The notes under the pieces are model-generated. The model had not been told where the DNA came from. It was given only the letters and a program-made list of their open reading frames with translations, and made no database searches. Source: Myxacorys almedinensis A (GTDB lineage: Bacteria; Cyanobacteriota; Cyanobacteriia; Leptolyngbyales; Leptolyngbyaceae). Taken from it: DNA of 64,000 bases. The stretch spans positions 1 through 64,000 of the forward strand of contig NZ_WVIE01000020.1 of NCBI RefSeq assembly GCF_010091945.1, given 5' to 3'. The position numbers were made by a program, and so were the translations under genes. Shown here in pieces: positions 1 to 64,000 of the stretch (positions are counted from its first letter, which is position 1; every line of letters begins with the position of its first letter).

Positions 1-107
1 GTTACCCTCGCTCGACTTGCAGCCAAAAGGCTTGCCTGCTCTCCCTCCTGCCATCTTTTAATCCGTCGAACTCACGTCAGATTAGTGAAATATAACGGGC
101 AACGTTA

Positions 108-911
108 CTAAGAAGTTGGTATTGAAAGTTGATGGCTCTCCCAATAAAGCTGCTCGATTGCCCTTCGTCGAAACAAACAGGCACCGCTCCGGCGAGAAAC
201 AAAAGGCTCAAATCCAGCTTCTATCAACCGAGAATTCGCTACTTTTTGCGAGCAGCCTAAAAATTTAGACGCCTCACTGAGCGGTAACAATTGCTCCCCA
301 AATCGAGCTAAAACCGTTTCATCGTCTTCGTTATGAATTTCTTTTAATAGCCGTTCTGCAAGCAGCCAACACGCGATCGTATCTGCCTCTGCCCGGTGAG
401 ATTCTTCCACCGGAAATTGAAAATGCTGAACCAAATCCGGCAGTTTGCGCGACGGCAACTCAGACAGCATCAATCGAGAAAGGATCACCGTACACAACCG
501 CTCAGACTGTGGGCGATCGTAGGGAATCCCAAGTCGCTTATACTCGCCCTGAATAAACGGATAGTCAAACGTAATGTTGTGGGCTGTAATCGTGCCCTGA
601 CTGAGCAACGGTAAAAACTGCCGCCAGACCTCTTCTGCTGGCGGAGCCGTATCCACCATTTCTTGAGCAATGCCCGTAAATTTTGTAATCATCGGCGGCA
701 CATCCACGCCAGGGTTAATCAGGCTGGTTTGCTGATGCAAAATGCCATCCTTCAAACTTGCCTGAATCACGGAAATCTCAATCGCCCGCGATCGCGGCGG
801 CTTGTGTCCCGTCGTTTCAAGATCCACCACTGTTAGTGCTCTTCCAGTCATGCCCCGATAATACGCAAGCAAATCTGTTGATAAAACAGGCATACTCTCA
901 ATTCTCACCAT
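108..911 (-). CDS. DnaQ-like 3'-5' exonuclease (DEDDh family)
   Basis: A 267-residue protein whose N-terminal domain (about residues 25-195) is an exonuclease of the DNA polymerase III epsilon type. Exo I is VVDLETTG (D30, E32). Exo II is HNITFDYPFI, and a late HRAEADT supplies the last His and Asp. This family removes nucleotides from DNA or RNA 3' ends with two metal ions. The last 60-70 residues (KFLGCSQKVANSRLIEAG) look like a small helix-turn-helix-type tail not typical of epsilon itself, so a stand-alone nuclease with its own nucleic-acid binding tail is more likely than the replicative proofreader. The neighbouring helicase gene lies 75 bp upstream on the same strand. The initiator could be M1 or M7; I keep M1. 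Confidence 0.85.
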   Translation of the reverse strand: MVRIESMPVLSTDLLAYYRGMTGRALTVVDLETTGHKPPRSRAIEISVIQASLKDGILHQQTSLINPGVDVPPMITKFTGIAQEMVDTAPPAEEVWRQFLPLLSQGTITAHNITFDYPFIQGEYKRLGIPYDRPQSERLCTVILSRLMLSELPSRKLPDLVQHFQFPVEESHRAEADTIACWLLAERLLKEIHNEDDETVLARFGEQLLPLSEASKFLGCSQKVANSRLIEAGFEPFVSRRSGACLFRRRAIEQLYWESHQLSIPTS

Positions 912-986
912 AAAACAGAAATTCGCAACCTGGGATCAGACATTACTCTAATCTCAAGTCGCGAATCACCCATCAGACGCTACGCC

Positions 987-2426
987 CTACTTCGAGGATG
1001 TAGCTCTTGCAGAGGAACGCTTGTTGCCAGGGTTAGCCGATGGCGCTCTGCCCCCTCGCTTGACCGGCTTCGGCTTGGGTACACCAGAGCGGGTATACTC
1101 TTCCTCAACCGGGTCACTTCCCATCGTCAGCCATGCTGGGCGAGTCTTATCGTAAATCATCTGCAACGCTGCCGCCGCGATCGTATGAGGTTCATACTCT
1201 TCGGAAAGCTGAGAGACGATCGGCAAAAATGACGCCATTCGCTCACCCGACAGGGCTTCGCGCACCTGACCTTGCAGCTTCTCTAAATAGCGACCTTCAA
1301 TTTCCGCACGAGTCGGAATGGATTTGAACTCCAAGCGCTGACGCACATGATGCTCAATGTCCCGTAGCTTGCGGCGATCCATAGAGTGGATCAGTGAGAT
1401 GGCTGTTCCTTCCTTGCCCGCACGCCCGGTGCGCCCAATCCGGTGAACGTAGTTTTCAACACTATCGGGCAGATCATAATTAATCACATGAGTTAAGTCA
1501 TCAACGTGAATGCCCCGAGCCGCAATGTCAGTCGCAACTACCCAGCGAATCTGCTGCTGACGGAACCGAAGCAACAGCCGCTCACGCTGACTTTGGCTTA
1601 AGTCGCCGTGGTACTCATCTGCACTATGCCCCGCTTCTTGCAACAAGCTAGTCAGTTCAGCCGCCGCCCGACGAGTGCGGACAAAGATCAGCGCCGATTC
1701 AGGATCTTCAAGTTCCAAAATGGGCAGCAGCGCGCGCGATTTCGTCCATCCACGAGGGACAGAGTAAGCAACTTGATTAATCCGATTCGGGGCCGCTTTG
1801 GTCTGTTCTACGGTCACCGTAATCGGCGATCGCAAGAACTTTGCGACCAGTTTACGAATCGACGGCTCCATAGTCGCCGAGAAAAAGGCAGTCTGGCGAT
1901 CCGCCGGAGCCTGATTGAGAATCTTCTCCACATCCTGAATAAAGCCCATATTCAGCATTTCATCTGCTTCGTCAAGCACCATCCAAGTCAGTTTGTCAAG
2001 CTTGAGCGCGCCCCGAGACAGCAGATCAATCACCCGTCCTGGGGTTCCGACCACGATCTGAGCACCGCGCCGCAGACCAGAAATCTGCTGCTCGATGGAC
2101 TGTCCGCCATAGATCGTGACTGTCTTAATGCGGCGGTCTTCGTTAAACTCACGAATGGCTTGACAAACCTGCATGGCAAGCTCGCGCGTCGGCGTCAAAA
2201 TTAGGGCTTGCACTGCCTGCACAGTAGGATCAATTTGCTCCAAAATAGGGAGCGCGAATGCCGCCGTCTTGCCTGTTCCCGTTTGCGCCTGCCCAACCAC
2301 ATCACGCCCCGCCAACAGATGGGGGATCGCTTGTGCTTGAATCTCAGTCGGAGCGGTAAAACCAACCTGCTCTAACTGTTGAATGCGGGTTTCAGATAAT
2401 CCGAGGCTTTGAAATGAAAGGGTCAT
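987..2426 (-). CDS. DEAD-box ATP-dependent RNA helicase (DeaD/CsdA/CrhR-like)
   Basis: A complete RecA-tandem helicase core with a Q motif (GFTAPTEIQAQAIP), motif I AQTGTGKT, Ia PTRELAMQ, TPGR, II DEAD, III SAT, ATDIAARG and VI HRIGRTGRAG. It unwinds short RNA duplexes using ATP. In cyanobacteria such proteins act in cold and redox stress and in ribosome or mRNA remodelling. The tail after about residue 370 ends in a basic, Pro/Lys-rich stretch (KPKPVKRGGRAPSANPGNK) suited to RNA binding. The start is the third codon of the longest frame (MTLSFQ), because a good AGGAG ribosome site sits correctly for it, whereas the upstream ATG overlaps that site. The 300-bp region upstream may hold a regulated leader, but none is demonstrated. 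Confidence 0.93.
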   Translation of the reverse strand: MTLSFQSLGLSETRIQQLEQVGFTAPTEIQAQAIPHLLAGRDVVGQAQTGTGKTAAFALPILEQIDPTVQAVQALILTPTRELAMQVCQAIREFNEDRRIKTVTIYGGQSIEQQISGLRRGAQIVVGTPGRVIDLLSRGALKLDKLTWMVLDEADEMLNMGFIQDVEKILNQAPADRQTAFFSATMEPSIRKLVAKFLRSPITVTVEQTKAAPNRINQVAYSVPRGWTKSRALLPILELEDPESALIFVRTRRAAAELTSLLQEAGHSADEYHGDLSQSQRERLLLRFRQQQIRWVVATDIAARGIHVDDLTHVINYDLPDSVENYVHRIGRTGRAGKEGTAISLIHSMDRRKLRDIEHHVRQRLEFKSIPTRAEIEGRYLEKLQGQVREALSGERMASFLPIVSQLSEEYEPHTIAAAALQMIYDKTRPAWLTMGSDPVEEEYTRSGVPKPKPVKRGGRAPSANPGNKRSSARATSSK

Positions 2427-2735
2427 TAACATCTCCTGTAAAAGGTGAAGACATGCGCCAAACAGGGCAATCGGGACACGTCAGACATAGAGTGCGGTAA
2501 AAGAACCTCTGGCAGAGCGACCATTAGCCTGGTCTTGGCATACTGCCATAAATCTATCGTCTAACCAGCAGGGGTAATGCCGGGCTGACTCATGTCAGCC
2601 CCCATAATTCTGCTGAAATTGCCACTCAGGGCGCACCAACGGTGAACTGTGGACTTGAAAAGTGTGCGGGAAATCGAACCTTGGGGATCGTGAACGAAGG
2701 AAACGGGGCTGTTCTCGATTCGCTCTAAAAAACTC

Positions 2736-4091
2736 TTATCGAGCCGTGAGCAGCGAGGGCTGTACCAAATCGGCGGCGGTGGCAACGCGACCGTAAAGAT
2801 CGTAGATGTCGGCATCCACGATCGCCACTGGGACAAGGGAGCCTAACGACGCTTCTCCCTGGACGTAAACGAGTCCATCTACATCAGGAGAAGAGCGGGC
2901 AGAGCGCCCGACTAGCTCACCCGTCGCTGGGTTTTCTTGCTCAATCAACACGTCCACTACTTTACCAATCTCTGCCCGATTGCGTTTGAGCGAAATCGGC
3001 TGCTGAAGTTGCATCAGGGCATCCCGACGCGCATCCATAACAGGCTGGGGCAGGTGATCGCTAAGATCATACGCAGCGGTTCCTTCCTCCGAAGAGAACG
3101 TAAACACGCCAAGATGATCAAACTCATGACGCTGCACAAACTGTCGTAAGTGGGTAAAGTGCGCGTCTGTTTCACCGGGAAATCCGACAATCAGCGTAGT
3201 TCGCAAGACTGCATTCGGAATCGCGGTCTTAATCCGCTCAATGATGCCATCATTGACGCGCCCTTGCCAGGGGCGATTCATCATTCTCAAAATCTCAGGA
3301 TGAGAATGTTGAAGCGGCAAGTCTAAATAGGGCAGCACGTTTGAAGTTTCTTGGATTGCCCGAATCACGGTTGGCGTGAGACCGGTGGGATAGGCATAGT
3401 GCATCCGAATCCAAGGAACATCTACGGTGCCCAGTGCCCGCAGAAGCTCGGCTAACTTTGGCTCTCCGTAGAGGTCAAGCCCGTAGTTGGTCGTAATCTG
3501 AGAGATTAGGATAATCTCTTTAACTCCTTCTGCGGCAAGCTGGTTGGCTTCTGCGACGATCGATTCGATCGAGCGCGATCGTTGCTTTCCTCGCAGGTGA
3601 GGAATAATACAAAACGCGCATCTATAATCGCAGCCTTCAGCAATTCTCAGGTAGGCTACCCCTTCGGCGGTGGTTCGATACCGGGGAGTCGTCTCATTGG
3701 CGATGTAGGTCGGTTCGGGCGAAACTTCGCTCACCCGCTCACCTGCTTCGGCTCGTTGAATCACGTCAACAATTTTATGATAGTCCCCTGTTCCCACAAG
3801 AGCAACCGCTTCTGGTAATTCGTCGAGCAACTGTTCCTGAAAATGCTGCGCCATGCAGCCCGTAATTACAATCTTTTTATCGGCTTCTGCTAGCTCAACC
3901 AGCGTGCGAACTGATTCTTCTCGCGCGGCTTGAATAAAGCTACAGGTGTTAACGATAACAAAATCTGCGATTTCTTCATCGGTATCAACGGCGTATCCGG
4001 CTTGGGCGAGCAAGCCAAGCATATGTTCTGTGTCAATTCGATTTTTTTCGCATCCCAAATGAGAGAACGCGATCGTCGGCTTATTGCCCAT
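2736..4091 (-). CDS. rimO: Ribosomal protein uS12 methylthiotransferase RimO
   Basis: A radical-SAM methylthiotransferase that adds a methylthio group to the conserved aspartate of ribosomal protein S12. Three parts are visible: an N-terminal UPF0004 domain ([15 protein letters not shown] and two later cysteines for the second 4Fe-4S cluster), a radical-SAM core with CDYRCAFC (CX3CX2C) followed by [11 protein letters not shown], and a C-terminal TRAM domain (from about [11 protein letters not shown]). The CEKN and PHLRG signatures fit RimO rather than the tRNA enzyme MiaB. The start is set at [13 protein letters not shown], the normal N-terminus of the family. The 11 codons upstream (MTLLYFL...) have no family counterpart. 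At 451 residues the length is normal. Confidence 0.93.
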
Positions 4092-4124
4092 GTAGTTAGA
4101 ACTGAGGAAGTAAAGTAAGGTCAA

Positions 4125-4491
4125 TCAGAGTCAGAAGCCGTGGCGATTACAATGCAAGCGTTCTCTAAAAACGGCTTGTCGCGACGGTTGACCCCTCGCT
4201 TTACCACCCCATCTCCACAATCTTTTATCAAATCTTGCGTCAATGGATACAGACAGATGCAATCGCTGTCACACTAGACCCCTATCATAGCGTAGATCTG
4301 TAATTATTACGTTCTGTTAAACTGTTTTTTCGAGTAGAGCGATCAATAACCCAAATTTCAGGCACAGCAATCCATTATAGCCACAAACATGTTCTTTCGG
4401 CAGACCAAAATGATGAGCGCACAGGTTGCCTAAACAGTAGCTTTGCCAGAGGGGTGGGCAACCTATGGGCGATCGCAACCCAGGTGAGACG
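4125..4491. other. Intergenic stretch between rimO and the HlyD gene
   Basis: About 370 bp containing no credible gene. The open frames here are short and have no protein-like composition. The part next to position 4100 must carry the rimO promoter (minus strand) and the part next to 4490 is the downstream end of the HlyD gene. I see no clear hairpin terminator or repeat. Confidence 0.5.
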
Positions 4492-5964
4492 CTAGCGAAC
4501 CGAGAAGGCTTCGCTAAAGCGGCGAGTGACAGGTTCGATGAGGAACGACAAAATCGATTTCTTGCGCGTGACAATATCTGCCGTTGCTGCCATGCCCGGC
4601 GTCAACTCTACCTCTCGCCCCCGAACGGGAATCACTGTTTTGCTCAACAAGATTTTGGCAGGAAATACCGGGCCCAGATCACGCCCATTTTCGTCTCTCT
4701 CGACGACAGCATCAGGACTCACATCCAAAACTTCGCCTTCAATCACGCCAAACTCTTGATAGGGAAACGTCGCTAGTTTCACTTTGGCTTTCTGCCCAGG
4801 GTGAATAAAGCCAATATCTCGATTCATGACTTTGACTTCTAGCACCAAGTTCTGCTCGCTTGGAGAGACAGAGAGCAAATCTTCTCCTGGCTGGATCGAA
4901 CCTTGTGTGGCTTTGACGTTGTAGATTGTGCCATCGAATGGCGATTTGATGGTTTCGCGATCGCTCTGCTGCTTTTTGGCAACGTCAATCTCGCCGAGTT
5001 TTCTCGTGAGTTCTTCTCGGCGTTGCTTTAGCTGAGTCAAAATCTCGCCTTGGCGCTGAGGTGCTAACCCTTGAGCCGTGCTTTTTGCGCCTTCATAGGC
5101 TTGCTGTGCTTGTTGAATGCGATCGCGCTGAGCCTCGATTTCTTTTTGCAGCGTGATGATTTGGTTTTCAGCCTCTGCGATCTGGTTGGCAGCGCTTGTA
5201 ACTTGCTGAGAGGCTTGCGCCACCTGTTGTCTGGCGTTAAGCAATTCTAGATGAGGCACAGCACCACTGTTTTCTAAACTGCTGAGGCGGCGCTCTCGCT
5301 CTCGTGCGATCGCTAAACTTTTCTCTGCATCGACCCTGCTCAACTTTGCGTTGTTTAACGTGGCATAACCGCCCGTTAAGTTTTCTTGAAACCGCTCTAA
5401 CCGACTTTGAGCTTCACTCACGGTTGCGACTTGGCGATTGGCTTCTGCCACGGCTGTTGCTTGCCGACCTAAAAATTCTTGCTGCCGCGCGGCTTGCAGT
5501 TGGTTTTGCTCTGTATCTCCGGCGGTTGCTTGTCCTGCGTTTTCGGCCTCTAATCGGGCGATGTCTTCCTGAATTTTTTTGGCTTCGTTGGTCAAGCTTT
5601 CAACATTGGTTTCGGCTGCGCCTGGATCGATGGTGATTAGCACATCGTTTTTCTTAACAATATCTCCCGCTTTGACTTTAATATCAGTGATTGATCCAGC
5701 ACTGGTTGCCCGCAACGGACGAACTTCTGTAGATGGAATCAGCTTTCCATTGGCGTTGGCAACTTCATCAACTTCGCTAAACTGCGCCCAAGCGATCGTG
5801 CCCACAACTAATGCAGTGATTGTTCCGGCTAGAAACCGCGTGTACAGAGGTGGCAACTCTTGAACTGCCTTACCGAGTTCGTAGGATAATGACTCTTCTG
5901 GATTGGCAAGACGTTGTTTGACCTGCTGAGATTGAGCCGGGTTAGAGGATAGGGAAATCTTCAT
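4492..5964 (-). CDS. HlyD-family membrane fusion (periplasmic adaptor) protein
   Basis: A 490-residue adaptor that links an inner-membrane exporter to an outer-membrane channel. One membrane segment lies near residues 48-70 (FLAGTITALVVGTIAWAQF). A first half-lipoyl motif follows (PLRATSAGSITDIKVKAGD), then a long Gln/Glu/Ala-rich coiled coil (about residues 120-340), then the second half-lipoyl motif (IKSPFDGTIYNVKATQGS), a beta-barrel and a membrane-proximal domain (VELTPGMAATADI). This order matches HlyD of type I secretion rather than AcrA. No ABC transporter with a peptidase domain is adjacent, so its partner must be encoded elsewhere. It is divergent from a small membrane protein gene. 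Confidence 0.88.
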   Translation of the reverse strand: MKISLSSNPAQSQQVKQRLANPEESLSYELGKAVQELPPLYTRFLAGTITALVVGTIAWAQFSEVDEVANANGKLIPSTEVRPLRATSAGSITDIKVKAGDIVKKNDVLITIDPGAAETNVESLTNEAKKIQEDIARLEAENAGQATAGDTEQNQLQAARQQEFLGRQATAVAEANRQVATVSEAQSRLERFQENLTGGYATLNNAKLSRVDAEKSLAIARERERRLSSLENSGAVPHLELLNARQQVAQASQQVTSAANQIAEAENQIITLQKEIEAQRDRIQQAQQAYEGAKSTAQGLAPQRQGEILTQLKQRREELTRKLGEIDVAKKQQSDRETIKSPFDGTIYNVKATQGSIQPGEDLLSVSPSEQNLVLEVKVMNRDIGFIHPGQKAKVKLATFPYQEFGVIEGEVLDVSPDAVVERDENGRDLGPVFPAKILLSKTVIPVRGREVELTPGMAATADIVTRKKSILSFLIEPVTRRFSEAFSVR

Positions 5965-6023
5965 GTCTATCTGAGGTACAGCATTGAAAAGCGTTGCGAT
6001 CGCTCTTGAGTTAGGAGGTAAAT

Positions 6024-6368
6024 TTGCAGAGCGCTATTAATATTAAGGCGCAGTTTTCCCAAGTTGAATTACTTTTTCACACTGAACTTATGGACTATTT
6101 ATTCAGCCTCCTCCGGGTGATCCTTCATACGCTTCAGCCGCTTTTAGTGCCCCTCTGCTTTGTTGTGGCATGGGGATTTATGCTGCTGCTAGTTTGGAGT
6201 GGGTATACCTCCGTTCGAGAGACGATCAGAAAGGCTAAGCGTCTGCATCAAATTCCCTGTGCAAGCTGCGAGTTTTTGACGGGTGATTACAATCTTAAAT
6301 GTACAGTGCGACCAACGGATGCGCTATCAGAAACTGCGATCGCATGTCCTGATTATTCTCCTAAATAA
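6024..6368 (+). CDS. Small single-pass membrane protein with paired cysteines
   Basis: A 114-residue protein, function not recognised. The likely start is a TTG at 6024, because an AGGAGG ribosome site lies five bases before it (6013-6018). An in-frame ATG at 6090 is the alternative but has no comparable site. A strong membrane helix (VPLCFVVAWGFMLLLVWSGY) is followed by a basic stretch and a soluble tail with CASCEF...LKCTV...IACPDY. The four cysteines (CxxC, then two singles) suggest metal binding or a disulfide. The tail resembles small cyanobacterial proteins of unknown role. The stop lies only 7 bp from the end of the convergent glcD gene. Confidence 0.65.
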   Translation: MQSAINIKAQFSQVELLFHTELMDYLFSLLRVILHTLQPLLVPLCFVVAWGFMLLLVWSGYTSVRETIRKAKRLHQIPCASCEFLTGDYNLKCTVRPTDALSETAIACPDYSPK

Positions 6369-6375
6369 CAGTATT

Positions 6376-7845
6376 CTAAAACCTATCCACCCCTGCGATC
6401 GCTTGGCTCGGAGCCGATCGCGCTGCTTCGCCGCACGTCCGAGGCGTTGGAAATATCTTCGTGGGGTTGGCAATGCCGTGGGGATCAAACGCTTGTCGAA
6501 CCCACTGCATAGTTTCTAGATCCGCCGACGTAAACATTTCAGGCATATAACAGCGCTTGTCTGCGCCGATGCCATGTTCGCCAGAAATACTGCCCCCCAC
6601 CTTGACACAGAGCTTCAGGATCTCGCCGCCTAGTTCTTCTACCTTTTCCAAAGCTCCGGGTTCTGCATTGTTGTACAAAATTAAGGGATGCAAATTTCCA
6701 TCTCCGGCATGAAACACATTGGCTACCTTGTACCCATGCTTTGCGCCCAAGGCTTCGATTTCTCGCAATACATACTCTAGGCTTGTGCGAGGAATCACCC
6801 CATCTTGCACATAATAATCAGGACTCATTTTGCCCATCGCCGCGAAGGCAGCTTTGCGTCCTTTCCAGAGGGTCAGGCGGTCTTCAAGATCGGTTGCGAT
6901 CGCAACGTTGCGCGCCCCGTTTTGCCGACAAATCGCTGCCACCCGCTGAGCATTGACCTCTGCCTCAACCTCTAGCCCGTCTACTTCGATCAACAAAATA
7001 GCTTCTGCATCACGAGGATAACAATTGGTTTTGACCACATCTTCCACCGCATTGATGCTCATGTTGTCCATCATTTCCATGCCGCCCGGAATGATGCCGG
7101 CGCTGATGATGTCTGAAACGGTTGCGCCTGCGGCTTCGATGCTGGTGAAATCAGCGAGTAGGACGCGAATCGATTCGGGCGTTTTGAGAATTTTGAGGGT
7201 GATTTCTGTGGCGATGCCAAGCGTTCCTTCCGAGCCGACAAACACGCCGGTGAGATCATATCCAGGCATTTCCGGCAGGTCGCCCCCTAGATCGACGATC
7301 GCACCATCGGGCAACACGACTTTCAACCCCAACACATGATTGGTGGTGACGCCATATTTGAGGCAATGCACCCCGCCCGAATTTTCTGCCACATTGCCGC
7401 CCACCGAACAGATAATCTGACTTGATGGATCAGGTGCGTAATAAAATCCGGCTCCGCTCACCGCTTGGGTAACCCAGCTATTGATCACCCCCGGTTGAAC
7501 GACAACGCGCTGATTTTCCAGATCGACGCTGAGAATCTGCCGCATCAGCGCGGTGACGATCAGAACACAATTTTCGATCGGCAATGCGCCCCCCGATAAG
7601 CCCGTCCCCGATCCGCGCGCCACGAAGGGAACCCGATAGCGATCGCACACCTTGACGATCGCCGCAACGTCTTCTGTGGTGCGCGGCAAAACAACGACAG
7701 CAGGACGTTCTCGATAGCTAGTCAGACCATCACATTCATAAACCAGTAATTCTTCTCGTTTGCGAACGACGCCATTTTTGCCTACGATCGCCTCAAATTC
7801 TTTGACGATCGGTTGCCAGTCTTGCCCAGTCTCTAGCGCGATCAT
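6376..7845 (-). CDS. glcD: Glycolate oxidase/dehydrogenase FAD subunit GlcD
   Basis: An FAD-linked oxidase of the PCMH fold, about 489 residues. The FAD domain holds RPAVVVLPRTTEDVAAIVK, the hallmark VARGSGTGLSGGA, DPSSQIICSVGGNVAENSGG and GSEGTLGIATEI. The C-terminal FAD-oxidase C domain contains VFHAGDGNLHPLI and SGEHGIGADKR. It oxidises glycolate to glyoxylate in photorespiration; D-lactate is the main alternative substrate. The start is MIALETGQDW. The longer frame reaches into a dispersed repeat element (7866-8024), which makes its extra 14 codons very unlikely to be native. No GlcE/GlcF genes are adjacent, as is usual in cyanobacteria. Confidence 0.9.
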   Translation of the reverse strand: MIALETGQDWQPIVKEFEAIVGKNGVVRKREELLVYECDGLTSYRERPAVVVLPRTTEDVAAIVKVCDRYRVPFVARGSGTGLSGGALPIENCVLIVTALMRQILSVDLENQRVVVQPGVINSWVTQAVSGAGFYYAPDPSSQIICSVGGNVAENSGGVHCLKYGVTTNHVLGLKVVLPDGAIVDLGGDLPEMPGYDLTGVFVGSEGTLGIATEITLKILKTPESIRVLLADFTSIEAAGATVSDIISAGIIPGGMEMMDNMSINAVEDVVKTNCYPRDAEAILLIEVDGLEVEAEVNAQRVAAICRQNGARNVAIATDLEDRLTLWKGRKAAFAAMGKMSPDYYVQDGVIPRTSLEYVLREIEALGAKHGYKVANVFHAGDGNLHPLILYNNAEPGALEKVEELGGEILKLCVKVGGSISGEHGIGADKRCYMPEMFTSADLETMQWVRQAFDPHGIANPTKIFPTPRTCGEAARSAPSQAIAGVDRF

Positions 7846-7865
7846 ACATCTGCCCTTTAGAACCC

Positions 7866-8024
7866 TAATACCCAATTGATTGTTCACTGCGACAGATCCT
7901 CGACCCCTCTGCCTACGGCATCCCCCCTTATTTATTAAGGAGGGACTTTCCGGCTCCTCTCCTGAATCAGGAGGATTGGGGGAGATCGCAGGTCTGTAGC
8001 ATTTACAGATTAATTTGGTATAAC
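7866..8024 (+). mobile_element. MITE-like element, copy 1
   Basis: A non-coding element of about 159 bp, bounded by near inverted ends (TACCCAATTGATT on the left, AATTAATTTGGTATAAC on the right). It is closely similar along its whole length to the reverse complement of 47338-47495. Shared landmarks are TTCACTGCGACAGATCCTCG, CTGCCTACGGCATC and GTCTGTAGCATTTACAGATT. Size, inverted ends, lack of a gene and presence in two places fit a miniature inverted-repeat transposable element. It lies directly upstream of glcD (minus strand) and could affect its promoter. Confidence 0.75.
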
Positions 8025-8064
8025 CTTACCGTACCGCACTCCCTCGCTCTCTAACGACAAATCG

Positions 8065-9708
8065 CTATTTTCGCTCAACCAGTTGCCAGCCTTCAACGGT
8101 TGCCATGATTTCGTCGTTGGGATGGGGCAGTTTTGCCAGGTTTGGATCAATCCACGCGTAAGCGTCTTGGCGCTGGGTTGAAAATGCACCGATGTTTGGA
8201 GTGTAGAAATTGAGCAGGAGATAGGTTTTACGATCGCGGCGATTCAACCCATCCGGCTCCACCACAAAATCAATGGGTTGCGATCGCAAAACGGCTTGCA
8301 CCTGCGGTTGCTGTAAGGCAGTTTTCAGGTTTGGGCTGTAGTTGCCCCAAAGTCCGGTCAGGTTCATGGTTGCTAAGGCAAGCCACGAGGTCAGGAGCAA
8401 GCCTGCCATCCACTGCTGAGATGCGCGAACAAGCCCGCTGATCGCCGTTCCTAGCCACCCCAACCCCACGATTACTCCAATCAGGGTGCCTCGCTCGGCT
8501 AGGTTACCCCAGCGATTTTGAAGGGGCGGTGTTTGAGCACCGATCACCAGTGCTAGCACGATGATGGCTAAGCCTCCGATCAGAAGATTCAAGCCTGTGA
8601 TAAACCGGCGAGGGTGAGCCATGTGGTGTAGCCCAACGAGATGATCTAGTGCGATCGCGCCGAGCAGACCCACAAACGGCATCAGTTGAAGCGGGTAGTA
8701 GTGGGTTTTTGTTCCGAATGAAGTTAATTCAGCCAGTAAAATGAGCGGATAGCCCACTAACAGCAAACCTGCTTGATTGGATTTTACTAAGTCTCGAAAG
8801 CGGTGATTTTGCAGCACCAATCCGACGCCACCTACCGCAAAAAACACCCACGGAAACCCGTTGGCTGGGATATTCCAAACATAATAAAATCGACCTGCCC
8901 CTAGATACGTCTGTCCACCTAGGTGAAAGAGTTTCCCAAACAGTTGCTCTAAGGGCGCAAGGCTGCCATATTGTCTAACCGCCGCGACCATCCAGCCGAT
9001 GGGAGGAATGGCACCCAGGGCTAATCCGCCATATAGCCACGGATTGAGCAGATGGCGATGGCGAATCGTGTAGGGCAAGAGCGCGATCGCGGCGGGGATC
9101 ACCATAAACCCTTTGATCAAAAACCCCACTCCAAACGTCGAACCCGCCAGAATGTACCAAAAAGGGCGCTTGTTTCCACCCGCTTCGAGCAACGCCCAAA
9201 TTCCCACCAGTTCGATCAAGACTAAAACAGCGTCTTGAGTCGCGAGGCGTCCGTACTGCACCACGAGAGGAATAACACTAAAGATTGCGGCTCCGAGCCA
9301 TGCTAAGCGAGGGTTGAGCAGAAAACAGCCGATCCTGTAAGTCAGCAAGACTGAGAGAATCCATGAGATCGCGCTGGACAATCGTGCTGTCCCTTCACTC
9401 GTGCCAAACAACCAATAGCAGCCCGCAATCAGCCACTGAATGCCAATCGTGCGATCGAAGCTATAGCCCTCCCCCCACTGCGGCGTCACCCAATCTCCGG
9501 TCAGCAACAGCGATCGCGCCTGCATCGCATAAATTCCTTCATCGTGAGCCATCAGGCTCTGTTGAGGGCTGCGGACGAGAACAAGCGGCAGTACCCAAAA
9601 GAGTAATGTGAAGTAAGGCAGGAGGGAGGAGGGAGGAGGGAGGAAGGGTAAGAGCGTTTTGAGTCGTTTCGATAGATCACTCCGCCTGCCGCTCCAATCG
9701 TGATTCAT
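8065..9708 (-). CDS. GT39/ArnT-like membrane glycosyltransferase
   Basis: A 547-residue polytopic protein with about ten to twelve hydrophobic segments. An acidic loop follows the first helix (MAHDEGIYAMQARSLLLTGD), the typical catalytic loop of PMT/ArnT-type transferases that use polyprenyl-phosphate sugar donors. Later landmarks are GEGYSFDRTIG and FGTKTHYYPLQLMP. The acceptor cannot be read from sequence. It lies 22 bp downstream of hpnH on the same strand, so a role in modifying hopanoids, lipids or a glycan is possible but only inferred from position. Codons 20-30 contain a 7-bp tandem repeat, giving a Leu/Pro/Ser-rich stretch just before the first helix. Confidence 0.82.
   Translation of the reverse strand: MNHDWSGRRSDLSKRLKTLLPFLPPPSSLLPYFTLLFWVLPLVLVRSPQQSLMAHDEGIYAMQARSLLLTGDWVTPQWGEGYSFDRTIGIQWLIAGCYWLFGTSEGTARLSSAISWILSVLLTYRIGCFLLNPRLAWLGAAIFSVIPLVVQYGRLATQDAVLVLIELVGIWALLEAGGNKRPFWYILAGSTFGVGFLIKGFMVIPAAIALLPYTIRHRHLLNPWLYGGLALGAIPPIGWMVAAVRQYGSLAPLEQLFGKLFHLGGQTYLGAGRFYYVWNIPANGFPWVFFAVGGVGLVLQNHRFRDLVKSNQAGLLLVGYPLILLAELTSFGTKTHYYPLQLMPFVGLLGAIALDHLVGLHHMAHPRRFITGLNLLIGGLAIIVLALVIGAQTPPLQNRWGNLAERGTLIGVIVGLGWLGTAISGLVRASQQWMAGLLLTSWLALATMNLTGLWGNYSPNLKTALQQPQVQAVLRSQPIDFVVEPDGLNRRDRKTYLLLNFYTPNIGAFSTQRQDAYAWIDPNLAKLPHPNDEIMATVEGWQLVERK
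9620..9647 (+). repeat. Tandem 7-bp repeat inside the GT39 gene
   Basis: Three perfect AGGAGGG units (9620-9640) followed by one imperfect unit AGGAAGG (9641-9647). It lies about 60-90 nt into the minus-strand coding sequence. The unit length is not a multiple of three, so gain or loss of one unit would shift the reading frame. Confidence 0.85.
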
Positions 9709-9729
9709 TCCTCACCCCTCAGTTCGCGA

Positions 9730-10749
9730 TTATCCGCCAAATACCGCCCCGATCGAGCGCCCGATGTTGCTTGGCTGCATCGCATCGACCGCCGCCGTGG
9801 GTTCGTAGCCGCAATGTACCATACAGTCTGCACATTGCGGGTTGCCGCTCTTACGACCGTATTGGCTCCAATCGGTGTTGTCAATCAGTTCGCGGAAGGT
9901 CTTGTAATGCCCTTCATTTAGCAGATAACAGGGCTTTTGCCATCCCAAAACGCTATAACTAGGGCTTCCCCACGGCGTGCATTCATAATCTTTGTCCCCC
10001 GTTAGAAAATCTAGAAATAGCGGATTGTGGTTAAACACCCACGATCGCTTGCCTGCCTTAAACGGCGCAAGAAGTTCCCGGAACAGCGCTTTCGTTTGTT
10101 CGCGCTGGAGGAAATGGTCTTGATCCGGTGCCCAATCGTAGCTGTAACCCGGAGAAATCATCATTCCGTCGATCTTCAAGTCACGGCTGAGAAAGTCGAA
10201 GAATCGCTGCATCTCCTCAACATTTGCACCTTCAAAAATCGTTGTGTTGGTTGTCACGCGGAATCCTTTTGCCTTCGCGGCTTTGATCGCATTGACCGCC
10301 GTATCGAAAATGCCTTTGCGATCGACACATTTATCGTGCCATTCCCGCATGCCATCGAGGTGAACGCTGAAGGTGAGGTAAGGCGAGGGCTGGAATTTGG
10401 CGAGGCTTTTTTCTAGCAAAATGCCGTTGGTGCAGAGGTAGACAAATTTCTTCCGTGCCACCAAACCGCGTACAATCTCATCAATTTGAGGATGCAGCAA
10501 CGGTTCGCCCCCCGGAATCGACACCACGGGCGCACCGCATTCTTCCACTGCTGCAAAGCATTGTTCGGGCGTCAGATTTTGCTTGAGAATCTCGACAGGG
10601 TGCTGGATTTTGCCACATCCTGTGCACGCGAGATTACAGCGAAACAACGGCTCAAGCATCAGCACGAGCGGAAATTTCTTGCGCCCTGACAGTCGCTGCT
10701 TGACCAAATAAGAACCCACTGAAATTGCTTGCTGTAACTGAATAGCCAT
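9730..10749 (-). CDS. hpnH: Adenosyl-hopene transferase HpnH (radical SAM)
   Basis: A radical-SAM enzyme that joins 5'-deoxyadenosine to diploptene to form adenosylhopane, the first step of the C35 hopanoid side chain. The cluster motif is CNLACTGC (C38, C42, C45; CX3CX2C). [11 protein letters not shown] follows, and a cysteine-bearing tail ends [12 protein letters not shown]. The sequence [20 protein letters not shown] is the standard family N-terminus, so the start is set there; 48 further codons upstream are open but have no family match and overlap the preceding gene. At 339 residues the length is typical. hpnA lies upstream on the same strand and hpnG about 4 kb away on the other, completing a side-chain module. 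Confidence 0.93.
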
Positions 10750-10889
10750 AAATTTTAGAGACTCCTCACGGGGGTAGGGATGAGGGATGAAGTGAATGTA
10801 GAAGCCCAGGGGCGATTGAAGATCATTGCCGTTCACCGTTCCCTCTTCAGTTCTCTTGGCAAAGCGGTGCCGCAGGTGCCCTTCATCCA

Positions 10890-11879
10890 TCATCCCGTTT
10901 TTGCGTAACCTTTCGATACAAACCAGTTTACGGCATCTTTCAAAGCAGTGGGGATAGGGGTTTGGGGTAACCCAAGGTCGCGGATCGCTTTTGTTGCATC
11001 GTAATACATCGGGTGCTGCGCCATCCTCACTCCGTCGATAGGGATAGAGGGGGCTTTGCCGAACCGAGTTAGCACTTTTTCATCGATCCAGGCGACGCTG
11101 AGGGGAATCCAGGCAGGTAGCGATCGCACGGGTGCGGGTAGCCCAGTCAGTTGACTGAGAGAATCGAGGAATTGTTTCAGTGACAGGTTTTGATTGCCTA
11201 AAATGTAACGTTCTCCAGAGATCCCTTTTTCCCACGCCAGAAGATGCCCCCACGCCACATCCTCAACGTGAATAAAATTGAGTCCGGTTTCCACATAAGC
11301 AGGCATCCGACGTTGGAGAAATCGCAGAATCATCTCTCCGGTTGGGGTAGGTTTAATATCCCACGCCCCGATCGGCGTACTTGGATTGACGATCACAATG
11401 TCTTGTCCAGCGTTGGCAGTCTTGATCGCTTCTTGTTCTGCCCAGTATTTCGATTGTTTGTACGCGCCGACTAATTTTTCGACAGGGGACTGATAAAGCT
11501 CACTGGCAGGCTGACCAGACGGATCAACCCCGATCGCCGCGACAGAACTGGTGTAAACCGTCCGCCCTATTCCGGCTTGTTTGGCGGCAGCTAAGATATT
11601 GCGAGTGCCGATCACGTTGCTGCGGTAGAGGACGCTCTGATCGCGTTGCCACAGGGAGTAGTGAGCGGCGACGTGAAACAGAGCATCGCATCCAACGAGC
11701 GATCGCACCAAATTTGGATCAGTCAAATTCCCGTTGACAAGCTCAAGATCCAATCCTTGTAAGTTATCTAACGCGCTACTCGGTCGCACGAGTGCTCGGA
11801 CGCTATGACCCTGTTGCAGCAGCAACCGGACTAAGTTTGCGCCCACAAATCCGGTGCCGCCTGTGACAAATGCTTTCAT
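10890..11879 (-). CDS. hpnA: Hopanoid-associated sugar epimerase/reductase HpnA
   Basis: A 329-residue extended short-chain dehydrogenase. The NAD(P) motif is TGGTGFVG (residues 6-13) and the catalytic pair Y140/K144 lies in AYKQSK. The pattern ([31 protein letters not shown]) is that of HpnA, which is found with hopanoid genes and is assumed to act on a sugar nucleotide or hopanoid side chain. Its exact reaction is unsettled. It lies about 140 bp upstream of hpnH and 10 bp downstream of an RND pump gene on the same strand, so pump, hpnA and hpnH may be co-transcribed. Confidence 0.9.
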
Positions 11880-11889
11880 AAGAGTTAAA

Positions 11890-14565
11890 TCACGGGTTCG
11901 TCGTCCGGTTCAATTTTTTGGGTTTGAGATCATCAAGTAGGGTGTAAACGACGGGAATCACAAACAGAGTGAGCAATGTAGAGGTGATGAGTCCCCCAGA
12001 GATTGCTACTGCCATCGGCGATCGCAGTTCTGCCCCTGCGCCAAACTTTAGCGCCAGTGGAGCCATGCCCAAAATCGTAGAGGCTGTCGTCATCAGAATC
12101 GGACGCAGACGAATCGGACCGGCTTTGAGAATAGCCGCGCTGCGATCGAGTCCGTCTCGTCGCAATTGGCTAATGTAGTCCACAATCAAAATTGCATTCT
12201 TGTTCGCCAACCCTAGAAGAAATACAAATCCGATCAGCGAAACCATACCAAAATCGCTTCGAGTAAACAAAAGCGCTAACATTGCTCCAATCAGCGCCAA
12301 TGGCAACGACAACGCAATCACTAATGGATCGAGAATGTTCTGAAACAGCGCTACCAACGCCACAATAATGCACAGCGTCGAGAGGGCTAACGTTGTCCCA
12401 AAACTGCTAAAGATCTGGCTACTGGTTGCCGAATCGCCTCCCAAGTTTAGCGTTACACCTGGTGGCAAAATGCCTTTTGATGCCTCTACCAGTTGTTCCG
12501 TGGCATCTCCTAACGGAAGATCTTCGCCAAGGTTAGCGCTGATCTCGACGGCTCGTTCTCCATCCCGGCGATCGATCTGCTGAATCGTGTTGTTGGTAAT
12601 GGTGCTGCCGCTCAGGGTGACATCAACAAATCCTGGCAACGTTTGAACTTTGTTCTTTAAGGCTGTGGCGGCGGTGGTCAGGGTAGTGAGATCATTGCCA
12701 CGAATGGACGCTTGTAGGGGTTTCTGGCTCCCTACTTCCACAAACGGAATATCTTCAACGCTGGTTGAGCCTCCGGCAATTTGAGGCAGGGCTGCCCGCA
12801 GTTGATCTTGAACTTGAGCGGTTGGGATGGGGCGATCGTCGCTTAATTTCACGTACAGCAAGCCTTTATTCGGCTCACCTTCACGCGATCCAACGGTTGT
12901 AAAAATGGTCTCAACCCCGGGTGCTTTTCTAACCGCATCTTCTAGCTGTTTTGCCACTGCCAGCGAATCTTGGAGCGGATTAATCTGAGCCAGCAAGCTG
13001 GGATCGGCAGCTAGAGCCTCACGGGAGGGAATTTGGGGCAGGGGGGCAGTATAGCGAACATTAAATTCTCCCCGATCGAGCTTTGGGATAAACCCTTGGG
13101 GAATGAACGGTACGATCGCAAGTCCACCCACGAGGCTAAGAATCGCGATGCCCACGACGATCCAGCGATGGCGCAGCGACCAGCGTAACAACGTGCGATA
13201 TGCCTCATCAAAATAGGACCAAACCCGCCCAACACGCGGGGCAGACTGTTCGGGTTGCCGCTTGAGCAAGTAGAGCGATAGCACTGGAACCAGGGTTCTT
13301 GCCACCAAAAGGGAAGTCACCATGGATGCTGTTACGGTAATCCCAAACGGCTTGAAAAATTGCCCGACAACGCCGCCCATCAAGCCGATCGGCAAAAACA
13401 CGGCAACGTTTGTAAACGTGGTAGCGGTAACGGCTAAGCCAATTTCATCGGTGGCATGAAGCGCCGCTTGTTTGGGCGTTTCGCCGTTTTCAATGTGGCG
13501 ACTAATATTTTCAACTTCAACGATCGCATCATCAACGACGTTGCCCACCACCAATGCCAACGCCAATAGGGTGATGGTCTCTAAGTTAAATTCAAAGAAC
13601 GCCATTGCAATGAACGTTCCGAGCAATGAAATGGGAATTGAAATTGCCGAAATAAAGGTCGCTTTCCAATTTCGCAAGAATGGAAAGATGACAATAATCG
13701 CAAGCGCGATCGCTTCAACCAACGCCTCGATCGTTGAGGTTGTGGCATTGCGAATATAGTCTGCCTGAGTTGCCGCCAAGGAAAGCTGCACATCGGGCAG
13801 GGTGCTTTGCAGTCGAGCTACTTCTTGGTTGACCGCCTCGACAACCTCCAAAGTGTTGGCACTGCCGCGTTTGACCACCTGAAACGAGAGGGCGTCGTTG
13901 CCGTTAAACCTCACCAATGTGCCCACAGCAGGAGCAGCAGTGGGAATTGAGGACGGATCAGCCGGGGCGGCAGGTTCGCCCAAAAGATTGACATTGAGAA
14001 CGCCAGGAAGGGCTGCGATCTCAGGCACAATCTGTTCGTTTGCCAGTTTGGATAGGTCACTCAAGGAGCGAGATGAACTGTCGATTGGCTTTGCCAAGCT
14101 CCAAAGGATCGCATAGCTGACAGCGGCGGACTCGTTGAGGTTGAGCGGAATCACTCTAAAGGTAGAGCCTTGCGGTAACGATACCGACTGCATCGCCGTT
14201 TCTACAGCGCGGCTAGATGCTTCTAGCGCTGTGCCCACTCGAAACGAAAGGCTCACCGCCGACTGACCCGGATAGGACGACGAGCGAACATTGTCTACGT
14301 TGGGGAGCGATCGCAGTGCCTGTTCGATCGGTTGGGTTAGGGTTTGTTCTGTCGCTGTCGCTGTCTGAGTTTGGGCTTGGGCATTGACGACTACCACCGG
14401 AAAGGCAATGTCTGGAAACAGCGCATACTTGAGAGAGCTAAATGCCATAATTCCAGCAACCGTGACGGCTAGCCAAAAGCCGATCGTCAGCTTTGGAAAT
14501 GCGATCGCAAGACGAGAAATATTGAAAAATTCCCGAAATTTTGGCTTTTGAGGGGGCTGCTGCAT
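11890..14565 (-). CDS. RND-family efflux transporter (AcrB/HAE1 type)
   Basis: An inner-membrane proton-driven exporter with an AcrB-like plan: helix 1 (LTIGFWLAVTVAGIMAF), a periplasmic porter region, helices 2-6, a second porter region and helices 8-12. The proton-relay pair is in LVVGNVVDDAIVEVEN. A second signature is GLANKNAILIVDYISQLR. At about 891 residues it is shorter than Escherichia coli AcrB (1049), mainly through reduced porter and docking loops. The start is MQQPPQKPKF; eight upstream codons are also open. No adaptor or TolC gene is adjacent. Its position 10 bp upstream of hpnA suggests hopanoid or lipid export, but that is inference and drug efflux is equally possible. Confidence 0.87.
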   Translation of the reverse strand: MQQPPQKPKFREFFNISRLAIAFPKLTIGFWLAVTVAGIMAFSSLKYALFPDIAFPVVVVNAQAQTQTATATEQTLTQPIEQALRSLPNVDNVRSSSYPGQSAVSLSFRVGTALEASSRAVETAMQSVSLPQGSTFRVIPLNLNESAAVSYAILWSLAKPIDSSSRSLSDLSKLANEQIVPEIAALPGVLNVNLLGEPAAPADPSSIPTAAPAVGTLVRFNGNDALSFQVVKRGSANTLEVVEAVNQEVARLQSTLPDVQLSLAATQADYIRNATTSTIEALVEAIALAIIVIFPFLRNWKATFISAISIPISLLGTFIAMAFFEFNLETITLLALALVVGNVVDDAIVEVENISRHIENGETPKQAALHATDEIGLAVTATTFTNVAVFLPIGLMGGVVGQFFKPFGITVTASMVTSLLVARTLVPVLSLYLLKRQPEQSAPRVGRVWSYFDEAYRTLLRWSLRHRWIVVGIAILSLVGGLAIVPFIPQGFIPKLDRGEFNVRYTAPLPQIPSREALAADPSLLAQINPLQDSLAVAKQLEDAVRKAPGVETIFTTVGSREGEPNKGLLYVKLSDDRPIPTAQVQDQLRAALPQIAGGSTSVEDIPFVEVGSQKPLQASIRGNDLTTLTTAATALKNKVQTLPGFVDVTLSGSTITNNTIQQIDRRDGERAVEISANLGEDLPLGDATEQLVEASKGILPPGVTLNLGGDSATSSQIFSSFGTTLALSTLCIIVALVALFQNILDPLVIALSLPLALIGAMLALLFTRSDFGMVSLIGFVFLLGLANKNAILIVDYISQLRRDGLDRSAAILKAGPIRLRPILMTTASTILGMAPLALKFGAGAELRSPMAVAISGGLITSTLLTLFVIPVVYTLLDDLKPKKLNRTTNP

Positions 14566-14752
14566 GGCTCTATTCACTCTCGAACACAAACAATATTGGT
14601 TATCCTAACGCTCTATTCTTAACCTTGTATATCAGGAACATCTGATCTTTCTAGCTCGATTCTCTGAGACGAGAGAAAATAGACGCTGAGGATTTGCTGA
14701 ATGATCGAATGCTTGAAATGACCTGCCTTTCAAACGTTTAACAACTTCGCTG

Positions 14753-15442
14753 ATGAGTATATTAATTCTCGTTCCCCAAGGTGCTGAGTATCAAGCGGTC
14801 TGTCAAGGGGTAAAGCGCTCCCTTCGCTCCCCGCAAGTGATGGCAATTCCAATCGGAATTGATCCTGTGCAGCGTTTCCTTGAGTCTAGGGATTTTCAGA
14901 CTGTTTCTCATGCAGTGGTGATGGGATTGTGTGGAAGTCTGTCGCCTCTGCATCAGGTGGGAGATGTTGTGTTGTACGGGGAATGTGTGAATGGGTCAGG
15001 ACAAGTGAAGATGTGCGATCGCACCCTCACCCACCACCTCCAAGCTTGCCTCAAGGTCTCTCCTGTCCGTGCCTTGAGCAGCGATCGCATGATTTGGTCT
15101 TCTGCCGAAAAGCAAGCATTAGGCAAGCTCCACAGCGCCGAGGTGGTGGATATGGAAGGCATGGCAGTGATGGCGTGGGGTGACGCGATTGGCTCTGCCA
15201 AACTCCCCAGAATCGCGATGGTGCGGGTAGTTAGTGATGATGTGCAGCACGACTTGCCCGACATCTCAGCTGCGATCGATGCGTCGGGAACGCTGCGATC
15301 GCTGCCCCTCGCCATCGGCATGATCCGGCAGCCGATCGCAGCGGTGCGATTGATTCGGGGGTCATTATTGGGGCTGCGATCGCTGCGATCGGTAACCCAA
15401 CAAATCGTGGAATGTTTGGATGATGGATTGGCGATCGGATGA
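14753..15442 (+). CDS. hpnG: Hopanoid-associated nucleoside phosphorylase HpnG
   Basis: A 229-residue protein of the PNP/MTA-SAH nucleosidase fold. The features are VMGLCGSLSP near residue 60, VVDMEGMAVMAWG (the purine-nucleoside phosphorylase ME motif) and MVRVVSDDVQHDLPD with the catalytic aspartate. HpnG removes adenine from adenosylhopane, the product of HpnH, to give a ribosyl(-phosphate) hopane that leads to bacteriohopanetetrol. The pairing with hpnH and hpnA in the same 6 kb supports this over a generic MTA/SAH nucleosidase, which is usually longer in its base-binding region. It is divergent from the RND-hpnA-hpnH group. Confidence 0.87.
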   Translation: MSILILVPQGAEYQAVCQGVKRSLRSPQVMAIPIGIDPVQRFLESRDFQTVSHAVVMGLCGSLSPLHQVGDVVLYGECVNGSGQVKMCDRTLTHHLQACLKVSPVRALSSDRMIWSSAEKQALGKLHSAEVVDMEGMAVMAWGDAIGSAKLPRIAMVRVVSDDVQHDLPDISAAIDASGTLRSLPLAIGMIRQPIAAVRLIRGSLLGLRSLRSVTQQIVECLDDGLAIG

Positions 15443-15477
15443 ACCTGGGATGGATCGGCGATCGCATCAACCCCCCA

Positions 15478-15867
15478 TCACCCAATCACGGCAATACAAT
15501 CGATTTCAACCAACACATCCTTCGGCAATCGGGACACCTCCACACAGGCACGGGCAGGCGCGGTTGCGTCATCAAAATAGTGGGCGTACACCCGATTCAC
15601 CGTCGCAAAATCATTCATGTCTTTTAGAAAAACGGTCGTTTTCACCACGTCTTCAAACGTTGCGCCCGCCGCCGCTAAAATCCCCTTCAAACTTTGCATC
15701 ACCCGCTCTGCTTGCACGGCAACATCCCCTTCTCCAACCAGCGCACCCGTTTGCGGATCGAGGGCGATTTGTCCGGCGACAAACACCATCTGACCCTGAG
15801 CTACGATCGCTTGGTTATAAGGACCAACCGGAGCCGGAGCCGCAGCACTGCGAATAATGTTCTTCAT
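15478..15867 (-). CDS. ridA: RidA/YjgF-family enamine/imine deaminase
   Basis: A 129-residue RidA-type protein that hydrolyses reactive enamines and imines (for example 2-aminoacrylate) made by PLP enzymes. The family landmarks are PVGPYNQAIV near the N-terminus, VFVAGQIALDPQTG, and the C-terminal PARACVEVSRLPKDVLVEID carrying the key arginine. The length is normal. It overlaps the upstream NUDIX gene by 4 bp on the same strand, so both are translated from one message. It ends convergently with hpnG, 35 bp away. Confidence 0.93.
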   Translation of the reverse strand: MKNIIRSAAAPAPVGPYNQAIVAQGQMVFVAGQIALDPQTGALVGEGDVAVQAERVMQSLKGILAAAGATFEDVVKTTVFLKDMNDFATVNRVYAHYFDDATAPARACVEVSRLPKDVLVEIDCIAVIG

Positions 15868-16292
15868 AGTCGGGGGCGAATTCCATAATTTCTGTACTGT
15901 AAATAATCGTGCAAAATGCGATCGTGGTCAAAGCATAAGTTTTTTGGAATTTCCCAAATATTGATGATTTTGGCGTCTTTGGCATCGTCCCCCGCCTGCG
16001 GTTCCCCGGTCGCCGTTGCGATATAAACCATGCTGATCGTATGCTGTCGCTGGTCTCGCGCCGGGTCAGAATAGACCTGCAACAGATCGATCAGTTCAAT
16101 TTCTAAGCCAATTTCTTCCATCGCTTCCCGCCGCGCTGTCTCTTCTGCGGGTTCGCCATAGTCCATAAATCCGCCTGGAATTGCCCATCCATAAGGCAAA
16201 TTGTGTCTCTCAATCAACACGATCGGACGCTGCGGACGATCGATCATTTCAACGATAATATCAACGGCAGGAAAAGGATTTCTGTGTTCCAC
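15864..16292 (-). CDS. NUDIX hydrolase
   Basis: A 142-residue NUDIX protein. The NUDIX box reads GGFMDYGEPAEETARREA followed by MEEIGLEIEL, with all the metal-binding acidic residues. The N-terminal PFPAVDIIVEMI and RPIVLIERHNLPYGWAIPGG match small ADP-ribose or NDP-X pyrophosphohydrolases, but substrate cannot be fixed. It is translationally coupled by a 4-bp overlap to ridA, suggesting a shared metabolite-repair task. Confidence 0.92.
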   Translation of the reverse strand: MEHRNPFPAVDIIVEMIDRPQRPIVLIERHNLPYGWAIPGGFMDYGEPAEETARREAMEEIGLEIELIDLLQVYSDPARDQRQHTISMVYIATATGEPQAGDDAKDAKIINIWEIPKNLCFDHDRILHDYLQYRNYGIRPRL

Positions 16293-16477
16293 AAGGTTTG
16301 CTCAGTGCGACGCTTATAGAATAAATCACAGGGATAACTGTGCCGTGAAAAAAGCGTCTATCATGCAGGTCGGTGCCGCGCGATGACCCTTCGGAAACTG
16401 CGAAGCAACCGCGCCTCGAAAAATCGGCAAAATCCTCGTTCTCGTCGATGGTAGTGCTGTTTTTTGCAAATGCTATT

Positions 16478-17404
16478 ATGTCTCAATCTATTCCGGTTGT
16501 CAGCTTAAAAGAGTTTCGTTCTGGCGCTGAGCGCGATCAGCAAGCGTTTATTTCCACCATCGGAAAAGCCCTAGAAGATATTGGGTTTTTTGCACTTGTC
16601 GATCATGGGATAGATGCCGATCTGATTCAAACAGCGTATCAGGCGGCTCAAACCTTTTTTGAACTGCCAGAAGCCGTCAAACTGCGCTACGAAGATCCTC
16701 AGTTTAATGGACAACGCGGATTCACTCGATTTGGGCGAGAACATGCCAAAGATCATCATGCTCCAGACTTAAAAGAATTTTGGCATGTGGGCAGAGAAAC
16801 AACGCTTGCCAACCTGCAACCCCACGAAGTCCCTCAGTTTCATCCCCTGATGAGCAGGCTCTATCAGCAGCTTGATGCTTGCGCTGCCACCTTGCTAGAA
16901 GCCTGTGCGTTGTATCTAGGGGAGCCGCGATCGCGGCTCTCAGCCATGACAAAAGGCAGCGATACGATTTTGCGAATCATTCACTATCCGCCCGTTCCTC
17001 AAGATGCTGATGGGTCAAGCCTCAGAGCGGCTCCCCATGAGGATATCAACCTGATCACGCTTTTGTGCGAAGCCACCGCAAGTGGCTTAGAGCTTTTGCA
17101 GCGCGATGGCACCTGGTTAGCAATTCCAGCGTTAGAAGGTCAGATCATTGTCGATAGTGGCGATATGTTGCAGCGCCTCACCAACGGCTTGCTCAAAAGC
17201 ACCACTCATCGCGTCATCAATCCTGACGATCGCAGCGATCGTCGCTTTTCAATGCCGTTTTTCGTTCATCCTCGACCTGAAACTGATCTGACTCCGTTAC
17301 AACGCTGCGTTGAACAAACAGGCGGCATTCAAACCTTTCCCGCCATTACCGCAGAGACCTATCTTCGGCTCCGCCTTCAAGAAATTGGCTTAGCAAGGTT
17401 GTAA
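16478..17404 (+). CDS. 2-oxoglutarate/Fe(II) oxygenase, isopenicillin N synthase-like
   Basis: A 308-residue oxygenase with the N-terminal DIOX_N domain (IPVVSLKEFRSG, IGFFALVDHGI) and a C-terminal double-stranded beta-helix. The iron ligands are H187 and D189 (APHEDINLITLL) and H244 (STTHRVINP). The R256-x-S258 pair (RRFSMPFF) would bind 2-oxoglutarate. The substrate is unknown. Cyanobacteria often carry such genes of plant-like IPNS family. The start is MSQSIPVVSL, the common family N-terminus; the frame is open 35 codons further upstream but that stretch has low complexity and lies in the region facing the NUDIX gene. Confidence 0.88.
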   Translation: MSQSIPVVSLKEFRSGAERDQQAFISTIGKALEDIGFFALVDHGIDADLIQTAYQAAQTFFELPEAVKLRYEDPQFNGQRGFTRFGREHAKDHHAPDLKEFWHVGRETTLANLQPHEVPQFHPLMSRLYQQLDACAATLLEACALYLGEPRSRLSAMTKGSDTILRIIHYPPVPQDADGSSLRAAPHEDINLITLLCEATASGLELLQRDGTWLAIPALEGQIIVDSGDMLQRLTNGLLKSTTHRVINPDDRSDRRFSMPFFVHPRPETDLTPLQRCVEQTGGIQTFPAITAETYLRLRLQEIGLARL

Positions 17405-17496
17405 TCGGGTTTGTAATTTTCATACTGCCTTAACTGAATTGATAACTGAGCGATCCCCACGTTATCAGTTCATCCCCTATGCGCTCCGTGTTTTCC

Positions 17497-17592
17497 TCAC
17501 CCTCCTGCTGCAAATGTCACCATCACAGCGACTGAGAGTAAAATACCGGGAATAAGCATCAAGATAAGCATGAGAAGATCGTGGGTATTCAT
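17497..17592 (-). CDS. Possible 31-residue one-helix membrane protein
   Basis: A short minus-strand frame in an otherwise empty 490-bp gap. It starts MNTHDLLMLILMLIPG and ends in a Gly-Gly tail. Between them is one uninterrupted hydrophobic helix of about 22 residues, with an acid and polar N-terminus. Cyanobacteria make many such mini-proteins (photosystem, cytochrome b6f and NDH-1 subunits of 29-40 residues), but it matches none that I can name. No clear Shine-Dalgarno sequence precedes the ATG. Confidence 0.45.
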   Translation of the reverse strand: MNTHDLLMLILMLIPGILLSVAVMVTFAAGG

Positions 17593-17891
17593 AGAATTAA
17601 GGATCTGATGGGGTGTAGTTTCTAAGGGTTTATCTTATCGCGCTCCACGAAACTTAGCGGAGCAAGGATGCCAAGAAACCCCCTAACCATTAGGGCTACT
17701 CCATCCTAGTGAAAGAAACGGCAGTTTTTTCCCACCTGGAGATTGAGAAATTCTAAAGTCTTCTGGTGTTTTAAGTTGATGGGCAATATGAAACTGAAGC
17801 TTCTTATTCCCGGAAGCGGGCTAGGGTGCAGATAAATTCTGCTCATCTTACGTTGAATTAGGTCTACCTACTTACCTTCTACCCTCCAACG
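17593..17891. other. Intergenic region with an imperfect hairpin
   Basis: A gap of about 300 bp between a possible mini-protein and the next plus-strand gene. It contains CGCTCCACG...CTTAGCGGAGC near 17641-17664, which can fold into a hairpin. No gene is visible. It probably holds the promoters of the two divergent genes. Confidence 0.4.
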
Positions 17892-18245
17892 ATGAACAAC
17901 TTCTCCTTCGACGAATTGCAGCGCAAAGATTTGCTGATCGCCCTTGGTCTCTGGCTTGTGGTTGAACTGGTGAGTTTTGTTTTCTTTCCTGCCGTCAGGC
18001 TGATTCATCCGGGCGCTAAACTGAGAGCATGGTTCATCATCAGCGTGCCGCTAGGATTGGGGGGATCGGTTCTCATCGGCGCGAGTTCGCGCTTTATGGC
18101 TGCCTTCAATGAAACGGCAAGCAACCAATATAAGGGACTCTATAGCTTTTTGGGTCAGTTTGGGGGATGGATCGGGCTGGCTGGCGTTTTGTTTCCGTTG
18201 GGGATGGTGTGCGTCGAGTTTTTCTCTAGTCTAGGCAAAGCGTAG
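17892..18245 (+). CDS. Hypothetical membrane protein, three helices
   Basis: A 117-residue protein with three hydrophobic segments: IALGLWLVVELVSFVFFP, WFIISVPLGLGGSVLIGASS and GWIGLAGVLFPLGMVCVEFF. It is not recognised as a named family. It lies 23 bp upstream of the DUF1802 gene on the same strand and is probably co-transcribed with it. The start ATG follows a pyrimidine-rich stretch with no obvious ribosome site. Confidence 0.7.
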   Translation: MNNFSFDELQRKDLLIALGLWLVVELVSFVFFPAVRLIHPGAKLRAWFIISVPLGLGGSVLIGASSRFMAAFNETASNQYKGLYSFLGQFGGWIGLAGVLFPLGMVCVEFFSSLGKA

Positions 18246-18268
18246 GGGTGTAAAGCATAGAGGGTGGG

Positions 18269-18862
18269 ATGGAGCATCTAAATCGTGCGCTGAAGGAATG
18301 GGCGATCGCAGTCGATGCATTAGAACAAGGCGACATGATCCTGCTGCTGCGAAAAGGCGGCATCCGAGAGCAAGGCGGCACCTTTTCGGTGGATCACCAG
18401 CGCGTTTTGCTCTATCCCACTTACGAACATCAGAACCCGCACTTGCTCAAGCCTCCCTACGATACAAAAGTTCATCCTGTAGAGTCGGGGTGGCATCCGG
18501 GCGAAATTTACATTGGGTCTTTTGCTGATATTACGGATATTTTTCAGGTAACAGAAACAACTGTTGTACAAGCGCTATCTCCGTATCATATTTGGAACGC
18601 ACAGTTTGTTGAAGAGCGGCTGAACTGGAAACCCAAGACTCCTCTGTATGTGCTGGCGCTGCGCGTGTTTAAGCTGGCTGAGTCTTGCTCAATTCCTTAT
18701 CAAAAGCGCTATGGCGGGTGCCGATCGTGGCTTGACCTGAACGATGAGATCGGTTCGGTTGAGGGTTGCCGCCGCGCGATCGCAACGGCAATCCCGGTCT
18801 TAGCAACGTCGGCTTACCAAGAACGCCTGCGCCAGATCAAAACCGTACTCGCCAAAGATTAG
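18269..18862 (+). CDS. DUF1802 family protein
   Basis: A 197-residue soluble protein. The N-terminus (LNRALKEWAIAVDALEQG, MILLLRKGGIRE) and VLLYPTYEHQ, WNAQFVEERLNWKP, KRYGGCRSWLDL are typical of DUF1802, a conserved family common in cyanobacteria with no settled function. It has been linked by context to restriction-type or nucleic-acid enzymes, but nothing here supports a specific activity. The length is normal. It probably forms an operon with the small membrane protein directly upstream. Confidence 0.85.
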   Translation: MEHLNRALKEWAIAVDALEQGDMILLLRKGGIREQGGTFSVDHQRVLLYPTYEHQNPHLLKPPYDTKVHPVESGWHPGEIYIGSFADITDIFQVTETTVVQALSPYHIWNAQFVEERLNWKPKTPLYVLALRVFKLAESCSIPYQKRYGGCRSWLDLNDEIGSVEGCRRAIATAIPVLATSAYQERLRQIKTVLAKD

Positions 18863-18988
18863 GTAGCGAATGTAACGGTTTAGTGCGTTAAAATACCACC
18901 TCGCTGTTCCTTTTTTCCTAATTTTTTTGCTACAAATTTCAAACTTCCGTCTATCCTGGAAAACCAAGGCGGTAGGAAGCTTGGAGTC

Positions 18989-20650
18989 ATGATGAACCAG
19001 GAAAAAAGGACGGAAAAACTCGTGGGTCAGCGTCAATTTTATCTTTTGCCTTTTGCCTTGTGGCTTGCTGTTTCGCCTGCTTTGGCGGCACCGTTGCAAA
19101 ATTGGCGATACGATCCTGCAACCAATCAGCTAGAAGTGACAGTAAAGGCAGGCGTCACGCCCCGCTATTCGTTTGCGGCTTACCCGGCGCGGGTGATTCT
19201 CGAATTGCCCAACACTGAAGTTGGCAACGTTAAGCTGCAAGAGTCGTATGCTGGAGCGGTGCAGCGAATTCAGGTGGCTCAATCGAAAGACGCGGCGACC
19301 ATCACGCTGGTGCTGGCTCCGGGTGCAGTGTTGACCAAAGAACAAGTGCAACTCCAGCAGGTGAGTGAACCAGACAAGAGCCGCGATCGCTGGGTCTTTC
19401 GCCCTCTGCTAGCCAATACCGCCAACACGGCTGCCGTTCCCCGGTTCTCTGCGGTGACTCCAGCACCAACGGCTGCGCCGAGTGTGGTTTACCCACCGGG
19501 CTTGTCGCCCAACGAGATCTCTCCTCCAGCACCCGCTTCGAGTGTGTTGGCTCCTCCTGCAAACGCCATGAATTTGCCGCCCAACGAGGCGTTGGCACCG
19601 ATTCCTACTCCGCCAACCTCGGATCAGTTTCCGCCTGGGCTGTCTACCTCTGGCGCAAGCCAGCCCCTTACAACCGCTCCACCAGAGATCGTGACCCAAG
19701 CGCCTCCCCGCGCAGATATTGTTTCTCAAGCGCCGCCGCCTAACCCATTGCGCTTGCCCGAAGTCAATTCTAGTTTGGCAATTCCAGATGCTCTACCGCC
19801 GATGTCGGCTCCGGCGGCTCCATCGGTCAGCGTTCCTCCTTTGCAGCAGGCAACACCAATCCCTGGAACCGGGCTGCCTCCGTCTAGCGAATCTTTCCCA
19901 ATTCCGACGGCTCAGCCCTTATCTCCTCAACCCAGCATGAGTGCGCCTCTACAGCCCGTCCGAACGCCGCAAGCGTTGCCTCAGGCATTGCCTCAGCCCC
20001 TCCCTCAGACCTCCGTTCCTCAGCCTTCTATGGCTCAACCCTCCATGCCCCAACCTACGAGAGTAGCGACGGCAGGGCAGATCGAATTTGGTCAACCTTT
20101 GCCGACTAGTAGCGGATCTGCTCTACCGACCTATGGCGCTGGCACGCCGCAGCCAGTGCCCCCCCTGGTGAGCCTCACGAGTTCTACAGAGGGCGTTGTG
20201 TTGCCATCTGGCACGGTGCTTAATTTAAGCTATCCCGGCAACCAGGTGCTCAAGCTAGAAGCAAATAAGCCGCGCCCCGAAGTGCTGCTGTTGCAAAATG
20301 AAGTGCGCGATCGCGCGGGCAATTTGATCATTCCGCTCAACAGTCAAGTCTCTGGGCGCTTTGAGACAGATCGCTTCGTTGCCCAATCGATCGCTATCGA
20401 GGGGCGATCGTTCCCGTTTGCGGCAACCTCTGACTCGCTAGGAGGCTCGCGGCAGGTGTCGGATCGGAGCTTGCTGATCAATTCTGGCATTGGCGCGCTA
20501 GCAGGAGCCTTGCTGGGGGGGCTGTCGGGTGGAACGGTGGCAGGAGGGGCAGTTGTGGGGGCAGGTGTGACCTATGCAATTGCGCCAAAACCGGCAACCA
20601 TCACGCCGGGGCAACTGGTACAGGTGCGGTTAACCCAAGATTTGCGGTAA
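18989..20650 (+). CDS. AMIN-domain secreted protein with Pro-rich linker and glycine zipper
   Basis: A 553-residue exported protein. The signal peptide ends near SPALAAPL (residues 29-36). An AMIN domain follows (about 37-130; YDPATNQLEVTVKAG, PARVILELPNTEV), which binds peptidoglycan. Residues 150-400 form a low-complexity Pro/Ala/Ser/Gln linker rich in PP, QP and APP repeats. The C-terminal domain (from about GVVLPSGTVLNLSYPG) has a beta-sandwich look, and ends with a glycine-zipper hairpin (GALAGALLGGLSGGTVAGG) and a short tail. This suggests an envelope-spanning component anchored to the wall. AMIN proteins with other tails include AmiC and PilQ; this one has neither the amidase nor the secretin domain. 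Confidence 0.82.
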   Translation: MMNQEKRTEKLVGQRQFYLLPFALWLAVSPALAAPLQNWRYDPATNQLEVTVKAGVTPRYSFAAYPARVILELPNTEVGNVKLQESYAGAVQRIQVAQSKDAATITLVLAPGAVLTKEQVQLQQVSEPDKSRDRWVFRPLLANTANTAAVPRFSAVTPAPTAAPSVVYPPGLSPNEISPPAPASSVLAPPANAMNLPPNEALAPIPTPPTSDQFPPGLSTSGASQPLTTAPPEIVTQAPPRADIVSQAPPPNPLRLPEVNSSLAIPDALPPMSAPAAPSVSVPPLQQATPIPGTGLPPSSESFPIPTAQPLSPQPSMSAPLQPVRTPQALPQALPQPLPQTSVPQPSMAQPSMPQPTRVATAGQIEFGQPLPTSSGSALPTYGAGTPQPVPPLVSLTSSTEGVVLPSGTVLNLSYPGNQVLKLEANKPRPEVLLLQNEVRDRAGNLIIPLNSQVSGRFETDRFVAQSIAIEGRSFPFAATSDSLGGSRQVSDRSLLINSGIGALAGALLGGLSGGTVAGGAVVGAGVTYAIAPKPATITPGQLVQVRLTQDLR

Positions 20651-20682
20651 TCGTTTGATCGACACATTTGATCGACACAAAA

Positions 20683-20716
20683 GAGGCGCGATCGCAAAGC
20701 TGCGATCGCGCCCCTC
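20683..20716. terminator. Convergent hairpin (HIP1-based)
   Basis: An imperfect inverted repeat, GAGGCGCGATCGCA / TGCGATCGCGCCCCTC, with a 4-base loop and a 2-base bulge. It lies between the convergent ends of the AMIN gene and the DUF3172 gene. It could terminate both transcripts, though no T-run follows. Each arm contains a GCGATCGC octamer. Confidence 0.5.
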
Positions 20717-20735
20717 CCGCTCATAAACTCCTACC

Positions 20736-21341
20736 CTAAAAATCGTTGTTCTGCGTCGGCGAGGAACCATCCAAAAATAGATTCTTGGCGTTGTCGCTCT
20801 GATACACACAATCAATAGTCGGCTTATTCTCTAAACTGCCAACATATCCGAAGGTGCTAAGTCGCTGACGACACTCCCGCGATTGATCTGACGTTAAGAG
20901 GTTACGTTGCTCTAACACTGCCCAATTCGCCCGTCTCAACACGCAGGCAGGTTCCATCGCTGCCTGTGCCACGTAAATCTTAAACGGACTCAACGTTACA
21001 TATAGCCGAGTACTCATCGACATTGCACTTGCTCCATTTTGAATACAAATATCTGGGTTTGGAGCTTGCTGGTCGAGTTGCACATTCGTCTGTAGAACCC
21101 CGTCTTGATTTGGCGTTACGGTGGTGAATGCAATTCCTACGCCAATTCCCAGAACAAAAATGCCGGCGATGATAGCGATCGCAGTGGCATTAAACATCGA
21201 AACTATCTTTTTCTCCGGTTTGGGGTCGGGAGGGGTGAAGTCGCTTCTGCGATCGTAATCGTTATAATCGTTCCGACCGGTTCCGCGCGGCTCCGAAGGA
21301 TCATAGTCGTTGTAGGAATTCGATCTAGGTCTGCGTTTCAT
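20736..21341 (-). CDS. DUF3172 family membrane-anchored protein
   Basis: A 201-residue cyanobacterial protein. A charged, Tyr/Asp/Arg-rich cytoplasmic N-terminus (SNSYNDYDPSEPRGTGRNDY) precedes one helix (ATAIAIIAGIFVLGIGVGIAF) and an extracytoplasmic domain with several cysteines (PDICIQNGA, EPACVLRRANW, ECRQRLSTFGYV, IDCVYQ). These are landmarks of DUF3172, whose function is not known. The cysteines may form disulfides outside the cytoplasm. Confidence 0.82.
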   Translation of the reverse strand: MKRRPRSNSYNDYDPSEPRGTGRNDYNDYDRRSDFTPPDPKPEKKIVSMFNATAIAIIAGIFVLGIGVGIAFTTVTPNQDGVLQTNVQLDQQAPNPDICIQNGASAMSMSTRLYVTLSPFKIYVAQAAMEPACVLRRANWAVLEQRNLLTSDQSRECRQRLSTFGYVGSLENKPTIDCVYQSDNAKNLFLDGSSPTQNNDF

Positions 21342-21500
21342 AATCGCTTTAGAGATGAGACGGTCACCAAGCTGAATGCTATTTTACTTGCTTTTACTAG
21401 TATGACGAATCTTAGGGGCAGATGGCTGAGAATCAACATCTCTGTGCGCGATCGCCTGAAAATGCAAGAATAATGGCAATGTTTCAATGCGCTATTCCTT

Positions 21501-22313
21501 GTGACTCTACCAACCCAGCGATCGCAGCCCTCTTCACTTTCCCGACTTTGGGCAGATAGCCTCACTGTTTTTTGGGGAGATTGGCTTGATCTGCGCGTCA
21601 GACTCGTACAAGTTGCCGCATCGGGTCTTATTTCGCCCCTCATCTACATTTTGGCATTTGGGTTGGGATTGGGCAGCACCCTAGACTCGGTTGCCAAACC
21701 CACAGCCGGGGAAAATTATCTAGAATTCATTTTGCCGGGGATGGTTGCACTGTCATCCATGGTCATTAGTTTTGGGGGCACGACGTTTTCAATTTGTGGC
21801 GATCGCTTGTTCACCAAAACCTTTGAAGAGATGCTGCTGATGCCAGTCCACCCGTTGGCGCTGCATTTAGGGAAGATGTTAGCCGGAATAGTCCGGGGCA
21901 TGCTGACGGCAGGATCAGTGATTTTGGTAGCTGTTTTGGTGACTGGGAAGATTTGGAGCTTTCTCAACCCGTTGTTTTTGCTGGTTTTGATCCTCAATTG
22001 TGCCGTTTTTGCGGGGCTAGGCGTCTTGGTCGGTCTCAATGTCAAGTCGCTTGAGAGCGTTGGCATTTACAACAATTTTCTGATTGTGCCCATGTCCTTT
22101 TTAGGAGGAACGTTTTTTGACGTAGCCACCTTGCCCGTTGCGCTAAAGCTGATCGTCTCCCTCTTGCCATTGACCTACACAAGTTTAGGATTGAGAGCCG
22201 CTGCTTATCTTCCCATTGCCCAGTTTCCCTGGTTTGTGATTCCGGTTTTGTTGGTCATGGCGATCGCAGTCTCAGCAGTGGGTGCCTACCAGTTTTCTCA
22301 TCTGCAAGACTAA
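21501..22313 (+). CDS. ABC-2 type transporter permease
   Basis: A 270-residue permease with six hydrophobic segments. Landmarks are SPLIYILAFGLGLG, the stretch ENYLEFILPGMVALSSMVIS, and a late FLGGTFFDVATLPVALK, as in NodJ/ABC-2 exporters of lipids, polysaccharides or drugs. The start codon is GTG. No ATP-binding subunit is adjacent, so the partner must be encoded elsewhere in the genome. Such orphan permeases are common in cyanobacteria. Confidence 0.85.
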   Translation: MTLPTQRSQPSSLSRLWADSLTVFWGDWLDLRVRLVQVAASGLISPLIYILAFGLGLGSTLDSVAKPTAGENYLEFILPGMVALSSMVISFGGTTFSICGDRLFTKTFEEMLLMPVHPLALHLGKMLAGIVRGMLTAGSVILVAVLVTGKIWSFLNPLFLLVLILNCAVFAGLGVLVGLNVKSLESVGIYNNFLIVPMSFLGGTFFDVATLPVALKLIVSLLPLTYTSLGLRAAAYLPIAQFPWFVIPVLLVMAIAVSAVGAYQFSHLQD

Positions 22314-22343
22314 TTCATTAAGACTGATTCATTGGCTTTGCAG

Positions 22344-23258
22344 CTAAGACATTAATGGAGCGATCGTTTCCACTACCGATTGCGCTAGCGTATCAAAGTC
22401 ATATCCGCCTTCGAGTCCAAACACGATTTTTCGAGTGATGGTTAAGCAATAGCGTGTAAATACACCATAGTCTTGTGGTTTTAATGAAATTCCTGCTAGC
22501 GGATCGTCATGGTTTGCGTCATAGCCTGCACTCACGATCAGCAGATCGGGCGCAAACTCGCTCAGGAACGGCACAATTTTCTGGTCAAACACGGGTTGAT
22601 AATCCTCGATGGTGCTGCCTGCACCCATGGGCAAATTCAAGACATTCTTGTGCAAACCTCGTTCGCTAGCTTGCCCTGTTCCTGGATATTGTGGCGATTC
22701 GTGAAGTGAGCAAAACCGAATGTTTGGATTGTCTTCAACGATCGCTTGAGTTCCGTTGCCATGATGGACATCCCAATCGAGAATAGCGACTCGGTTTGCT
22801 CCATTTTTTAAGGCATAGTGGGCAGCGATCGCAGCATTGCTAAATAGGCAAAATCCCATACCGATGCCTGCTACGGCATGATGCCCCGGCGGACGCACCA
22901 GCGCAAAACAGGGTTCTCCCGATTGCAGCGCATAATCTACCCCATCGATCCAAGCATTTACAGCAAGCAACGCCACCTCAAAGCTTAGCCGAGACACCGG
23001 CGTATCACCATCAATTTGCCCACCGCCCTGCTCAGCTAACTGCCGCAATGCTTGAATGTAGCGTGGATCATGGATGGATTGAATCAAGGCTAACGGCGAT
23101 CGCGCTTGAACGTTAGTTGGGATGCGCCATTCTAGTCGCTCTGCCCACGGAGCCGACTTAAGAGCGGTCTGAATGGCGGTCAATCGTCCTGCTGTTTCAG
23201 GATGAAAGCGACCCGTATCGTGGAGAAGAAACTCGTCGGAATAAAGGATAGGAACCAT
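22344..23258 (-). CDS. Histone deacetylase-superfamily protein (AcuC/HDAC-like)
   Basis: A 304-residue zinc deacetylase. Landmarks are LVRPPGHHAVAG (the catalytic His pair), AILDWDVHHGNGTQAIV (metal-binding Asp and His), SLHESPQYPGTG and IVSAGYDANHDDPLAG (third metal ligand). Bacterial members deacetylate acetylpolyamines or acetyl-lysine in proteins such as acetyl-CoA synthetase; the substrate here cannot be decided. The length is standard. It is convergent with the ABC permease gene. Confidence 0.92.
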   Translation of the reverse strand: MVPILYSDEFLLHDTGRFHPETAGRLTAIQTALKSAPWAERLEWRIPTNVQARSPLALIQSIHDPRYIQALRQLAEQGGGQIDGDTPVSRLSFEVALLAVNAWIDGVDYALQSGEPCFALVRPPGHHAVAGIGMGFCLFSNAAIAAHYALKNGANRVAILDWDVHHGNGTQAIVEDNPNIRFCSLHESPQYPGTGQASERGLHKNVLNLPMGAGSTIEDYQPVFDQKIVPFLSEFAPDLLIVSAGYDANHDDPLAGISLKPQDYGVFTRYCLTITRKIVFGLEGGYDFDTLAQSVVETIAPLMS

Positions 23259-23421
23259 AGATTCAGAAGACGCCGCAATTCTAAACTATACGTCGGCATA
23301 GCTTGATTAACGACAAAATATGATCGCTTAGCCAACTTACCCTCATGTCAATTTAAACATGTCAATTGGATAGATGGTACGAACACAATCAGCAATGTTC
23401 GTACCAACAGACATGCCTAAC

Positions 23422-24273
23422 CTAAACTGACTCAGGCGGCAATACAACGCGCTTTGCTAAACCCAACACTCGTAAAACCTGAATTGCCCACCAGGTCATA
23501 TCAACTTCCCACCATTTCCATCCTGCCTTCGCCACATTTGGATAAGCGTGATGATTGTTGTGCCAGCCTTCACCATAGGTCAAAAGTGCTGCCCACCAAA
23601 GGTTGCGGGAGTTATCTTCTGAGTCAAACGTGCGATAGCCTCTCATGTGCGTTGCTGAATTAATCAGCCATGTACTGTGCCACAAAAACACGGCTCGCAC
23701 AATCAGACCGTAGAACACAAACGACCACCCCCCCAAACCATAAAGCACGACGCCCAACGGAAACTGTAACAGCAAGAAGTAACGATCGAGCCACCGATAG
23801 AAGCCATCTCGCTCTAGGTCGGGCGCAAATTTTTTGTACGAGTCGTAGTCGAAAAATTTTGGTCGGGGGTAGAGTACCCAGAGCATATGACTCCACCAAA
23901 ACCCCCGTTGTGCCGAGTAAGGATCGTTATCCGGATCTTCGGTGTGCAAGTGGTGCATCCGGTGCCCTGCGACCCAAAAAATTGGTCCGCCCTGCATGGC
24001 AAGTGCGCCAATAAATACGATGACATACTCCAACCATTTGGGAACCTGTAGGCTACGATGCGTCAGTAGGCGGTGATAGCCCAAACAAATCCCGATGCTT
24101 CCGGTTAGCCAATGGAGAGCGATCGCAACGCCCAGCGCAGACCACGAAAAGAACCACGGTGCTAACAAGATCAGAGCGTGAATTGTGCCAAAGAACACCA
24201 CATTTAGCCAGCGCAGTGACAACGTTGGCTCACCCACAGGAACGGTTTGATGAGAAATAGAAGTCATGGACAT
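23422..24273 (-). CDS. desC: Delta-9 acyl-lipid desaturase DesC
   Basis: A 283-residue membrane di-iron desaturase that introduces the first double bond into stearoyl or palmitoyl chains of membrane lipids. The three histidine boxes are intact: HRLLTH (HX4H), HRMHH (HX2HH) and HNNHH (HX2HH, in GEGWHNNHHAYPNVAKAGWKW). Four membrane segments are visible. The cyanobacterial DesC pattern (GPIFWVAGHRMHHLHTEDPD) is clear. The gene is divergent from a TetR-type regulator with two palindromes between them, so it may be regulated by that protein. Confidence 0.93.
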   Translation of the reverse strand: MSMTSISHQTVPVGEPTLSLRWLNVVFFGTIHALILLAPWFFSWSALGVAIALHWLTGSIGICLGYHRLLTHRSLQVPKWLEYVIVFIGALAMQGGPIFWVAGHRMHHLHTEDPDNDPYSAQRGFWWSHMLWVLYPRPKFFDYDSYKKFAPDLERDGFYRWLDRYFLLLQFPLGVVLYGLGGWSFVFYGLIVRAVFLWHSTWLINSATHMRGYRTFDSEDNSRNLWWAALLTYGEGWHNNHHAYPNVAKAGWKWWEVDMTWWAIQVLRVLGLAKRVVLPPESV

Positions 24274-24420
24274 CCTTTACTGAATGGATCAACTACTGAA
24301 TGGATACAACGCTCGTCAGCACCTCAATCAAGACTCTTAATCAACAGTACTGATCGCTCTCCTCTTCCACACCTCTTGATTGGACGCTGATAAAGAATCC
24401 AGATACAGTAGATGAGAAGA

Positions 24421-24437
24421 TGCAAGTGACGCTTGCA
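24421..24437. promoter_or_regulatory. Palindromic operator, site 1
   Basis: TGCAAGTGACGCTTGCA, a 17-bp inverted repeat with 8-base arms and one mismatch. It lies in the gap between desC and the TetR-like gene. It is almost identical to site 2, 47 bp downstream, which points to one shared DNA-binding protein. Confidence 0.7.
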
Positions 24438-24467
24438 GTTTTAGCTTAGCAATGACTTGTTTATTTA

Positions 24468-24484
24468 TGCAAGTGCCACTTGCA
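24468..24484. promoter_or_regulatory. Palindromic operator, site 2
   Basis: TGCAAGTGCCACTTGCA, a perfect 8+1+8 palindrome. Its end lies 8 bp before the ATG of the TetR-like gene, where a bound dimer would block transcription or translation of that gene. This is a typical position for TetR self-repression. Confidence 0.75.
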
Positions 24485-24492
24485 TTATTTCT

Positions 24493-25704
24493 ATGTCCAC
24501 TCCGCGAAACCCAACCCGGCAGCGCTTGATCGACGCAGCACTAGAACTCTTTGCCCATCAAGGCGTCACTGATACCACAACCAAACAGATTGCAGAATTG
24601 GCTGAAGTTAACGAAGTCACTCTATTTCGACAGTTTGGGAATAAGCACGGACTGCTCTTAGCAGTGATCAAAGAAGCAGCCGTATTTACGCACATCGGTC
24701 AGACCTTGGTGCAGCAAGCAAACCAAACGAGCAGCCTAGATGAGGCTCTCAAAGAGTATGCCAATGCTAGTCTACAAGCATTAGAGCGCGTTCCTGAAAT
24801 GGTGCGATCGGTGGTGGGTGAGGCAGGGCAATATCCGGCGGAAAATCGGGAAGCGCTAGGACGGGGTTTTACGCAAGCCAATCGGTATGTGGCGGAGTAT
24901 TTTGAGACCGTAATCGATCGGGGGCAACTCCATACTCATCTACCAGCAGATAAGCTCGCCAGCCTGCTCAATGGCATGTTGCTGGGCTATGCGGTGATCG
25001 AATTTACCAGCGAATTTCATGACCTGTGGCAAAATCGGGAAGATTTTCTCGATAATCTGGTGACGCTGTTTCTTCAGGGGGCAGTTTCTAACCAACCAAC
25101 TTACCACTCTCAGCCGATTCCAGCGCTAGTCGTGTCTGATTTACCGGCTAGCATTGTCCATGCGATTCTGCAACGAGCCAAGAAAGAAAGCCTGCAAGAC
25201 TATGCGCTGATGTATGTGCTCTTTGGTTCAGGATTAAGTTCTACGGAGGCTGTGGCGTTGGAGCGATCGCACTATTTTAGCGATCGCACTCAGCAATTTC
25301 TCCAAGTTGCGATCGACACCCCCCGCCAAGTTCCACTCAATCAGTGGATTATGGGCAAGCGATATGGCTCGTATCTTAAAAATCCCCTGATTCAATGGCT
25401 CAAAAGCCGTAAAGATGCTTATCCTGCCTTGTTTTTAAATGGAGACAGCCACCCCCTAACTGAAGTCGATCTTCAGCAGCAGTGGCAGAGGTTAACCAGC
25501 GGATTTACCACGCCAGAGGGTCAGCGCTTAACCATCGAGCAAGCCCAGCAAACGTGGTGTGTAGACCTTTTCCTGCGAGGCATGACGATCGAGCAGATGC
25601 AGATTCTCACGGGCTGGAAAGCCAGCCAACTCGAACCCTATGCTCAGCGATCAAGAGAGAAGGCAGCATTAGAACACGCAATTCGGCTCGATCAAAAAAG
25701 CTAA
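24493..25704 (+). CDS. TetR-type regulator fused to an inactive tyrosine-recombinase-like domain
   Basis: A 403-residue protein, about twice the usual TetR length. Residues 1-60 are a TetR DNA-binding domain (PTRQRLIDAALELFAHQG, TTKQIAELAEVNEVTLFRQF). Residues 60-200 form a helical ligand domain. From about residue 215 the sequence follows the integrase fold: YVLFGSGLSSTEAVALERSH resembles the LLYTGLRISELLALRW block, and a later block LTIEQAQQTW...LFLRGMTIEQMQILTGWK resembles the HxLRHTFA...LGH block, ending in LEPYAQRS. The Arg of the first block is Ser, and the His and Arg of the second are lost, while the Trp and Tyr positions remain, so it should not recombine DNA. The start is MSTPRNPTRQ. 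It is divergent from desC, with paired palindromes upstream. The target and ligand are unknown. Confidence 0.8.
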   Translation: MSTPRNPTRQRLIDAALELFAHQGVTDTTTKQIAELAEVNEVTLFRQFGNKHGLLLAVIKEAAVFTHIGQTLVQQANQTSSLDEALKEYANASLQALERVPEMVRSVVGEAGQYPAENREALGRGFTQANRYVAEYFETVIDRGQLHTHLPADKLASLLNGMLLGYAVIEFTSEFHDLWQNREDFLDNLVTLFLQGAVSNQPTYHSQPIPALVVSDLPASIVHAILQRAKKESLQDYALMYVLFGSGLSSTEAVALERSHYFSDRTQQFLQVAIDTPRQVPLNQWIMGKRYGSYLKNPLIQWLKSRKDAYPALFLNGDSHPLTEVDLQQQWQRLTSGFTTPEGQRLTIEQAQQTWCVDLFLRGMTIEQMQILTGWKASQLEPYAQRSREKAALEHAIRLDQKS

Positions 25705-25750
25705 ATTCTGCCGAACTGCTATCCCCCTTGGGAGAGAAAACAAGAATTTT

Positions 25751-25783
25751 GCTCCCTTCTCCGAACGTTAGAAGAAGGAGAGC
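25751..25783. terminator. Imperfect hairpin between convergent genes
   Basis: GCTCCCTTCT, a 10-base loop, then GAAGAAGGAGAGC. The arms pair with a bulge. It lies between the stop of the TetR-like gene (plus) and the stop of the fasciclin gene (minus), where a shared terminator is expected. Confidence 0.45.
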
Positions 25784-25796
25784 CAGTCTTCGTGTT

Positions 25797-26489
25797 CTAC
25801 AGCCCGGTAACTTGCTGACGCAACTCGCGGGAGAGCAGAACTCGGTTGACTGCATGAATAACGCCATTCGAGGCTTGAATATCTGCCTGCACAACGCTGC
25901 CATCGTTGACAATCACTCGCTCAGGAGTAACTGCGATCGCAACGCCCCCACCCAGCGTCTTCACCCCGCCTGACTGGAGATCGCTCGATCTATATTCCCC
26001 CGGAGCCACATGGTAGGCAAGAATGCGATTCAGCAATTGCCGATTTTGAGGCTGTAGCAGCTTCTCAAGAGTGCCAGATGGAAGGGCTGCAAAGGCTGCA
26101 TCAGTGGGTGCAAAGATTGTGTAGCGTCCACCACGGCTCTGAAGCGCGTCTGTAAGTCCAGCCGCTTCTACGATCCGCGCCAGGGTAGTGAATGAGCCAG
26201 CACTAGAGGCTTGTTGCAGCAATTCAGAGGCTGAGCTATCGCTGGTGTCTTGGGGAGTAGGTGTAGTAGGGCTTGGCTCAGCCGTGGGCGAGGGTAACGG
26301 AACTGGGGTCTCGTCTGGCGTTGGCGTTGTGGTTGGGGTTGGCGTTGTAGTCGGCTCTGGCGTTGGCGTTGTGGTTGGCGTTGTGGTTGGTGAGGGACTT
26401 TGGGCAACGACCGAGACAGCCGTTAGGGATATAAAAAATGCTGATAGAAAGACCAGCGATCGCGAACGGAAACTAACTAGATGACGCAT
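25797..26489 (-). CDS. Secreted fasciclin (FAS1) domain protein
   Basis: A 230-residue exported protein. A signal peptide (LVFLSAFFISLTAVSVVAQS) is followed by a Thr/Pro repeat linker (about residues 31-85; TPTTTPTPEPTTTPTPT) and one FAS1 domain (about 95-230). The FAS1 landmarks are FTTLARIVEAAGLTDALQ, YTIFAPTDAAFAALPSGTLE and LLNRILAYHVAPGEY, ending VNRVLLSREL. FAS1 domains mediate adhesion to cell-surface polymers. The linker may be O-glycosylated or span the wall. The Thr-Pro DNA is itself a short degenerate repeat. Confidence 0.92.
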   Translation of the reverse strand: MRHLVSFRSRSLVFLSAFFISLTAVSVVAQSPSPTTTPTTTPTPEPTTTPTPTTTPTPDETPVPLPSPTAEPSPTTPTPQDTSDSSASELLQQASSAGSFTTLARIVEAAGLTDALQSRGGRYTIFAPTDAAFAALPSGTLEKLLQPQNRQLLNRILAYHVAPGEYRSSDLQSGGVKTLGGGVAIAVTPERVIVNDGSVVQADIQASNGVIHAVNRVLLSRELRQQVTGL

Positions 26490-26768
26490 TACGAAACTAT
26501 CCTTAAAGCAGAGAACAATCCAAAACGTTCATACTGTAGAGCAGAGCTTGCCCAGTTCTCCTCTATCTAGAGAATTAAGCGTGAGCCGTAGAGTCTGCCT
26601 AAATTTTGGCACTGCTCAGCCCGCGAAGCTCCATCCACAACGTTGCGCGGTTGAAGGTGCTCAGTTTAGGTCAAAGTTGCTTTCGCTTCTTGGATCTTCT
26701 CGCTGCAACTCTTTGCCGAACTGAATCGCCCAAACGGGACTCTGGTGACTTGTTTAGACGTGCTTGGC

Positions 26769-28337
26769 TTAAAGCAGGGGTAGCTGGATCTGAAACTCGG
26801 TTCCTGCTCCGGGTTGGGAGAGACAGCACAAGTGCCCAGCGTGGGTCTCCTCGACAATTTGCTGCGCGATCGCTAACCCCAGCCCCGTGCCTTTACCGAC
26901 CGCCTTAGTGGTAAATAAATGGTCGAAAATTCGTGATCTAACGGCTTCAGGCATTCCCACCCCATTATCTCGAATCGAAACCACAACCCGACTGGCAGTT
27001 TCATCAACCCACGTCTCGATCTCAATCCGGTTTGGATGCGCTTGAAGGTCTTCTAGGCTCCGTCCTACATTAGATTCTTCTAACGCATCGATGGCATTGG
27101 CAAGTAAATTCATAAATACCTGATTGATCTGACCCGGAAAGCAATTTACAACGGGTAATTCTCCGTATAGCAGCCCAACGGCAATCTCAGGACGGCTGCT
27201 GTTGGCTTTCAGGCGGTGTTTGAGAATGAGAATAGTGCTGTCGATCCCGTCATGGAGATTAAAGGGCACTGCGTGATCTTGATCGGCTCTGGAAAACGTG
27301 CGGAGGCTCGTGCTAATGCCAAGGATACGATCGATGCCCAGTTTCATCGAGTCGATTAACTTGGGCAAATCTTCCCGCAAATACTCCAGATCAATCTCTC
27401 CTAGGGCTGCTTGCAGGCTAGGGCTGGGGTTGGGGCACTGTTGCTGATATAAATCGATCAACTTCAATAAATCATTGGTATGGTCTCGGGCTGGCTGCAA
27501 ATTTCCTAACAAAAAGCCGATCGGATTATTGATCTCGTGGGCGACTCCTGCTATCAAGTTTCCCAACGCCGACATTTTCTCGCTCTGTATTAAATTCGCT
27601 TGGGCGTGCTGTAACTCGTGCAGCGTGGTCTGGAGTTCTTCCGCCCTGGCATGAACTTGAGCATAGAGACTCGCCTGATTGATCGCGGCGCTAATCTGGC
27701 TCAGCAAAGTGTTCAATACTACCATCAGTTCACTGTTGGGCTGAACTCGGGTGTGATGTTTAGCAGTTGCTGCCGTGTTGCCGATCGCAACTAAAAATTG
27801 CGGGAGTTCTGTACTACACTTGAGCGCAAACAGAAAATATTCATCCATGCCCAAGGTCTCACCCAGGGCTTTCAGATCGGCTTGAGAATGATTTACTTCA
27901 GCAATCAGGCACTCTAACTCTTGATGAAACTGCGGCAGGGGAGGAGTGTCTATCCCTAGCACAAGCTGTTTTAGCGCCTCCTCTTCTGCCTCTTGGTAAT
28001 AGCCGTCCCACGCCTCAGCGCGGTAACTTTGGGTATCTGATTCGTAGCGCAACAGTAAGCAGCGCTCGAAATTGAGTTCGTAGATCACAAACAGAACGGT
28101 CAATCGAAAAATTTCGGTATGAGCGTCTAGCTGCCATAGACAGGCATGAAGCTGTTGCCCCATCTCGTTGATCTGACGATAAATTTGAATTTGTTGATCG
28201 AGTTGTTCTTGAGATTCGATCATTCGCCGCTCAGCCCAAGTCAGGCGTTTGACTTGGTTGGATAAGTCTGCGTTTTCTTTGCGAAGTCGCTCAAGTTCTT
28301 CAGTAATAGACAATATAGCTGAATGGTTAGCGGACAT
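26769..28337 (-). CDS. Sensor histidine kinase with coiled-coil and GAF-like input
   Basis: A 522-residue soluble kinase. An N-terminal coiled coil (EELERLRKENADLSNQVKR) precedes a 150-200-residue input region that looks GAF-like. A second coiled coil leads to the H box, GVAHEINNPIGFLLGN. The ATP-binding domain has N box VFMNLLANAIDALEE, G1 DNGVGMPEA and G2 GKGTGLGLAIAQQIV. No membrane segment is seen. The adjacent FIST-domain gene, 100 bp upstream on the same strand, is a known type of partner sensor for such kinases. No response regulator is adjacent. Confidence 0.88.
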   Translation of the reverse strand: MSANHSAILSITEELERLRKENADLSNQVKRLTWAERRMIESQEQLDQQIQIYRQINEMGQQLHACLWQLDAHTEIFRLTVLFVIYELNFERCLLLRYESDTQSYRAEAWDGYYQEAEEEALKQLVLGIDTPPLPQFHQELECLIAEVNHSQADLKALGETLGMDEYFLFALKCSTELPQFLVAIGNTAATAKHHTRVQPNSELMVVLNTLLSQISAAINQASLYAQVHARAEELQTTLHELQHAQANLIQSEKMSALGNLIAGVAHEINNPIGFLLGNLQPARDHTNDLLKLIDLYQQQCPNPSPSLQAALGEIDLEYLREDLPKLIDSMKLGIDRILGISTSLRTFSRADQDHAVPFNLHDGIDSTILILKHRLKANSSRPEIAVGLLYGELPVVNCFPGQINQVFMNLLANAIDALEESNVGRSLEDLQAHPNRIEIETWVDETASRVVVSIRDNGVGMPEAVRSRIFDHLFTTKAVGKGTGLGLAIAQQIVEETHAGHLCCLSQPGAGTEFQIQLPLL

Positions 28338-28436
28338 AAATTAGCAAATTAGCAATGAGTGTGAGGAGAGTAAACAGCGAATCAGCACGGTTGTAAAGTA
28401 TGGAGGATGAACGCTAGAAAACTCGCGTTGGGAAAA

Positions 28437-29615
28437 TTATGCGATCGCACAAAGCACGATTGTGTAGTTATGAAAGGAATTAGTTTCACCAACCGGTGCA
28501 ATTTCACCATTGGTATAAAGACCAATCCACGGCAACGTCGAGCCGACAGCCTGTTGCAGATGCTTCTGAAGATCGAGTTTCTGCCGTTCTCCCAAAACCG
28601 ATTTTCCCCGTCCGTAGCAGTCAAACTGAAAGATTAGCTCAGGAGCGCGATCGCCAATCTGGGTCTTAATCTGTTGAGCCGCCCGCTCTACACCTTGAGC
28701 AATGCGATCGGGGTCACGGCGAGTCACCCAAATACTGCTTCCTTCCAGCACTTCGGTTTGCAGGGTAACGGAACCCGCTACGTCATCTTTGGCAGGCAGA
28801 TAACGAATCACAAAATCATCGTCGGTGTTGAGACGGGTGGGGGCTTTGAGTCCGAAACAGAAGCTCACGATCGTTTTATCCCACGTCTGAATCTCTGTTT
28901 CAGTGAGATATTCTTTCAAAACTTCAAAGACTGGGCGATGGTCAATTTCATAAATGATGTTGCCGGAGGCGCGGGTTACTTTTCGCTCACAGCCGATCGG
29001 AATGCAACCATGATTGAGCGCCCAAGCGATTTGGGCTTGTCCTGAAAGCAGCGTTGCCACCACTCCATCACTCACGACTTGATTGTTGCAATACTGATAG
29101 CTGTGTTGCATGTCTACATCGCTGCCTGCGGCTCCGCCCAAAAACGGGAGAGAGATTCCCAGGGCTTCAATTCCAGCCGCTAGACGGTCAAAGTTTACGG
29201 TCAATCCATCGGTAAATAGAAAGAGGGCGAGGGCATCGTCTTTGATCTGAGCCTTGAGTTGAGATGCGATCGCGCTTCCCACGGCAGCGGGGTCTTGCTT
29301 GAGTCCGATCGAGACATGGTTTTGAAAGCGCAGCGTATCAGAACAAATCACCATCACGGCTACCGAAAAGCTAGACTCATCCGCTTCGTTTTGAGTGATG
29401 ATGCCCTGCCCAGAGCATCCAGACAGGGGGCAATGACCGGTTGCCGCTCGCACCGATTGGACTAGCGCTTGCTGGTCGTAGCCCAAAGAGGAAAATAAAA
29501 AAACAAAATCAGGGGTTTCAACCCCAGCAGCAGCAAGCGCCTTTCGAGCGGCTTCCTGACCCGCCTGCACAACATTGCGATGGTGACTAATCCCCACTCC
29601 AGCTTGCGTTGCCAT
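28437..29615 (-). CDS. FIST-domain sensory protein (FIST_N plus FIST_C)
   Basis: A 392-residue protein with FIST_N (PDFVFLFSSLGYDQQALVQS, CPLSGCSGQGII, LALFLFTDGLTVN, LPFLGGAAGSD) and FIST_C (CFGLKAPT, ELIFQFDCYGRGKSVLG, PWIGLYTNGEIAPVG, followed by FHNYTIVLCAI). FIST proteins are proposed small-molecule sensors, perhaps for amino acids, that act with histidine kinases or cyclic-di-GMP enzymes. The order FIST then kinase on the same strand supports one signalling unit. The C-terminal sequence is complete for this family. Confidence 0.88.
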   Translation of the reverse strand: MATQAGVGISHHRNVVQAGQEAARKALAAAGVETPDFVFLFSSLGYDQQALVQSVRAATGHCPLSGCSGQGIITQNEADESSFSVAVMVICSDTLRFQNHVSIGLKQDPAAVGSAIASQLKAQIKDDALALFLFTDGLTVNFDRLAAGIEALGISLPFLGGAAGSDVDMQHSYQYCNNQVVSDGVVATLLSGQAQIAWALNHGCIPIGCERKVTRASGNIIYEIDHRPVFEVLKEYLTETEIQTWDKTIVSFCFGLKAPTRLNTDDDFVIRYLPAKDDVAGSVTLQTEVLEGSSIWVTRRDPDRIAQGVERAAQQIKTQIGDRAPELIFQFDCYGRGKSVLGERQKLDLQKHLQQAVGSTLPWIGLYTNGEIAPVGETNSFHNYTIVLCAIA

Positions 29616-29787
29616 TTCTAAACGTCCTTAATTGAAACCCTATATCTACTGACGTAGAGTATTCCCATTGGCAAAGGAAAAGGCTAAGCGTTTCTAAATT
29701 TTGCCGAATTTAACGTGAATTCAGCCCGCCTAACGTTGACCTGACTTCAACCCTCATCGCGCCACGGTAGAGCAAGGGTTCTAGAAC

Positions 29788-30810
29788 TTAGAACCCTTGC
29801 CAATCTGGAGATCTCAGTTTCTTTAACTGCTCTAGCCGCACGTTGAAATAACTGTGATCTAGGCGGCTGTAGTTGTGATGAATGGCATTGGTGAGGCTGA
29901 TTGACCAGACCCAGATGTGAGCAACTTGAGTAAAAGCAGGCAGGGCGGCGCGTTCAAATTCTGCGATCGCACTGACAGTTTCATAGCCGTTTAGAAAGGC
30001 TGCTCGCACACTTCGGCTAATGCCCGTACTTACTGCAACTTGTCGGAATTTACCCAAGTCAAACGCACGCCAACCATAACCGCATTGATCAAAATCAAAC
30101 ATTGTAATTCCATCATCTGAGGTGAAATGAGCGTTGCCGCTATGAGGATCGCCCCAGCAAATGCTCCAGTAAGGAGACTCCTTCGGAAAATTTTTAAGTT
30201 GGGTCTTAATATCGTCAATCGCAGATTCAACATAATCGTAGTCATCAAACCGATGCTTTAGAAATGGCAAAATAAATTGCCACGATCGATCGAGTAAATA
30301 CTCTAATGTCAATGCTGAACGATTGGCATACGTCAAAAATTCTGCCCCGGCTTGATGGACAAACGCCAGCGTTTCTCCTAGTTTCGCGGCTTGAGTCAGG
30401 TTCAAGTCTCCTAGCGGCACGCTTCCAGGCGCATAAATAAACAGCGAGGCATAGCGTTTTCCTTCGGGGGCATCAAGTTCGAGAAATAGCTGACCCTCTT
30501 TTGTAGAGAGCGGATAAGCCACGGGAAGGTGATGCTGATGAAGATAATGAAGCAATTCCAGTTCAAACTCAATTTCAGATTTGCAGCGCCAGTGACAATG
30601 GGAAACTTTCAAAATGTAGGGCTGCTCTAACGTTTCTACCAGGTAAACATCGCTCAAGCCACGATGCCAAAATTGGCAGGCGTTTACCTCTGGAATGTTG
30701 TAGCACGACAGCACCCTAGACACCACAGCTTGGGGAGACAATGTGGAATAGATGACGGGAAAGGAGCCAGCGATCATAGGGGGTTGACGCTTACAGGCGA
30801 TATCTGTCAT
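29788..30810 (-). CDS. Aminoglycoside phosphotransferase-family kinase
   Basis: A small-molecule kinase of the APH/choline kinase fold. The C-terminal landmarks are WSICWGDPHSGNAHF (catalytic Asp, HxxN-type loop) and ITMFDFDQCGYGWRAFDLG (the metal-binding DFD). The N-lobe has VYLVETLEQPYILKVSHC with the ATP lysine. It resembles homoserine kinase type II or SrkA-type stress kinases; the substrate is unknown. The longest frame begins at 30933 and overlaps the divergent SpoIIM gene, so I choose MTDIACKRQP (30810). MIAGSFPVIY (30777) is also possible. Confidence 0.82.
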   Translation of the reverse strand: MTDIACKRQPPMIAGSFPVIYSTLSPQAVVSRVLSCYNIPEVNACQFWHRGLSDVYLVETLEQPYILKVSHCHWRCKSEIEFELELLHYLHQHHLPVAYPLSTKEGQLFLELDAPEGKRYASLFIYAPGSVPLGDLNLTQAAKLGETLAFVHQAGAEFLTYANRSALTLEYLLDRSWQFILPFLKHRFDDYDYVESAIDDIKTQLKNFPKESPYWSICWGDPHSGNAHFTSDDGITMFDFDQCGYGWRAFDLGKFRQVAVSTGISRSVRAAFLNGYETVSAIAEFERAALPAFTQVAHIWVWSISLTNAIHHNYSRLDHSYFNVRLEQLKKLRSPDWQGF

Positions 30811-30925
30811 TTTCCATACTGCGTTAGAACTTGTCTTGTTTTGGTCAGATGGGATACAAATTTTCAAGGGGCGTTGTGGAGAAAGAGTATAACTGGGGAG
30901 AGACATCAGCGATCGCGGAGACGAA

Positions 30926-31909
30926 ATGAACATTAAGCGATGGATTGCTCGGCGAGAGGTGGACTGGAAGCAGTTGGATAGCCTGCTAGGGCGGGTGGAG
31001 CAACGGGGGCTGCGATCGCTCTCGACCGATGAAATTAAGCAACTGGCAAGTCTCTATCGCTCGGTGTCGGGCGATCTGGCGCGGGCGCGAACCTATCAGG
31101 CGTTGGTGGGCACCACGATCGTGCAACACTTGCAGCGGCTGACGTCTCGCGGCTATAGCCAGGTCTATCAAGGGGCAAGGCGGCAAGAATGGCAGCGCAT
31201 TCTAGAGTTTTATCGTTGGGGATTTCCGGCAGTGGTGCAGCAGACAAGCGGCTATAGCTTGCTAGCGTTGGCGCTGTTTGTGGCGGGGGGGTTGGTAGGG
31301 TGGTGGCTGTCGTGGCGCGACCCGGTGTTTCTGTCGTTGGTGTTGCCCGAATCGATGATTCAAACCGTTCGGGAGGAGCAAACCCTATGGATGGGATCGA
31401 TTTTGGGTGTTGAGCCGTTGGCGTCGAGCCAGATTATGGTGAACAACATTCGGGTATCGTTCACGGCGATCGCAGGAGGAATAACGTTAGGAATAGGGAC
31501 GATTTTGCTCCTATTTTTTAATGGTCTGATGATTGGAACCGTGGGGACGCTGGTTGGGCAAAATGACCTGGCGTATCCGTTTTGGGCGTTTGTGTTGCCC
31601 CACGGGTCGCTAGAGCTTCCGGCGATTTTTCTGGCGGGGGGCGCGGGGCTGCTGATTGCGCGGGGAATCTTATTTCCGGGGACAATGCGGCGGGCAGATG
31701 CGCTGAAAGTTTACGGAGTGCAGGCGGCGCAGTTGGGGTTTGGGATTGTGCCGATGTTGGTAATTGCAGGTGCGATCGAAGGGTTTTTCTCCCCTAGTCC
31801 AGTGATTCCTGACCCGGTGAAGTATTTGGTGGGACTGGTGCTATTTTGTGGGCTATTGGCGTACTGCAACTCATCCCGCCAGCCGCAAGCTGACATCCGC
31901 TCCCATTGA
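30926..31909 (+). CDS. SpoIIM-family membrane protein
   Basis: A 327-residue protein with a basic, helical N-terminal domain (RREVDWKQLDSLLGRVEQR, IKQLASLYRSVSGDLARART) and at least five membrane helices (for example YSLLALALFVAGGLVGWWLS). The middle motif QIMVNNIRVSFTAIAGGITLG and the PHGSLELPAIFLAGGAGL block identify the SpoIIM (stage II sporulation protein M) family. Outside spore formers its role is unknown; it is often beside RDD proteins and MoxR ATPases. Neither is adjacent here. Confidence 0.87.
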   Translation: MNIKRWIARREVDWKQLDSLLGRVEQRGLRSLSTDEIKQLASLYRSVSGDLARARTYQALVGTTIVQHLQRLTSRGYSQVYQGARRQEWQRILEFYRWGFPAVVQQTSGYSLLALALFVAGGLVGWWLSWRDPVFLSLVLPESMIQTVREEQTLWMGSILGVEPLASSQIMVNNIRVSFTAIAGGITLGIGTILLLFFNGLMIGTVGTLVGQNDLAYPFWAFVLPHGSLELPAIFLAGGAGLLIARGILFPGTMRRADALKVYGVQAAQLGFGIVPMLVIAGAIEGFFSPSPVIPDPVKYLVGLVLFCGLLAYCNSSRQPQADIRSH

Positions 31910-31919
31910 ATTCAATTCG

Positions 31920-33950
31920 TTATCGCATTCCAACAACGATCATCGAAATTTGCTTGGGATGGCGGGCGATCGCGTCTGGCACCGTTCCCAACGCCGATAC
32001 CCCCGGAAGGTTGGGGTTTGTTCGAGTAATCAGCACGAGCAGGTCATCGGTCTTGAGTAGCCCCAGCACCTTGTTGATAAACTTACCTCGGATTTGTTGG
32101 ACGGGGACACCTGACCGGCTAGGGTCGATCGTGGGGGCACGATTACTCGATACGATCTGCACGATTTCAAGCGATGCCTTGAGTTCGGTGGTGAGGGCTT
32201 GGGTCAGCGCCAACGCTTGTTGGAAGTGGGAAACGCTGTGTTGGGCGTCAGAAATCGCCAGAACTACTCGCTGCGTGTTTTGAACCGATTGGGTAAACCG
32301 GGTAATCAGCACGGGCACGGTTGAATGGCGCACAACATTATCTAGCACGCTGCCGAAGAAATTTTCTCGATAGGTAGCATACCCCTTCCAGCCGCAGATG
32401 ATCAGCGTTGCACTGCACTCTTGAGCCACTCGCAGAATGCCCCGATCGATAGAGCCGTCTACTCGACCAATTGGCTGAACCGTGGTGACGGCGGAATGGG
32501 CAATTTCCTCAGCCGTTGCCAACAGTTGATTTTGCTGCGCTTTGGCTTCAGCCGAAATTGGTCCATCGCGATCGGTCAAGACGTGTAGCGGAAACAGAGT
32601 GCCGTCGGTAGATTTGGCGAGGAGGATAGCCAGAAAGAGGAGGTCGTCTTCGGTGCTGGGGTTGGCGACTGGCACCAAAATGCGGTATGGCGCGGTGACA
32701 TCGCTCTGCCCCTCAGTGAGACCAGAAGATGGGGGCTGAGCCGTTGAGCTAGAGGCACTCTGGCTGACCTGTTGCCCCCAGCGATCGGTGACCCAAGGTG
32801 AGACAATGCACGTCACCAAGATCATGGCAATGGTACCATTGACGGTCAGTTGATCGACGAGCTTGATGCTGTAGGCAACGGTGATGGCTGCCAAGGTAGA
32901 AGCTGCCTGAGCCACCGACAGCCCAAACATAACCATGATGCTAGATGAGTCAAACTTGAACAGTTTACCTGTGCCCCAAGCGGGCAGCAGTTTAGCACCG
33001 ATCGCCACCACCACCATCACCCCAGACACCAGCAGCGATCGCGGCTCTTGGATCAAGGTGGCGGGGTTGACTAGCATGCCTACAGAGATCAGAAAAAACG
33101 GCACAAACAGCGTGTTGCCAATAAACTGAATTCGGCTCATCAGGGGGCTAAGTCGGGGAATCAAGGGCGTAATGCTAATGCCTGCCAGAAATGCCCCAAT
33201 GATCGGCTCAATTTCTATCAGTCTGGCAACATAAGACACCACAAATAATGTCGCCACGACAAAGCTAAATTCTGCTCCTTCATCATGACCAAAGCGCCGA
33301 AAAAACCAGCGTCCCAATCTCGGTACACCCCAGAGGGTGGCAAAGGTATATAGGCTCAGCGATGGCAGTAAGAACAACCAAAATCCTAGGGTGAGGTTGC
33401 CCTGATGGGCTTTGACAACCACCGCCAAGACTAAAAGCGCCAAGATATTGACGATGAGCGTGCCGCCTAGGGTGATGGTGAGCACAGGGGTTCTCATGAT
33501 GCCCTGTTTGCTCGCGATCGGTAATGCCAACAGGGTATGGGACGCGAAGCAAGAGGCAACCAAAATCGCAGACAGCAGGTTGTAGCCCAACAGCAGCATT
33601 GCGCCCGTGCCCAGCCCCATGGGAATCAAAAAGGTTGCTAGCCCAAAGGTGGTGGCTTTTTTGGCGTTGTACTTTAGGTCGTCCATGCTGGTTTCTAGCC
33701 CTGCCATGAACATGAGAAATAGCAGCCCAACTGTGCCCAACAGCACAATGGTGCTATCTCGCTCTAGAATGCCTAGCCCGTAAGGACCAATAATGACGCC
33801 TGCAATGATCAAGCCCACAATGCCGGGTAGCCGAATCCGCTCGAAGAGCAATGGGGCAACCAGCAAGACTGCCATCATCACGAGAAATATAGCAACCGGG
33901 TCGGTGATCGGGCTTGGAAGGAAGGCAAAAGGCATGATAGTAAGGATCAT
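31920..33950 (-). CDS. CPA2-type cation/proton antiporter with C-terminal USP domain
   Basis: A 676-residue protein. Residues 20-390 form a Kef/NapA-type exchanger with about 12 helices (LPGIVGLIIAGVIIGPYGLG, EIEPIIGAFLAGISITPLIP, FVPFFLISVGMLVNPATL). Residues 430 onward contain universal stress protein-like halves (YRILVPVANPSTEDDLLFLA; CSATLIICGWKGYATYRENF followed by GSVLDNVVRHSTVPVLITR). It exchanges sodium or potassium for protons at the membrane, and the USP tail may sense nucleotide. No TrkA-N (RCK) domain is present, unlike KefB. An alternative start is MPFAFLPSP (33935). It converges with the SpoIIM gene. Confidence 0.9.
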   Translation of the reverse strand: MILTIMPFAFLPSPITDPVAIFLVMMAVLLVAPLLFERIRLPGIVGLIIAGVIIGPYGLGILERDSTIVLLGTVGLLFLMFMAGLETSMDDLKYNAKKATTFGLATFLIPMGLGTGAMLLLGYNLLSAILVASCFASHTLLALPIASKQGIMRTPVLTITLGGTLIVNILALLVLAVVVKAHQGNLTLGFWLFLLPSLSLYTFATLWGVPRLGRWFFRRFGHDEGAEFSFVVATLFVVSYVARLIEIEPIIGAFLAGISITPLIPRLSPLMSRIQFIGNTLFVPFFLISVGMLVNPATLIQEPRSLLVSGVMVVVAIGAKLLPAWGTGKLFKFDSSSIMVMFGLSVAQAASTLAAITVAYSIKLVDQLTVNGTIAMILVTCIVSPWVTDRWGQQVSQSASSSTAQPPSSGLTEGQSDVTAPYRILVPVANPSTEDDLLFLAILLAKSTDGTLFPLHVLTDRDGPISAEAKAQQNQLLATAEEIAHSAVTTVQPIGRVDGSIDRGILRVAQECSATLIICGWKGYATYRENFFGSVLDNVVRHSTVPVLITRFTQSVQNTQRVVLAISDAQHSVSHFQQALALTQALTTELKASLEIVQIVSSNRAPTIDPSRSGVPVQQIRGKFINKVLGLLKTDDLLVLITRTNPNLPGVSALGTVPDAIARHPKQISMIVVGMR

Positions 33951-34392
33951 GGGTGATAGCGGATGGGGGCGATTGGATCAAAAAGGGGACGGTCGCAGTT
34001 GAGTTAGAGTCGAGCGATCGCAAAAACCCGATCGCCCGATCGCAAGACCCCCGACCCGCAGACGAGGTGCCTCAGTCTTAATCAAGTGCCGGTGCGGGGA
34101 TCTCCAATGCTGGAATTGGGCTATTTGATCTGTCCTCACCCTAGCTTTCTTCTGCACAAGAGAGGACAAGCGGTGAATCAGATTTGCTTTTTTTGTAAGG
34201 AGAGGATTGAGCGAAGACCTCGACCCGCCACGGGGGAGGGCGAAGGAGGTTTGGTGGTGAACCAGCCCTTACGGGTCTAGGTATTCTACCAAGAGCACAG
34301 GCATCAACCTTGATCCAATCATCAGCCTGTCAATCTAACGTGCCATCTACGCCGATCAACGTGCGATCGTTGCATCTCTGCCAACCATCATT
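33951..34392. other. Intergenic region without a visible gene
   Basis: About 440 bp upstream of the antiporter gene. It contains two CGATCG-rich patches, and a stretch GACCTCGACCCGCCACGGGG near 34217-34236. No frame here looks protein-like. It should hold the antiporter promoter. The adjoining 34393-34622 is a tandem repeat. Confidence 0.45.
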
Positions 34393-34622
34393 TCTATCTC
34401 AAACCCCGATGGTCTACCTCAAAACAAGAATGTTCCTACTCAAAATACGGATGTTCCTACTCAAAACAGAATCGTGTCTACTCAAAACAGAATCGTTTCT
34501 ATTTGAAACAGAATTGTGTCTACTCAAAATACGGATGTTCCTACTCAAAACAGAATCGTTTCTATCTGAAACAGGAATGTTCCTTCCTAAAACAAAAACG
34601 TTCCCATCTAAAACAGGAACGT
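34393..34622. repeat. 21-bp minisatellite, 11 units
   Basis: Ten units of exactly 21 bp from 34413 to 34622, preceded by one 20-bp unit at 34393. The typical unit is TCTACTCAAAACAGAATCGT. Since 21 is a multiple of three, reading frames stay open on both strands and give seven-residue repeats: FLLKTES-like on plus and RNDSVLS-like on minus. Neither frame has a ribosome site or non-repeat domain, so I do not call a gene. Confidence 0.85.
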
Positions 34623-34655
34623 TCATTAAACACCTAGCAGCAACGTATTAAAAAC

Positions 34656-35129
34656 TTACACCGTTGTTGGTTGGCTCTTCTCCCGTTTTGTGCGACGGGC
34701 AAACCGTTGTCCCAACTCTGCCACGAGTGGCTCTAAACCAGAACCCTGCCCACTTGCTTTTGCATAGGTATACACTTGCAACGCCGAAGAATATGCCTCA
34801 CTACCCACCTTAAGATACGTATCATCGATCATCGACTGCAATTGCGTCATCGCCACCATAATCGGATACAGTTCTGCCAACAGTTCTACATCCCGCCGCA
34901 TTTCTTCTAGGTCAAACGAGCGCGGCAGAAAGTCAGAATTCTGGGACGCCACCTCCAATGCTTTGTGAGCAAACGGCTGATTCTTATCGCCCATCTTTGG
35001 CAGAGCTTTGCGCTGATCAACAGTCAGACTCAATAGGAACGGCAGCTTTTCTTTAATCGTTGTGATCGCATCCATCACCGCCGCTTGGTCTGCATCATTC
35101 AACGTTGCGCTAATTTTCCCGGTTGACAT
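34656..35129 (-). CDS. Hypothetical helical protein
   Basis: A 157-residue, soluble, mostly helical protein, not recognised. Features are an N-terminal stretch ADQAAVMDAITTIKEKLPF, then DQRKALPKMGDKNQPFAHKA, a central LELLAELYP-type helix, and a basic tail (RFARRTKREKSQ). It has no signal peptide or membrane segment. The body resembles conserved bacterial proteins of about 150 residues with unknown role, often induced with mobile or phage genes, but I cannot place it. It is separated by 110 bp from the AI-2E-type gene on the same strand. Confidence 0.7.
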   Translation of the reverse strand: MSTGKISATLNDADQAAVMDAITTIKEKLPFLLSLTVDQRKALPKMGDKNQPFAHKALEVASQNSDFLPRSFDLEEMRRDVELLAELYPIMVAMTQLQSMIDDTYLKVGSEAYSSALQVYTYAKASGQGSGLEPLVAELGQRFARRTKREKSQPTTV

Positions 35130-35240
35130 AGGTATAAACCCCCTGTGCGTTTGGACAAAATTATCATGCCCAAAAATCGAGCGGTTCCCTACCCTTCGCC
35201 GCTCCGCTCGCCGTTTTACCCGTGCGATCGCTCCCTGTAA

Positions 35241-36392
35241 TTATGAAACGGGCGTTTCTTGGCGATCCTCAGTTCGATTAGCATCCGCGATCGTTACCGG
35301 AGATTCTGCCCCCTGGACATCCACCGCAGGCGTGTGGGGCAACCGCAGCGTCACCAAAATACTCTTGATCACCACGGCTGTTGGCACGGCCACAATGACG
35401 CCGAGCAATCCGCCCACCCGTGCCCCGGTCAAAATCGACAGAAACACCCAGACGGGGTTTAACCCCGTCACACTTCCCAAAATTCTGGGCGCTGCCAGGT
35501 TTTCGATAATCTGCTGCACAATCAGCGAGGCGATCAGCACCTCAACCCCCAGCCCAATATCTCTGAGTGCCACCAAAACCGATACGATCGCAATCCCCAC
35601 CGAGCCACCAAAGGGAATAAGTGCCATCGTGCCGATCGTCAGCCCAAACAACAGCCCAAACGGAACCCGCATCGTTAGAAACGTCACCGTCAAGACAAAG
35701 CCCATGCAAGTTGACGAGATCAATTGCCCAAAAAAGAAGTTCTGAAAACTGAGGCGAATGGTTTCGGTAAACGGCTCTCGAATCTTAGGCGGCAACCATT
35801 CGACCAAACTTTCCCACAATCGATCGCTATATTGCAGCAAATAAAACGTTAGCACCAGCGTCAGCAGCACATCGAGCAAGCTGGTCACCGTGACCACCGC
35901 GACGCCCAAAATATCCCCGGCAAGGCGCTGAAGCTGAAACTTTATCGGGTTGGTAATTTGGTCTGCCAACACATCTAAACTAATCGGAAAGCCCGCTTTC
36001 TCTAGCTGATCGTTTAATAAAATCAACTGTTGCTGACCCGAATCGATCCATTCAGGCAACCGCGCCACCAATTGTTGAGCCTGCTGAAGCGCAAGCGGCA
36101 CCAAGGTGACCCCCAAGCCTAGCAGCACTGCGATCGCACACAAAAACACCACGATCGCCGCTCGCCCACGGGTTGCCCCATGCTGCTGCATATAACTCAC
36201 AGGATAATTCAGCAAAAAGGTGAGGAGGGATGCCCCGACCAGGATCACAATCAGCGAATTAAAGTAGCGAAAGATGGACGAGATCGCCCACACATTAAGA
36301 ACGACAAGCGGCACAAACAAAGCGCCTGCGATCGCGCGGAACATGGGAGACATCGACTCCCACCAAACTAATAGCCTGTTGCGTTGGGGCAT
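35241..36392 (-). CDS. AI-2E family transporter (PerM-like), paralogue 1
   Basis: A 383-residue integral membrane protein with about eight helices in the AI-2E/DUF20 pattern: paired N-terminal helices, an amphipathic middle (VARLPEWIDSGQQQLILLND), then VTVTSLLDVLLTLVLTFYLL and the C-terminal PFGGSVGIAIVSVLVALRD and NPVWVFLSILTGARVGGLLG. Members export quorum-signal AI-2 (TqsA) or act as sodium/proton antiporters; most are uncharacterised. A second copy of the same family and length lies 700 bp downstream in coordinates, at 37096-38247, with a small membrane gene between. Confidence 0.88.
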   Translation of the reverse strand: MPQRNRLLVWWESMSPMFRAIAGALFVPLVVLNVWAISSIFRYFNSLIVILVGASLLTFLLNYPVSYMQQHGATRGRAAIVVFLCAIAVLLGLGVTLVPLALQQAQQLVARLPEWIDSGQQQLILLNDQLEKAGFPISLDVLADQITNPIKFQLQRLAGDILGVAVVTVTSLLDVLLTLVLTFYLLQYSDRLWESLVEWLPPKIREPFTETIRLSFQNFFFGQLISSTCMGFVLTVTFLTMRVPFGLLFGLTIGTMALIPFGGSVGIAIVSVLVALRDIGLGVEVLIASLIVQQIIENLAAPRILGSVTGLNPVWVFLSILTGARVGGLLGVIVAVPTAVVIKSILVTLRLPHTPAVDVQGAESPVTIADANRTEDRQETPVS

Positions 36393-36502
36393 GATGCAGC
36401 ACGAAATGACAGTGGCGTTCCTGAGTCTTTTGGGAAGTCTCTAGTTATTATTATCTCTCTTGGGTCTTCAGTTCATCTTCCTTATTTCCTACTCCCTGCC
36501 TT

Positions 36503-36853
36503 ATGACTGATTTTTTAGAAACGGATGAGATGCGCCACATCAAACTATTCCTTTATCTGTTGCCAGTATTCGGCTTTTTTCCCGCGATTTGGACTCTCTA
36601 CCGCCAAGGGGGCACTCGCCCCGAACGAACACTCAGTCGTCTGGTGATCAAACTCTCAGTGGGCTGGCTTGTTGCCTACGTTCTGCTTGGGTTTGGCGCA
36701 ACGTCGTCCTCCTCTCTGCACCTTCCGATGCTGATTAGCGCTAGTTTACTCACCTCTGGTTATTTTTTGGTTAACCTTTGGATGATGGTGCAACTGTGGC
36801 AGCGCAAATCGGTTGGGTTGCCCGGTGTTGGCTGGGTGAAACGGCTGCCTTGA
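36503..36853 (+). CDS. Hypothetical small membrane protein
   Basis: A 116-residue protein with three hydrophobic stretches: LFLYLLPVFGFFPAIWTLY, VIKLSVGWLVAYVLLGFG and LISASLLTSGYFLVNLWMMV. It looks like a conserved cyanobacterial type of no known function. The start could be M1 (36503) or M10 (MRHIKLF). It is divergent from one AI-2E gene and convergent with the other. Confidence 0.7.
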   Translation: MTDFLETDEMRHIKLFLYLLPVFGFFPAIWTLYRQGGTRPERTLSRLVIKLSVGWLVAYVLLGFGATSSSSLHLPMLISASLLTSGYFLVNLWMMVQLWQRKSVGLPGVGWVKRLP

Positions 36854-37095
36854 TGTGGGGCAAAGCAAGTCCGACGATCGCGCCGGATGGGTGGATACAG
36901 AGGCTCGTCTAGTCCATTTCCCCAAACCGAACGGGTCGTTTGGGCGATTACTCAACTCCATGAAAACAGGTTTAACCCTTTCTTAACCCGCTAGGGAAGA
37001 GTTTCGCCCTTAGCCCAAATGTTCGCTGAGGGCAAGACAACCACAACGGCAAGGAACTTGCAAGCGGGTGGTCAGCCCATCGTGCGATCGCATCG

Positions 37096-38247
37096 TCAGA
37101 CCTGCTCGTCGGCGTCGGGCAACGTGGGCAAGGGTGGCTCAGTCGGGCTGTGCGCTTCTAGATGAGGCTCTGGTTGGGCAACAGACTCAGACATCGGGGT
37201 CAACGGCGGCTTGGTCAGTCTGTGTCCTTCCTGATTCCACGGGTCGAGAATATCTTTGACCAACACCTCTCGAATCCAAATTTGCCCCACAATCACCAAC
37301 GGAATCGCCAGAAATAGCCCCAAGAAACCGAAAAAGACGGCAAACACCACCTGTGATATCAACGTCACCGCTGGCAAAATCGACACCTGCTTCGACATCA
37401 CAAACGGAACCAGCAAATACTGCTCTAGTTGCTGAATCACAACATAAAGAATCAGCACTGCACCCGCTTTCCAAGGCTCATCTAACAGCGCGATCGCCAT
37501 CGGTGGAATCACGCTCAACACCGGACCAACATTTGGAATGGCTTCGAGTAGCCCAGCCAATAGCGAATTTGCCAACACCAGCGGCACTTGCAGAATCAGC
37601 AGCGCGATGCCGCTCACAACAGCAATCACAACCATATTGATCAAAATGCCGCCCACCCAATTGACCAACGCCACCTCGCACAAGGCAAGAATTTCATCAG
37701 CGCGGCGACGATAGAACGACGGAAATAATAGAATCAACCCTTTCCGATAAGGCTGAGGGCTAATCAGCAACATCACCATCAGCACTAAGACCAACAGCAA
37801 ATTCAACAGAACCGTTAGCGCATTGGAAAAGATGGCAAAGAAATTTCCGGCAAGGCGCGTTGCAAACGGCTGAACTTGCCGAATCAAATCGTCTACTCCC
37901 GGAACATATTGTGAGGCTCCAGGCAGCATGTTTTGCAGGTCTTGCACCCAAATTTGCACCCGTTCCAACCCTTGCGGCACCCGTTCGACAAGCTGTTGAA
38001 ACTGAGTAATAAACGGCGGCACAATGATGCCCACAAAGGCAATCGACAAGATGATCAGCACTGCGATCGCTAGCCCAACTGCCCCGCCGCGCTTCATCCC
38101 CGCTTGGTGTAATCGTCGAACTAGACTATTTAAAGCGGTGGCAAAAACAACCGCCGCAAAGATCAAGAGCAACAGTTGGCGAATCTCCCACAATATATAG
38201 AGTGCGATCGCTAGCGCCAAAAACCCTACCCATCTTCCTAATCCCAC
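37096..38247 (-). CDS. AI-2E family transporter (PerM-like), paralogue 2
   Basis: A 383-residue membrane protein of the same family as the one at 35241-36392, but clearly diverged in sequence. Landmarks are LLLIFAAVVFATALNSLVRR, VGIIVPPFITQFQQLVERVP, LVLVLMVMLLISPQPYRK and LEAIPNVGPVLSVIPPMAIAL. A longer, acidic, Pro-rich cytoplasmic tail ends LPTLPDADEQV. The transported molecule is unknown. This is probably an old tandem duplication, since the two copies share strand, family and length. Confidence 0.87.
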   Translation of the reverse strand: MGLGRWVGFLALAIALYILWEIRQLLLLIFAAVVFATALNSLVRRLHQAGMKRGGAVGLAIAVLIILSIAFVGIIVPPFITQFQQLVERVPQGLERVQIWVQDLQNMLPGASQYVPGVDDLIRQVQPFATRLAGNFFAIFSNALTVLLNLLLVLVLMVMLLISPQPYRKGLILLFPSFYRRRADEILALCEVALVNWVGGILINMVVIAVVSGIALLILQVPLVLANSLLAGLLEAIPNVGPVLSVIPPMAIALLDEPWKAGAVLILYVVIQQLEQYLLVPFVMSKQVSILPAVTLISQVVFAVFFGFLGLFLAIPLVIVGQIWIREVLVKDILDPWNQEGHRLTKPPLTPMSESVAQPEPHLEAHSPTEPPLPTLPDADEQV

Positions 38248-38484
38248 AGTCGTGCTTCCTTAACTCAACGATTTGACTCAAATCTCCCAGGCAAATTCTA
38301 GGTTTGCCTTCTGTCAGTTGTACCTCTACTTGGCAACGTTAAGCCCGTCTTCTGAATGGTCTTCTACCTCCTTGCTGAGGAACAGTCCTGGTTAGAAACG
38401 ATGTCCTATTCTCCTTTTTACCGATATATCTCACCCCTTTTTCCTTGATACTAAATAAGAACTGCCTAGCCTTGCGGAGGAATC

Positions 38485-39633
38485 ATGCTGTCGAAAGGAT
38501 TTGAAATCGAAGTCTACACAGGGACACCCCAGGGCGAAGTGGTGGGGATGGCAGACAAAATTGTGGCAGCGTTAGATGGCTTTGTTCGCGAACCAGACAA
38601 CCGCAATGTAGAATACACCACGCCCCCGTGCTATCGCTACGAGCGATCGCTGTGCGATTTAGTTTTACCCCGCTTCCGAGTCCGCCAATACCTTCAGCAG
38701 TTTGGAGACTACACGCTGATTCCGGGCAGCACCCTGGCACTGGGAGGAGCCGATCGCTTTCACCGCTCTGATCCGGGCAATCCCTATCACGACTATATTG
38801 AACAAACCTACGGGACAAAAGTTGTCACAGCCAGCGTCCATATTAATGTCGGAATCAGTAATCCCGACCTTTTGATGCGGGCGTGCCGATTGGTTCGGGT
38901 TGAGGCTCCCCTGTATCTCGCGCTCAGTGCGGCATCTCCCTGGTTTAACGGCAAAACGACCGGTTCTCACTCGACCCGGTGGGCAGTATTTCCCAAAACG
39001 CCTGCCCACGTTCCTCTGTTTGAAAGCCATGCTCACTTTATTCGCTGGACAGAAGAACAGCTTGCCCTCAAAACCATGCAGAGTGTCCGGCATCTTTGGT
39101 CTTCGGTGCGCCCAAATGGCGATCGCCGCCCCTACAATCTCAATCGGCTAGAGTTGCGAATTTGCGATTTGGTGTCCGACCCGATCGCGCTTTTAGCCAT
39201 TACTGCGCTGCTAGAAGCCAGACTTATTCAACTGATTAACGATCCAAATCTAGATCCGTTAAAACTGAGCGAATTGCCTGCAACGACTCGCGCCGAGGCA
39301 TTGATTGATCTAACAGATGCCAACGAAGAACGGGCAGCCCAATCGAGCTTAGAGGCTGAACTGATTCACTGGCGCACCGGAAAGCCGATTCTGGCAAAAG
39401 ACTGGGTTGAGGAACTCTACGCAGAAGTATGGGCAACCGCCAAACAGCAAGGCTTTAGCTGCTTCTTACTGCCTCTAAAGAAAATCTTGCGGGAGGGCAA
39501 TGAGGCACAACAATGGCTCAAATTAGAAGCTCAAGGGTGGAGCAAACAGCAGATTTTAATGCAGGCAATTGGGCAAATGCAGACTAAAGAACTGGAGTTT
39601 CAGGCAGATTTGTGCCAACCCGTTGGGGCATAA
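38485..39633 (+). CDS. gshA: Glutamate-cysteine ligase, cyanobacterial type
   Basis: A 382-residue enzyme for the first step of glutathione synthesis (glutamate plus cysteine plus ATP to gamma-glutamylcysteine). The start MLSKGFEIEVYTGTPQGEV, then NRNVEYTTPPCYRYE, IPGSTLALGG, TASVHINVGISN, FNGKTTGSHSTRW and NRLELRICDLV match the cyanobacterial GshA group. The length is normal. An AGGAGG-like site (GGAGGAATC) precedes the ATG. No gshB is adjacent. Confidence 0.92.
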   Translation: MLSKGFEIEVYTGTPQGEVVGMADKIVAALDGFVREPDNRNVEYTTPPCYRYERSLCDLVLPRFRVRQYLQQFGDYTLIPGSTLALGGADRFHRSDPGNPYHDYIEQTYGTKVVTASVHINVGISNPDLLMRACRLVRVEAPLYLALSAASPWFNGKTTGSHSTRWAVFPKTPAHVPLFESHAHFIRWTEEQLALKTMQSVRHLWSSVRPNGDRRPYNLNRLELRICDLVSDPIALLAITALLEARLIQLINDPNLDPLKLSELPATTRAEALIDLTDANEERAAQSSLEAELIHWRTGKPILAKDWVEELYAEVWATAKQQGFSCFLLPLKKILREGNEAQQWLKLEAQGWSKQQILMQAIGQMQTKELEFQADLCQPVGA

Positions 39634-39793
39634 CTCGGCTTTTAATCGGTCAAGGCAACCCTGTAATGGGTGAAAAACCATTGAAAAATTTCCGATTTAG
39701 AAAGCTAATCATTGATTTATTTCTATATAATGTAGTAATTTCACCCATTTTTAGCCCCTAGAGCGATCGCTAACCCTCCTTATTACGTACAAG

Positions 39794-40093
39794 ATGTCCT
39801 GTTTAAATGCCTCGAAAAATTACCGAACCCGCTCTGCGATCGCTACTGAGCATCTAGGGAACTAAGCATATACTTACGCCATTTCTGCTAAGTTTCTCCG
39901 CCATCTGTTAGAGACAAACCCCGCTAAGATCCAGCAAACTCAGCACTTTCTGACAAAAAATAAAGTTTCTATTTGGCATAAGCAGATGGCTCAGCAGAAA
40001 TTAAAATATCTAATCAATCCTCTCAGCGCCAGAACCATTAAAAAAATCTATAAAAGGTTTATTTCTGGGATAGTGTGCGACCGGCTCCTCTAA
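39794..40093 (+). pseudogene. Frame of 100 codons broken by one in-frame stop
   Basis: An ATG at 39794 opens a frame (MSCLNASKNYRTRSAIATEH) that meets TAA at 39863-39865, then continues open for 75 more codons to TAA at 40091. The part after the stop (FLRHLLETNPAKIQQTQHFL, then NKVSIWHKQM and LINPLSARTIKKIYKRFISG) looks like real basic, helical protein. No start codon follows the stop until an internal ATG. It may be a decayed gene; the family is not recognised. Confidence 0.35.
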
Positions 40094-40115
40094 ACCGCCC
40101 GAAGTATCATTCCTT

Positions 40116-40577
40116 ATGCCCAAAGTTGTTTTAGTTCACCCGCTCATTCCTCCCAATACCGGAAATGTTGCCCGCACTTGTGCAGCCACCCAAACCGAGT
40201 TGCACCTCGTTGCTCCCTTAGGGTTTGAAATCAGCGATCGCACCGTCAAACGCGCCGGTCTCGATTACTGGATCTACGTCAATCTTCACGTTCATTCCTG
40301 CCTCGATAGCTTCCGCCTCTACCATCAACAGCAGGGTGGACGCTGGATCGGCTTTAGCACCAAAGGCAGCAAAAACTATAGCCATTTCCAGTTCCAAGAC
40401 AACGACTGGCTTTTGTTTGGCAGCGAAACAGAAGGGCTTCCTCCTGATGTGATTGCCGAGTGCCCTGCAACCGTTCATATTCCGATCGCTGAGCCTGGAG
40501 TTAGAAGCCTTAATTTGTCTGTGAGCGCCGCGATCGGTCTATTTGAAGCTCGCCGTCAACTTGGATATCTCAATTAG
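40116..40577 (+). CDS. trmL: tRNA (cytidine/uridine-34-2'-O)-methyltransferase TrmL
   Basis: A 153-residue SPOUT methyltransferase that methylates the 2'-OH of the wobble base 34 in some leucine tRNAs. The landmarks are PLIPPNTGNVARTCAAT, LHLVAPLGFEISDRTVKRAG, LLFGSETEGLPPDVIAE and IPIAEPGVRSLNLSVSAAIG, which are the trefoil-knot SAM-binding motifs. The length is standard. It starts 22 bp after the broken frame at 39794-40093. Confidence 0.93.
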   Translation: MPKVVLVHPLIPPNTGNVARTCAATQTELHLVAPLGFEISDRTVKRAGLDYWIYVNLHVHSCLDSFRLYHQQQGGRWIGFSTKGSKNYSHFQFQDNDWLLFGSETEGLPPDVIAECPATVHIPIAEPGVRSLNLSVSAAIGLFEARRQLGYLN

Positions 40578-40810
40578 AAAATCGCCCTCATTTCTATATA
40601 AACATGTGAGGATAAGTCACCCTCCAACACAGAAAAAACACACTAGATGCCGATTTAAGCAGTTTTTGAATAACACCAAAACGGTAGAAAAAACGGCGAA
40701 TTCGTGACGTAAACTACTAAACCCTTTCTATCTGATAAGAAATTTATATCTAAAATTTAGACATTTAATAAATAAATTGCACCGGGTTCTACCCCTCAAA
40801 TTGCATTAGC
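40578..40810. other. AT-rich intergenic region
   Basis: This stretch, and the wider 40578-41380 gap, is more AT-rich than its surroundings. No gene is visible in this part. A start-less open frame (40811-41071, minus) and a set of direct repeats (41240-41304) occupy the rest of the gap and are listed separately. Confidence 0.45.
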
Positions 40811-41071
40811 CTAAATACTTAGAAGCCCTTTCCCATAAAGGCTAGTGGCAGCCTCATTAAATTTTTCGCCGTTCACAATTTTCAGTGAAGCAACGCCCTT
40901 CTCCATGGATTTACGGTTGATGACTGGTATACTCTGCACTAATTTCATATCGATGAAGGCAAACCTATCGAGGACTTGACGCAGTACCTCAAAGTAGTCT
41001 AAAAGTTTTCCAGCAGATTCAGCATTCGCAGTCTGGTTATTTTTACAAAAGGGAGGACATAAACTGCTAAT
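40811..41071 (-). pseudogene. Start-less 86-residue open frame, protein-like
   Basis: On the minus strand the frame is open for 87 codons between two stops (TAG at 41072-41074 upstream, TAG at 40811-40813). It reads ISSLCPPFCKNNQTANAES, then LLDYFEVLRQVLDRFAFIDM, then SMEKGVASLKIVNGEKF, ending in GKGLLSI. The composition is like a real globular protein, but the first ATG is at codon 42 and no ribosome site is seen. This suggests the 3' end of a lost gene, or a gene with an unusual start. The family is not recognised. Confidence 0.35.
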
Positions 41072-41239
41072 CTATGGTTCGCTGACTACTCAGATTCAGA
41101 GATTCAGAAATTTTCAACTTCTCAGTTTGACATTTCGAGAATATGGGTTAGGCTTATTGCCGCACCTGGCTAAGGTTGACATTTGCTCAAGGCATCTAGT
41201 AGGTTGCTTGAGATCCAATGTTGAAAAACGTTGAGAGAT

Positions 41240-41304
41240 GTAACCTTGTCTAAATCAAGGAAGCAGGGTAACCTTACGTAAGTATATTTACTCAATGTAA
41301 CCTT
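41240..41304. repeat. Three direct GTAACCTT repeats at 28-29 bp spacing
   Basis: GTAACCTT occurs at 41240, 41268 and 41297 (followed by G, A and G). The 28-29-bp spacing is close to three helical turns, so a protein bound to each copy would sit on about the same face of DNA. The last copy ends 77 bp before the M23 peptidase ATG, a place suited to an activator or repressor array. Confidence 0.6.
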
Positions 41305-41380
41305 GCTCGCTTGAAATCCTGTCTGAGTCATTTCGATCGAATCCTTTGTTCGTCAGGGTTCGAGGCTCACCGACAGTTAA

Positions 41381-43327
41381 ATGCTGGATACTTTAGGAGG
41401 TCGTTTTTTGAAACGAGCAGTTCCGCAAGATGCAAACTCAGTTCCTTTGCGTAGCATCGATGTAGATGCTATCGAGGACAGCCCGAAGCAGACGCTCCCA
41501 GAGGACAATCGCCGTGCTTGTACCTCTGCTGCCATGATAGGACTTGCGATATCAGTAGGAGCCTATGGCTTACTAGCCCCTCAGAAAGGTGATAACGCGG
41601 TTGCGGCTGAACCAACCCCTGACACAACGCTTGCAGGGCACCCCTCCCTCAATGCCGTCGCTCAGCTACCCACAACCGAGGCTACGTCTTCTGTCCAAGT
41701 TCCAACTGTGACTCAATCTGTCACCATTGCATCTTCGTCACAGCCCATTAGTGCCCACACTGTTCAGGACGGGCAAACGCTCTGGAAAATCGCCAAACTC
41801 TACGGCGTTGACGTTGCGAGATTAGCATCCGCAAATAGCCTTCAGGTCAACACAGTCCTAGACGTTGGACAAGTTTTACAGGTTCCCTCTAGCGTTCAGG
41901 CAGCCATCCCTCAAGGGGGCATGAAGCAGATACCTGAGCTAAAACAGGTTCCCACCATTCCGGAAATTCCTGTAGCGACCAACCCTGCCCTTGGTGATGC
42001 ATCCTCTGCATCTATGGTGCAGCGGCTTCCGAAGACTGAAAAGGTCGCTGCCTTGCAAACTTTGAAGCAAAATCGAGATCGGCTAAAGCAAAGTCTGGCG
42101 GAGTTGAAGTCTGAGGAGTCTACAACCGATGCCCAATCAGTTCTTGGAGCGGTTCCGGTTGCAGAGGAGGCTCAGCCTCAAGCAACGGTGACGTTCCAGA
42201 GCCATAAGGTGCAGAAAGGGGAAACGCTCTCTGCGATCGCGCAAACCAATGGGGTATCCCTGCTTGAGTTAGCAAAGCTTAATCGCTTAAGCAACCCAAA
42301 TCTGCTCAAAGCAAGTCAGGTGATTCAGATTCCAGAGGCGGAGGCATCCGCTCAGGCACCCCCCCTGCCTGCGACTAATAGTCCTGCTGTCGCCATACCC
42401 GTTGTGCCTAGTTTAGCGGCAACTCAGAACGTAGATAGCGTTTCTGCACCCCTGGCGATTGGAGGAGATGCTCAGCAGTTTGCCTTCAACAGGGCAGGCG
42501 GCAAAGCGCCAGCTTCCGGCTCAGCATCGTATGGTGTGAAACAGCAGGATAGCTCTCCCTATGTGAGCAGCTTAATGTCTGAGATCGTCCGGCTGCGAGA
42601 AAAATATCAGGGGCGCTCAAATGCTGGAAGCTTAAAGCTACCTGCCAAGATTTCAGCGCCCCCATCTCCTACGGTCTCTCGCCGCGTGAAGCCTGAGTTT
42701 CAGGCTAGTCAGTCAGCGACGCCTCAGAGAGAAGCTCAGACGGTCAGGCAACCCGCTTCTAGGATGGACGCGTTGGTAGCAGACGCCCCCAAGCCTAAGG
42801 ATCAGCTAGTTGCAACCTCTGCTTTAGGGTCTGAAACTTACACCCCTTTAATTCGCTCTCAGATCGGTAAAACAGTTTCTCCGAACGTGCCTCCTTTGGG
42901 TAAGTCAGAGAGCTATTTGCCGAACGCGACAGATAATCGCCTTAAGGGTTATGCTTGGCCTGCTAAGGGTGTCCTTACCTCTGGCTATGGCTGGCGCTGG
43001 GGTCGAATGCACAAGGGGATCGATATTGCCGCCCCAGTTGGCACTCCGATCGTGGCATCCGCTCCTGGAAAGGTTGTTACATCGGGTTGGAATGATGGCG
43101 GCTACGGCATTCTAGTTGAGATTGAGCATAGTGATGGTAGCGTCACTTTGTATGCCCACAATAGCCGGACGTTAGTCCGAGTTGGTCAGCAAGTTACTCA
43201 GGGTGAGAAGATCGCTTTGATGGGCAGCACAGGCTTTAGCACAGGTCCTCATTCTCACTTTGAGGTGCATTTGCCAGGGCGTGGTGCAGTTAACCCGATC
43301 GCCCATCTGCCTCAAAATCGTAGCTAA
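41381..43327 (+). CDS. LysM plus M23 peptidoglycan endopeptidase-type protein
   Basis: A 648-residue envelope protein of the NlpD/EnvC type. A hydrophobic segment near residues 49-67 (AAMIGLAISVGAYGLLAP) acts as anchor or signal. Two LysM domains follow (HTVQDGQTLWKIAKLYGVD about 128-172; HKVQKGETLSAIAQTNGVS about 273-316), joined by Ala/Pro/Gln-rich linkers. The C-terminal M23 domain (about 525-645) has HKGIDIAAPVGTPIVASAPG, VEIEHSDGSVTLYAHNS and GPHSHFEVHLPGRG. The Zn ligands HxxxD and HxH (HSHFE) appear intact. It should cleave peptide cross-links during growth or division. The start is the ATG at 41381, after a long upstream region with direct repeats. Confidence 0.92.
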   Translation: MLDTLGGRFLKRAVPQDANSVPLRSIDVDAIEDSPKQTLPEDNRRACTSAAMIGLAISVGAYGLLAPQKGDNAVAAEPTPDTTLAGHPSLNAVAQLPTTEATSSVQVPTVTQSVTIASSSQPISAHTVQDGQTLWKIAKLYGVDVARLASANSLQVNTVLDVGQVLQVPSSVQAAIPQGGMKQIPELKQVPTIPEIPVATNPALGDASSASMVQRLPKTEKVAALQTLKQNRDRLKQSLAELKSEESTTDAQSVLGAVPVAEEAQPQATVTFQSHKVQKGETLSAIAQTNGVSLLELAKLNRLSNPNLLKASQVIQIPEAEASAQAPPLPATNSPAVAIPVVPSLAATQNVDSVSAPLAIGGDAQQFAFNRAGGKAPASGSASYGVKQQDSSPYVSSLMSEIVRLREKYQGRSNAGSLKLPAKISAPPSPTVSRRVKPEFQASQSATPQREAQTVRQPASRMDALVADAPKPKDQLVATSALGSETYTPLIRSQIGKTVSPNVPPLGKSESYLPNATDNRLKGYAWPAKGVLTSGYGWRWGRMHKGIDIAAPVGTPIVASAPGKVVTSGWNDGGYGILVEIEHSDGSVTLYAHNSRTLVRVGQQVTQGEKIALMGSTGFSTGPHSHFEVHLPGRGAVNPIAHLPQNRS

Positions 43328-43380
43328 CCAGCCAAACTGCGATTTTGTAACAATTTGATTAACCATTCGATTTTGTCACC

Positions 43381-43420
43381 AGCAAAGAGGGATCTCCTAA
43401 AAATGGATTCCCTCTTTGCT
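43381..43420 (+). terminator. Rho-independent-type terminator after the M23 gene
   Basis: AGCAAAGAGGGA (43381-43392) pairs perfectly with TCCCTCTTTGCT (43409-43420) around a 16-base loop; GCTTTACTTATTGG follows. It lies 54 bp after the stop codon. The 12-bp stem is strong, although the T-run is weak. Confidence 0.7.
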
Positions 43421-43556
43421 GCTTTACTTATTGGTTTGGTTTCAGAGTAGATGCATGAAAAGCATTGAGAAATCTTCTGAGGAGACAGTACCCTCCGTTC
43501 GGTCTTCTAGACCGTTGAGCAACCGTGCCAGATCAGCTTCGTCTAGTTAGGCACCT

Positions 43557-44072
43557 TTACTTGCGACCTAGCCACTTTGCCGCGATCGCACCCATGGCTG
43601 CGCCCACTAATGGATTGCTGAGAAACTTAACGATCGCAGGCTGGTCGGCTAACACTTCATGAAAGACATCAGGATGATTGTGATAGGCAAAATTTGCTAA
43701 CTTGCTAACATCATCTGCATTCATGCGGCTGGCATGGTGAGTAGACAAACCCAGTTGCTTTTCTAAATCGCGATCGCTCAAGCTTCGCTTTTTAAAGTGG
43801 CTGAGAAATTCGCGGGCAACATCATCTCGCTCATTCGGCTTGATTTGTGCGATCGCGCGCTGCAATTCAGGCTCCATCTGGGCAGAAGACACTCGATCAG
43901 GCTGAAACGATCGGCTAAATAGATCGCGCCGCTCATCGCGCGACGATCGTTGGGCAAAATCGTCAAAGTTATCGTAATTTTCTAAAGATGCAGATTCATC
44001 GGGCAAAGATTCTGTATTGCCCCCCGCAAGATCGTTCATGATCTGGCGCTTATACTGATCATTGCTAGACAT
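43557..44072 (-). CDS. Hypothetical protein with acidic N-terminus and glycine-type tail
   Basis: A 171-residue protein, not recognised. The N-terminal 60 residues are acidic and disordered-looking (SLPDESASLENYDNFDDF). The middle has an RAIAQIKPNERDDVAREFL helix and a LEKQLGLSTHHASRMNADD block. The C-terminus PLVGAAMGAIAAKWLGRK is a short hydrophobic hairpin followed by a basic end. It resembles bacterial stress or desiccation-associated proteins of similar size, but I cannot assign a family. It is followed downstream by nothing on the same strand before the M23 terminator. Confidence 0.7.
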   Translation of the reverse strand: MSSNDQYKRQIMNDLAGGNTESLPDESASLENYDNFDDFAQRSSRDERRDLFSRSFQPDRVSSAQMEPELQRAIAQIKPNERDDVAREFLSHFKKRSLSDRDLEKQLGLSTHHASRMNADDVSKLANFAYHNHPDVFHEVLADQPAIVKFLSNPLVGAAMGAIAAKWLGRK

Positions 44073-44116
44073 GTTCTATTCTCCTAACGTTTTATAAACA
44101 GTTTTGAATCTTACGC

Positions 44117-44554
44117 TTAGCTAGGTTGCTGGTAGTTAACTTGATTTGATTGAATGTCGTACCGAGCCGTCAAGATCAATTTTTTATCGGGCGCATAAAC
44201 CAATACAGACAAGTCTTGATTGGGGAAGCTCTTGTGAAATCCCTGCATTAACGATTGGGTCAAAGGTTTAACATCGCTAGGACGCACTTGAGGTGAGATG
44301 ACAACGCCTAACTTATTGTTGTCACGCACGTAAGCGTCATTTAGCAACCCCTTAGATGCTTGCACAGCCCAAGTTCCGTAGTCTTGACCTGCGGTAGTGT
44401 TTCCGCGGGCAATAGAACCATAATCACGGCTGGCAATAGGCGCGGTGGTTTGAGGTTCACGGGCGACCGCAGAACTACATGCCGTTGTAATGGTCAGCAT
44501 AAATACCAACGCTAAAGCCGCTAATATTTTTCGGCTTCGCTGAAAAAAGCTCAT
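44117..44554 (-). CDS. Putative lipoprotein
   Basis: A 145-residue protein with a lipoprotein signal: basic start (FFQRSRK), hydrophobic core (ALALVFMLTI) and lipobox TTAC, so Cys26 would be lipidated. The mature part has GNTTAGQDYGTWAVQASKGL and KLGVVISPQVRPSDVKPLTQ, with a late FPNQDLSVLVYAPDKKLIL. It looks like small cyanobacterial lipoproteins of unknown role. It lies 44 bp upstream of the 171-residue gene on the same strand, so the two may be one transcription unit. Confidence 0.75.
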   Translation of the reverse strand: MSFFQRSRKILAALALVFMLTITTACSSAVAREPQTTAPIASRDYGSIARGNTTAGQDYGTWAVQASKGLLNDAYVRDNNKLGVVISPQVRPSDVKPLTQSLMQGFHKSFPNQDLSVLVYAPDKKLILTARYDIQSNQVNYQQPS

Positions 44555-44887
44555 AAGCTACCTCCTAAATGTAATGAATAACTGATGCAACAAAAAACTG
44601 TCAAAAGGAAACACTGAACCTGATGCAATTGGTGTCGAATTAGCATTGCAACAAGTGATGTGAACCTGCTGTGTTTACGATCATAAGAGAGCACGATTTT
44701 GCAATCATCTCTCACTGGGAATAATTAATTTTGTTTACTTCTATTTGAGTAGGTAGTCTCAACAAAAAGGAATGTAATTAAGATGGCAATTGAAGCGTCA
44801 ATCTATAAACTGCTTCTTCAACGCCAAGAGTCACGGAGCTTTGAGCGATCGCTGTGGCACTGAGACCGCAAAATGATGATGGCTATG
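44555..44887. other. Intergenic region with a possible 26-codon frame
   Basis: A 333-bp gap. A plus-strand frame at 44783-44863 (MAIEASIYKLLLQRQESRSF...) is preceded by AAGGA, ten bases before its ATG. It is 26 codons long, has no recognisable motif and could be chance or a remnant. The rest of the region carries the promoter of the lipoprotein gene and nothing else that I can identify. Confidence 0.35.
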
Positions 44888-45376
44888 TCATTCCATCCGA
44901 CAACGTTCTTTCTGCTTGCATTCAAGCCGTTGCTGGCGCTGAGCCACTACGATCGCAAGATTCGGGCGGCGGGTCATCGGCAGACGCCAATCTGCCCAGA
45001 TCACGTAGAGCTTATCAACGATCAACCCGATCACGGGTAACCGAGTCGCTGCATAGATCCACCCCATTCCTAATGTTTCATACACACGACGAAAAACTTC
45101 TACATTCGTGATCACGGTTCCATTTGCGAGTATGGCGTGGATTCGTCCCATTGCGGTTTCAAAATCGATTCCACCGTTTGCTTCGGCTGTGTAATCATCA
45201 TCTGCAATATTAACAAACGCGACCAGCCCTCGACCTGCATCTCGTTTTCTTAAAAAGTTGATTTCTCGCACACACAACGGGCATTCTCCATCGTACAAAA
45301 GCTTAATTTGCCAAGACTGAGCCTTCCTAGATGGAGTAGCAGTTGAATCAGAAGGCTGAGCAGTAAATAGCGACAT
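44888..45376 (-). CDS. Thiol-disulfide oxidoreductase, DCC (DUF393) family
   Basis: A protein of about 162 residues from the DCC family, named after the Asp-Cys-Cys-like motif. The hallmark is IKLLYDGECPLCVREINFL (GxCPxC) near the N-terminus, then KRDAGRGLVAFVNIADDDY and the typical Trp-Ala-Asp end. These proteins are thioredoxin-like, and their substrates are unknown. The start is MSLFTAQPS; 31 upstream codons are also open but Ser/Asn-rich and lack a family match. The C-terminus has a long basic tail (RRPNLAIVVAQRQQR). Confidence 0.85.
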   Translation of the reverse strand: MSLFTAQPSDSTATPSRKAQSWQIKLLYDGECPLCVREINFLRKRDAGRGLVAFVNIADDDYTAEANGGIDFETAMGRIHAILANGTVITNVEVFRRVYETLGMGWIYAATRLPVIGLIVDKLYVIWADWRLPMTRRPNLAIVVAQRQQRLECKQKERCRME

Positions 45377-45548
45377 AGCAAACCGGAAGATGAGAGACCC
45401 TCTGCTATTGTAAAGATTTTTTGTGAAAACATTTTGTAAAGACGTTTGTGAAGCGCATTGTGTAAACAAATTTTGATAAAAATCGATGAGTTAAATTAAT
45501 CAAGCGCGATCGCGCTACAGAAGACCTGCTGCACCGCGATCGCACTCC

Positions 45549-45698
45549 CTAAATTTTTCTCACCCAGTAAACCGCCGAAAAATCCTCAGTTTGTCCAGTC
45601 TTGCCCCACGCTTTCTCCAACCCAACTTTCAACGCCTCAAACAAAGCCTCGCGGTTGTTTGGCTCCAGCGCAATGTAGGGCGGCAGCGTACTCAAATG
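45549..45698 (-). pseudogene. C-terminal remnant of an unrecognised protein
   Basis: A 49-residue frame that ends in a proper stop (TAG at 45549) but begins directly after an in-frame stop and has no start codon. It reads PPYIALEPNNREALFEALKV then EKAWGKTGQTEDF and VYWVRKI. It looks like a real protein end, truncated at its 5' side. A short duplication (TGTTAGCTTGCATGTTAGCTTG region, 45696-45718) lies at the breakpoint. The family is uncertain; a methyltransferase-type C-terminus is only a guess. Confidence 0.35.
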
Positions 45699-45805
45699 TT
45701 AGCTTGCATGTTAGCTTGTGCCGCGGTGCTAAACCACTCTTTTCGGTGCTCTGCTGGGTAATTCAGTAGACCAAGGATGGGCATTTTCAAACTTTTCTAT
45801 AGGTG

Positions 45806-46903
45806 CTAATTCGTGGCTACGGCAACCTCACCAGGTTCGGTAAATTCATCAAACCAACGCTGATAGGCAACTAACGTTTTTGGGCGGTAAGGCTGTTTTC
45901 CCGCTAGCTTCCAGCGTTGTTTTGCGCTGAGGTGAATATTGTTGTCAAAAAAGTGTTGATCAAACGTTGCCCGCGGATTATCTGGATCGAGCAGTTGCCG
46001 ATCGATCGCGCCACCAAGCTTAAAAATGCCACTAAATTCGGGGTCAAATGCGATCGCAGGATCAGGCTTCACCCCTCCTTCTGCCAAGGTCGGATCAAAC
46101 TCCAGTCCCAGCCCTGCCTGTTGCGTTTCTTCCATCATCCACAGCAATGCCCCATCTGATAAGCCGCGATTCTCCTCGCGACCGCCCCCAACACAGCCAT
46201 GAATGCCAGGAAACCAGACCTGCCGTAGATTTGTGCTGGCTCCTTCACTAACTTGCATTCGAGTCACATCAAACACTTTGCGACGCTCATCAATCGCAAC
46301 AGCATGAAAGGCATTCTGAATGCGGCGATTAACCAGCGTGTCATGAAATTTGTATTTTGCGTTGAGCCAATTATCAAACGGTAGAATCGGAATTTGATCA
46401 GGCACACCGAGCGCACCGACCGTATCCCAACAGCCGAGCAGGGAAATCGGCACTTGCTCTCCATAATCACTGCGAAACTGTTGAGCAACCTGGTCACTTG
46501 GCGAAATGTTGCGATCGCGGTATATCTCGTATGCCCGTGGAATACGGCAGATGTGTTGACGCTTTGGCAATCCGGAGCAGTAGATCAATCCTGCCAAACT
46601 GCGGACTGTGTAAGCCCCTCGGCTAAAGCCAAAGAGATAAATTTCGTCCCCTTCTCCATAGTTAAGCGAGAGAAATCGGTAGGCTTTCTGAATCGTTTGA
46701 TCAATCCCCCAACCAAACGCACCCCCCGTTAATTTGCCGACCGCGCCATCTCCGGTTCCTACCCCTTCGCTATAGTAGACGATTTGATCGATGCCATCGC
46801 GCGCAACAGACTTCACCGCCTGGGCAATTTTAACAACATTTGAAGGACACGGGTTTGTTAACTGTTGCCATGTTCCATCACAACAAACGACTAACCGTTT
46901 CAT
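45806..46903 (-). CDS. DUF2235 alpha/beta-hydrolase domain protein
   Basis: A 365-residue protein with the DUF2235 fold. The start LVVCCDGTWQQLTNPCPSNV is typical. The nucleophile elbow is FGFSRGAYTVRSLAGLIY (GxSxG), and ISLLGCWDTVGALGVPD and HGCVGGGREENRGLSD supply the Asp and His region. DUF2235 is the catalytic domain of Tle1-type phospholipase effectors but also occurs alone as an uncharacterised hydrolase. No type VI secretion genes are near, so a housekeeping esterase is more likely. The length suits a single-domain form. Confidence 0.88.
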   Translation of the reverse strand: MKRLVVCCDGTWQQLTNPCPSNVVKIAQAVKSVARDGIDQIVYYSEGVGTGDGAVGKLTGGAFGWGIDQTIQKAYRFLSLNYGEGDEIYLFGFSRGAYTVRSLAGLIYCSGLPKRQHICRIPRAYEIYRDRNISPSDQVAQQFRSDYGEQVPISLLGCWDTVGALGVPDQIPILPFDNWLNAKYKFHDTLVNRRIQNAFHAVAIDERRKVFDVTRMQVSEGASTNLRQVWFPGIHGCVGGGREENRGLSDGALLWMMEETQQAGLGLEFDPTLAEGGVKPDPAIAFDPEFSGIFKLGGAIDRQLLDPDNPRATFDQHFFDNNIHLSAKQRWKLAGKQPYRPKTLVAYQRWFDEFTEPGEVAVATN

Positions 46904-47337
46904 CTATAATCTCCTCCTGTATTACAAAGCACAACCATTACAGAGCCAGAGATCGCTCTAGACCGTTAGCAGCATCTCGCAAATTTTAGATGGAAATAGC
47001 GAATATAGAGTCGAAATTGATACTAAAACTACTTAACTCTCTCTAAGGTCTGATTCGGTTTTATCATAGTCATCTTCTAAAGCGCGCGCTTATTTGCATT
47101 TCTACAAAGTTCTTAATTGCTAAGGAGGCGCTCTTTCAAGATCCCTATTTTTTGACCTCAAACTAGCTTAATGACCATTCTGAGTCTACATCTTTGTAAA
47201 ACTACGAGTATTGAATTTGACATCTTACAGTCTATATTTAATCGATCATCGCGTTGCTTGTAAAGACGCACTGCTCAAATGGGTGTGCGGTGTAGAACGG
47301 TAATTGTTAACACCCTTATTAACGCCTTAACGCCTTT
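46904..47337. other. Intergenic region without a visible gene
   Basis: About 430 bp upstream of the DUF2235 gene. It is AT-rich near 47080-47260 and likely contains that gene's promoter. No frame is protein-like. Confidence 0.45.
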
Positions 47338-47495
47338 GTTATACCAAATTAATCTGTAAATGCTACAGACGTGCAACCTCCCCCAACCCCTCCTTAGTAA
47401 CGAGGGACGCCGGGAAAGTTCTTCCTTATCAAGGGGAGATGCCGTAGGCAGGGGGGTCGAGGATCTGTCGCAGTGAAAAATCAATTTGGTATTAA
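47338..47495 (-). mobile_element. MITE-like element, copy 2
   Basis: Element of about 158 bp, matching the reverse complement of 7866-8024 along its length. The ends are GTTATACCAAATTAAT and (reversed) TTAATACCAAATTGAT, forming near-perfect inverted termini. It is inserted at the 3' end of the phosphodiesterase gene, whose TAA stop lies in its final bases. A GC-rich centre with short inverted segments is seen in both copies. Confidence 0.75.
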
Positions 47496-48289
47496 TACCC
47501 TGTTGCCGCTAAGTCGAGCTTGCCCATGTAGTGAATGCGCTGGACTTGTGTTGCCCATGTGCCATCTTTGTAAAGCTCGATCAGTCGAAATCCAGGTTCC
47601 TGATGCCCCAGGGCAAATTCTGTGCTCTTAGGTTCAAACTGAACGCACGTTGAAGGCGTTCCCAAATATGACACTGTGCCGCGTTGATAGTAAAACTCTT
47701 GATGCACATGCCCAAATACCACTAACTTAATTTGGGAATAGCGATCAACGATGTCAAAAAATTCTGAAGCATTTTGCAAGCGGCTGCCGTCGATCCACTC
47801 AGATTCCACCTCAAGCGGCGGATGATGCATTGAAACCAGGGTCGGAGTATGGGGGAACTGCTGCAACTGCTGCTTCAACTCGTCTAAAGCGCTCGGTGAA
47901 AGCATTCCATGAACGCATCCTGGCGCTTGAGAATTGAGCAAAATTAGCCGCCACCCTCCCCCCTGAAATGATTTATCTGCTTTAAACAAAGGATGGGTTA
48001 GCGATCGCTCCATCATTTCAACGCAGTCATGATTTCCGGGCAACCAATAGATCGGCACCTCCAGCGAATTGAAGCGCGCTTGAAGATGCTGATAAGACGC
48101 TGCTGTGCCGTCTTGAGAGAGATCGCCAGTCAGCAAAAATAGATCGGGCAAGGGAGCAAGTTGGCGTAGAGATTCGAGCAAGGCTTCGAGCGATCGCAGG
48201 GTTGAGAGACCAAGCAGGTGCCGATCTTCTGTGGCAAACAGATGGGTATCACTGACTTGGACAATTCGCAACGAGGGGGAATGAGCCAT
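47492..48289 (-). CDS. Metallophosphoesterase, CpdA-like cyclic-nucleotide phosphodiesterase
   Basis: A 265-residue calcineurin-type phosphoesterase. The metal-binding signatures are intact: VSDTHLFA (D14, H16), LTGDLSQDG, WLPGNHDCVE, SMHHPPLEVES and VFGHVHQEFYY. This order fits CpdA-type 3',5'-cAMP phosphodiesterases; other small phosphoesters are possible. The stop codon TAA falls inside the edge of a MITE-like element (47338-47495), so the last residues (ATGY) could be element-derived. The next gene copies on that side are far away, so it is probably monocistronic. Confidence 0.9.
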   Translation of the reverse strand: MAHSPSLRIVQVSDTHLFATEDRHLLGLSTLRSLEALLESLRQLAPLPDLFLLTGDLSQDGTAASYQHLQARFNSLEVPIYWLPGNHDCVEMMERSLTHPLFKADKSFQGGGWRLILLNSQAPGCVHGMLSPSALDELKQQLQQFPHTPTLVSMHHPPLEVESEWIDGSRLQNASEFFDIVDRYSQIKLVVFGHVHQEFYYQRGTVSYLGTPSTCVQFEPKSTEFALGHQEPGFRLIELYKDGTWATQVQRIHYMGKLDLAATGY

Positions 48290-48544
48290 ACAATCTAACC
48301 TGGAACAACAGCAAGAATGTCTCCTCTTAACTTAAGCCAATTTAACGCTGGAAGCAGCCTTTGAATACTAGCTGAAGAAAGATTTCAACTTTGCATTGCT
48401 ACAGCAATAAAGTGCAATCTTTGCTGTTAATGTATCGACAAATCGTTCTTGCATCAACGATCTGGGCGGAATGTACCTATGATCTCAGTCACATTTGAGA
48501 GGGAAGTAGGCGAGTTTTTCCAGGTTTGATAGCGAGTGGATGAG

Positions 48545-49240
48545 TCAGAATTGGTGTACTGACCACAACGTAGAGTAACCAGAAAAACTAGTGGCAGCCA
48601 AAACTAGCGTGCTTTCGGTAACGTTGTACAGCAAAATACAAGTGAGACAGGCGAGGGGATATAACCCTTCAGTGCCACTGTGCAAGCGCAGCCATGCGAT
48701 CGCCCGCACAAAACTCATGCCAAAACTCAGCATAAATGTGGCAAATCCTACCACTCCCAAATCCAACAGCAGGTCTACGTAACCGTTGTGACCATTTAGG
48801 GCTTGCCAATTCATCCGGTAAAAAATATCAGATGAATCTCCTTGATTTCCCAACCAAAATGATTTATACCCATACCCAACCTAAAAGTGCTACGAGATTT
48901 TTTCTAAAGCAACCGCCCAAATGTCGGTTTGCCCAGTGAGTGTTAGATCTCGGCCCATAACTGAAACTAGAAGACCAATCTTCCACAGTTTTCAATACTG
49001 AAATTGACCCACCGATAACAGCAAGAAAACCACTGCTCCAAACACGAAGGCTCGTGCTAAAACATATTTTTGAGCAAATATGCCTCGCCAGGCACCAATA
49101 TGAATAAGAGTGTCGGTTCCATAAGCAGGAAATGCAAGAGTAAATAGAATATTTGCGATCGCAATAACTCCTAAAGAAATTCCAAGCAATCGCATCTTTG
49201 ACCGCTGGCTGAGAACAGACAAACCATTTAACCACGCATG
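48545..49240 (-). pseudogene. Broken O-antigen ligase (Wzy/WaaL-type) gene
   Basis: Homology is split over frames of the minus strand. One frame (about 49010-49222) has LLGISLGVIAIANILFTLA and WRGIFAQKYVLARAFVFGA. A second frame (about 48850-48950) has LTLTGQTDIWAVALEKIS then two stops and VGYGYKSFW. The third (48545-48853) has LGNQGDSSDIFYRMNWQALN and GHNGYVDLLLDLGVVGFATF. These are the standard O-antigen ligase motifs (LTGR..W, GYG.GxFW, HNxYLDxLLxxG). With at least two nonsense codons and one frameshift, and no N-terminal half, it cannot make a ligase. Confidence 0.75.
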
Positions 49241-49247
49241 GGCATTG

Positions 49248-49343
49248 ATTGGTCGTCATGCCTGTCTTACTGAGCTTGGTGCTTTTGTGGATAGTAAAGA
49301 CTATGCTATCCTCTCTGGTCGCGGCGGTATTGGCAAGACGACC
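49248..49343 (+). pseudogene. P-loop NTPase fragment (STAND-like)
   Basis: An open 32-codon stretch on the plus strand reads [24 protein letters not shown] and RGGIGKT, which is a linker plus a Walker A motif as in STAND/NACHT-type ATPases. It has no start or following domains: after GKT the sequence switches to the 3' end of the opposite-strand DUF899 gene. It is an orphan scrap of a larger protein. Confidence 0.5.
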
Positions 49344-49651
49344 CGATCACCCAGCGAATTAACAAAGCCTGTACAGCCCCCACAGCCCTTTTCCCACTCC
49401 GGAGCGAACATGAAGTGGTAGATGATTAGTTGAGTTCGTCCATCAAACAAGTCAATGAGTTTGACAGAACCGTTCGCTCCTTCTAAGGGGTATTCCTTCT
49501 CAAGTTTGACTATTGGTAGCCTGCGTCGTTCTGCATTGATGCGATCGCGATGCTTGGTCAACTCTTTTTCGTGTTCAAGCAATGTTTTACGAGCAGTCAG
49601 CCACTCATCTTTTCCAACAATTTCTGGATGTGCAATTACATTCTGAGCCAT
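49301..49651 (-). pseudogene. DUF899 (thioredoxin-like) gene, truncated
   Basis: The first 101 residues match DUF899: [39 protein letters not shown], and [20 protein letters not shown]. Normal members are more than 200 residues long. Here the match stops at FVNSLG, near position 49348, and a short unrelated tail leads to a stop. The lost part is replaced by the P-loop fragment at 49248-49343. DUF899 genes often accompany ECF sigma factors of group 42. Confidence 0.75.
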
Positions 49652-49764
49652 TGTAGATCTCCATGATTAATAGTTGAACTCAGACAACGAGCGACGTTGT
49701 ATTGGCAATTCTGTTGTGCTTTAAACTGTCGGAACGTGATTAATGGGTTCTTTGTAGTGCAGGA

Positions 49765-50045
49765 TTAGCTGCTCAGTTTATGCAAAACCTCATCCGACAG
49801 GCGGTCAGATTCTGTTCGTTAGCGGGGACAACGATGTGTTCAAGGCGGCTGGCAGTTTCCGAACTTTCAAATGCCTGCGACCAGGATACGATCGTGCCCG
49901 TCGCCGATGCAGCCAAGGCAATGGTCAAGCGATACTTTGGCTCTGAGACATGCTGTACAACGACCTTTCTGGGCGATTCTATTTCTGCAAATACATTTTC
50001 GTTTGCATAGTTTGCGCCATTGGGTTCGTTGCACGTAAAAGCCTT
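49765..50045 (-). pseudogene. AHSA1/SRPBCC-family fragment, frameshifted
   Basis: A frame reading AFTCNEPNGANYANENVFAE, IESPRKVVVQHVSEPKYRLT and VSWSQAFESSETASRL matches the C-terminal half of AHSA1-type SRPBCC proteins. Near 49806 the frame must shift by one base to continue NEQNLDRLSDEVLHKLSS with a proper stop at 49765. The N-terminal half is missing, replaced by a VOC gene fragment on the same strand. Confidence 0.7.
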
Positions 50046-50274
50046 GCGGGGTTTCAAAATATCCCGGTGGGCAATCAGATCCCATCAGTAGGCAATCATC
50101 TAGTTCAAGACAGGCGTGCATGATTTTATCCTGCCATTCTGGTGAGACAGTTTCTGCGGAGGGTGCCTCTTTGTGCGCCATCATCATGGTGATCTTGCCG
50201 CCAAGACATTGCTCGTAGAACTTAAATGCTGCCTCACAGTTGCCGTTGAACATGAGATAAGAATTGATTTTCAT
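50038..50274 (-). pseudogene. VOC-superfamily (PhnB-like) gene, truncated
   Basis: The first 80 residues match PhnB-type glyoxalase-fold proteins: MKINSYLMFNGNCEAAFKFY, LGGKITMMMAHKEAPSAETV, KIMHACLELDDCLLMGSDCP and YFETPQGFYV. The normal length is about 140 residues; here the second half is lost at about 50040, where an AHSA1 fragment begins. The chimera stays open to 49867 in this frame, but with no family match. Confidence 0.75.
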
Positions 50275-50373
50275 AATGGATTGCTTTTTGTTGGGTAGCT
50301 ATTGTAGCGGCGAGTTTACATTGATCGCTTGAGGTATTCAATTGGTCTGTTAAACCCGCTCTTACAGGCAGGT

Positions 50374-50510
50374 TTAGGGATTGAGGGTGAAGACTGCTTG
50401 AGAAGTCTCCGGATTAAAGGGCACCGAAATATGTTCATATAGAATCTGCCAATTGCCCTGCTGCTTCTGACACACAGCGGTAGCCCGCATCCACATCTGC
50501 ATTCTGCACT
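50374..50510 (-). pseudogene. SnoaL/NTF2-like (DUF4440-type) C-terminal fragment
   Basis: A minus-strand frame with no start ends MWMRATAVCQKQQGNWQILY, then EHISVPFNPETSQAVFTLNP and a stop at 50374. It matches the C-terminus of SnoaL-like/ketosteroid-isomerase-fold proteins (typical MWMRATLGFRK...HEHVSVPFD). The N-terminal part is missing; the frame abuts the sigma-factor fragment on the opposite strand. Confidence 0.65.
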
Positions 50511-51128
50511 GAAGCGATTCGACTAGGGCAACTGGTGCGGCAATTGATGGCACCCCAACCTCCGTCTGAAGTCACAGCACTGGTGGCATTGATGTTACTT
50601 CATGATTCGAGGCGAGATGCCCGTTTAGATGAAGCGGGCGATCTAATTCTGCTGGAAGACCAGGATCGGAGCCGTTGGAACCATCCACAAATCGCTGAGG
50701 CATTGCCACTCGTCGAAGAATCATTGCGTGGCGGAACAGGTGTTTATGCCCTACAAGCGGCGATCTCTGCCCTCCACTGTCAGGCAGCCCGCGCCGAAGA
50801 AACAGACTGGGCACAGATTGTGCGACTCTATGAAGTTTTGGAACGCTTACAGCCTTCACCCATTGTGACTTTGAATCGAGCGGTGGCGATCGCAATGGCA
50901 GACGGTCCTCAAGCAGCATTTGGACTGATTGATCGACTTGCCCCAGAACTTGATAGCTATCATCTAGTTCATGCCACCCGTGCAGATTTATTCCGGCGTA
51001 TCGGAGCATTGGAGGAAGCAACCCAAAGCTACAAGCGGGCACTAGAATTGGTGACAAATGACAGTGAGCGGTGTTTCCTGGAGCGTCGATCGCGCGAAGT
51101 TAGCTCTAACGTACCGGATTTTAACTGA
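50502..51128 (+). pseudogene. C-terminal half of an ECF42-like (DUF6596) sigma factor
   Basis: From about 50502 the frame reads FCTEAIRLGQLVRQLM, then SEVTALVALMLLHDSRRDAR, LILLEDQDRSRWNHPQIAEA, DWAQIVRLYEVLERLQPSP and IVTLNRAVAIAMADGPQAA. This is the DUF6596/TPR-like C-terminal domain found in ECF sigma factors of group 42. The N-terminal sigma regions 2 and 4 are absent, so no promoter recognition is possible. An in-frame ATG (50535) could still give a 197-residue protein. Confidence 0.75.
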
Positions 51129-51146
51129 TTTAGCATTGCTCAGGCG

Positions 51147-51708
51147 CAGTGCAGCAGCAGTAGCGGCAGGATTATCTCCACTGGATATTGGAATGATATT
51201 GCAGGTTCAGTGCGTCAACCTGCTCACTTTTGTGGAATTTATAGCTTGAAGCCAACTGATCGGCGTATTTCCACCGCAGGCATAATTCCAGAAGTTCCCG
51301 GAATGCCCTACTGCTTTCGACAAATGATGACCGTGGGATACTTTGCGCGATCGCTTCACTGCTCAACTCGATACGGCTTTAGAACCCTGGGATGTTTGGC
51401 TCACTCCCGTTGCAGTGACTCCTGCATTTACTCATCGTCCTGCCTGGAATGCGGTTGAAGTGGATGGTCGATCCTATCCTCATGCCGTTGCCAACGGCGC
51501 TTACACAATGCCATTCAATCTGAGTGGACATCCTGCGATCGTGATTCCAATTGGACAAACAAAGGATGGATTGCCGATCGGGATGCAGATTGTCGGTAAG
51601 CGGTGGAAAGAAATGGAGTTATTGGCGCGCTGCTTCGCAGATACCGCAAGGGTCGCCCAACAAATTGACACTGTGATTGGTGGTTTTCAATCGCCACCAG
51701 GCTACTGA
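51147..51708 (+). pseudogene. Amidase-signature gene, truncated and frameshifted
   Basis: Amidase homology starts inside the Gly/Ser signature (SAAAVAAGLSPLDIG), then after a 1-base loss continues in another frame as DIAGSVRQPAHFCGIYSLKP and GIIPEVPGMPYCFRQMMTVG. A deletion near 51343 removes the central part. The C-terminus resumes in frame 51343-51708 (LEPWDVWLTPVAVTPAFTHR, GAYTMPFNLSGHPAIVIPIG, LPIGMQIVGKRWKEMELLAR). The catalytic lysine region at the N-terminus is missing, so it is dead. Confidence 0.75.
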
Positions 51709-51809
51709 GCAACAAATTGCTTGCCACAATCCTTACAGAGATAGCATTGCTTGCCCCGACGATAGCCATTTTTCGATAACTGGTCAGATTGACAATGGAG
51801 GCACATCAT
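51702..51809 (-). mobile_element. IS1-like transposase N-terminal fragment (zinc ribbon)
   Basis: The last 35 codons of the TetR gene frame read MCLHCQSDQLSKNGYRRG, then KQCYLCKDCGKQF. The two CxxC pairs match the InsA-type zinc ribbon at the start of IS1-like transposases, and the internal ATG is where such a transposase would begin. It ends at TAG next to the amidase remnant. It looks like a broken IS fused to the regulator. Confidence 0.65.
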
Positions 51810-52484
51810 TACTTTCATTACATTGCCCAACCGTTGATTACCGACATGCGGCTCTAAATATGACACCATTAAATTCTCAATCTGCTGCGTTAAGCGTTGG
51901 CAATGCTCTGGATCTGGATTGCGGAGTGCTGCCAGGATGATGGCATTACTACTGTGTACACAGACTTCTGCCAGTAAATCGTGCAGTTCCCCTGGTAGAG
52001 CAGGATTGCGGTGTTTGAGAATACTTGCCATGAAGGCGATCGCATCCTGGGTCATGCTTTCATCGATCGATTGAAAAATCTGAGGTGCTAAGTAAAACTG
52101 CACAAATACAACCCGTGATACAGGCTGCTCAAACAGTTCTGCAACCGACTCGACTAGAACATAAATCATCTGACGCAGGGGGAGTTGCACCAGGGCTGGA
52201 ATATCGACTTGCGACCAGAACTCTTTCACTCGTTCTGAGTGGCGGATCTCCATTGCCTTAAAAATCGCAGCTTTGTCGGGAAAAAACTGATAGAGAGAAC
52301 CGATCGCGGTTCCTGCTTTGGCAGCAATCATGTGAGTCGTAGCGGCTTCATAGCCCACCTCATCAAACACAGTAGCTGCCGCATCGAGAATTTTCTCAAC
52401 TCGTTCCTTGCCTCGTTGCTGTTTGGGCTGACGACGCAAATTAATCGATGCTTGGGGGCTTGACGAATGTGAAACTTCTGTCAT
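51702..52484 (-). CDS. TetR-family regulator with a transposase-derived zinc-ribbon tail
   Basis: A 260-residue protein. Residues 1-65 hold the TetR HTH (RGKERVEKILDAAATVFDEV, YEAATTHMIAAKAGTAIGSL, YQFFPDKAAIFKAM). Residues 65-220 are a helical ligand domain (SRVVFVQFYLAPQIFQSIDE). The final 35 residues are a zinc ribbon normally found in an IS1-type transposase. The start is MTEVSHSSS, because the longer frame would overlap the divergent Rieske gene. It probably regulates that gene, 40 bp away. The extra tail may alter or add DNA contact, or be inert. Confidence 0.8.
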   Translation of the reverse strand: MTEVSHSSSPQASINLRRQPKQQRGKERVEKILDAAATVFDEVGYEAATTHMIAAKAGTAIGSLYQFFPDKAAIFKAMEIRHSERVKEFWSQVDIPALVQLPLRQMIYVLVESVAELFEQPVSRVVFVQFYLAPQIFQSIDESMTQDAIAFMASILKHRNPALPGELHDLLAEVCVHSSNAIILAALRNPDPEHCQRLTQQIENLMVSYLEPHVGNQRLGNVMKVMMCLHCQSDQLSKNGYRRGKQCYLCKDCGKQFVAQ

Positions 52485-52524
52485 ATTTTGAAAACACGAC
52501 GGATTTCTCACAATTTTATCGTTA

Positions 52525-53529
52525 ATGGAGAACACCATGCGCTCAATGCTTCCTGGTGCCCCCTGGTTGTTGGCACACAAGTCGATGCTGAAGGTTAACC
52601 AGCCCCGAAAGATTTCTCTGTATGGGGTTGACTATGTGATGTGGAAGGATTCGACGGAAACCGTTCAAGCATTACCAAATGCTTGTCCTCACATGGGAGC
52701 GATGCTCTCAGAAGGATGGTGTGAAACTCAGAAGGATGGTACAAGTGCCGTCGTTTGTCCATTTCATGCGTTGCCTTTTGATGCCACGGGTTGCACGGTT
52801 CTCCCAGGTTCTGGCAAAAAAACATTGTCTCTATTGAACCCCCTGGAACTCATCATCCAAGGTGATTTCATCTGGTCTTATGGGGGTTATGAACCCAAGG
52901 TTGCCATTCCTGCTGTAATGAATGAGATTGCAGAAAAATACGAGTTTGTGGGGCATACGGGCGATCGCAGCGTCGAAACCGATTTGCTCACCATGCTAAT
53001 GAATATGCATGACTACAATCATCAAAACGGCACCCATCGGGATTTATTTCGCATTACAGAAGTTCAATTTCATCAGTTCATTGATAATGGACATCGCTCC
53101 CATGCATTCTATGAGATGCCCACAGCGCCTTATACTTGGGGTGAAAAACTGAGGAAACCCGATTTATTTCTACTTCCCACGTTGATTAAGGCACATCTAG
53201 AAAATCACTTTCCGTCGCTTGTCATCTTTCATGGCGAGATGCCGCTGGGGAAAGCAGCACAATGCCACCTTTTTGTACCGGAAGCTGAAAACCGTACTCG
53301 GACTTACATCTTGCTTTTTGGTCAGGCAACGCATCCCGCCTTTAGGGTGTTTGGTAAGACGTATCTCAAGTTTGGAAAAGTGGTTGTGGATCAGGATGCC
53401 GATATTCTAGGCAAGATTTATCCAGACACTCCGCAGAAGATTAAACTCAACAACGAAGTGGGTATGGATTGGGTACGGCGCAACTTTGAGAGTTTTCCTG
53501 ATGTTGTAGCGCCCAATCTCTCCAGATAA
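52525..53529 (+). CDS. Rieske-type non-heme iron oxygenase
   Basis: A 334-residue oxygenase. The Rieske 2Fe-2S ligands are C54-P-H56 (NACPHMGAML) and C78-P-F-H81 (VVCPFHALPFD). The catalytic domain has D163-x2-H166-x4-H171 (NMHDYNHQNGTH), with the bridging aspartate and two iron-binding histidines. These enzymes need a separate reductase and hydroxylate or demethylate aromatic or other ring compounds; the substrate is unknown and no reductase is adjacent. It is divergent from the TetR regulator with a 40-bp gap. This, with the surrounding debris, suggests horizontal acquisition. Confidence 0.88.
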   Translation: MENTMRSMLPGAPWLLAHKSMLKVNQPRKISLYGVDYVMWKDSTETVQALPNACPHMGAMLSEGWCETQKDGTSAVVCPFHALPFDATGCTVLPGSGKKTLSLLNPLELIIQGDFIWSYGGYEPKVAIPAVMNEIAEKYEFVGHTGDRSVETDLLTMLMNMHDYNHQNGTHRDLFRITEVQFHQFIDNGHRSHAFYEMPTAPYTWGEKLRKPDLFLLPTLIKAHLENHFPSLVIFHGEMPLGKAAQCHLFVPEAENRTRTYILLFGQATHPAFRVFGKTYLKFGKVVVDQDADILGKIYPDTPQKIKLNNEVGMDWVRRNFESFPDVVAPNLSR

Positions 53530-53542
53530 ACGCTTAATTGTT

Positions 53543-53869
53543 TCACTGAACATGCTTCAAATGATTCTCTCCCCAATTGCACAGTACTTGCAGGACAGGT
53601 TTGAGCGTCAGCCCATACTCTGTAAATGAATACTCTACTTTAGGCGGCACTCCTGAATGGACGTTGCGGTTGACAATGCCATCTTTTTCTAACTCTCGCA
53701 ATTGTTGAATGAGCATCTTTTGTGTTATTTCTGGCATCAACCGTTTGAGTCCACTGAATCGCTTTTTCTCATCTTTGAGATGCCACAGTATCAGAATCTT
53801 CCATTTCCCACCTAATACTTTTAAGGTGGTTTGTACAAACACAGTGCCTTGAGTGGATTCATTGGTCAT
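53543..53869 (-). CDS. HxlR-family transcriptional regulator
   Basis: A 108-residue winged-helix regulator of the HxlR/MarR-like family. Landmarks are VLGGKWKILILWHLKDEKKR, FSGLKRLMPEITQKMLIQQL, RELEKDGIVNRNV and PPKVEYSFTEYGLTLKPVL. No cysteine is present, so the redox mechanism of YodB or HypR is unlikely. It is divergent from the SDR-MFS gene pair. In the intervening region, direct repeats AAAAAGTAAGTA (53905) and AAAAAGTTAGTA (53923) are candidate operators. Confidence 0.9.
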   Translation of the reverse strand: MTNESTQGTVFVQTTLKVLGGKWKILILWHLKDEKKRFSGLKRLMPEITQKMLIQQLRELEKDGIVNRNVHSGVPPKVEYSFTEYGLTLKPVLQVLCNWGENHLKHVQ

Positions 53870-53904
53870 CTACGTTACTTTCCCATATCTTGAGGGAGCT
53901 TACA

Positions 53905-53934
53905 AAAAAGTAAGTACTTCCGAAAAAGTTAGTA
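53905..53934. promoter_or_regulatory. Candidate HxlR operator: two 12-bp direct repeats
   Basis: AAAAAGTAAGTA at 53905-53916 and AAAAAGTTAGTA at 53923-53934, 11 of 12 bases the same and 18 bp apart start to start. They lie 36 bp upstream of the HxlR ATG and about 105 bp upstream of the SDR gene, where a divergent-gene operator is expected. Confidence 0.5.
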
Positions 53935-54039
53935 GGAGTATACCCTGGTCATGGTTACTGGTCATTGGTGATCGCTCTTGGTTGCTTGAAGCGACAAATT
54001 GCTAATGACAAATGACAACTCCCATAAGGACAAAACACA

Positions 54040-54777
54040 ATGCAGGTTCAAGGTACGATCGCATTAGTGACAGGTGCCAATGGTGGCATTGGGCAATACT
54101 ATATTCAAGGCTTACAAGCGGCTGGGGCCACTCGCATTTATGCAGGGGCACGTCATCCAGAGAGCTTGAAGAACATAGCGGCAACCGATCCCGATCGCAT
54201 CATTCCCATTCCCCTCGATATCACGGATGAAGCTTTGGTCAAGGCAGCGGTTGAGGCTTACTCAGATGTAAATCTCCTCATCAATAATGCTGGTGTGGGA
54301 TTCAATCAACGATTGGTTGCAGAAATCAATTTTGACAAGGTGCGATCAGAGATTGAGGTCAATTACCTCGGTATGTTGCGGATGTGTCTGGCGTTCGCTC
54401 CAGTCCTTAAAGCTAATGGGGGTGGTGCGATCGTCAATATGCTCACCATTCTGGCAAAGGTCAATTTTCCGCTGAATGCGTCCTACTGCGCGTCTAAGGC
54501 GGCGGCTCTACTGGCAACACAGGGAATTCGGGCTGAGCTTGCCTCACAAAAAACGCTGGTGGTTGGGGTGATGCCTGGAACAGTAGACACCGGGATGAGT
54601 AAGGATTTTCCACCACCCAAGGTTGCACCGGAAGAGGTTGTGCGGGCAGCACTTCAGGCGGTTATTGATGGGGTTGAGGATGTCTATCCTGGCGAGCAAG
54701 CGCAGGAGATGCAAGCGCAGTTACTTCAAGACCCCAAAGCAGTTGAAAAGTGGATGTCAGGAATTTTAGCAAGTTAA
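54040..54777 (+). CDS. Short-chain dehydrogenase/reductase (SDR)
   Basis: A 245-residue classical SDR. It has the cofactor motif TGANGGIG (residues 11-18), NNAG (82-85) and YCASK (Y149, K153). The usual catalytic Ser region reads IVNMLTILAKV, so Thr or another residue replaces the normal Ser, which could reduce or change activity. NAD(P)(H) preference and substrate are unknown. It lies 5 bp before the MFS gene start and is likely co-transcribed with it, under HxlR control. Confidence 0.88.
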   Translation: MQVQGTIALVTGANGGIGQYYIQGLQAAGATRIYAGARHPESLKNIAATDPDRIIPIPLDITDEALVKAAVEAYSDVNLLINNAGVGFNQRLVAEINFDKVRSEIEVNYLGMLRMCLAFAPVLKANGGGAIVNMLTILAKVNFPLNASYCASKAAALLATQGIRAELASQKTLVVGVMPGTVDTGMSKDFPPPKVAPEEVVRAALQAVIDGVEDVYPGEQAQEMQAQLLQDPKAVEKWMSGILAS

Positions 54778-54782
54778 TCTCT

Positions 54783-55949
54783 ATGCCCCTCAAAACAAGC
54801 TCCCTCCCCGTTAAAGCAACGCTGCTTTTGAGTAGCAGTCTCACAGTCATGGCAGGAGCAACAATCGCCCCTTCTCTGCCTGCAATGCGCGATTACTTTG
54901 CAGCGACACCCAATGCCGACTTTTGGGTACGCCTCGTGCTGACGATTCCCGCACTGTTTATTGCAATCGCTGCGCCCTTTGTAGGTACGATGATCGATCG
55001 CTTCGGACGCAAACCACTGTTGGCGTTTGCCGTATTGTTATACGGTATTGCAGGCACGTCTGGTGCGGTATTAAACGATATTAGTCTGATCCTGGTCGGG
55101 CGAGTGCTACTGGGTTTGAGTGTGGCAGGCATCATGACCACAGCAACCGCCCTGATCGCCGATTATTATACCGGAGCAGCCCGCGCCCAGTTTCTCGGCT
55201 TTCAAGCAGGATTCATGGGCTTAGGGGGCGTGTTATTCCTGTCTCTGGGTGGCTTCCTAGCAGATGTGAATTGGCGAATGCCGTTTCTAATCTATCTCCT
55301 GGCATTGCTGATCTTGCCGCTCGTGGTGTTGGTCTTACCTGAACCCGACCGCACCGAAACTGCGGAGAATTCAGGAACAGCGCTGACTGAGGCTTTCCCC
55401 TGGCGAATTGCAGGCTTGACCTATCTAGCCGCCTTTCTATCGCAGATTGTGTTTTATTTGATTCCGGTACAGTTGCCGTTTTATCTGAAGCAACTGGTGA
55501 GTGCAACTGCATCGCAAAGTGGATTAGCGATCGCCCTCGCTACGTTATTCAGTGCAACCAGCGCAATCGCTTACAAACAAATCAAGGCGCGATTGTCGTT
55601 TATGGGCATTTACGCGATCGCCTTTCTAGCAATGGCAGTTGGCTATCTCGTCATCAGCTTTTCGCCTACTTACATTATGGTTTTAGTGGGATTAGCCATT
55701 GCTGGAGCGGGGCTGGGTTTGCTGATGCCCAATATGAATGTTTGCTTAACCTCAGTGACTCCTGGAAGCCTCAGAGGACGAGTGTTGGGTGGATTAACGA
55801 CAGCATTTTTTCTTGGTCAGTTTGTTTCGCCCATTCTCAGCCAACCTTTGAGTAGCGTTGTTGGTTTAGATGTGACCTATGGATTGGCAGGTGGCTTGAT
55901 GGCTGCAATGGGAGCGATCGCACTGGGATTGGGCTGGCGTTGGCAGTAA
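54783..55949 (+). CDS. MFS transporter
   Basis: A 388-residue, 12-helix major facilitator. The loop 2-3 motif A is GTMIDRFGRKPLLAFA, and motif-C-like GFMGLGGVLFLSLGG lies in helix 5. The pattern resembles drug/proton antiporters of the Bcr/YfmO type. The start is MPLKTSSLPV (54783), immediately after the SDR stop, with the longer frame overlapping that gene. With the upstream SDR and the divergent HxlR repressor this could be an inducible detoxification unit. Confidence 0.87.
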   Translation: MPLKTSSLPVKATLLLSSSLTVMAGATIAPSLPAMRDYFAATPNADFWVRLVLTIPALFIAIAAPFVGTMIDRFGRKPLLAFAVLLYGIAGTSGAVLNDISLILVGRVLLGLSVAGIMTTATALIADYYTGAARAQFLGFQAGFMGLGGVLFLSLGGFLADVNWRMPFLIYLLALLILPLVVLVLPEPDRTETAENSGTALTEAFPWRIAGLTYLAAFLSQIVFYLIPVQLPFYLKQLVSATASQSGLAIALATLFSATSAIAYKQIKARLSFMGIYAIAFLAMAVGYLVISFSPTYIMVLVGLAIAGAGLGLLMPNMNVCLTSVTPGSLRGRVLGGLTTAFFLGQFVSPILSQPLSSVVGLDVTYGLAGGLMAAMGAIALGLGWRWQ

Positions 55950-55987
55950 GAAATGTATCTCAAAGTGTAGAAGATACAACACACCCC

Positions 55988-56701
55988 TCACAACGTTGCA
56001 ACGTTGCGACTGGATTGTACGATTCGTGCCACCAGTTCCGCACGCGATGAAATCTCTAGTTTGCGAAACATCCGCTTCAACGCCTGTTTTACAGTATGTT
56101 CAGTAATCCATAGGGACGCACCAATCTGAGCATTGGTAAGCCCTTGAGCAACTAATTCAGCAATTTGCATCTCTCGTGGAGTCAGGCGATTCTCCACAGA
56201 AGAGGGTGCATCACTGCGAGCGAGTTCGGAAATAACAGGTTTTGAACGCAATTCTGCAAGCCGTGTCGAGAGATGGAGACACAGCGCACTCAAATCTGCC
56301 AAATCGTCCGCATCAAAGGCGGGAACATCGCGATGGCGGGTAAAAGCAATTCCGCCGACTAACTGCCCCTGATTGACAATCGGACCTGCCATGACATGAC
56401 CATGATCGGCGCGAGGACAAATCGATTGCCATACTCCACGAGGCAAAATCATTTCCTCATGAACCGCCGCATGGCGTTGAACTAGATAACGCAACACAGG
56501 GTTGTAGTCGAGTGATAATGCCAGTTTCAGCATTAATGGCGAATTTTCATCGACAGTCGGAAGCTGGTCTAAAAAACTTAGCCCCCAACGTGTAGCGGCA
56601 AAGTATTCACCCAGTTTTGCCATCATCGCTCCCCTTAGCTCAGCTTCATCTTGGGTTTGCGCGATCGCTTGAAACAAAGGCTGCAAAGGAGCTTCTATCA
56701 T
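55988..56701 (-). CDS. LuxR-family regulator with GAF-like input domain
   Basis: A 237-residue regulator. Residues 1-150 look like a GAF-type input (LRGAMMAKLGEYFAATRWGL, MAGPIVNQGQLVGGIAFTRH). The C-terminal HTH is ENRLTPREMQIAELVAQGLT, then NAQIGASLWITEHTVKQAL and KRMFRKLEISSRAELVA, a good LuxR/GerE fit. The start is MIEAPLQPL, chosen because the upstream 17 codons are Ser/Trp-rich with no match. A truncated paralogue with the same HTH lies at 58687-59037, so the gene pair flanks a three-gene operon. Confidence 0.88.
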   Translation of the reverse strand: MIEAPLQPLFQAIAQTQDEAELRGAMMAKLGEYFAATRWGLSFLDQLPTVDENSPLMLKLALSLDYNPVLRYLVQRHAAVHEEMILPRGVWQSICPRADHGHVMAGPIVNQGQLVGGIAFTRHRDVPAFDADDLADLSALCLHLSTRLAELRSKPVISELARSDAPSSVENRLTPREMQIAELVAQGLTNAQIGASLWITEHTVKQALKRMFRKLEISSRAELVARIVQSSRNVATL

Positions 56702-56854
56702 GTCTATCCAGCTTGTCAGGGAGCCAATCTTGTCAGGGAGCCAATACAGCAAAGTGTACTCGATCGAGGTCTAGTCCACAGTTGATTGCCAGTTTAATTT
56801 AATTTCAAGGTTGTTACAAACCGCTTGATTCATTCTCAATGAGCAAACAAATCT

Positions 56855-57316
56855 ATGGCTTCTTCTACACCTTCACTCGATGCGATCGCCAATCAAACAC
56901 TAGAAAACCCCCAGCCTTCCTTAAAACCAGCGATTATAGGCTTTTATGCACTTGCTGTTCTGTTTAACCTCTGCCTGGTTGCTCAGGTGTTAACCGTTGG
57001 ATTGGCTTATTTTGATAACCCCGATTGGTGGAATACCCATGTCTGGCTTGTGCGAAGTTATGGCGTGCTGTCTCTGGTTCTTCTAACTTGGGTGTATTGG
57101 ATTCCCGTGTCCAAAAGAATCCGAATGCTAACTCTCAGCCTACCGATTTTATTAGGATTGCAATTTCTAACGATTCACACGCAACTCTCTCTACCAGTTT
57201 CTCTAGCCATTTTTCATCCTTTACTGGGATTCTCCCTGTTTTCTGCTTCAACCACTCTGGTTCATCGGGTAGGGCACATTGTCTTTCCTAAAAAAGATAA
57301 CAACACAACTATTTAG
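56855..57316 (+). CDS. DUF6220-like membrane protein
   Basis: A 153-residue protein with four membrane segments: IIGFYALAVLFNLCLVAQVL, the middle block SYGVLSLVLLTWVYWIPVS, LTLSLPILLGLQFLTIHTQL and a last helix ending HPLLGFSLFSASTTL. The pattern is like DUF6220, an uncharacterised membrane family. It lies 9 bp upstream of the rhodanese gene and is probably in one operon with it and the following membrane protein. Confidence 0.75.
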   Translation: MASSTPSLDAIANQTLENPQPSLKPAIIGFYALAVLFNLCLVAQVLTVGLAYFDNPDWWNTHVWLVRSYGVLSLVLLTWVYWIPVSKRIRMLTLSLPILLGLQFLTIHTQLSLPVSLAIFHPLLGFSLFSASTTLVHRVGHIVFPKKDNNTTI

Positions 57317-57325
57317 GAGAGATTT

Positions 57326-58159
57326 ATGACCTCTGAAACTGATTTACAGGTTGTTGTAGACACGCAATGGTTGGACGAGCGCCTCGATGATCTAAGTGTG
57401 CGAATTGTCGAAGTTGAGATGAGTCCAGACCATTACAAAGAAGCTCACATTCCAGGTGCCGTTTTCTGGAATATCATGGCTGATCTGCTGCTGCCAGACT
57501 TACGCCAAAATCTTGATGCCAATCATATTGAACGGTTGCTCTCGCGATCGGGCATCACCAACGAAACGACTGTTGTTGCCTATGGCAGCTATCCCGGAAC
57601 CGGAGCCTGGATATTTTGGTTACTAAAGCTATTTGGACATTCCGATGTGCGAGTGCTGAATGGTGGACATCAAAAGTGGATGGCAGAAGATCGTCCCGTA
57701 AGCTCAAAGTTCTCAACTTTTGCACCTGTGGAATACCGAGCAAAACCTTTGGACATGAATTTGCGGATCTTGGCGGATGAGGTAAAAACCGCGATCGATC
57801 GCCCTGACCAAGTGCTTTTAGATGTTCGCACGTTGCAGGAGTACCGGGGTGAATACTTCTTGATGAAACCACCCGAAGGAACAGAACGAGCCGGACATAT
57901 TCCCGGAGCGATTCACCTGGAACATACCCTCACCCTCAATGAAGATGGAACCTTCAAATCCATGAGTGAGTTGCAGGAACTCTTGACTAGCAGAGGGATT
58001 ACATCGGATAAAGAAATTTTTCCCTACTGTGCAATTGGTGGGCGATCGGCTTACACCTGGTTTGTTTTGAGGCATTTGCTTGGCTATCCCGATGTTCGCA
58101 ACTATGACGGCTCATGGAATGAGTGGAGTCGTTTACCAGATGCGTTAATCGAGAAATGA
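57326..58159 (+). CDS. Thiosulfate/3-mercaptopyruvate sulfurtransferase (tandem rhodanese)
   Basis: A 277-residue protein with two rhodanese domains. The N-terminal domain has no active-site cysteine (VVAYGSYPGTGAWIFWLLK). The C-terminal domain carries the loop FPYCAIGGRSAYTWF with C235 and R240, so it can transfer sulfur. The CxxGxR loop form fits thiosulfate or mercaptopyruvate sulfurtransferases. It is 9 bp from the upstream membrane gene. The SD-like AGGAGAG precedes its ATG. Confidence 0.92.
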   Translation: MTSETDLQVVVDTQWLDERLDDLSVRIVEVEMSPDHYKEAHIPGAVFWNIMADLLLPDLRQNLDANHIERLLSRSGITNETTVVAYGSYPGTGAWIFWLLKLFGHSDVRVLNGGHQKWMAEDRPVSSKFSTFAPVEYRAKPLDMNLRILADEVKTAIDRPDQVLLDVRTLQEYRGEYFLMKPPEGTERAGHIPGAIHLEHTLTLNEDGTFKSMSELQELLTSRGITSDKEIFPYCAIGGRSAYTWFVLRHLLGYPDVRNYDGSWNEWSRLPDALIEK

Positions 58160-58243
58160 CTTTATGTTTGTTTTACAGATGTCGTTAACCTGAAAATGTT
58201 CTGAGATGAGTTCCACAAGCCTTCTATCCAGGGAGCTAAACGC

Positions 58244-58666
58244 ATGAACGTTAAAGCTAGTGCTGAGTCCGTTCTGAAGCTGATTTTGATTGCCAGTCTT
58301 GTTTCTACTGCAATTCACTTCACTGATAATTACCGATTTATTGAAGATTATCCTCAACCTGCCTGGATTATGGCCCCATCCATTTATCAGTCCTGGATTA
58401 TTCTAACTATCATTGGCGTGATTGGTTATTGGTTCTACAGATTGAGAAAGTTTTGGTTTGCCTATCTCTGTCTTGGCATTTATTCTCTGACAGGTCTAGC
58501 CAGTCCAGGACACTACCTTTACGGTTCCTGGTCTCAGTTCTCGTTCAAAATGCACCTGTTTATCTGGACTGATGCAATTACAAGTTCGGCAGTATTGGGA
58601 TTTGTCGTCTGGTCACTATTCTTTCTGAGGGAATGGAAACTGACTGAGCAGTCGACGATCGCATAG
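58244..58666 (+). CDS. Hypothetical four-helix membrane protein
   Basis: A 140-residue membrane protein with four hydrophobic segments (LKLILIASLVSTAIHFTDNY; QSWIILTIIGVIGYWFYRL; FAYLCLGIYSLTGLASPGHY; TSSAVLGFVVWSLFFL). Histidine and aromatic residues (IHFTDNYRF) follow the first helix. The family is not recognised. It follows the rhodanese gene by 84 bp on the same strand, and the two may share a transcript. Confidence 0.7.
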   Translation: MNVKASAESVLKLILIASLVSTAIHFTDNYRFIEDYPQPAWIMAPSIYQSWIILTIIGVIGYWFYRLRKFWFAYLCLGIYSLTGLASPGHYLYGSWSQFSFKMHLFIWTDAITSSAVLGFVVWSLFFLREWKLTEQSTIA

Positions 58667-58686
58667 GGTGGAAGCAGCCACTAAAC

Positions 58687-59037
58687 TCATTCTTGCAGGA
58701 TATCCCTCAATTTTGCGACCATTTCTGTGCGGGCAGAAACGTCTAGCTTCCGAAACATCCGCTTCAAAGCCTGTTTCACAGAATTATGAGTAATCCACAG
58801 TTCTGCCCCAATCTCAGCATTGGTTAGCCCTTTGGCAACCAGCTTGGCGATTTGAATTTCGCGTGGCGTAAGACGTTGAGACAGTAAGTTTGGAGGGGGT
58901 GAGGATGGTTTTCGTAGCCCAGCAAGGCAAGCAGAGAGATGGGTACAAACGGCTCCCAGACTTGCCAACTCGTGAGGATTAAAGGCTGGTGTCTGTCCCA
59001 CACGAGCAAAGTGAACCGTACCAATTAGCTGACCCAT
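58687..59037 (-). pseudogene. LuxR-family regulator, N-terminally truncated
   Basis: A paralogue of the LuxR gene at 55988-56701. From MGQLIGTVHFARVGQTPAF it follows the same C-terminal half: SQRLTPREIQIAKLVAKGLT and NAEIGAELWITHNSVKQAL, then KRMFRKLDVSARTEMVAKL. About 120-130 N-terminal residues are missing. At its 5' side, near 59037, the sequence switches to a GT2 glycosyltransferase fragment. An in-frame ATG (59049) could still give a 120-residue DNA-binding protein. Confidence 0.75.
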
Positions 59038-59122
59038 CATCCACCACAATTACTTCGGTACGAGGATAAGTTTGGCTCAAGGCACTGTCGATCGCATCTC
59101 CTAAAAAGCGACCGTAATTGTA
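59026..59122 (-). pseudogene. GT2 glycosyltransferase N-terminal fragment
   Basis: A short minus-strand match, YNYGRFLGDAIDSALSQTYP and RTEVIVVDDGS, the nucleotide-sugar-binding start of GT2 transferases. Both sides are lost: the LuxR remnant follows directly, and a sugar-transferase piece precedes it. Confidence 0.65.
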
Positions 59123-59127
59123 GTTAT

Positions 59128-59340
59128 TGGCGGAGTTTAAACCGCTTGCCCTTGAGACCACAGCGAACCTGGGTATAGAAAATTGGTTCGGGGCTGTCTA
59201 ATTTTATGGCAATGACAATTGGCACAAACGCGATCGCAAGAACCAATAAACCAATCACGCTGCCGATGATGTCAAGGCAACGCTTTAGCCCAGAGCGGGC
59301 AGATGGATGAAGGGTTTCGAGCGCGATCGCAGATTCAGGA
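59128..59340 (-). pseudogene. WbaP/ExoY-type sugar transferase fragment
   Basis: Reads SGLKRCLDIIGSVIGLLVLA, a segment PIVIAIKLDS and PIFYTQVRCGLKGKRFKLRQ. This is the start of undecaprenyl-phosphate sugar phosphotransferases, which begin exopolysaccharide synthesis. The rest (including FRSM...D) is missing, so the gene is dead. Confidence 0.7.
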
Positions 59341-59344
59341 ACCT

Positions 59345-59596
59345 GCAATGGATTGGGCGAAAAACACCAGCCTAGGGATGATAAACAACATCACCGGACG
59401 CAGCAGAAAGCCAGAGAAAAAGATATCTCACGTATGCCGCATCAGTTTCATGCTCGCTGTGCGTTTGGGCGGCTCTGGCTCTGTGGCTGGGGTGCGCCAG
59501 TGCAAATGGGTAGAAATCTCTTTAACGGATATTCGCAGCAGCATAGCCTTATGAATCATCTCTGGATTGACATTTCTCGGTTTGCCCACTGATTCT
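59345..59596 (-). pseudogene. GT2-type glycosyltransferase C-terminal fragment
   Basis: A minus-strand frame with a single TGA at 59428-59430. It reads KPRNVNPEMIHKAMLLRISV, EISTHLHWRTPATEPEPPKR and SMKLMRHT, then the TGA, then DIFFSGFLLRPVMLFIIPRL. It matches GT2 enzymes of the dolichyl-phosphate-mannose type. The stop sits where a Trp is expected. No 5' part is found. Confidence 0.55.
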
Positions 59597-60310
59597 GAAA
59601 ATAAGTGATTTAGATCTGAAAGGTATCTAGGTTTATAAAGATGCGCCTTGGTTCGTTAAATTTTACAACTGACGCTTGTAGAAAAGAACAGAGCGAGGTT
59701 GGTATAAAAATTGGCGCAAAAATGTCAGCTTGGGGCAAAAGAGGCGCGATCGCTCTTATTTCAAAGGTCGCTCTACAGGGGGATGGAGTATGATTACAGC
59801 CAGTAAAATTTTAGCTTTTCTATTGATTTGGTCGGCGGTTCTGCCAGTACCATGACTCTTGGCTAAGGGTAGAGAAAGTTGTATCAGCCGCCCAAGGCTT
59901 GGAAAAATAGGAAAAACGATCAATCGTCTTTCACCAAATTTCCTATCCATTGGTTTTGCGTTTTGATATTATCTTTGAAGCCTCAATGTTTAGCCAGAGA
60001 TTTCAATTATTCAGGCGAGTTGACTAACTCGGCTAGTGGTTTTGACCCAAAGCAGTTAAATCGTAGTTTTAAGTTTTATATCGAAATTGCAGTGTTCAGG
60101 TCGTAATTTATCTCGTAAAATTATTAAGATTCTCTGGAAATATTATTTTTGAGAAGGCACAAAACCAAGGCGTCTGGCGATTTAGCGTAGAGAGTGACCG
60201 TGGATTTGCCTAATTCATTTTTTCAGAGTAAATAAATATCCCGAATTCTACAGTGTGGATTTCACACGAGATCTAGTTCAATCTGTGCAACACACGGTGA
60301 ACTCAATCTT
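59597..60310. other. Intergenic region with a short signal-peptide frame
   Basis: About 710 bp. At 59790-59855 an ATG opens a 21-codon frame (MITASKILAFLLIWSAVLPV) that looks like a signal peptide and ends in TGA; the same frame stays open for more than 30 codons after it. It may be the start of a decayed secreted protein. The remaining DNA is AT-rich with no visible gene. Confidence 0.4.
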
Positions 60311-60625
60311 ATGAAAACGCAACTGACAACTCAGGACTTGTCATTACTCGAAGGGCTTCGAGTCAAACGATTACGCCAACGCTTCACTAAAAGTCTGGGA
60401 CTTTGCGCCTTACATCTTGAAGGGAGCGACACTCTGATTGTTCACTGTCCAGAACCCTGGATTGTCGATCGCTTGTTGAATGATCTGGATCGCTTGCTCA
60501 AGGCGATTTGGATTGTTGCAGGCATCAAATATGTCTCCATCTGCTACGCCGAAGAAGAAATCTATCGGGCAAAGACTCGCTCCATTCGCCAACGCTATCT
60601 TTCTCAGTCTGGGAAAGGATGCTAG
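60311..60625 (+). CDS. Hypothetical small soluble protein
   Basis: A 104-residue protein with a clear alpha/beta look: TQDLSLLEGLRVKRLRQRF, LHLEGSDTLIVHCPEPWIVD and LLNDLDRLLKAIWIVAGIKY, then VSICYAEEEI. The mid-part weakly recalls the N-terminal domain of DnaA (a DTLTLHCPNPxxVDWL-like pattern), but this is only resemblance. It is probably a conserved cyanobacterial protein. It lies 66 bp upstream of thiD and may share its transcript. Confidence 0.65.
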   Translation: MKTQLTTQDLSLLEGLRVKRLRQRFTKSLGLCALHLEGSDTLIVHCPEPWIVDRLLNDLDRLLKAIWIVAGIKYVSICYAEEEIYRAKTRSIRQRYLSQSGKGC

Positions 60626-60691
60626 AGCCTAACGTTTTAGCCAACGGTAGAGCGGTTTAGGATGGAAATACCCTCTTTGAAACGCGACGCC

Positions 60692-61510
60692 ATGACCTCG
60701 ACAAGCCTTTCTTCGATTCCGGTTGCCCTAACGATCGCAGGGTCTGATAGCGGCGGCGGCGCGGGAATTCAGGCAGATTTACGAACCTTTGCTTTTCACC
60801 TCGTCCATGGAACCAGTGCGATCACATGCGTTACGGCTCAAAACACCCTGGGTGTAACCCGTGTTGATGCCTTACCTGCTGAGTCTGTTGTGGCGCAAAT
60901 TCAGGCAGTAACAGGCGATATTGGTGTGCAAGCGGCAAAAACAGGAATGCTGCTTAATCGAGACATTATTTTGGCGGTGGCTGAGCAAGCCTCCTGTTTT
61001 CCAAATTTGGTGGTTGATCCGGTTATGGTGTCTCGCACTGGTGTTCAGTTGATCGATGATGCTGCGATCGCAGCCCTAAAAGCTAAATTGCTTCCCCTAG
61101 CAACAATTTTGACGCCCAACCGCTACGAAGCTCAAATATTGTCAGGGTTGGATATTTCCACGTTAGAGGAGATGCAACGTGCAGCCCAGCGCATTCATCA
61201 GTTTGGCAGCAAAGCTGTTTTGGTCAAGGGCGGCGGCATGGCTGGAGCCTTACGTGGCGTGGATGTGTGGTTTGATGGCGCTCACGAGCATACGCTGACG
61301 GGGCAAACCGTGGATACCTCTAATACCCACGGAACAGGGTGCACCTTATCGGCTGCGATCGCAGCCAACCTTGCGATCGGCAAAGATTTACTAACCGCAA
61401 CGCAACACGCGAAAGAGTATGTGACAACGGCTCTAGGCTATTCTCTCAACCTTGGCAACGGTCAAGGTCCCGTTGGGCATTTCTTTCCCCTATTGCAGCG
61501 CCAAGGCTAA
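60692..61510 (+). CDS. thiD: Hydroxymethylpyrimidine/phosphomethylpyrimidine kinase ThiD
   Basis: A ribokinase-fold enzyme that phosphorylates HMP to HMP-PP for thiamine synthesis. Landmarks are ALTIAGSDSGGGAGIQADLR, TFAFHLVHGTSAITCVTAQ, NLVVDPVMVSRTG, LTPNRYEAQILSG and VDTSNTHGTGCTLSAAIAAN with the GTGC anion hole. The start is MTSTSLSSIP (60692); the ATG at 60662 gives ten more residues and cannot be excluded. The length is standard, about 272 residues. No other thi gene is adjacent. Confidence 0.92.
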   Translation: MTSTSLSSIPVALTIAGSDSGGGAGIQADLRTFAFHLVHGTSAITCVTAQNTLGVTRVDALPAESVVAQIQAVTGDIGVQAAKTGMLLNRDIILAVAEQASCFPNLVVDPVMVSRTGVQLIDDAAIAALKAKLLPLATILTPNRYEAQILSGLDISTLEEMQRAAQRIHQFGSKAVLVKGGGMAGALRGVDVWFDGAHEHTLTGQTVDTSNTHGTGCTLSAAIAANLAIGKDLLTATQHAKEYVTTALGYSLNLGNGQGPVGHFFPLLQRQG

Positions 61511-61913
61511 GTCGCTTCTTGTGATGCTACGGTAAACGGTCTCGATCACGCAACCATCATCAAACAAATGAAGGAATCTGGAAAGCTTTTGAGGACTTTG
61601 TAGAAAGCAGCGTGAATTAAAGACTAGATGAAGATAACGCTGAGTGAATAGGCAGGGTCTCCGTAGGATTGCTAGGATCTCGCACGTAGGCAAAACCTCT
61701 GAGCAACCTCTGATGAGGCTCGCATCGTCAAGCGTTCGGACGATCGGTTGTTAGGAGCAAAGCACGACTCATCAGCTAAACCTGTGTCTAGAGGCGCAGA
61801 TTGCAGGCAGACCTTTAATCTCACCTCTCTGTAGAAGCTGAATGATATAATTCTCTCCAACTATACCGATTCAGACTGTCCCACTAACCTTAGCGAGAAA
61901 GAGGAGACTGCTC
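61511..61913. other. Leader/intergenic region upstream of metK
   Basis: About 400 bp without a gene. Several short inverted patches (for example GACGATCG and GATGAGGCTCGCATCGTC near 61714-61731) may fold in RNA. An SD-like GAGGAG precedes the TTG start of metK. I see no match to a known SAM riboswitch consensus, but a leader RNA cannot be excluded by eye. Confidence 0.4.
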
Positions 61914-63170
61914 TTGTCCCGTCGATATTTCTTTACTTCCGAATCTGTTACTGAAGGTCATCCTGATAAAATTTGTGATCAGATTTCTGACACCATTTTA
62001 GATGCCCTCCTCGCTCAAGATCCTGCCAGTCGCGTAGCGGCTGAAGTTGTTGTCAACACTGGTTTAGTGCTGATTACGGGCGAAATCACCTCGAAAGCTC
62101 AAGTAAACTATATTGAGCTAGCCCGTCAGAAGATTGCAGAAATTGGCTACACTGGCGCGGAAAATGGATTTTCAGCCAATAGTTGTGCGGTTTTAGTAGC
62201 GCTGGATGCCCAGTCGCCTGACATTGCCCAAGGGGTAGATGCCGCCCAAGAAAGCCGCGAACATCTCAGCAATGAGGCAATGGATGCGATCGGGGCAGGC
62301 GACCAGGGCATCATGTTTGGCTTTGCCTGCGATGAAACGCCCGAATTTATGCCGCTGCCGATTTGCCTTGCACACCGCATTTCTCGCAAGCTGGCAGCCG
62401 TTCGCAAGACAGGTCAACTGTTGTACTTACGTCCTGATGGCAAAACCCAAGTTACGATCGCCTACGAAGACGATCGCCCCGTGGGCATTGATACGATTCT
62501 AGTTTCGACGCAGCACACCGCCGAGATCGACGGTATCTCCGACGAAGCCGCCGTCCGAGACCGAATTCAAGCAGACCTATGGGAACTGGTGGTTCTGCCA
62601 TGCTTTGCGGATATCGAGATTCAGCCTGATGCCAATACACGCTTTTTGGTAAACCCAACGGGCAAGTTTGTGATCGGTGGACCTCAAGGCGATTCTGGCT
62701 TAACGGGGCGGAAAATCATCGTTGATACCTATGGTGGTTATTCTCGCCATGGCGGCGGCGCGTTTTCTGGCAAAGATCCCACTAAGGTCGATCGCAGTGC
62801 GGCGTATGCAGCGCGTCATGTGGCAAAAAACATCGTGGCGGCTGGGTTGGCAAGCAAGTGCGAAGTGCAATTGAGCTATGCGATCGGGGTGGCACGCCCA
62901 GTGAGCATCATGATCGAAACCTTTGGCACAGGCAAGATCAGCGATGAGCAGTTGCTAGAACTCGTTAACGCGCATTTTGAGTTGCGCCCGGCGGGCATCA
63001 TTCAGACCTTTGGCTTACGAAACGTGCCCGGTGAGCGAGGCGGACGTTTTTATCAGGATGTCGCTGCCTATGGTCACTTTGGACGCCCAGATCTGGAACT
63101 CCCTTGGGAACTGACGGATAAAGCAGACGAATTGAAGCAGGCGGCTCTGTCGGCTTCGGCAGTGGGCTAG
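61914..63170 (+). CDS. metK: S-adenosylmethionine synthase MetK
   Basis: A 418-residue enzyme that makes SAM from methionine and ATP. The active-site motifs are [12 protein letters not shown] (H16, D18, K19), [19 protein letters not shown] and [19 protein letters not shown]. The cyanobacterial C-terminus is complete ([16 protein letters not shown]). It starts with TTG at 61914, chosen because translation from there gives [14 protein letters not shown] and a GAGGAG site lies 9 bases upstream; no ATG fits. Confidence 0.94.
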
Positions 63171-63234
63171 ATTTGGTAACCTGAGACGGGAAGATCTGCG
63201 ATCGTTTCGTGTCGGGTTTGTAGGTCTAATCGGG

Positions 63235-63274
63235 CAGAAATTCCTTGTGAGGCTATCCTCATGAGGAATTTCTG
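63235..63274 (+). terminator. Strong hairpin after metK
   Basis: CAGAAATTCCTTGTGAGG and CCTCATGAGGAATTTCTG form an 18-bp stem with two mismatches and a 4-base loop, followed by TTTATG. It lies 65 bp after the metK stop and is a good candidate terminator. Confidence 0.75.
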
Positions 63275-63460
63275 TTTATGTCTCATGGTTCTAAGAGCGC
63301 TTTGCTGCCCACGTCAGCGTTTCATCACTACCCAATTGACAGCACTATTGACTTCCCGCAAACTAGAGTGACGTTCAAAAGTGATGTTCAAACTATCGTG
63401 ACGTTTCAATCAAAGCTCAGAACTCGCTCGACGACGTTTTGATGTTTAAGGCGAGAATTC

Positions 63461-64000
63461 ATGCACTACCACAGCTTTGCAGATCTTTTAGCAAATAACC
63501 GTGCTTGGGTCGCTGAAAAGCTGGCACAAACGCCGCGCTATTTTGAAGAGCTTTCTACGGCTCAAACGCCGCCCTATCTCTACATTGGCTGTTCTGATAG
63601 CCGGCTGCCGTTGACCAAGTTTACGCAAACCGAGCCAGGAGAAATGTTTGTTCACCGCAACATTGCAAACCAGGTCTCGCTGACGGACATTAATTTCTTA
63701 GCGATTTTGGAGTATGCGATCGTACATCTCAAGGTTAAACACATCATCATCTGCGGTCATTATTGTTGTGGCGGCATCCAAGCAGCGCTCGAAGGCACAG
63801 CCACAGGGCTGGTAGACAATTGGGTGAGTCCGATTCGGGAACTGTATTTACAGAAACAAGATGAATTTGAGGCGCTGCCCACGCGAGAAGCCCAACTCAA
63901 CCGATTGGCTGAGTTGAATGTGGCTGCTCAGGTCAAAAACCTTTACCAAATGCCGATCATGCGGAAGGCACTACGGAATGGTAATGCGCCCAGTGTGCAT
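63461..64000 (+). CDS. Beta-type carbonic anhydrase (partial, runs off the edge)
   Basis: The first 180 codons of a beta-class carbonic anhydrase, which interconverts CO2 and bicarbonate for the carbon-concentrating mechanism or pH control. Zn ligands C44 (YIGCSDSRLP), H100 and C103 (ICGHYCCGG) and the D46/R48 pair are present. The start ATG follows GGCGAGAATTC. The C-terminus lies outside the window. Lack of the CcaA-type extra tail cannot be judged. Confidence 0.9.
   Translation, partial: MHYHSFADLLANNRAWVAEKLAQTPRYFEELSTAQTPPYLYIGCSDSRLPLTKFTQTEPGEMFVHRNIANQVSLTDINFLAILEYAIVHLKVKHIIICGHYCCGGIQAALEGTATGLVDNWVSPIRELYLQKQDEFEALPTREAQLNRLAELNVAAQVKNLYQMPIMRKALRNGNAPSVH

Follow-up and report, generated by a model that had tools for sequence, protein, structure and literature searches.

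Two short palindromes lie between a fatty-acid desaturase gene and a divergently transcribed regulator gene in Myxacorys almedinensis A, and this locus raises the question of which protein acts on them and what is thereby controlled. DesC introduces the first double bond into cyanobacterial membrane lipids. The window, that is, the whole stretch of 64,000 nucleotides analysed in the present study, contains the following features at this locus.

23422-24273, minus strand: desC, membrane acyl-lipid fatty-acid desaturase (delta-9 type by name; PF00487, 3.2e-22), divergent from the regulator gene.
24421-24437, no strand: predicted operator O1, upstream site, 17-bp palindrome TGCAAGTGACGCTTGCA with 7/8 arm pairs (one mismatch).
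24468-24484, no strand: predicted operator O2, regulator-proximal site, perfect 17-bp palindrome TGCAAGTGCCACTTGCA with 8/8 arm pairs.
24493-25704, plus strand: TetR-family regulator of 403 aa, with a TetR domain (residues ~1-200) fused to a tyrosine-recombinase-fold domain (~213-403).

Both palindromes are present as an earlier note had described them, with starts 47 bp apart, and the perfect one, which had been placed just before the regulator gene, ends 8 bases upstream of the ATG at 24493 in an intergenic gap of 219 bp. The exact pattern TGCAAGN5CTTGCA occurs at 3 places in the 4.96-Mb genome, 2 of which are at the desC/regulator locus, and with one mismatch allowed it occurs at 21 places, compared with 7 for the reversed control. 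At 3 mismatches, no enrichment was observed in the window (12 found against 8.6 expected, with at least 12 in 22 of 100 shuffles); therefore, the evidence consists of the exact pair and its conservation. The N-terminus of the regulator matches the TetR helix-turn-helix domain (PF00440, E-value 1.4e-13, 50.8 bits against a cut-off of 24), and the C-terminal half matches XerC and XerD models at 7.5e-5 and 7.9e-5, under their curated cut-offs. The list of open reading frames also offers an in-frame TTG start at 24457, although the ortholog alignment favours the ATG at 24493. The TTG start (window 24457-24492) would place O2 within the regulator reading frame, and at another locus (L200) the open frame likewise extends upstream across both sites. 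Downstream of desC and on the same strand lies a gene of the histone-deacetylase family (PF00850; 22344-23258, minus strand). A gene tail to tail with the regulator gene (25797-26489, minus strand) encodes a secreted-looking protein, identified by eye, that contains a repetitive region rich in proline and threonine and resembles fasciclin in its C-terminal part.

The palindromes are also present upstream of orthologous gene pairs. Among 42 genomes of the order to which the window belongs, 32 hold a regulator match at an E-value of 1e-60 or lower, two of them in pieces (G010 and G034). The desC gene is divergent in 29 of the 30 opened loci of the order, the exception lying at a contig end (L037), and all 29 divergent loci contain two sites with no more than 4 mismatches to TGCAAGTGNCACTTGCA. 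A profile of the site was derived from 29 loci in the family of the window and applied to 162 others at a threshold of 8 bits or more; after 14 duplicates were dropped, 178 unique loci remained from 192, and 148 of these were outside the training set. Two sites were detected in 147 of the 148, and dinucleotide shuffles (5 per test locus, for the 162 loci before deduplication) yielded two sites in 0/810 and one site in 6/810. Thus, the site pairs are not a product of chance. The two-site rate by protein identity to the window was 17/17 below 45%, 15/15 at 45-50%, 48/49 at 50-60% and 67/67 above 60%. Overall, both sites were found at 176 of the 178 unique loci, the exceptions being L037, cut by the contig end, and L087, which has one weaker site and its desC on another contig. 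The desC gene is likewise divergent to the regulator gene at 176 of the 178, an arrangement known for TetR proteins, in which a palindrome near the regulator's own gene adjoins a divergent target.

The geometry of the pair is narrow across these 176 loci, with start-to-start spacings of 46 bp in 55, 47 bp in 69 and 48 bp in 19, so that 124 loci fall at 46-47 bp and 165 at 44-52 bp, with extremes of 42 and 85 bp. The median distance from the end of O2 to the regulator start is 8 bp, and that from O1 to the desC start is about 117 bp. In three stretched gaps (L053, L090 and L203), the pair lies 83-135 bp from desC and 388-513 bp from the regulator gene, and the opposite arrangement was observed in L071, where the pair lies 399 bp from desC and 8 bp from the regulator gene. 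A single site was found in G214, a fusion genome outside the 178 loci. Named relatives, taken from the best 80 of at least 571 confirmed loci, include Trichocoleus, Phormidesmis, Nostoc, Fischerella, Brasilonema, Scytonema and Coleofasciculus.

The sites follow the regulator across genomes. In a survey of 388 genomes of the class, in which a regulator match at an E-value of 1e-30 or better was counted as positive (at least 9 of the 198 positives being of a TetR-only form), the exact pair was present in 143 of 198 regulator-positive genomes and absent from all 190 regulator-negative genomes, with a Fisher p of 1e-60 that ignores kinship and so overstates the certainty. The strict pair pattern is absent from 55 of the 198 positive genomes, and those opened among these 55 have broken contigs or sites that are diverged, solitary or more widely spaced. 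Within the order of the window, the degenerate site gave 73 matches, present in 32 of 32 regulator-positive genomes and in none of 10 regulator-negative genomes. Nor are these matches scattered at random across the genome, since 62 of the 73 lie in the desC/regulator promoter region and 11 elsewhere, and the reversed control gave 11 in all. A wider regulon was considered and rejected, because the 11 extra matches in 42 genomes equal the 11 of the reversed control and are at chance level except for two desC cases. Among 5 extra matches that were opened, two precede a second desC and three are inside genes, and two further ones are inside the regulator gene by coordinates (G006 and G007). These last two genomes, of one genus, contain operator-like palindromes TGCAAGTTAAACTTGCA and TGCAAGTCAAACTTGCA at an offset of 751 bp within the coding sequence of the regulator (G006:C90:78721-78737 and G007:C24:10971-10987).

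The sites also follow particular copies of desC. A search in 16 genomes returned 32 desC matches, 30 of them with a locus. In six regulator-positive genomes, the sites precede one desC each (L123, L124, L126, L130, L131 and L132, the second site of L132 being weak), and six other desC genes of those genomes are without sites (L142-L145 and L148 with 50-55% identity, L141 with 65%). Among the regulator-negative genomes, the 700 bp upstream contain a site with up to 3 mismatches at 0 of 18 desC loci in 10 genomes; a single 4-mismatch match is present upstream of desC at L137. Six of these 18 loci are close orthologs (67-74% identity), and in the desC gene tree, where distant desC paralogs form the other side and bootstrap support is not fully settled, these six are placed in at least three positions inside the regulated clade. 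The simplest reading of this tree is a joint loss of regulator and operators on more than one occasion; the alternative is a transfer of desC alone. In G097, the regulator and desC are on separate contigs, and desC still carries a pair of sites spaced by 47 bp, one with 1 and the other with 3 mismatches, together with a third, weaker match inside desC; the regulator's own region there contains one weaker site (L087). In G029 and G030, of one genus, the sole extra match lies 95 and 96 bp, respectively, before a second desC at another locus, which is 70% and 69% identical to the desC of the window.

The C-terminal half of the regulator was modelled with more confidence than the TetR half, with mean pLDDT by block of 84-96 for residues 211-400 and of 56-81 for residues 1-200 (76.8 for the whole, pTM 0.49). 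Residues 213-402 of the model share the catalytic-domain fold of tyrosine recombinases, aligning with XerA (5hxy) at Z 20.8 over 174 residues with an rmsd of 3.6; the same half matches XerH at Z 17.5, and its profile matches the XerC-like 4a8e at an E-value of 7.2e-11. Over the first 200 residues, TetR chains match near Z 16, including Bacillus halodurans FadR at Z 16.5. Unlike XerA and XerH, however, the present regulator has mostly lost the catalytic residues. The tyrosine-recombinase set (R, K, H-x-x-R, H/W, Y) is not complete in the window protein, which has Ser, Glu and Gln at R-I, H-II and R-II, the columns being taken from one profile alignment with 4a8e, where the tyrosine is displaced by one column and the lysine is not tabulated. 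Among 111 orthologs, the R-I Arg is found in 7, the H-II His in 0 (with a His in the next column in 2) and the R-II Arg in 25, whereas the tyrosine is retained in 90 and replaced by Phe, Leu or Cys in 21. The catalytic loss is not uniform, as both arginines and the tyrosine are found in 5 of the 111. Other residues (R278, N283, G288, R290, N297, P298, W331, T354 and W355) are each kept in 109-111 of the 111, a strong conservation suggesting that the domain is constrained for something, which, judging from these alignments, is probably not recombination. In 19 genomes, a match to the C-terminal half was found in 12, one each and at the regulator locus, and no free-standing copy of the domain was found.

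Orthologs with the TetR domain only were identified in nine genomes (G045, G069, G082, G105, G115, G126, G135, G244 and G064), in which no match to the C-terminal half was present in the stretch fetched; short cases split between frames (G299, G235 and G304) or at contig ends (G239 and G284) were left out. Each of the nine lies divergently to desC and has the same operator. One site is present in seven of the nine, six of these seven being of one genus, and two sites are present in G135 and G064. In the desC tree, the nine loci are found in three places, and the well-supported branches force at least two changes. At L275-L285 and L309, all TetR-only, the recombinase-fold domain has been lost (or gained) repeatedly and the operator is unchanged. 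By this comparison of loci, the recombinase-fold half is not needed for operator choice. A link between the C-terminal domain and the presence of two operators is suggestive, being drawn from few independent events.

Candidate promoter elements are located between and beside the palindromes.

24442-24452, plus strand: conserved inter-operator element TAGCTTAGCAA, family form TAGCCTAACAA, interpreted as the regulator -10 (TAnnnT).
24405-24410, minus strand: possible desC -10 hexamer TACTGT (low confidence), picked by eye in the family alignment.

In the column profile of 176 loci, the TAGCCTAACAA-like element is sharpest at a fixed distance from O2. A TAnnnT at -27 to -23 from O2 was found in 113 of 176 loci, compared with a mean of 21 and a maximum of 77 in control windows, and the left half of O1 lies at the -35 distance from it. 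A rival TAnnnT is present at the right edge of O1 in 88 of the 176 loci, so the assignment of the regulator -10 is not certain. A core promoter with O1 on the -35 side and O2 after the start point would explain the fixed spacing of the pair. The desC -10 does not fall at one position: a TAnnnT at -15 to -9 from O1 was found in 47 of 176 loci (controls: mean 11, maximum 23), with further peaks left of O1 at -7 (39 loci) and -2 (30 loci), and a scan for the sigma-70 consensus returned no promoter in the desC/regulator intergenic region. O1 may overlap both the regulator -35 region and the desC promoter. The inter-operator element was also considered as a contact for the recombinase-fold domain; this idea is weakened by the TetR-only loci, which by eye hold a similar element, and a promoter element is the simpler explanation.

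Herein, we propose that O1 and O2 are operators of the regulator, through which it would act on both genes, and we put the probability of this reading at about 0.86. The suggestion of the earlier note that a TetR protein acts on its own gene and on the divergent desC is in this way strongly supported by comparative genomics. A regulator dimer would bind each palindrome. O1 would then cover the stretch probably occupied by RNA polymerase at the two divergent promoters, and O2 the beginning of the regulator transcript; the leftward desC promoter would start just left of O1. Because of this placement over promoter regions, binding most likely represses both the regulator gene and desC, silencing the former and reducing the latter. 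A ligand would release the regulator; by analogy, this would be an acyl compound that signals how saturated the lipids are. The repressive mode, assumed from the habit of the family, is probable, though less firmly so than the assignment of the operators. The recombinase-fold half probably serves as a protein-contact module, for example in joining dimers on the two operators. A more specific version, in which the catalysis-lost fold bridges TetR dimers on O1 and O2 (46-47 bp) into a complex shutting both promoters, is tentative and on balance doubtful: one operator in 7/9 TetR-only genomes versus two in 176/178 fusion loci is in line with it, and the two sites of two TetR-only genomes and the single site of the fusion genome G214 speak against it.

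The sense of the control on desC admits a variant within the proposed reading, namely that the regulator represses itself from O2, which is usually close to the regulator start, and activates desC from O1, whose median distance of about 117 bp from the desC start is a possible activator position. TetR-family proteins mostly repress, however, and the possible overlap of O1 with promoter elements argues weakly in the same direction; activation is therefore rather unlikely. Another transcription factor might bind the sites, with the regulator merely a neighbour. This is very improbable when the pair is found in 0/190 regulator-less genomes and at none of the 18 desC loci of regulator-less relatives.

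Two further readings dispense with transcription factor binding. The palindromes could form RNA hairpins, acting as a terminator or attenuator, and both are indeed terminator-like stems followed by T (2 found against 0.1 expected in shuffles). They nevertheless precede the gene start, are absent where the regulator is absent, and are conserved in sequence (the TGCAAG half-site) and not only in pairing, and we give this explanation scant credence. The inverted repeats could instead be a recombination site for the tyrosine-recombinase half, flanking a switchable segment, as the fold of that half, the inversion of the repeats and the 5/111 orthologs with both arginines and the tyrosine would allow. 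This reading is the least probable of all and was rejected, because the catalytic residues are missing (H-II His in 0/111, R-I in 7/111, R-II in 25/111, Tyr replaced in 21/111), the gene order is constant in 176/176 loci with desC beside the regulator, and TetR-only orthologs keep the same site.

A regulator acting through O1 and O2 would have counterparts in known systems. DesT, the regulator of the desBC desaturase operon of Pseudomonas aeruginosa, belongs to the TetR family, and to our knowledge neither DesT nor MadR carries a recombinase-fold domain. As in the present locus, a regulator is tied to fatty-acid desaturase genes in the case of DesT, which is proteobacterial, unlike the present regulator. 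In excerpts from PMC8872791, DesT is described as distinguishing saturated from unsaturated long-chain acyl-CoA, and the mycobacterial MadR as a TetR-family repressor of desA1 and desA2 that binds their promoters as a dimer. According to the same excerpts, the genes adjacent to madR are unchanged in a madR mutant and MadR acts on mycolic-acid desaturases, whereas the predicted target of the present regulator adjoins it. The present regulator may control desaturase genes in the manner of DesT and MadR: the predicted operators precede desC, and also a second desC in two genomes. On the basis of the target gene and the analogy with DesT and MadR, as far as the excerpts from PMC8872791 describe them, an acyl signal is likely as the ligand. 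Bacillus FadR, a TetR protein with acyl-CoA bound in solved structures, ranks near the top of the Foldseek structural matches to the TetR half, although FadR controls fatty-acid degradation and many TetR proteins match this half equally well; the ligand can therefore not be deduced from the match. Desaturases of the DesC1 and DesC2 types are distinguished in the excerpts from PMC4390868, and the desC of the window may be of either type. No description of the present regulator, its domain make-up or its operator was found in the open-access literature searched, which included excerpts from PMC4390868, PMC2593844, PMC3264485 and PMC8872791. TetR-family control of desaturases is thus already known from DesT and MadR, and the present regulator, fusion and operator were not met in this open-access literature, to the extent of these excerpts.

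The sites are conserved widely among the cyanobacteria, and genomes that lack the regulator lack them too. This protein therefore very probably controls the degree of unsaturation of the cell membrane, as far as genome comparison can indicate. A regulator match is present in 198 of the 388 sampled genomes of the class, and in the window's order the sites are found almost only at the desC/regulator locus. A dedicated regulator of this kind provides a directly testable handle on how the step of the first double bond is set. Moreover, the absence of the recombinase-fold domain from a few lineages with an unchanged operator constitutes a natural experiment on what this domain, with its catalytic residues mostly gone, contributes to a repressor. 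If the bridging of the two operators were true, an old DNA-rearranging fold would now be part of a membrane-lipid switch in cyanobacteria.
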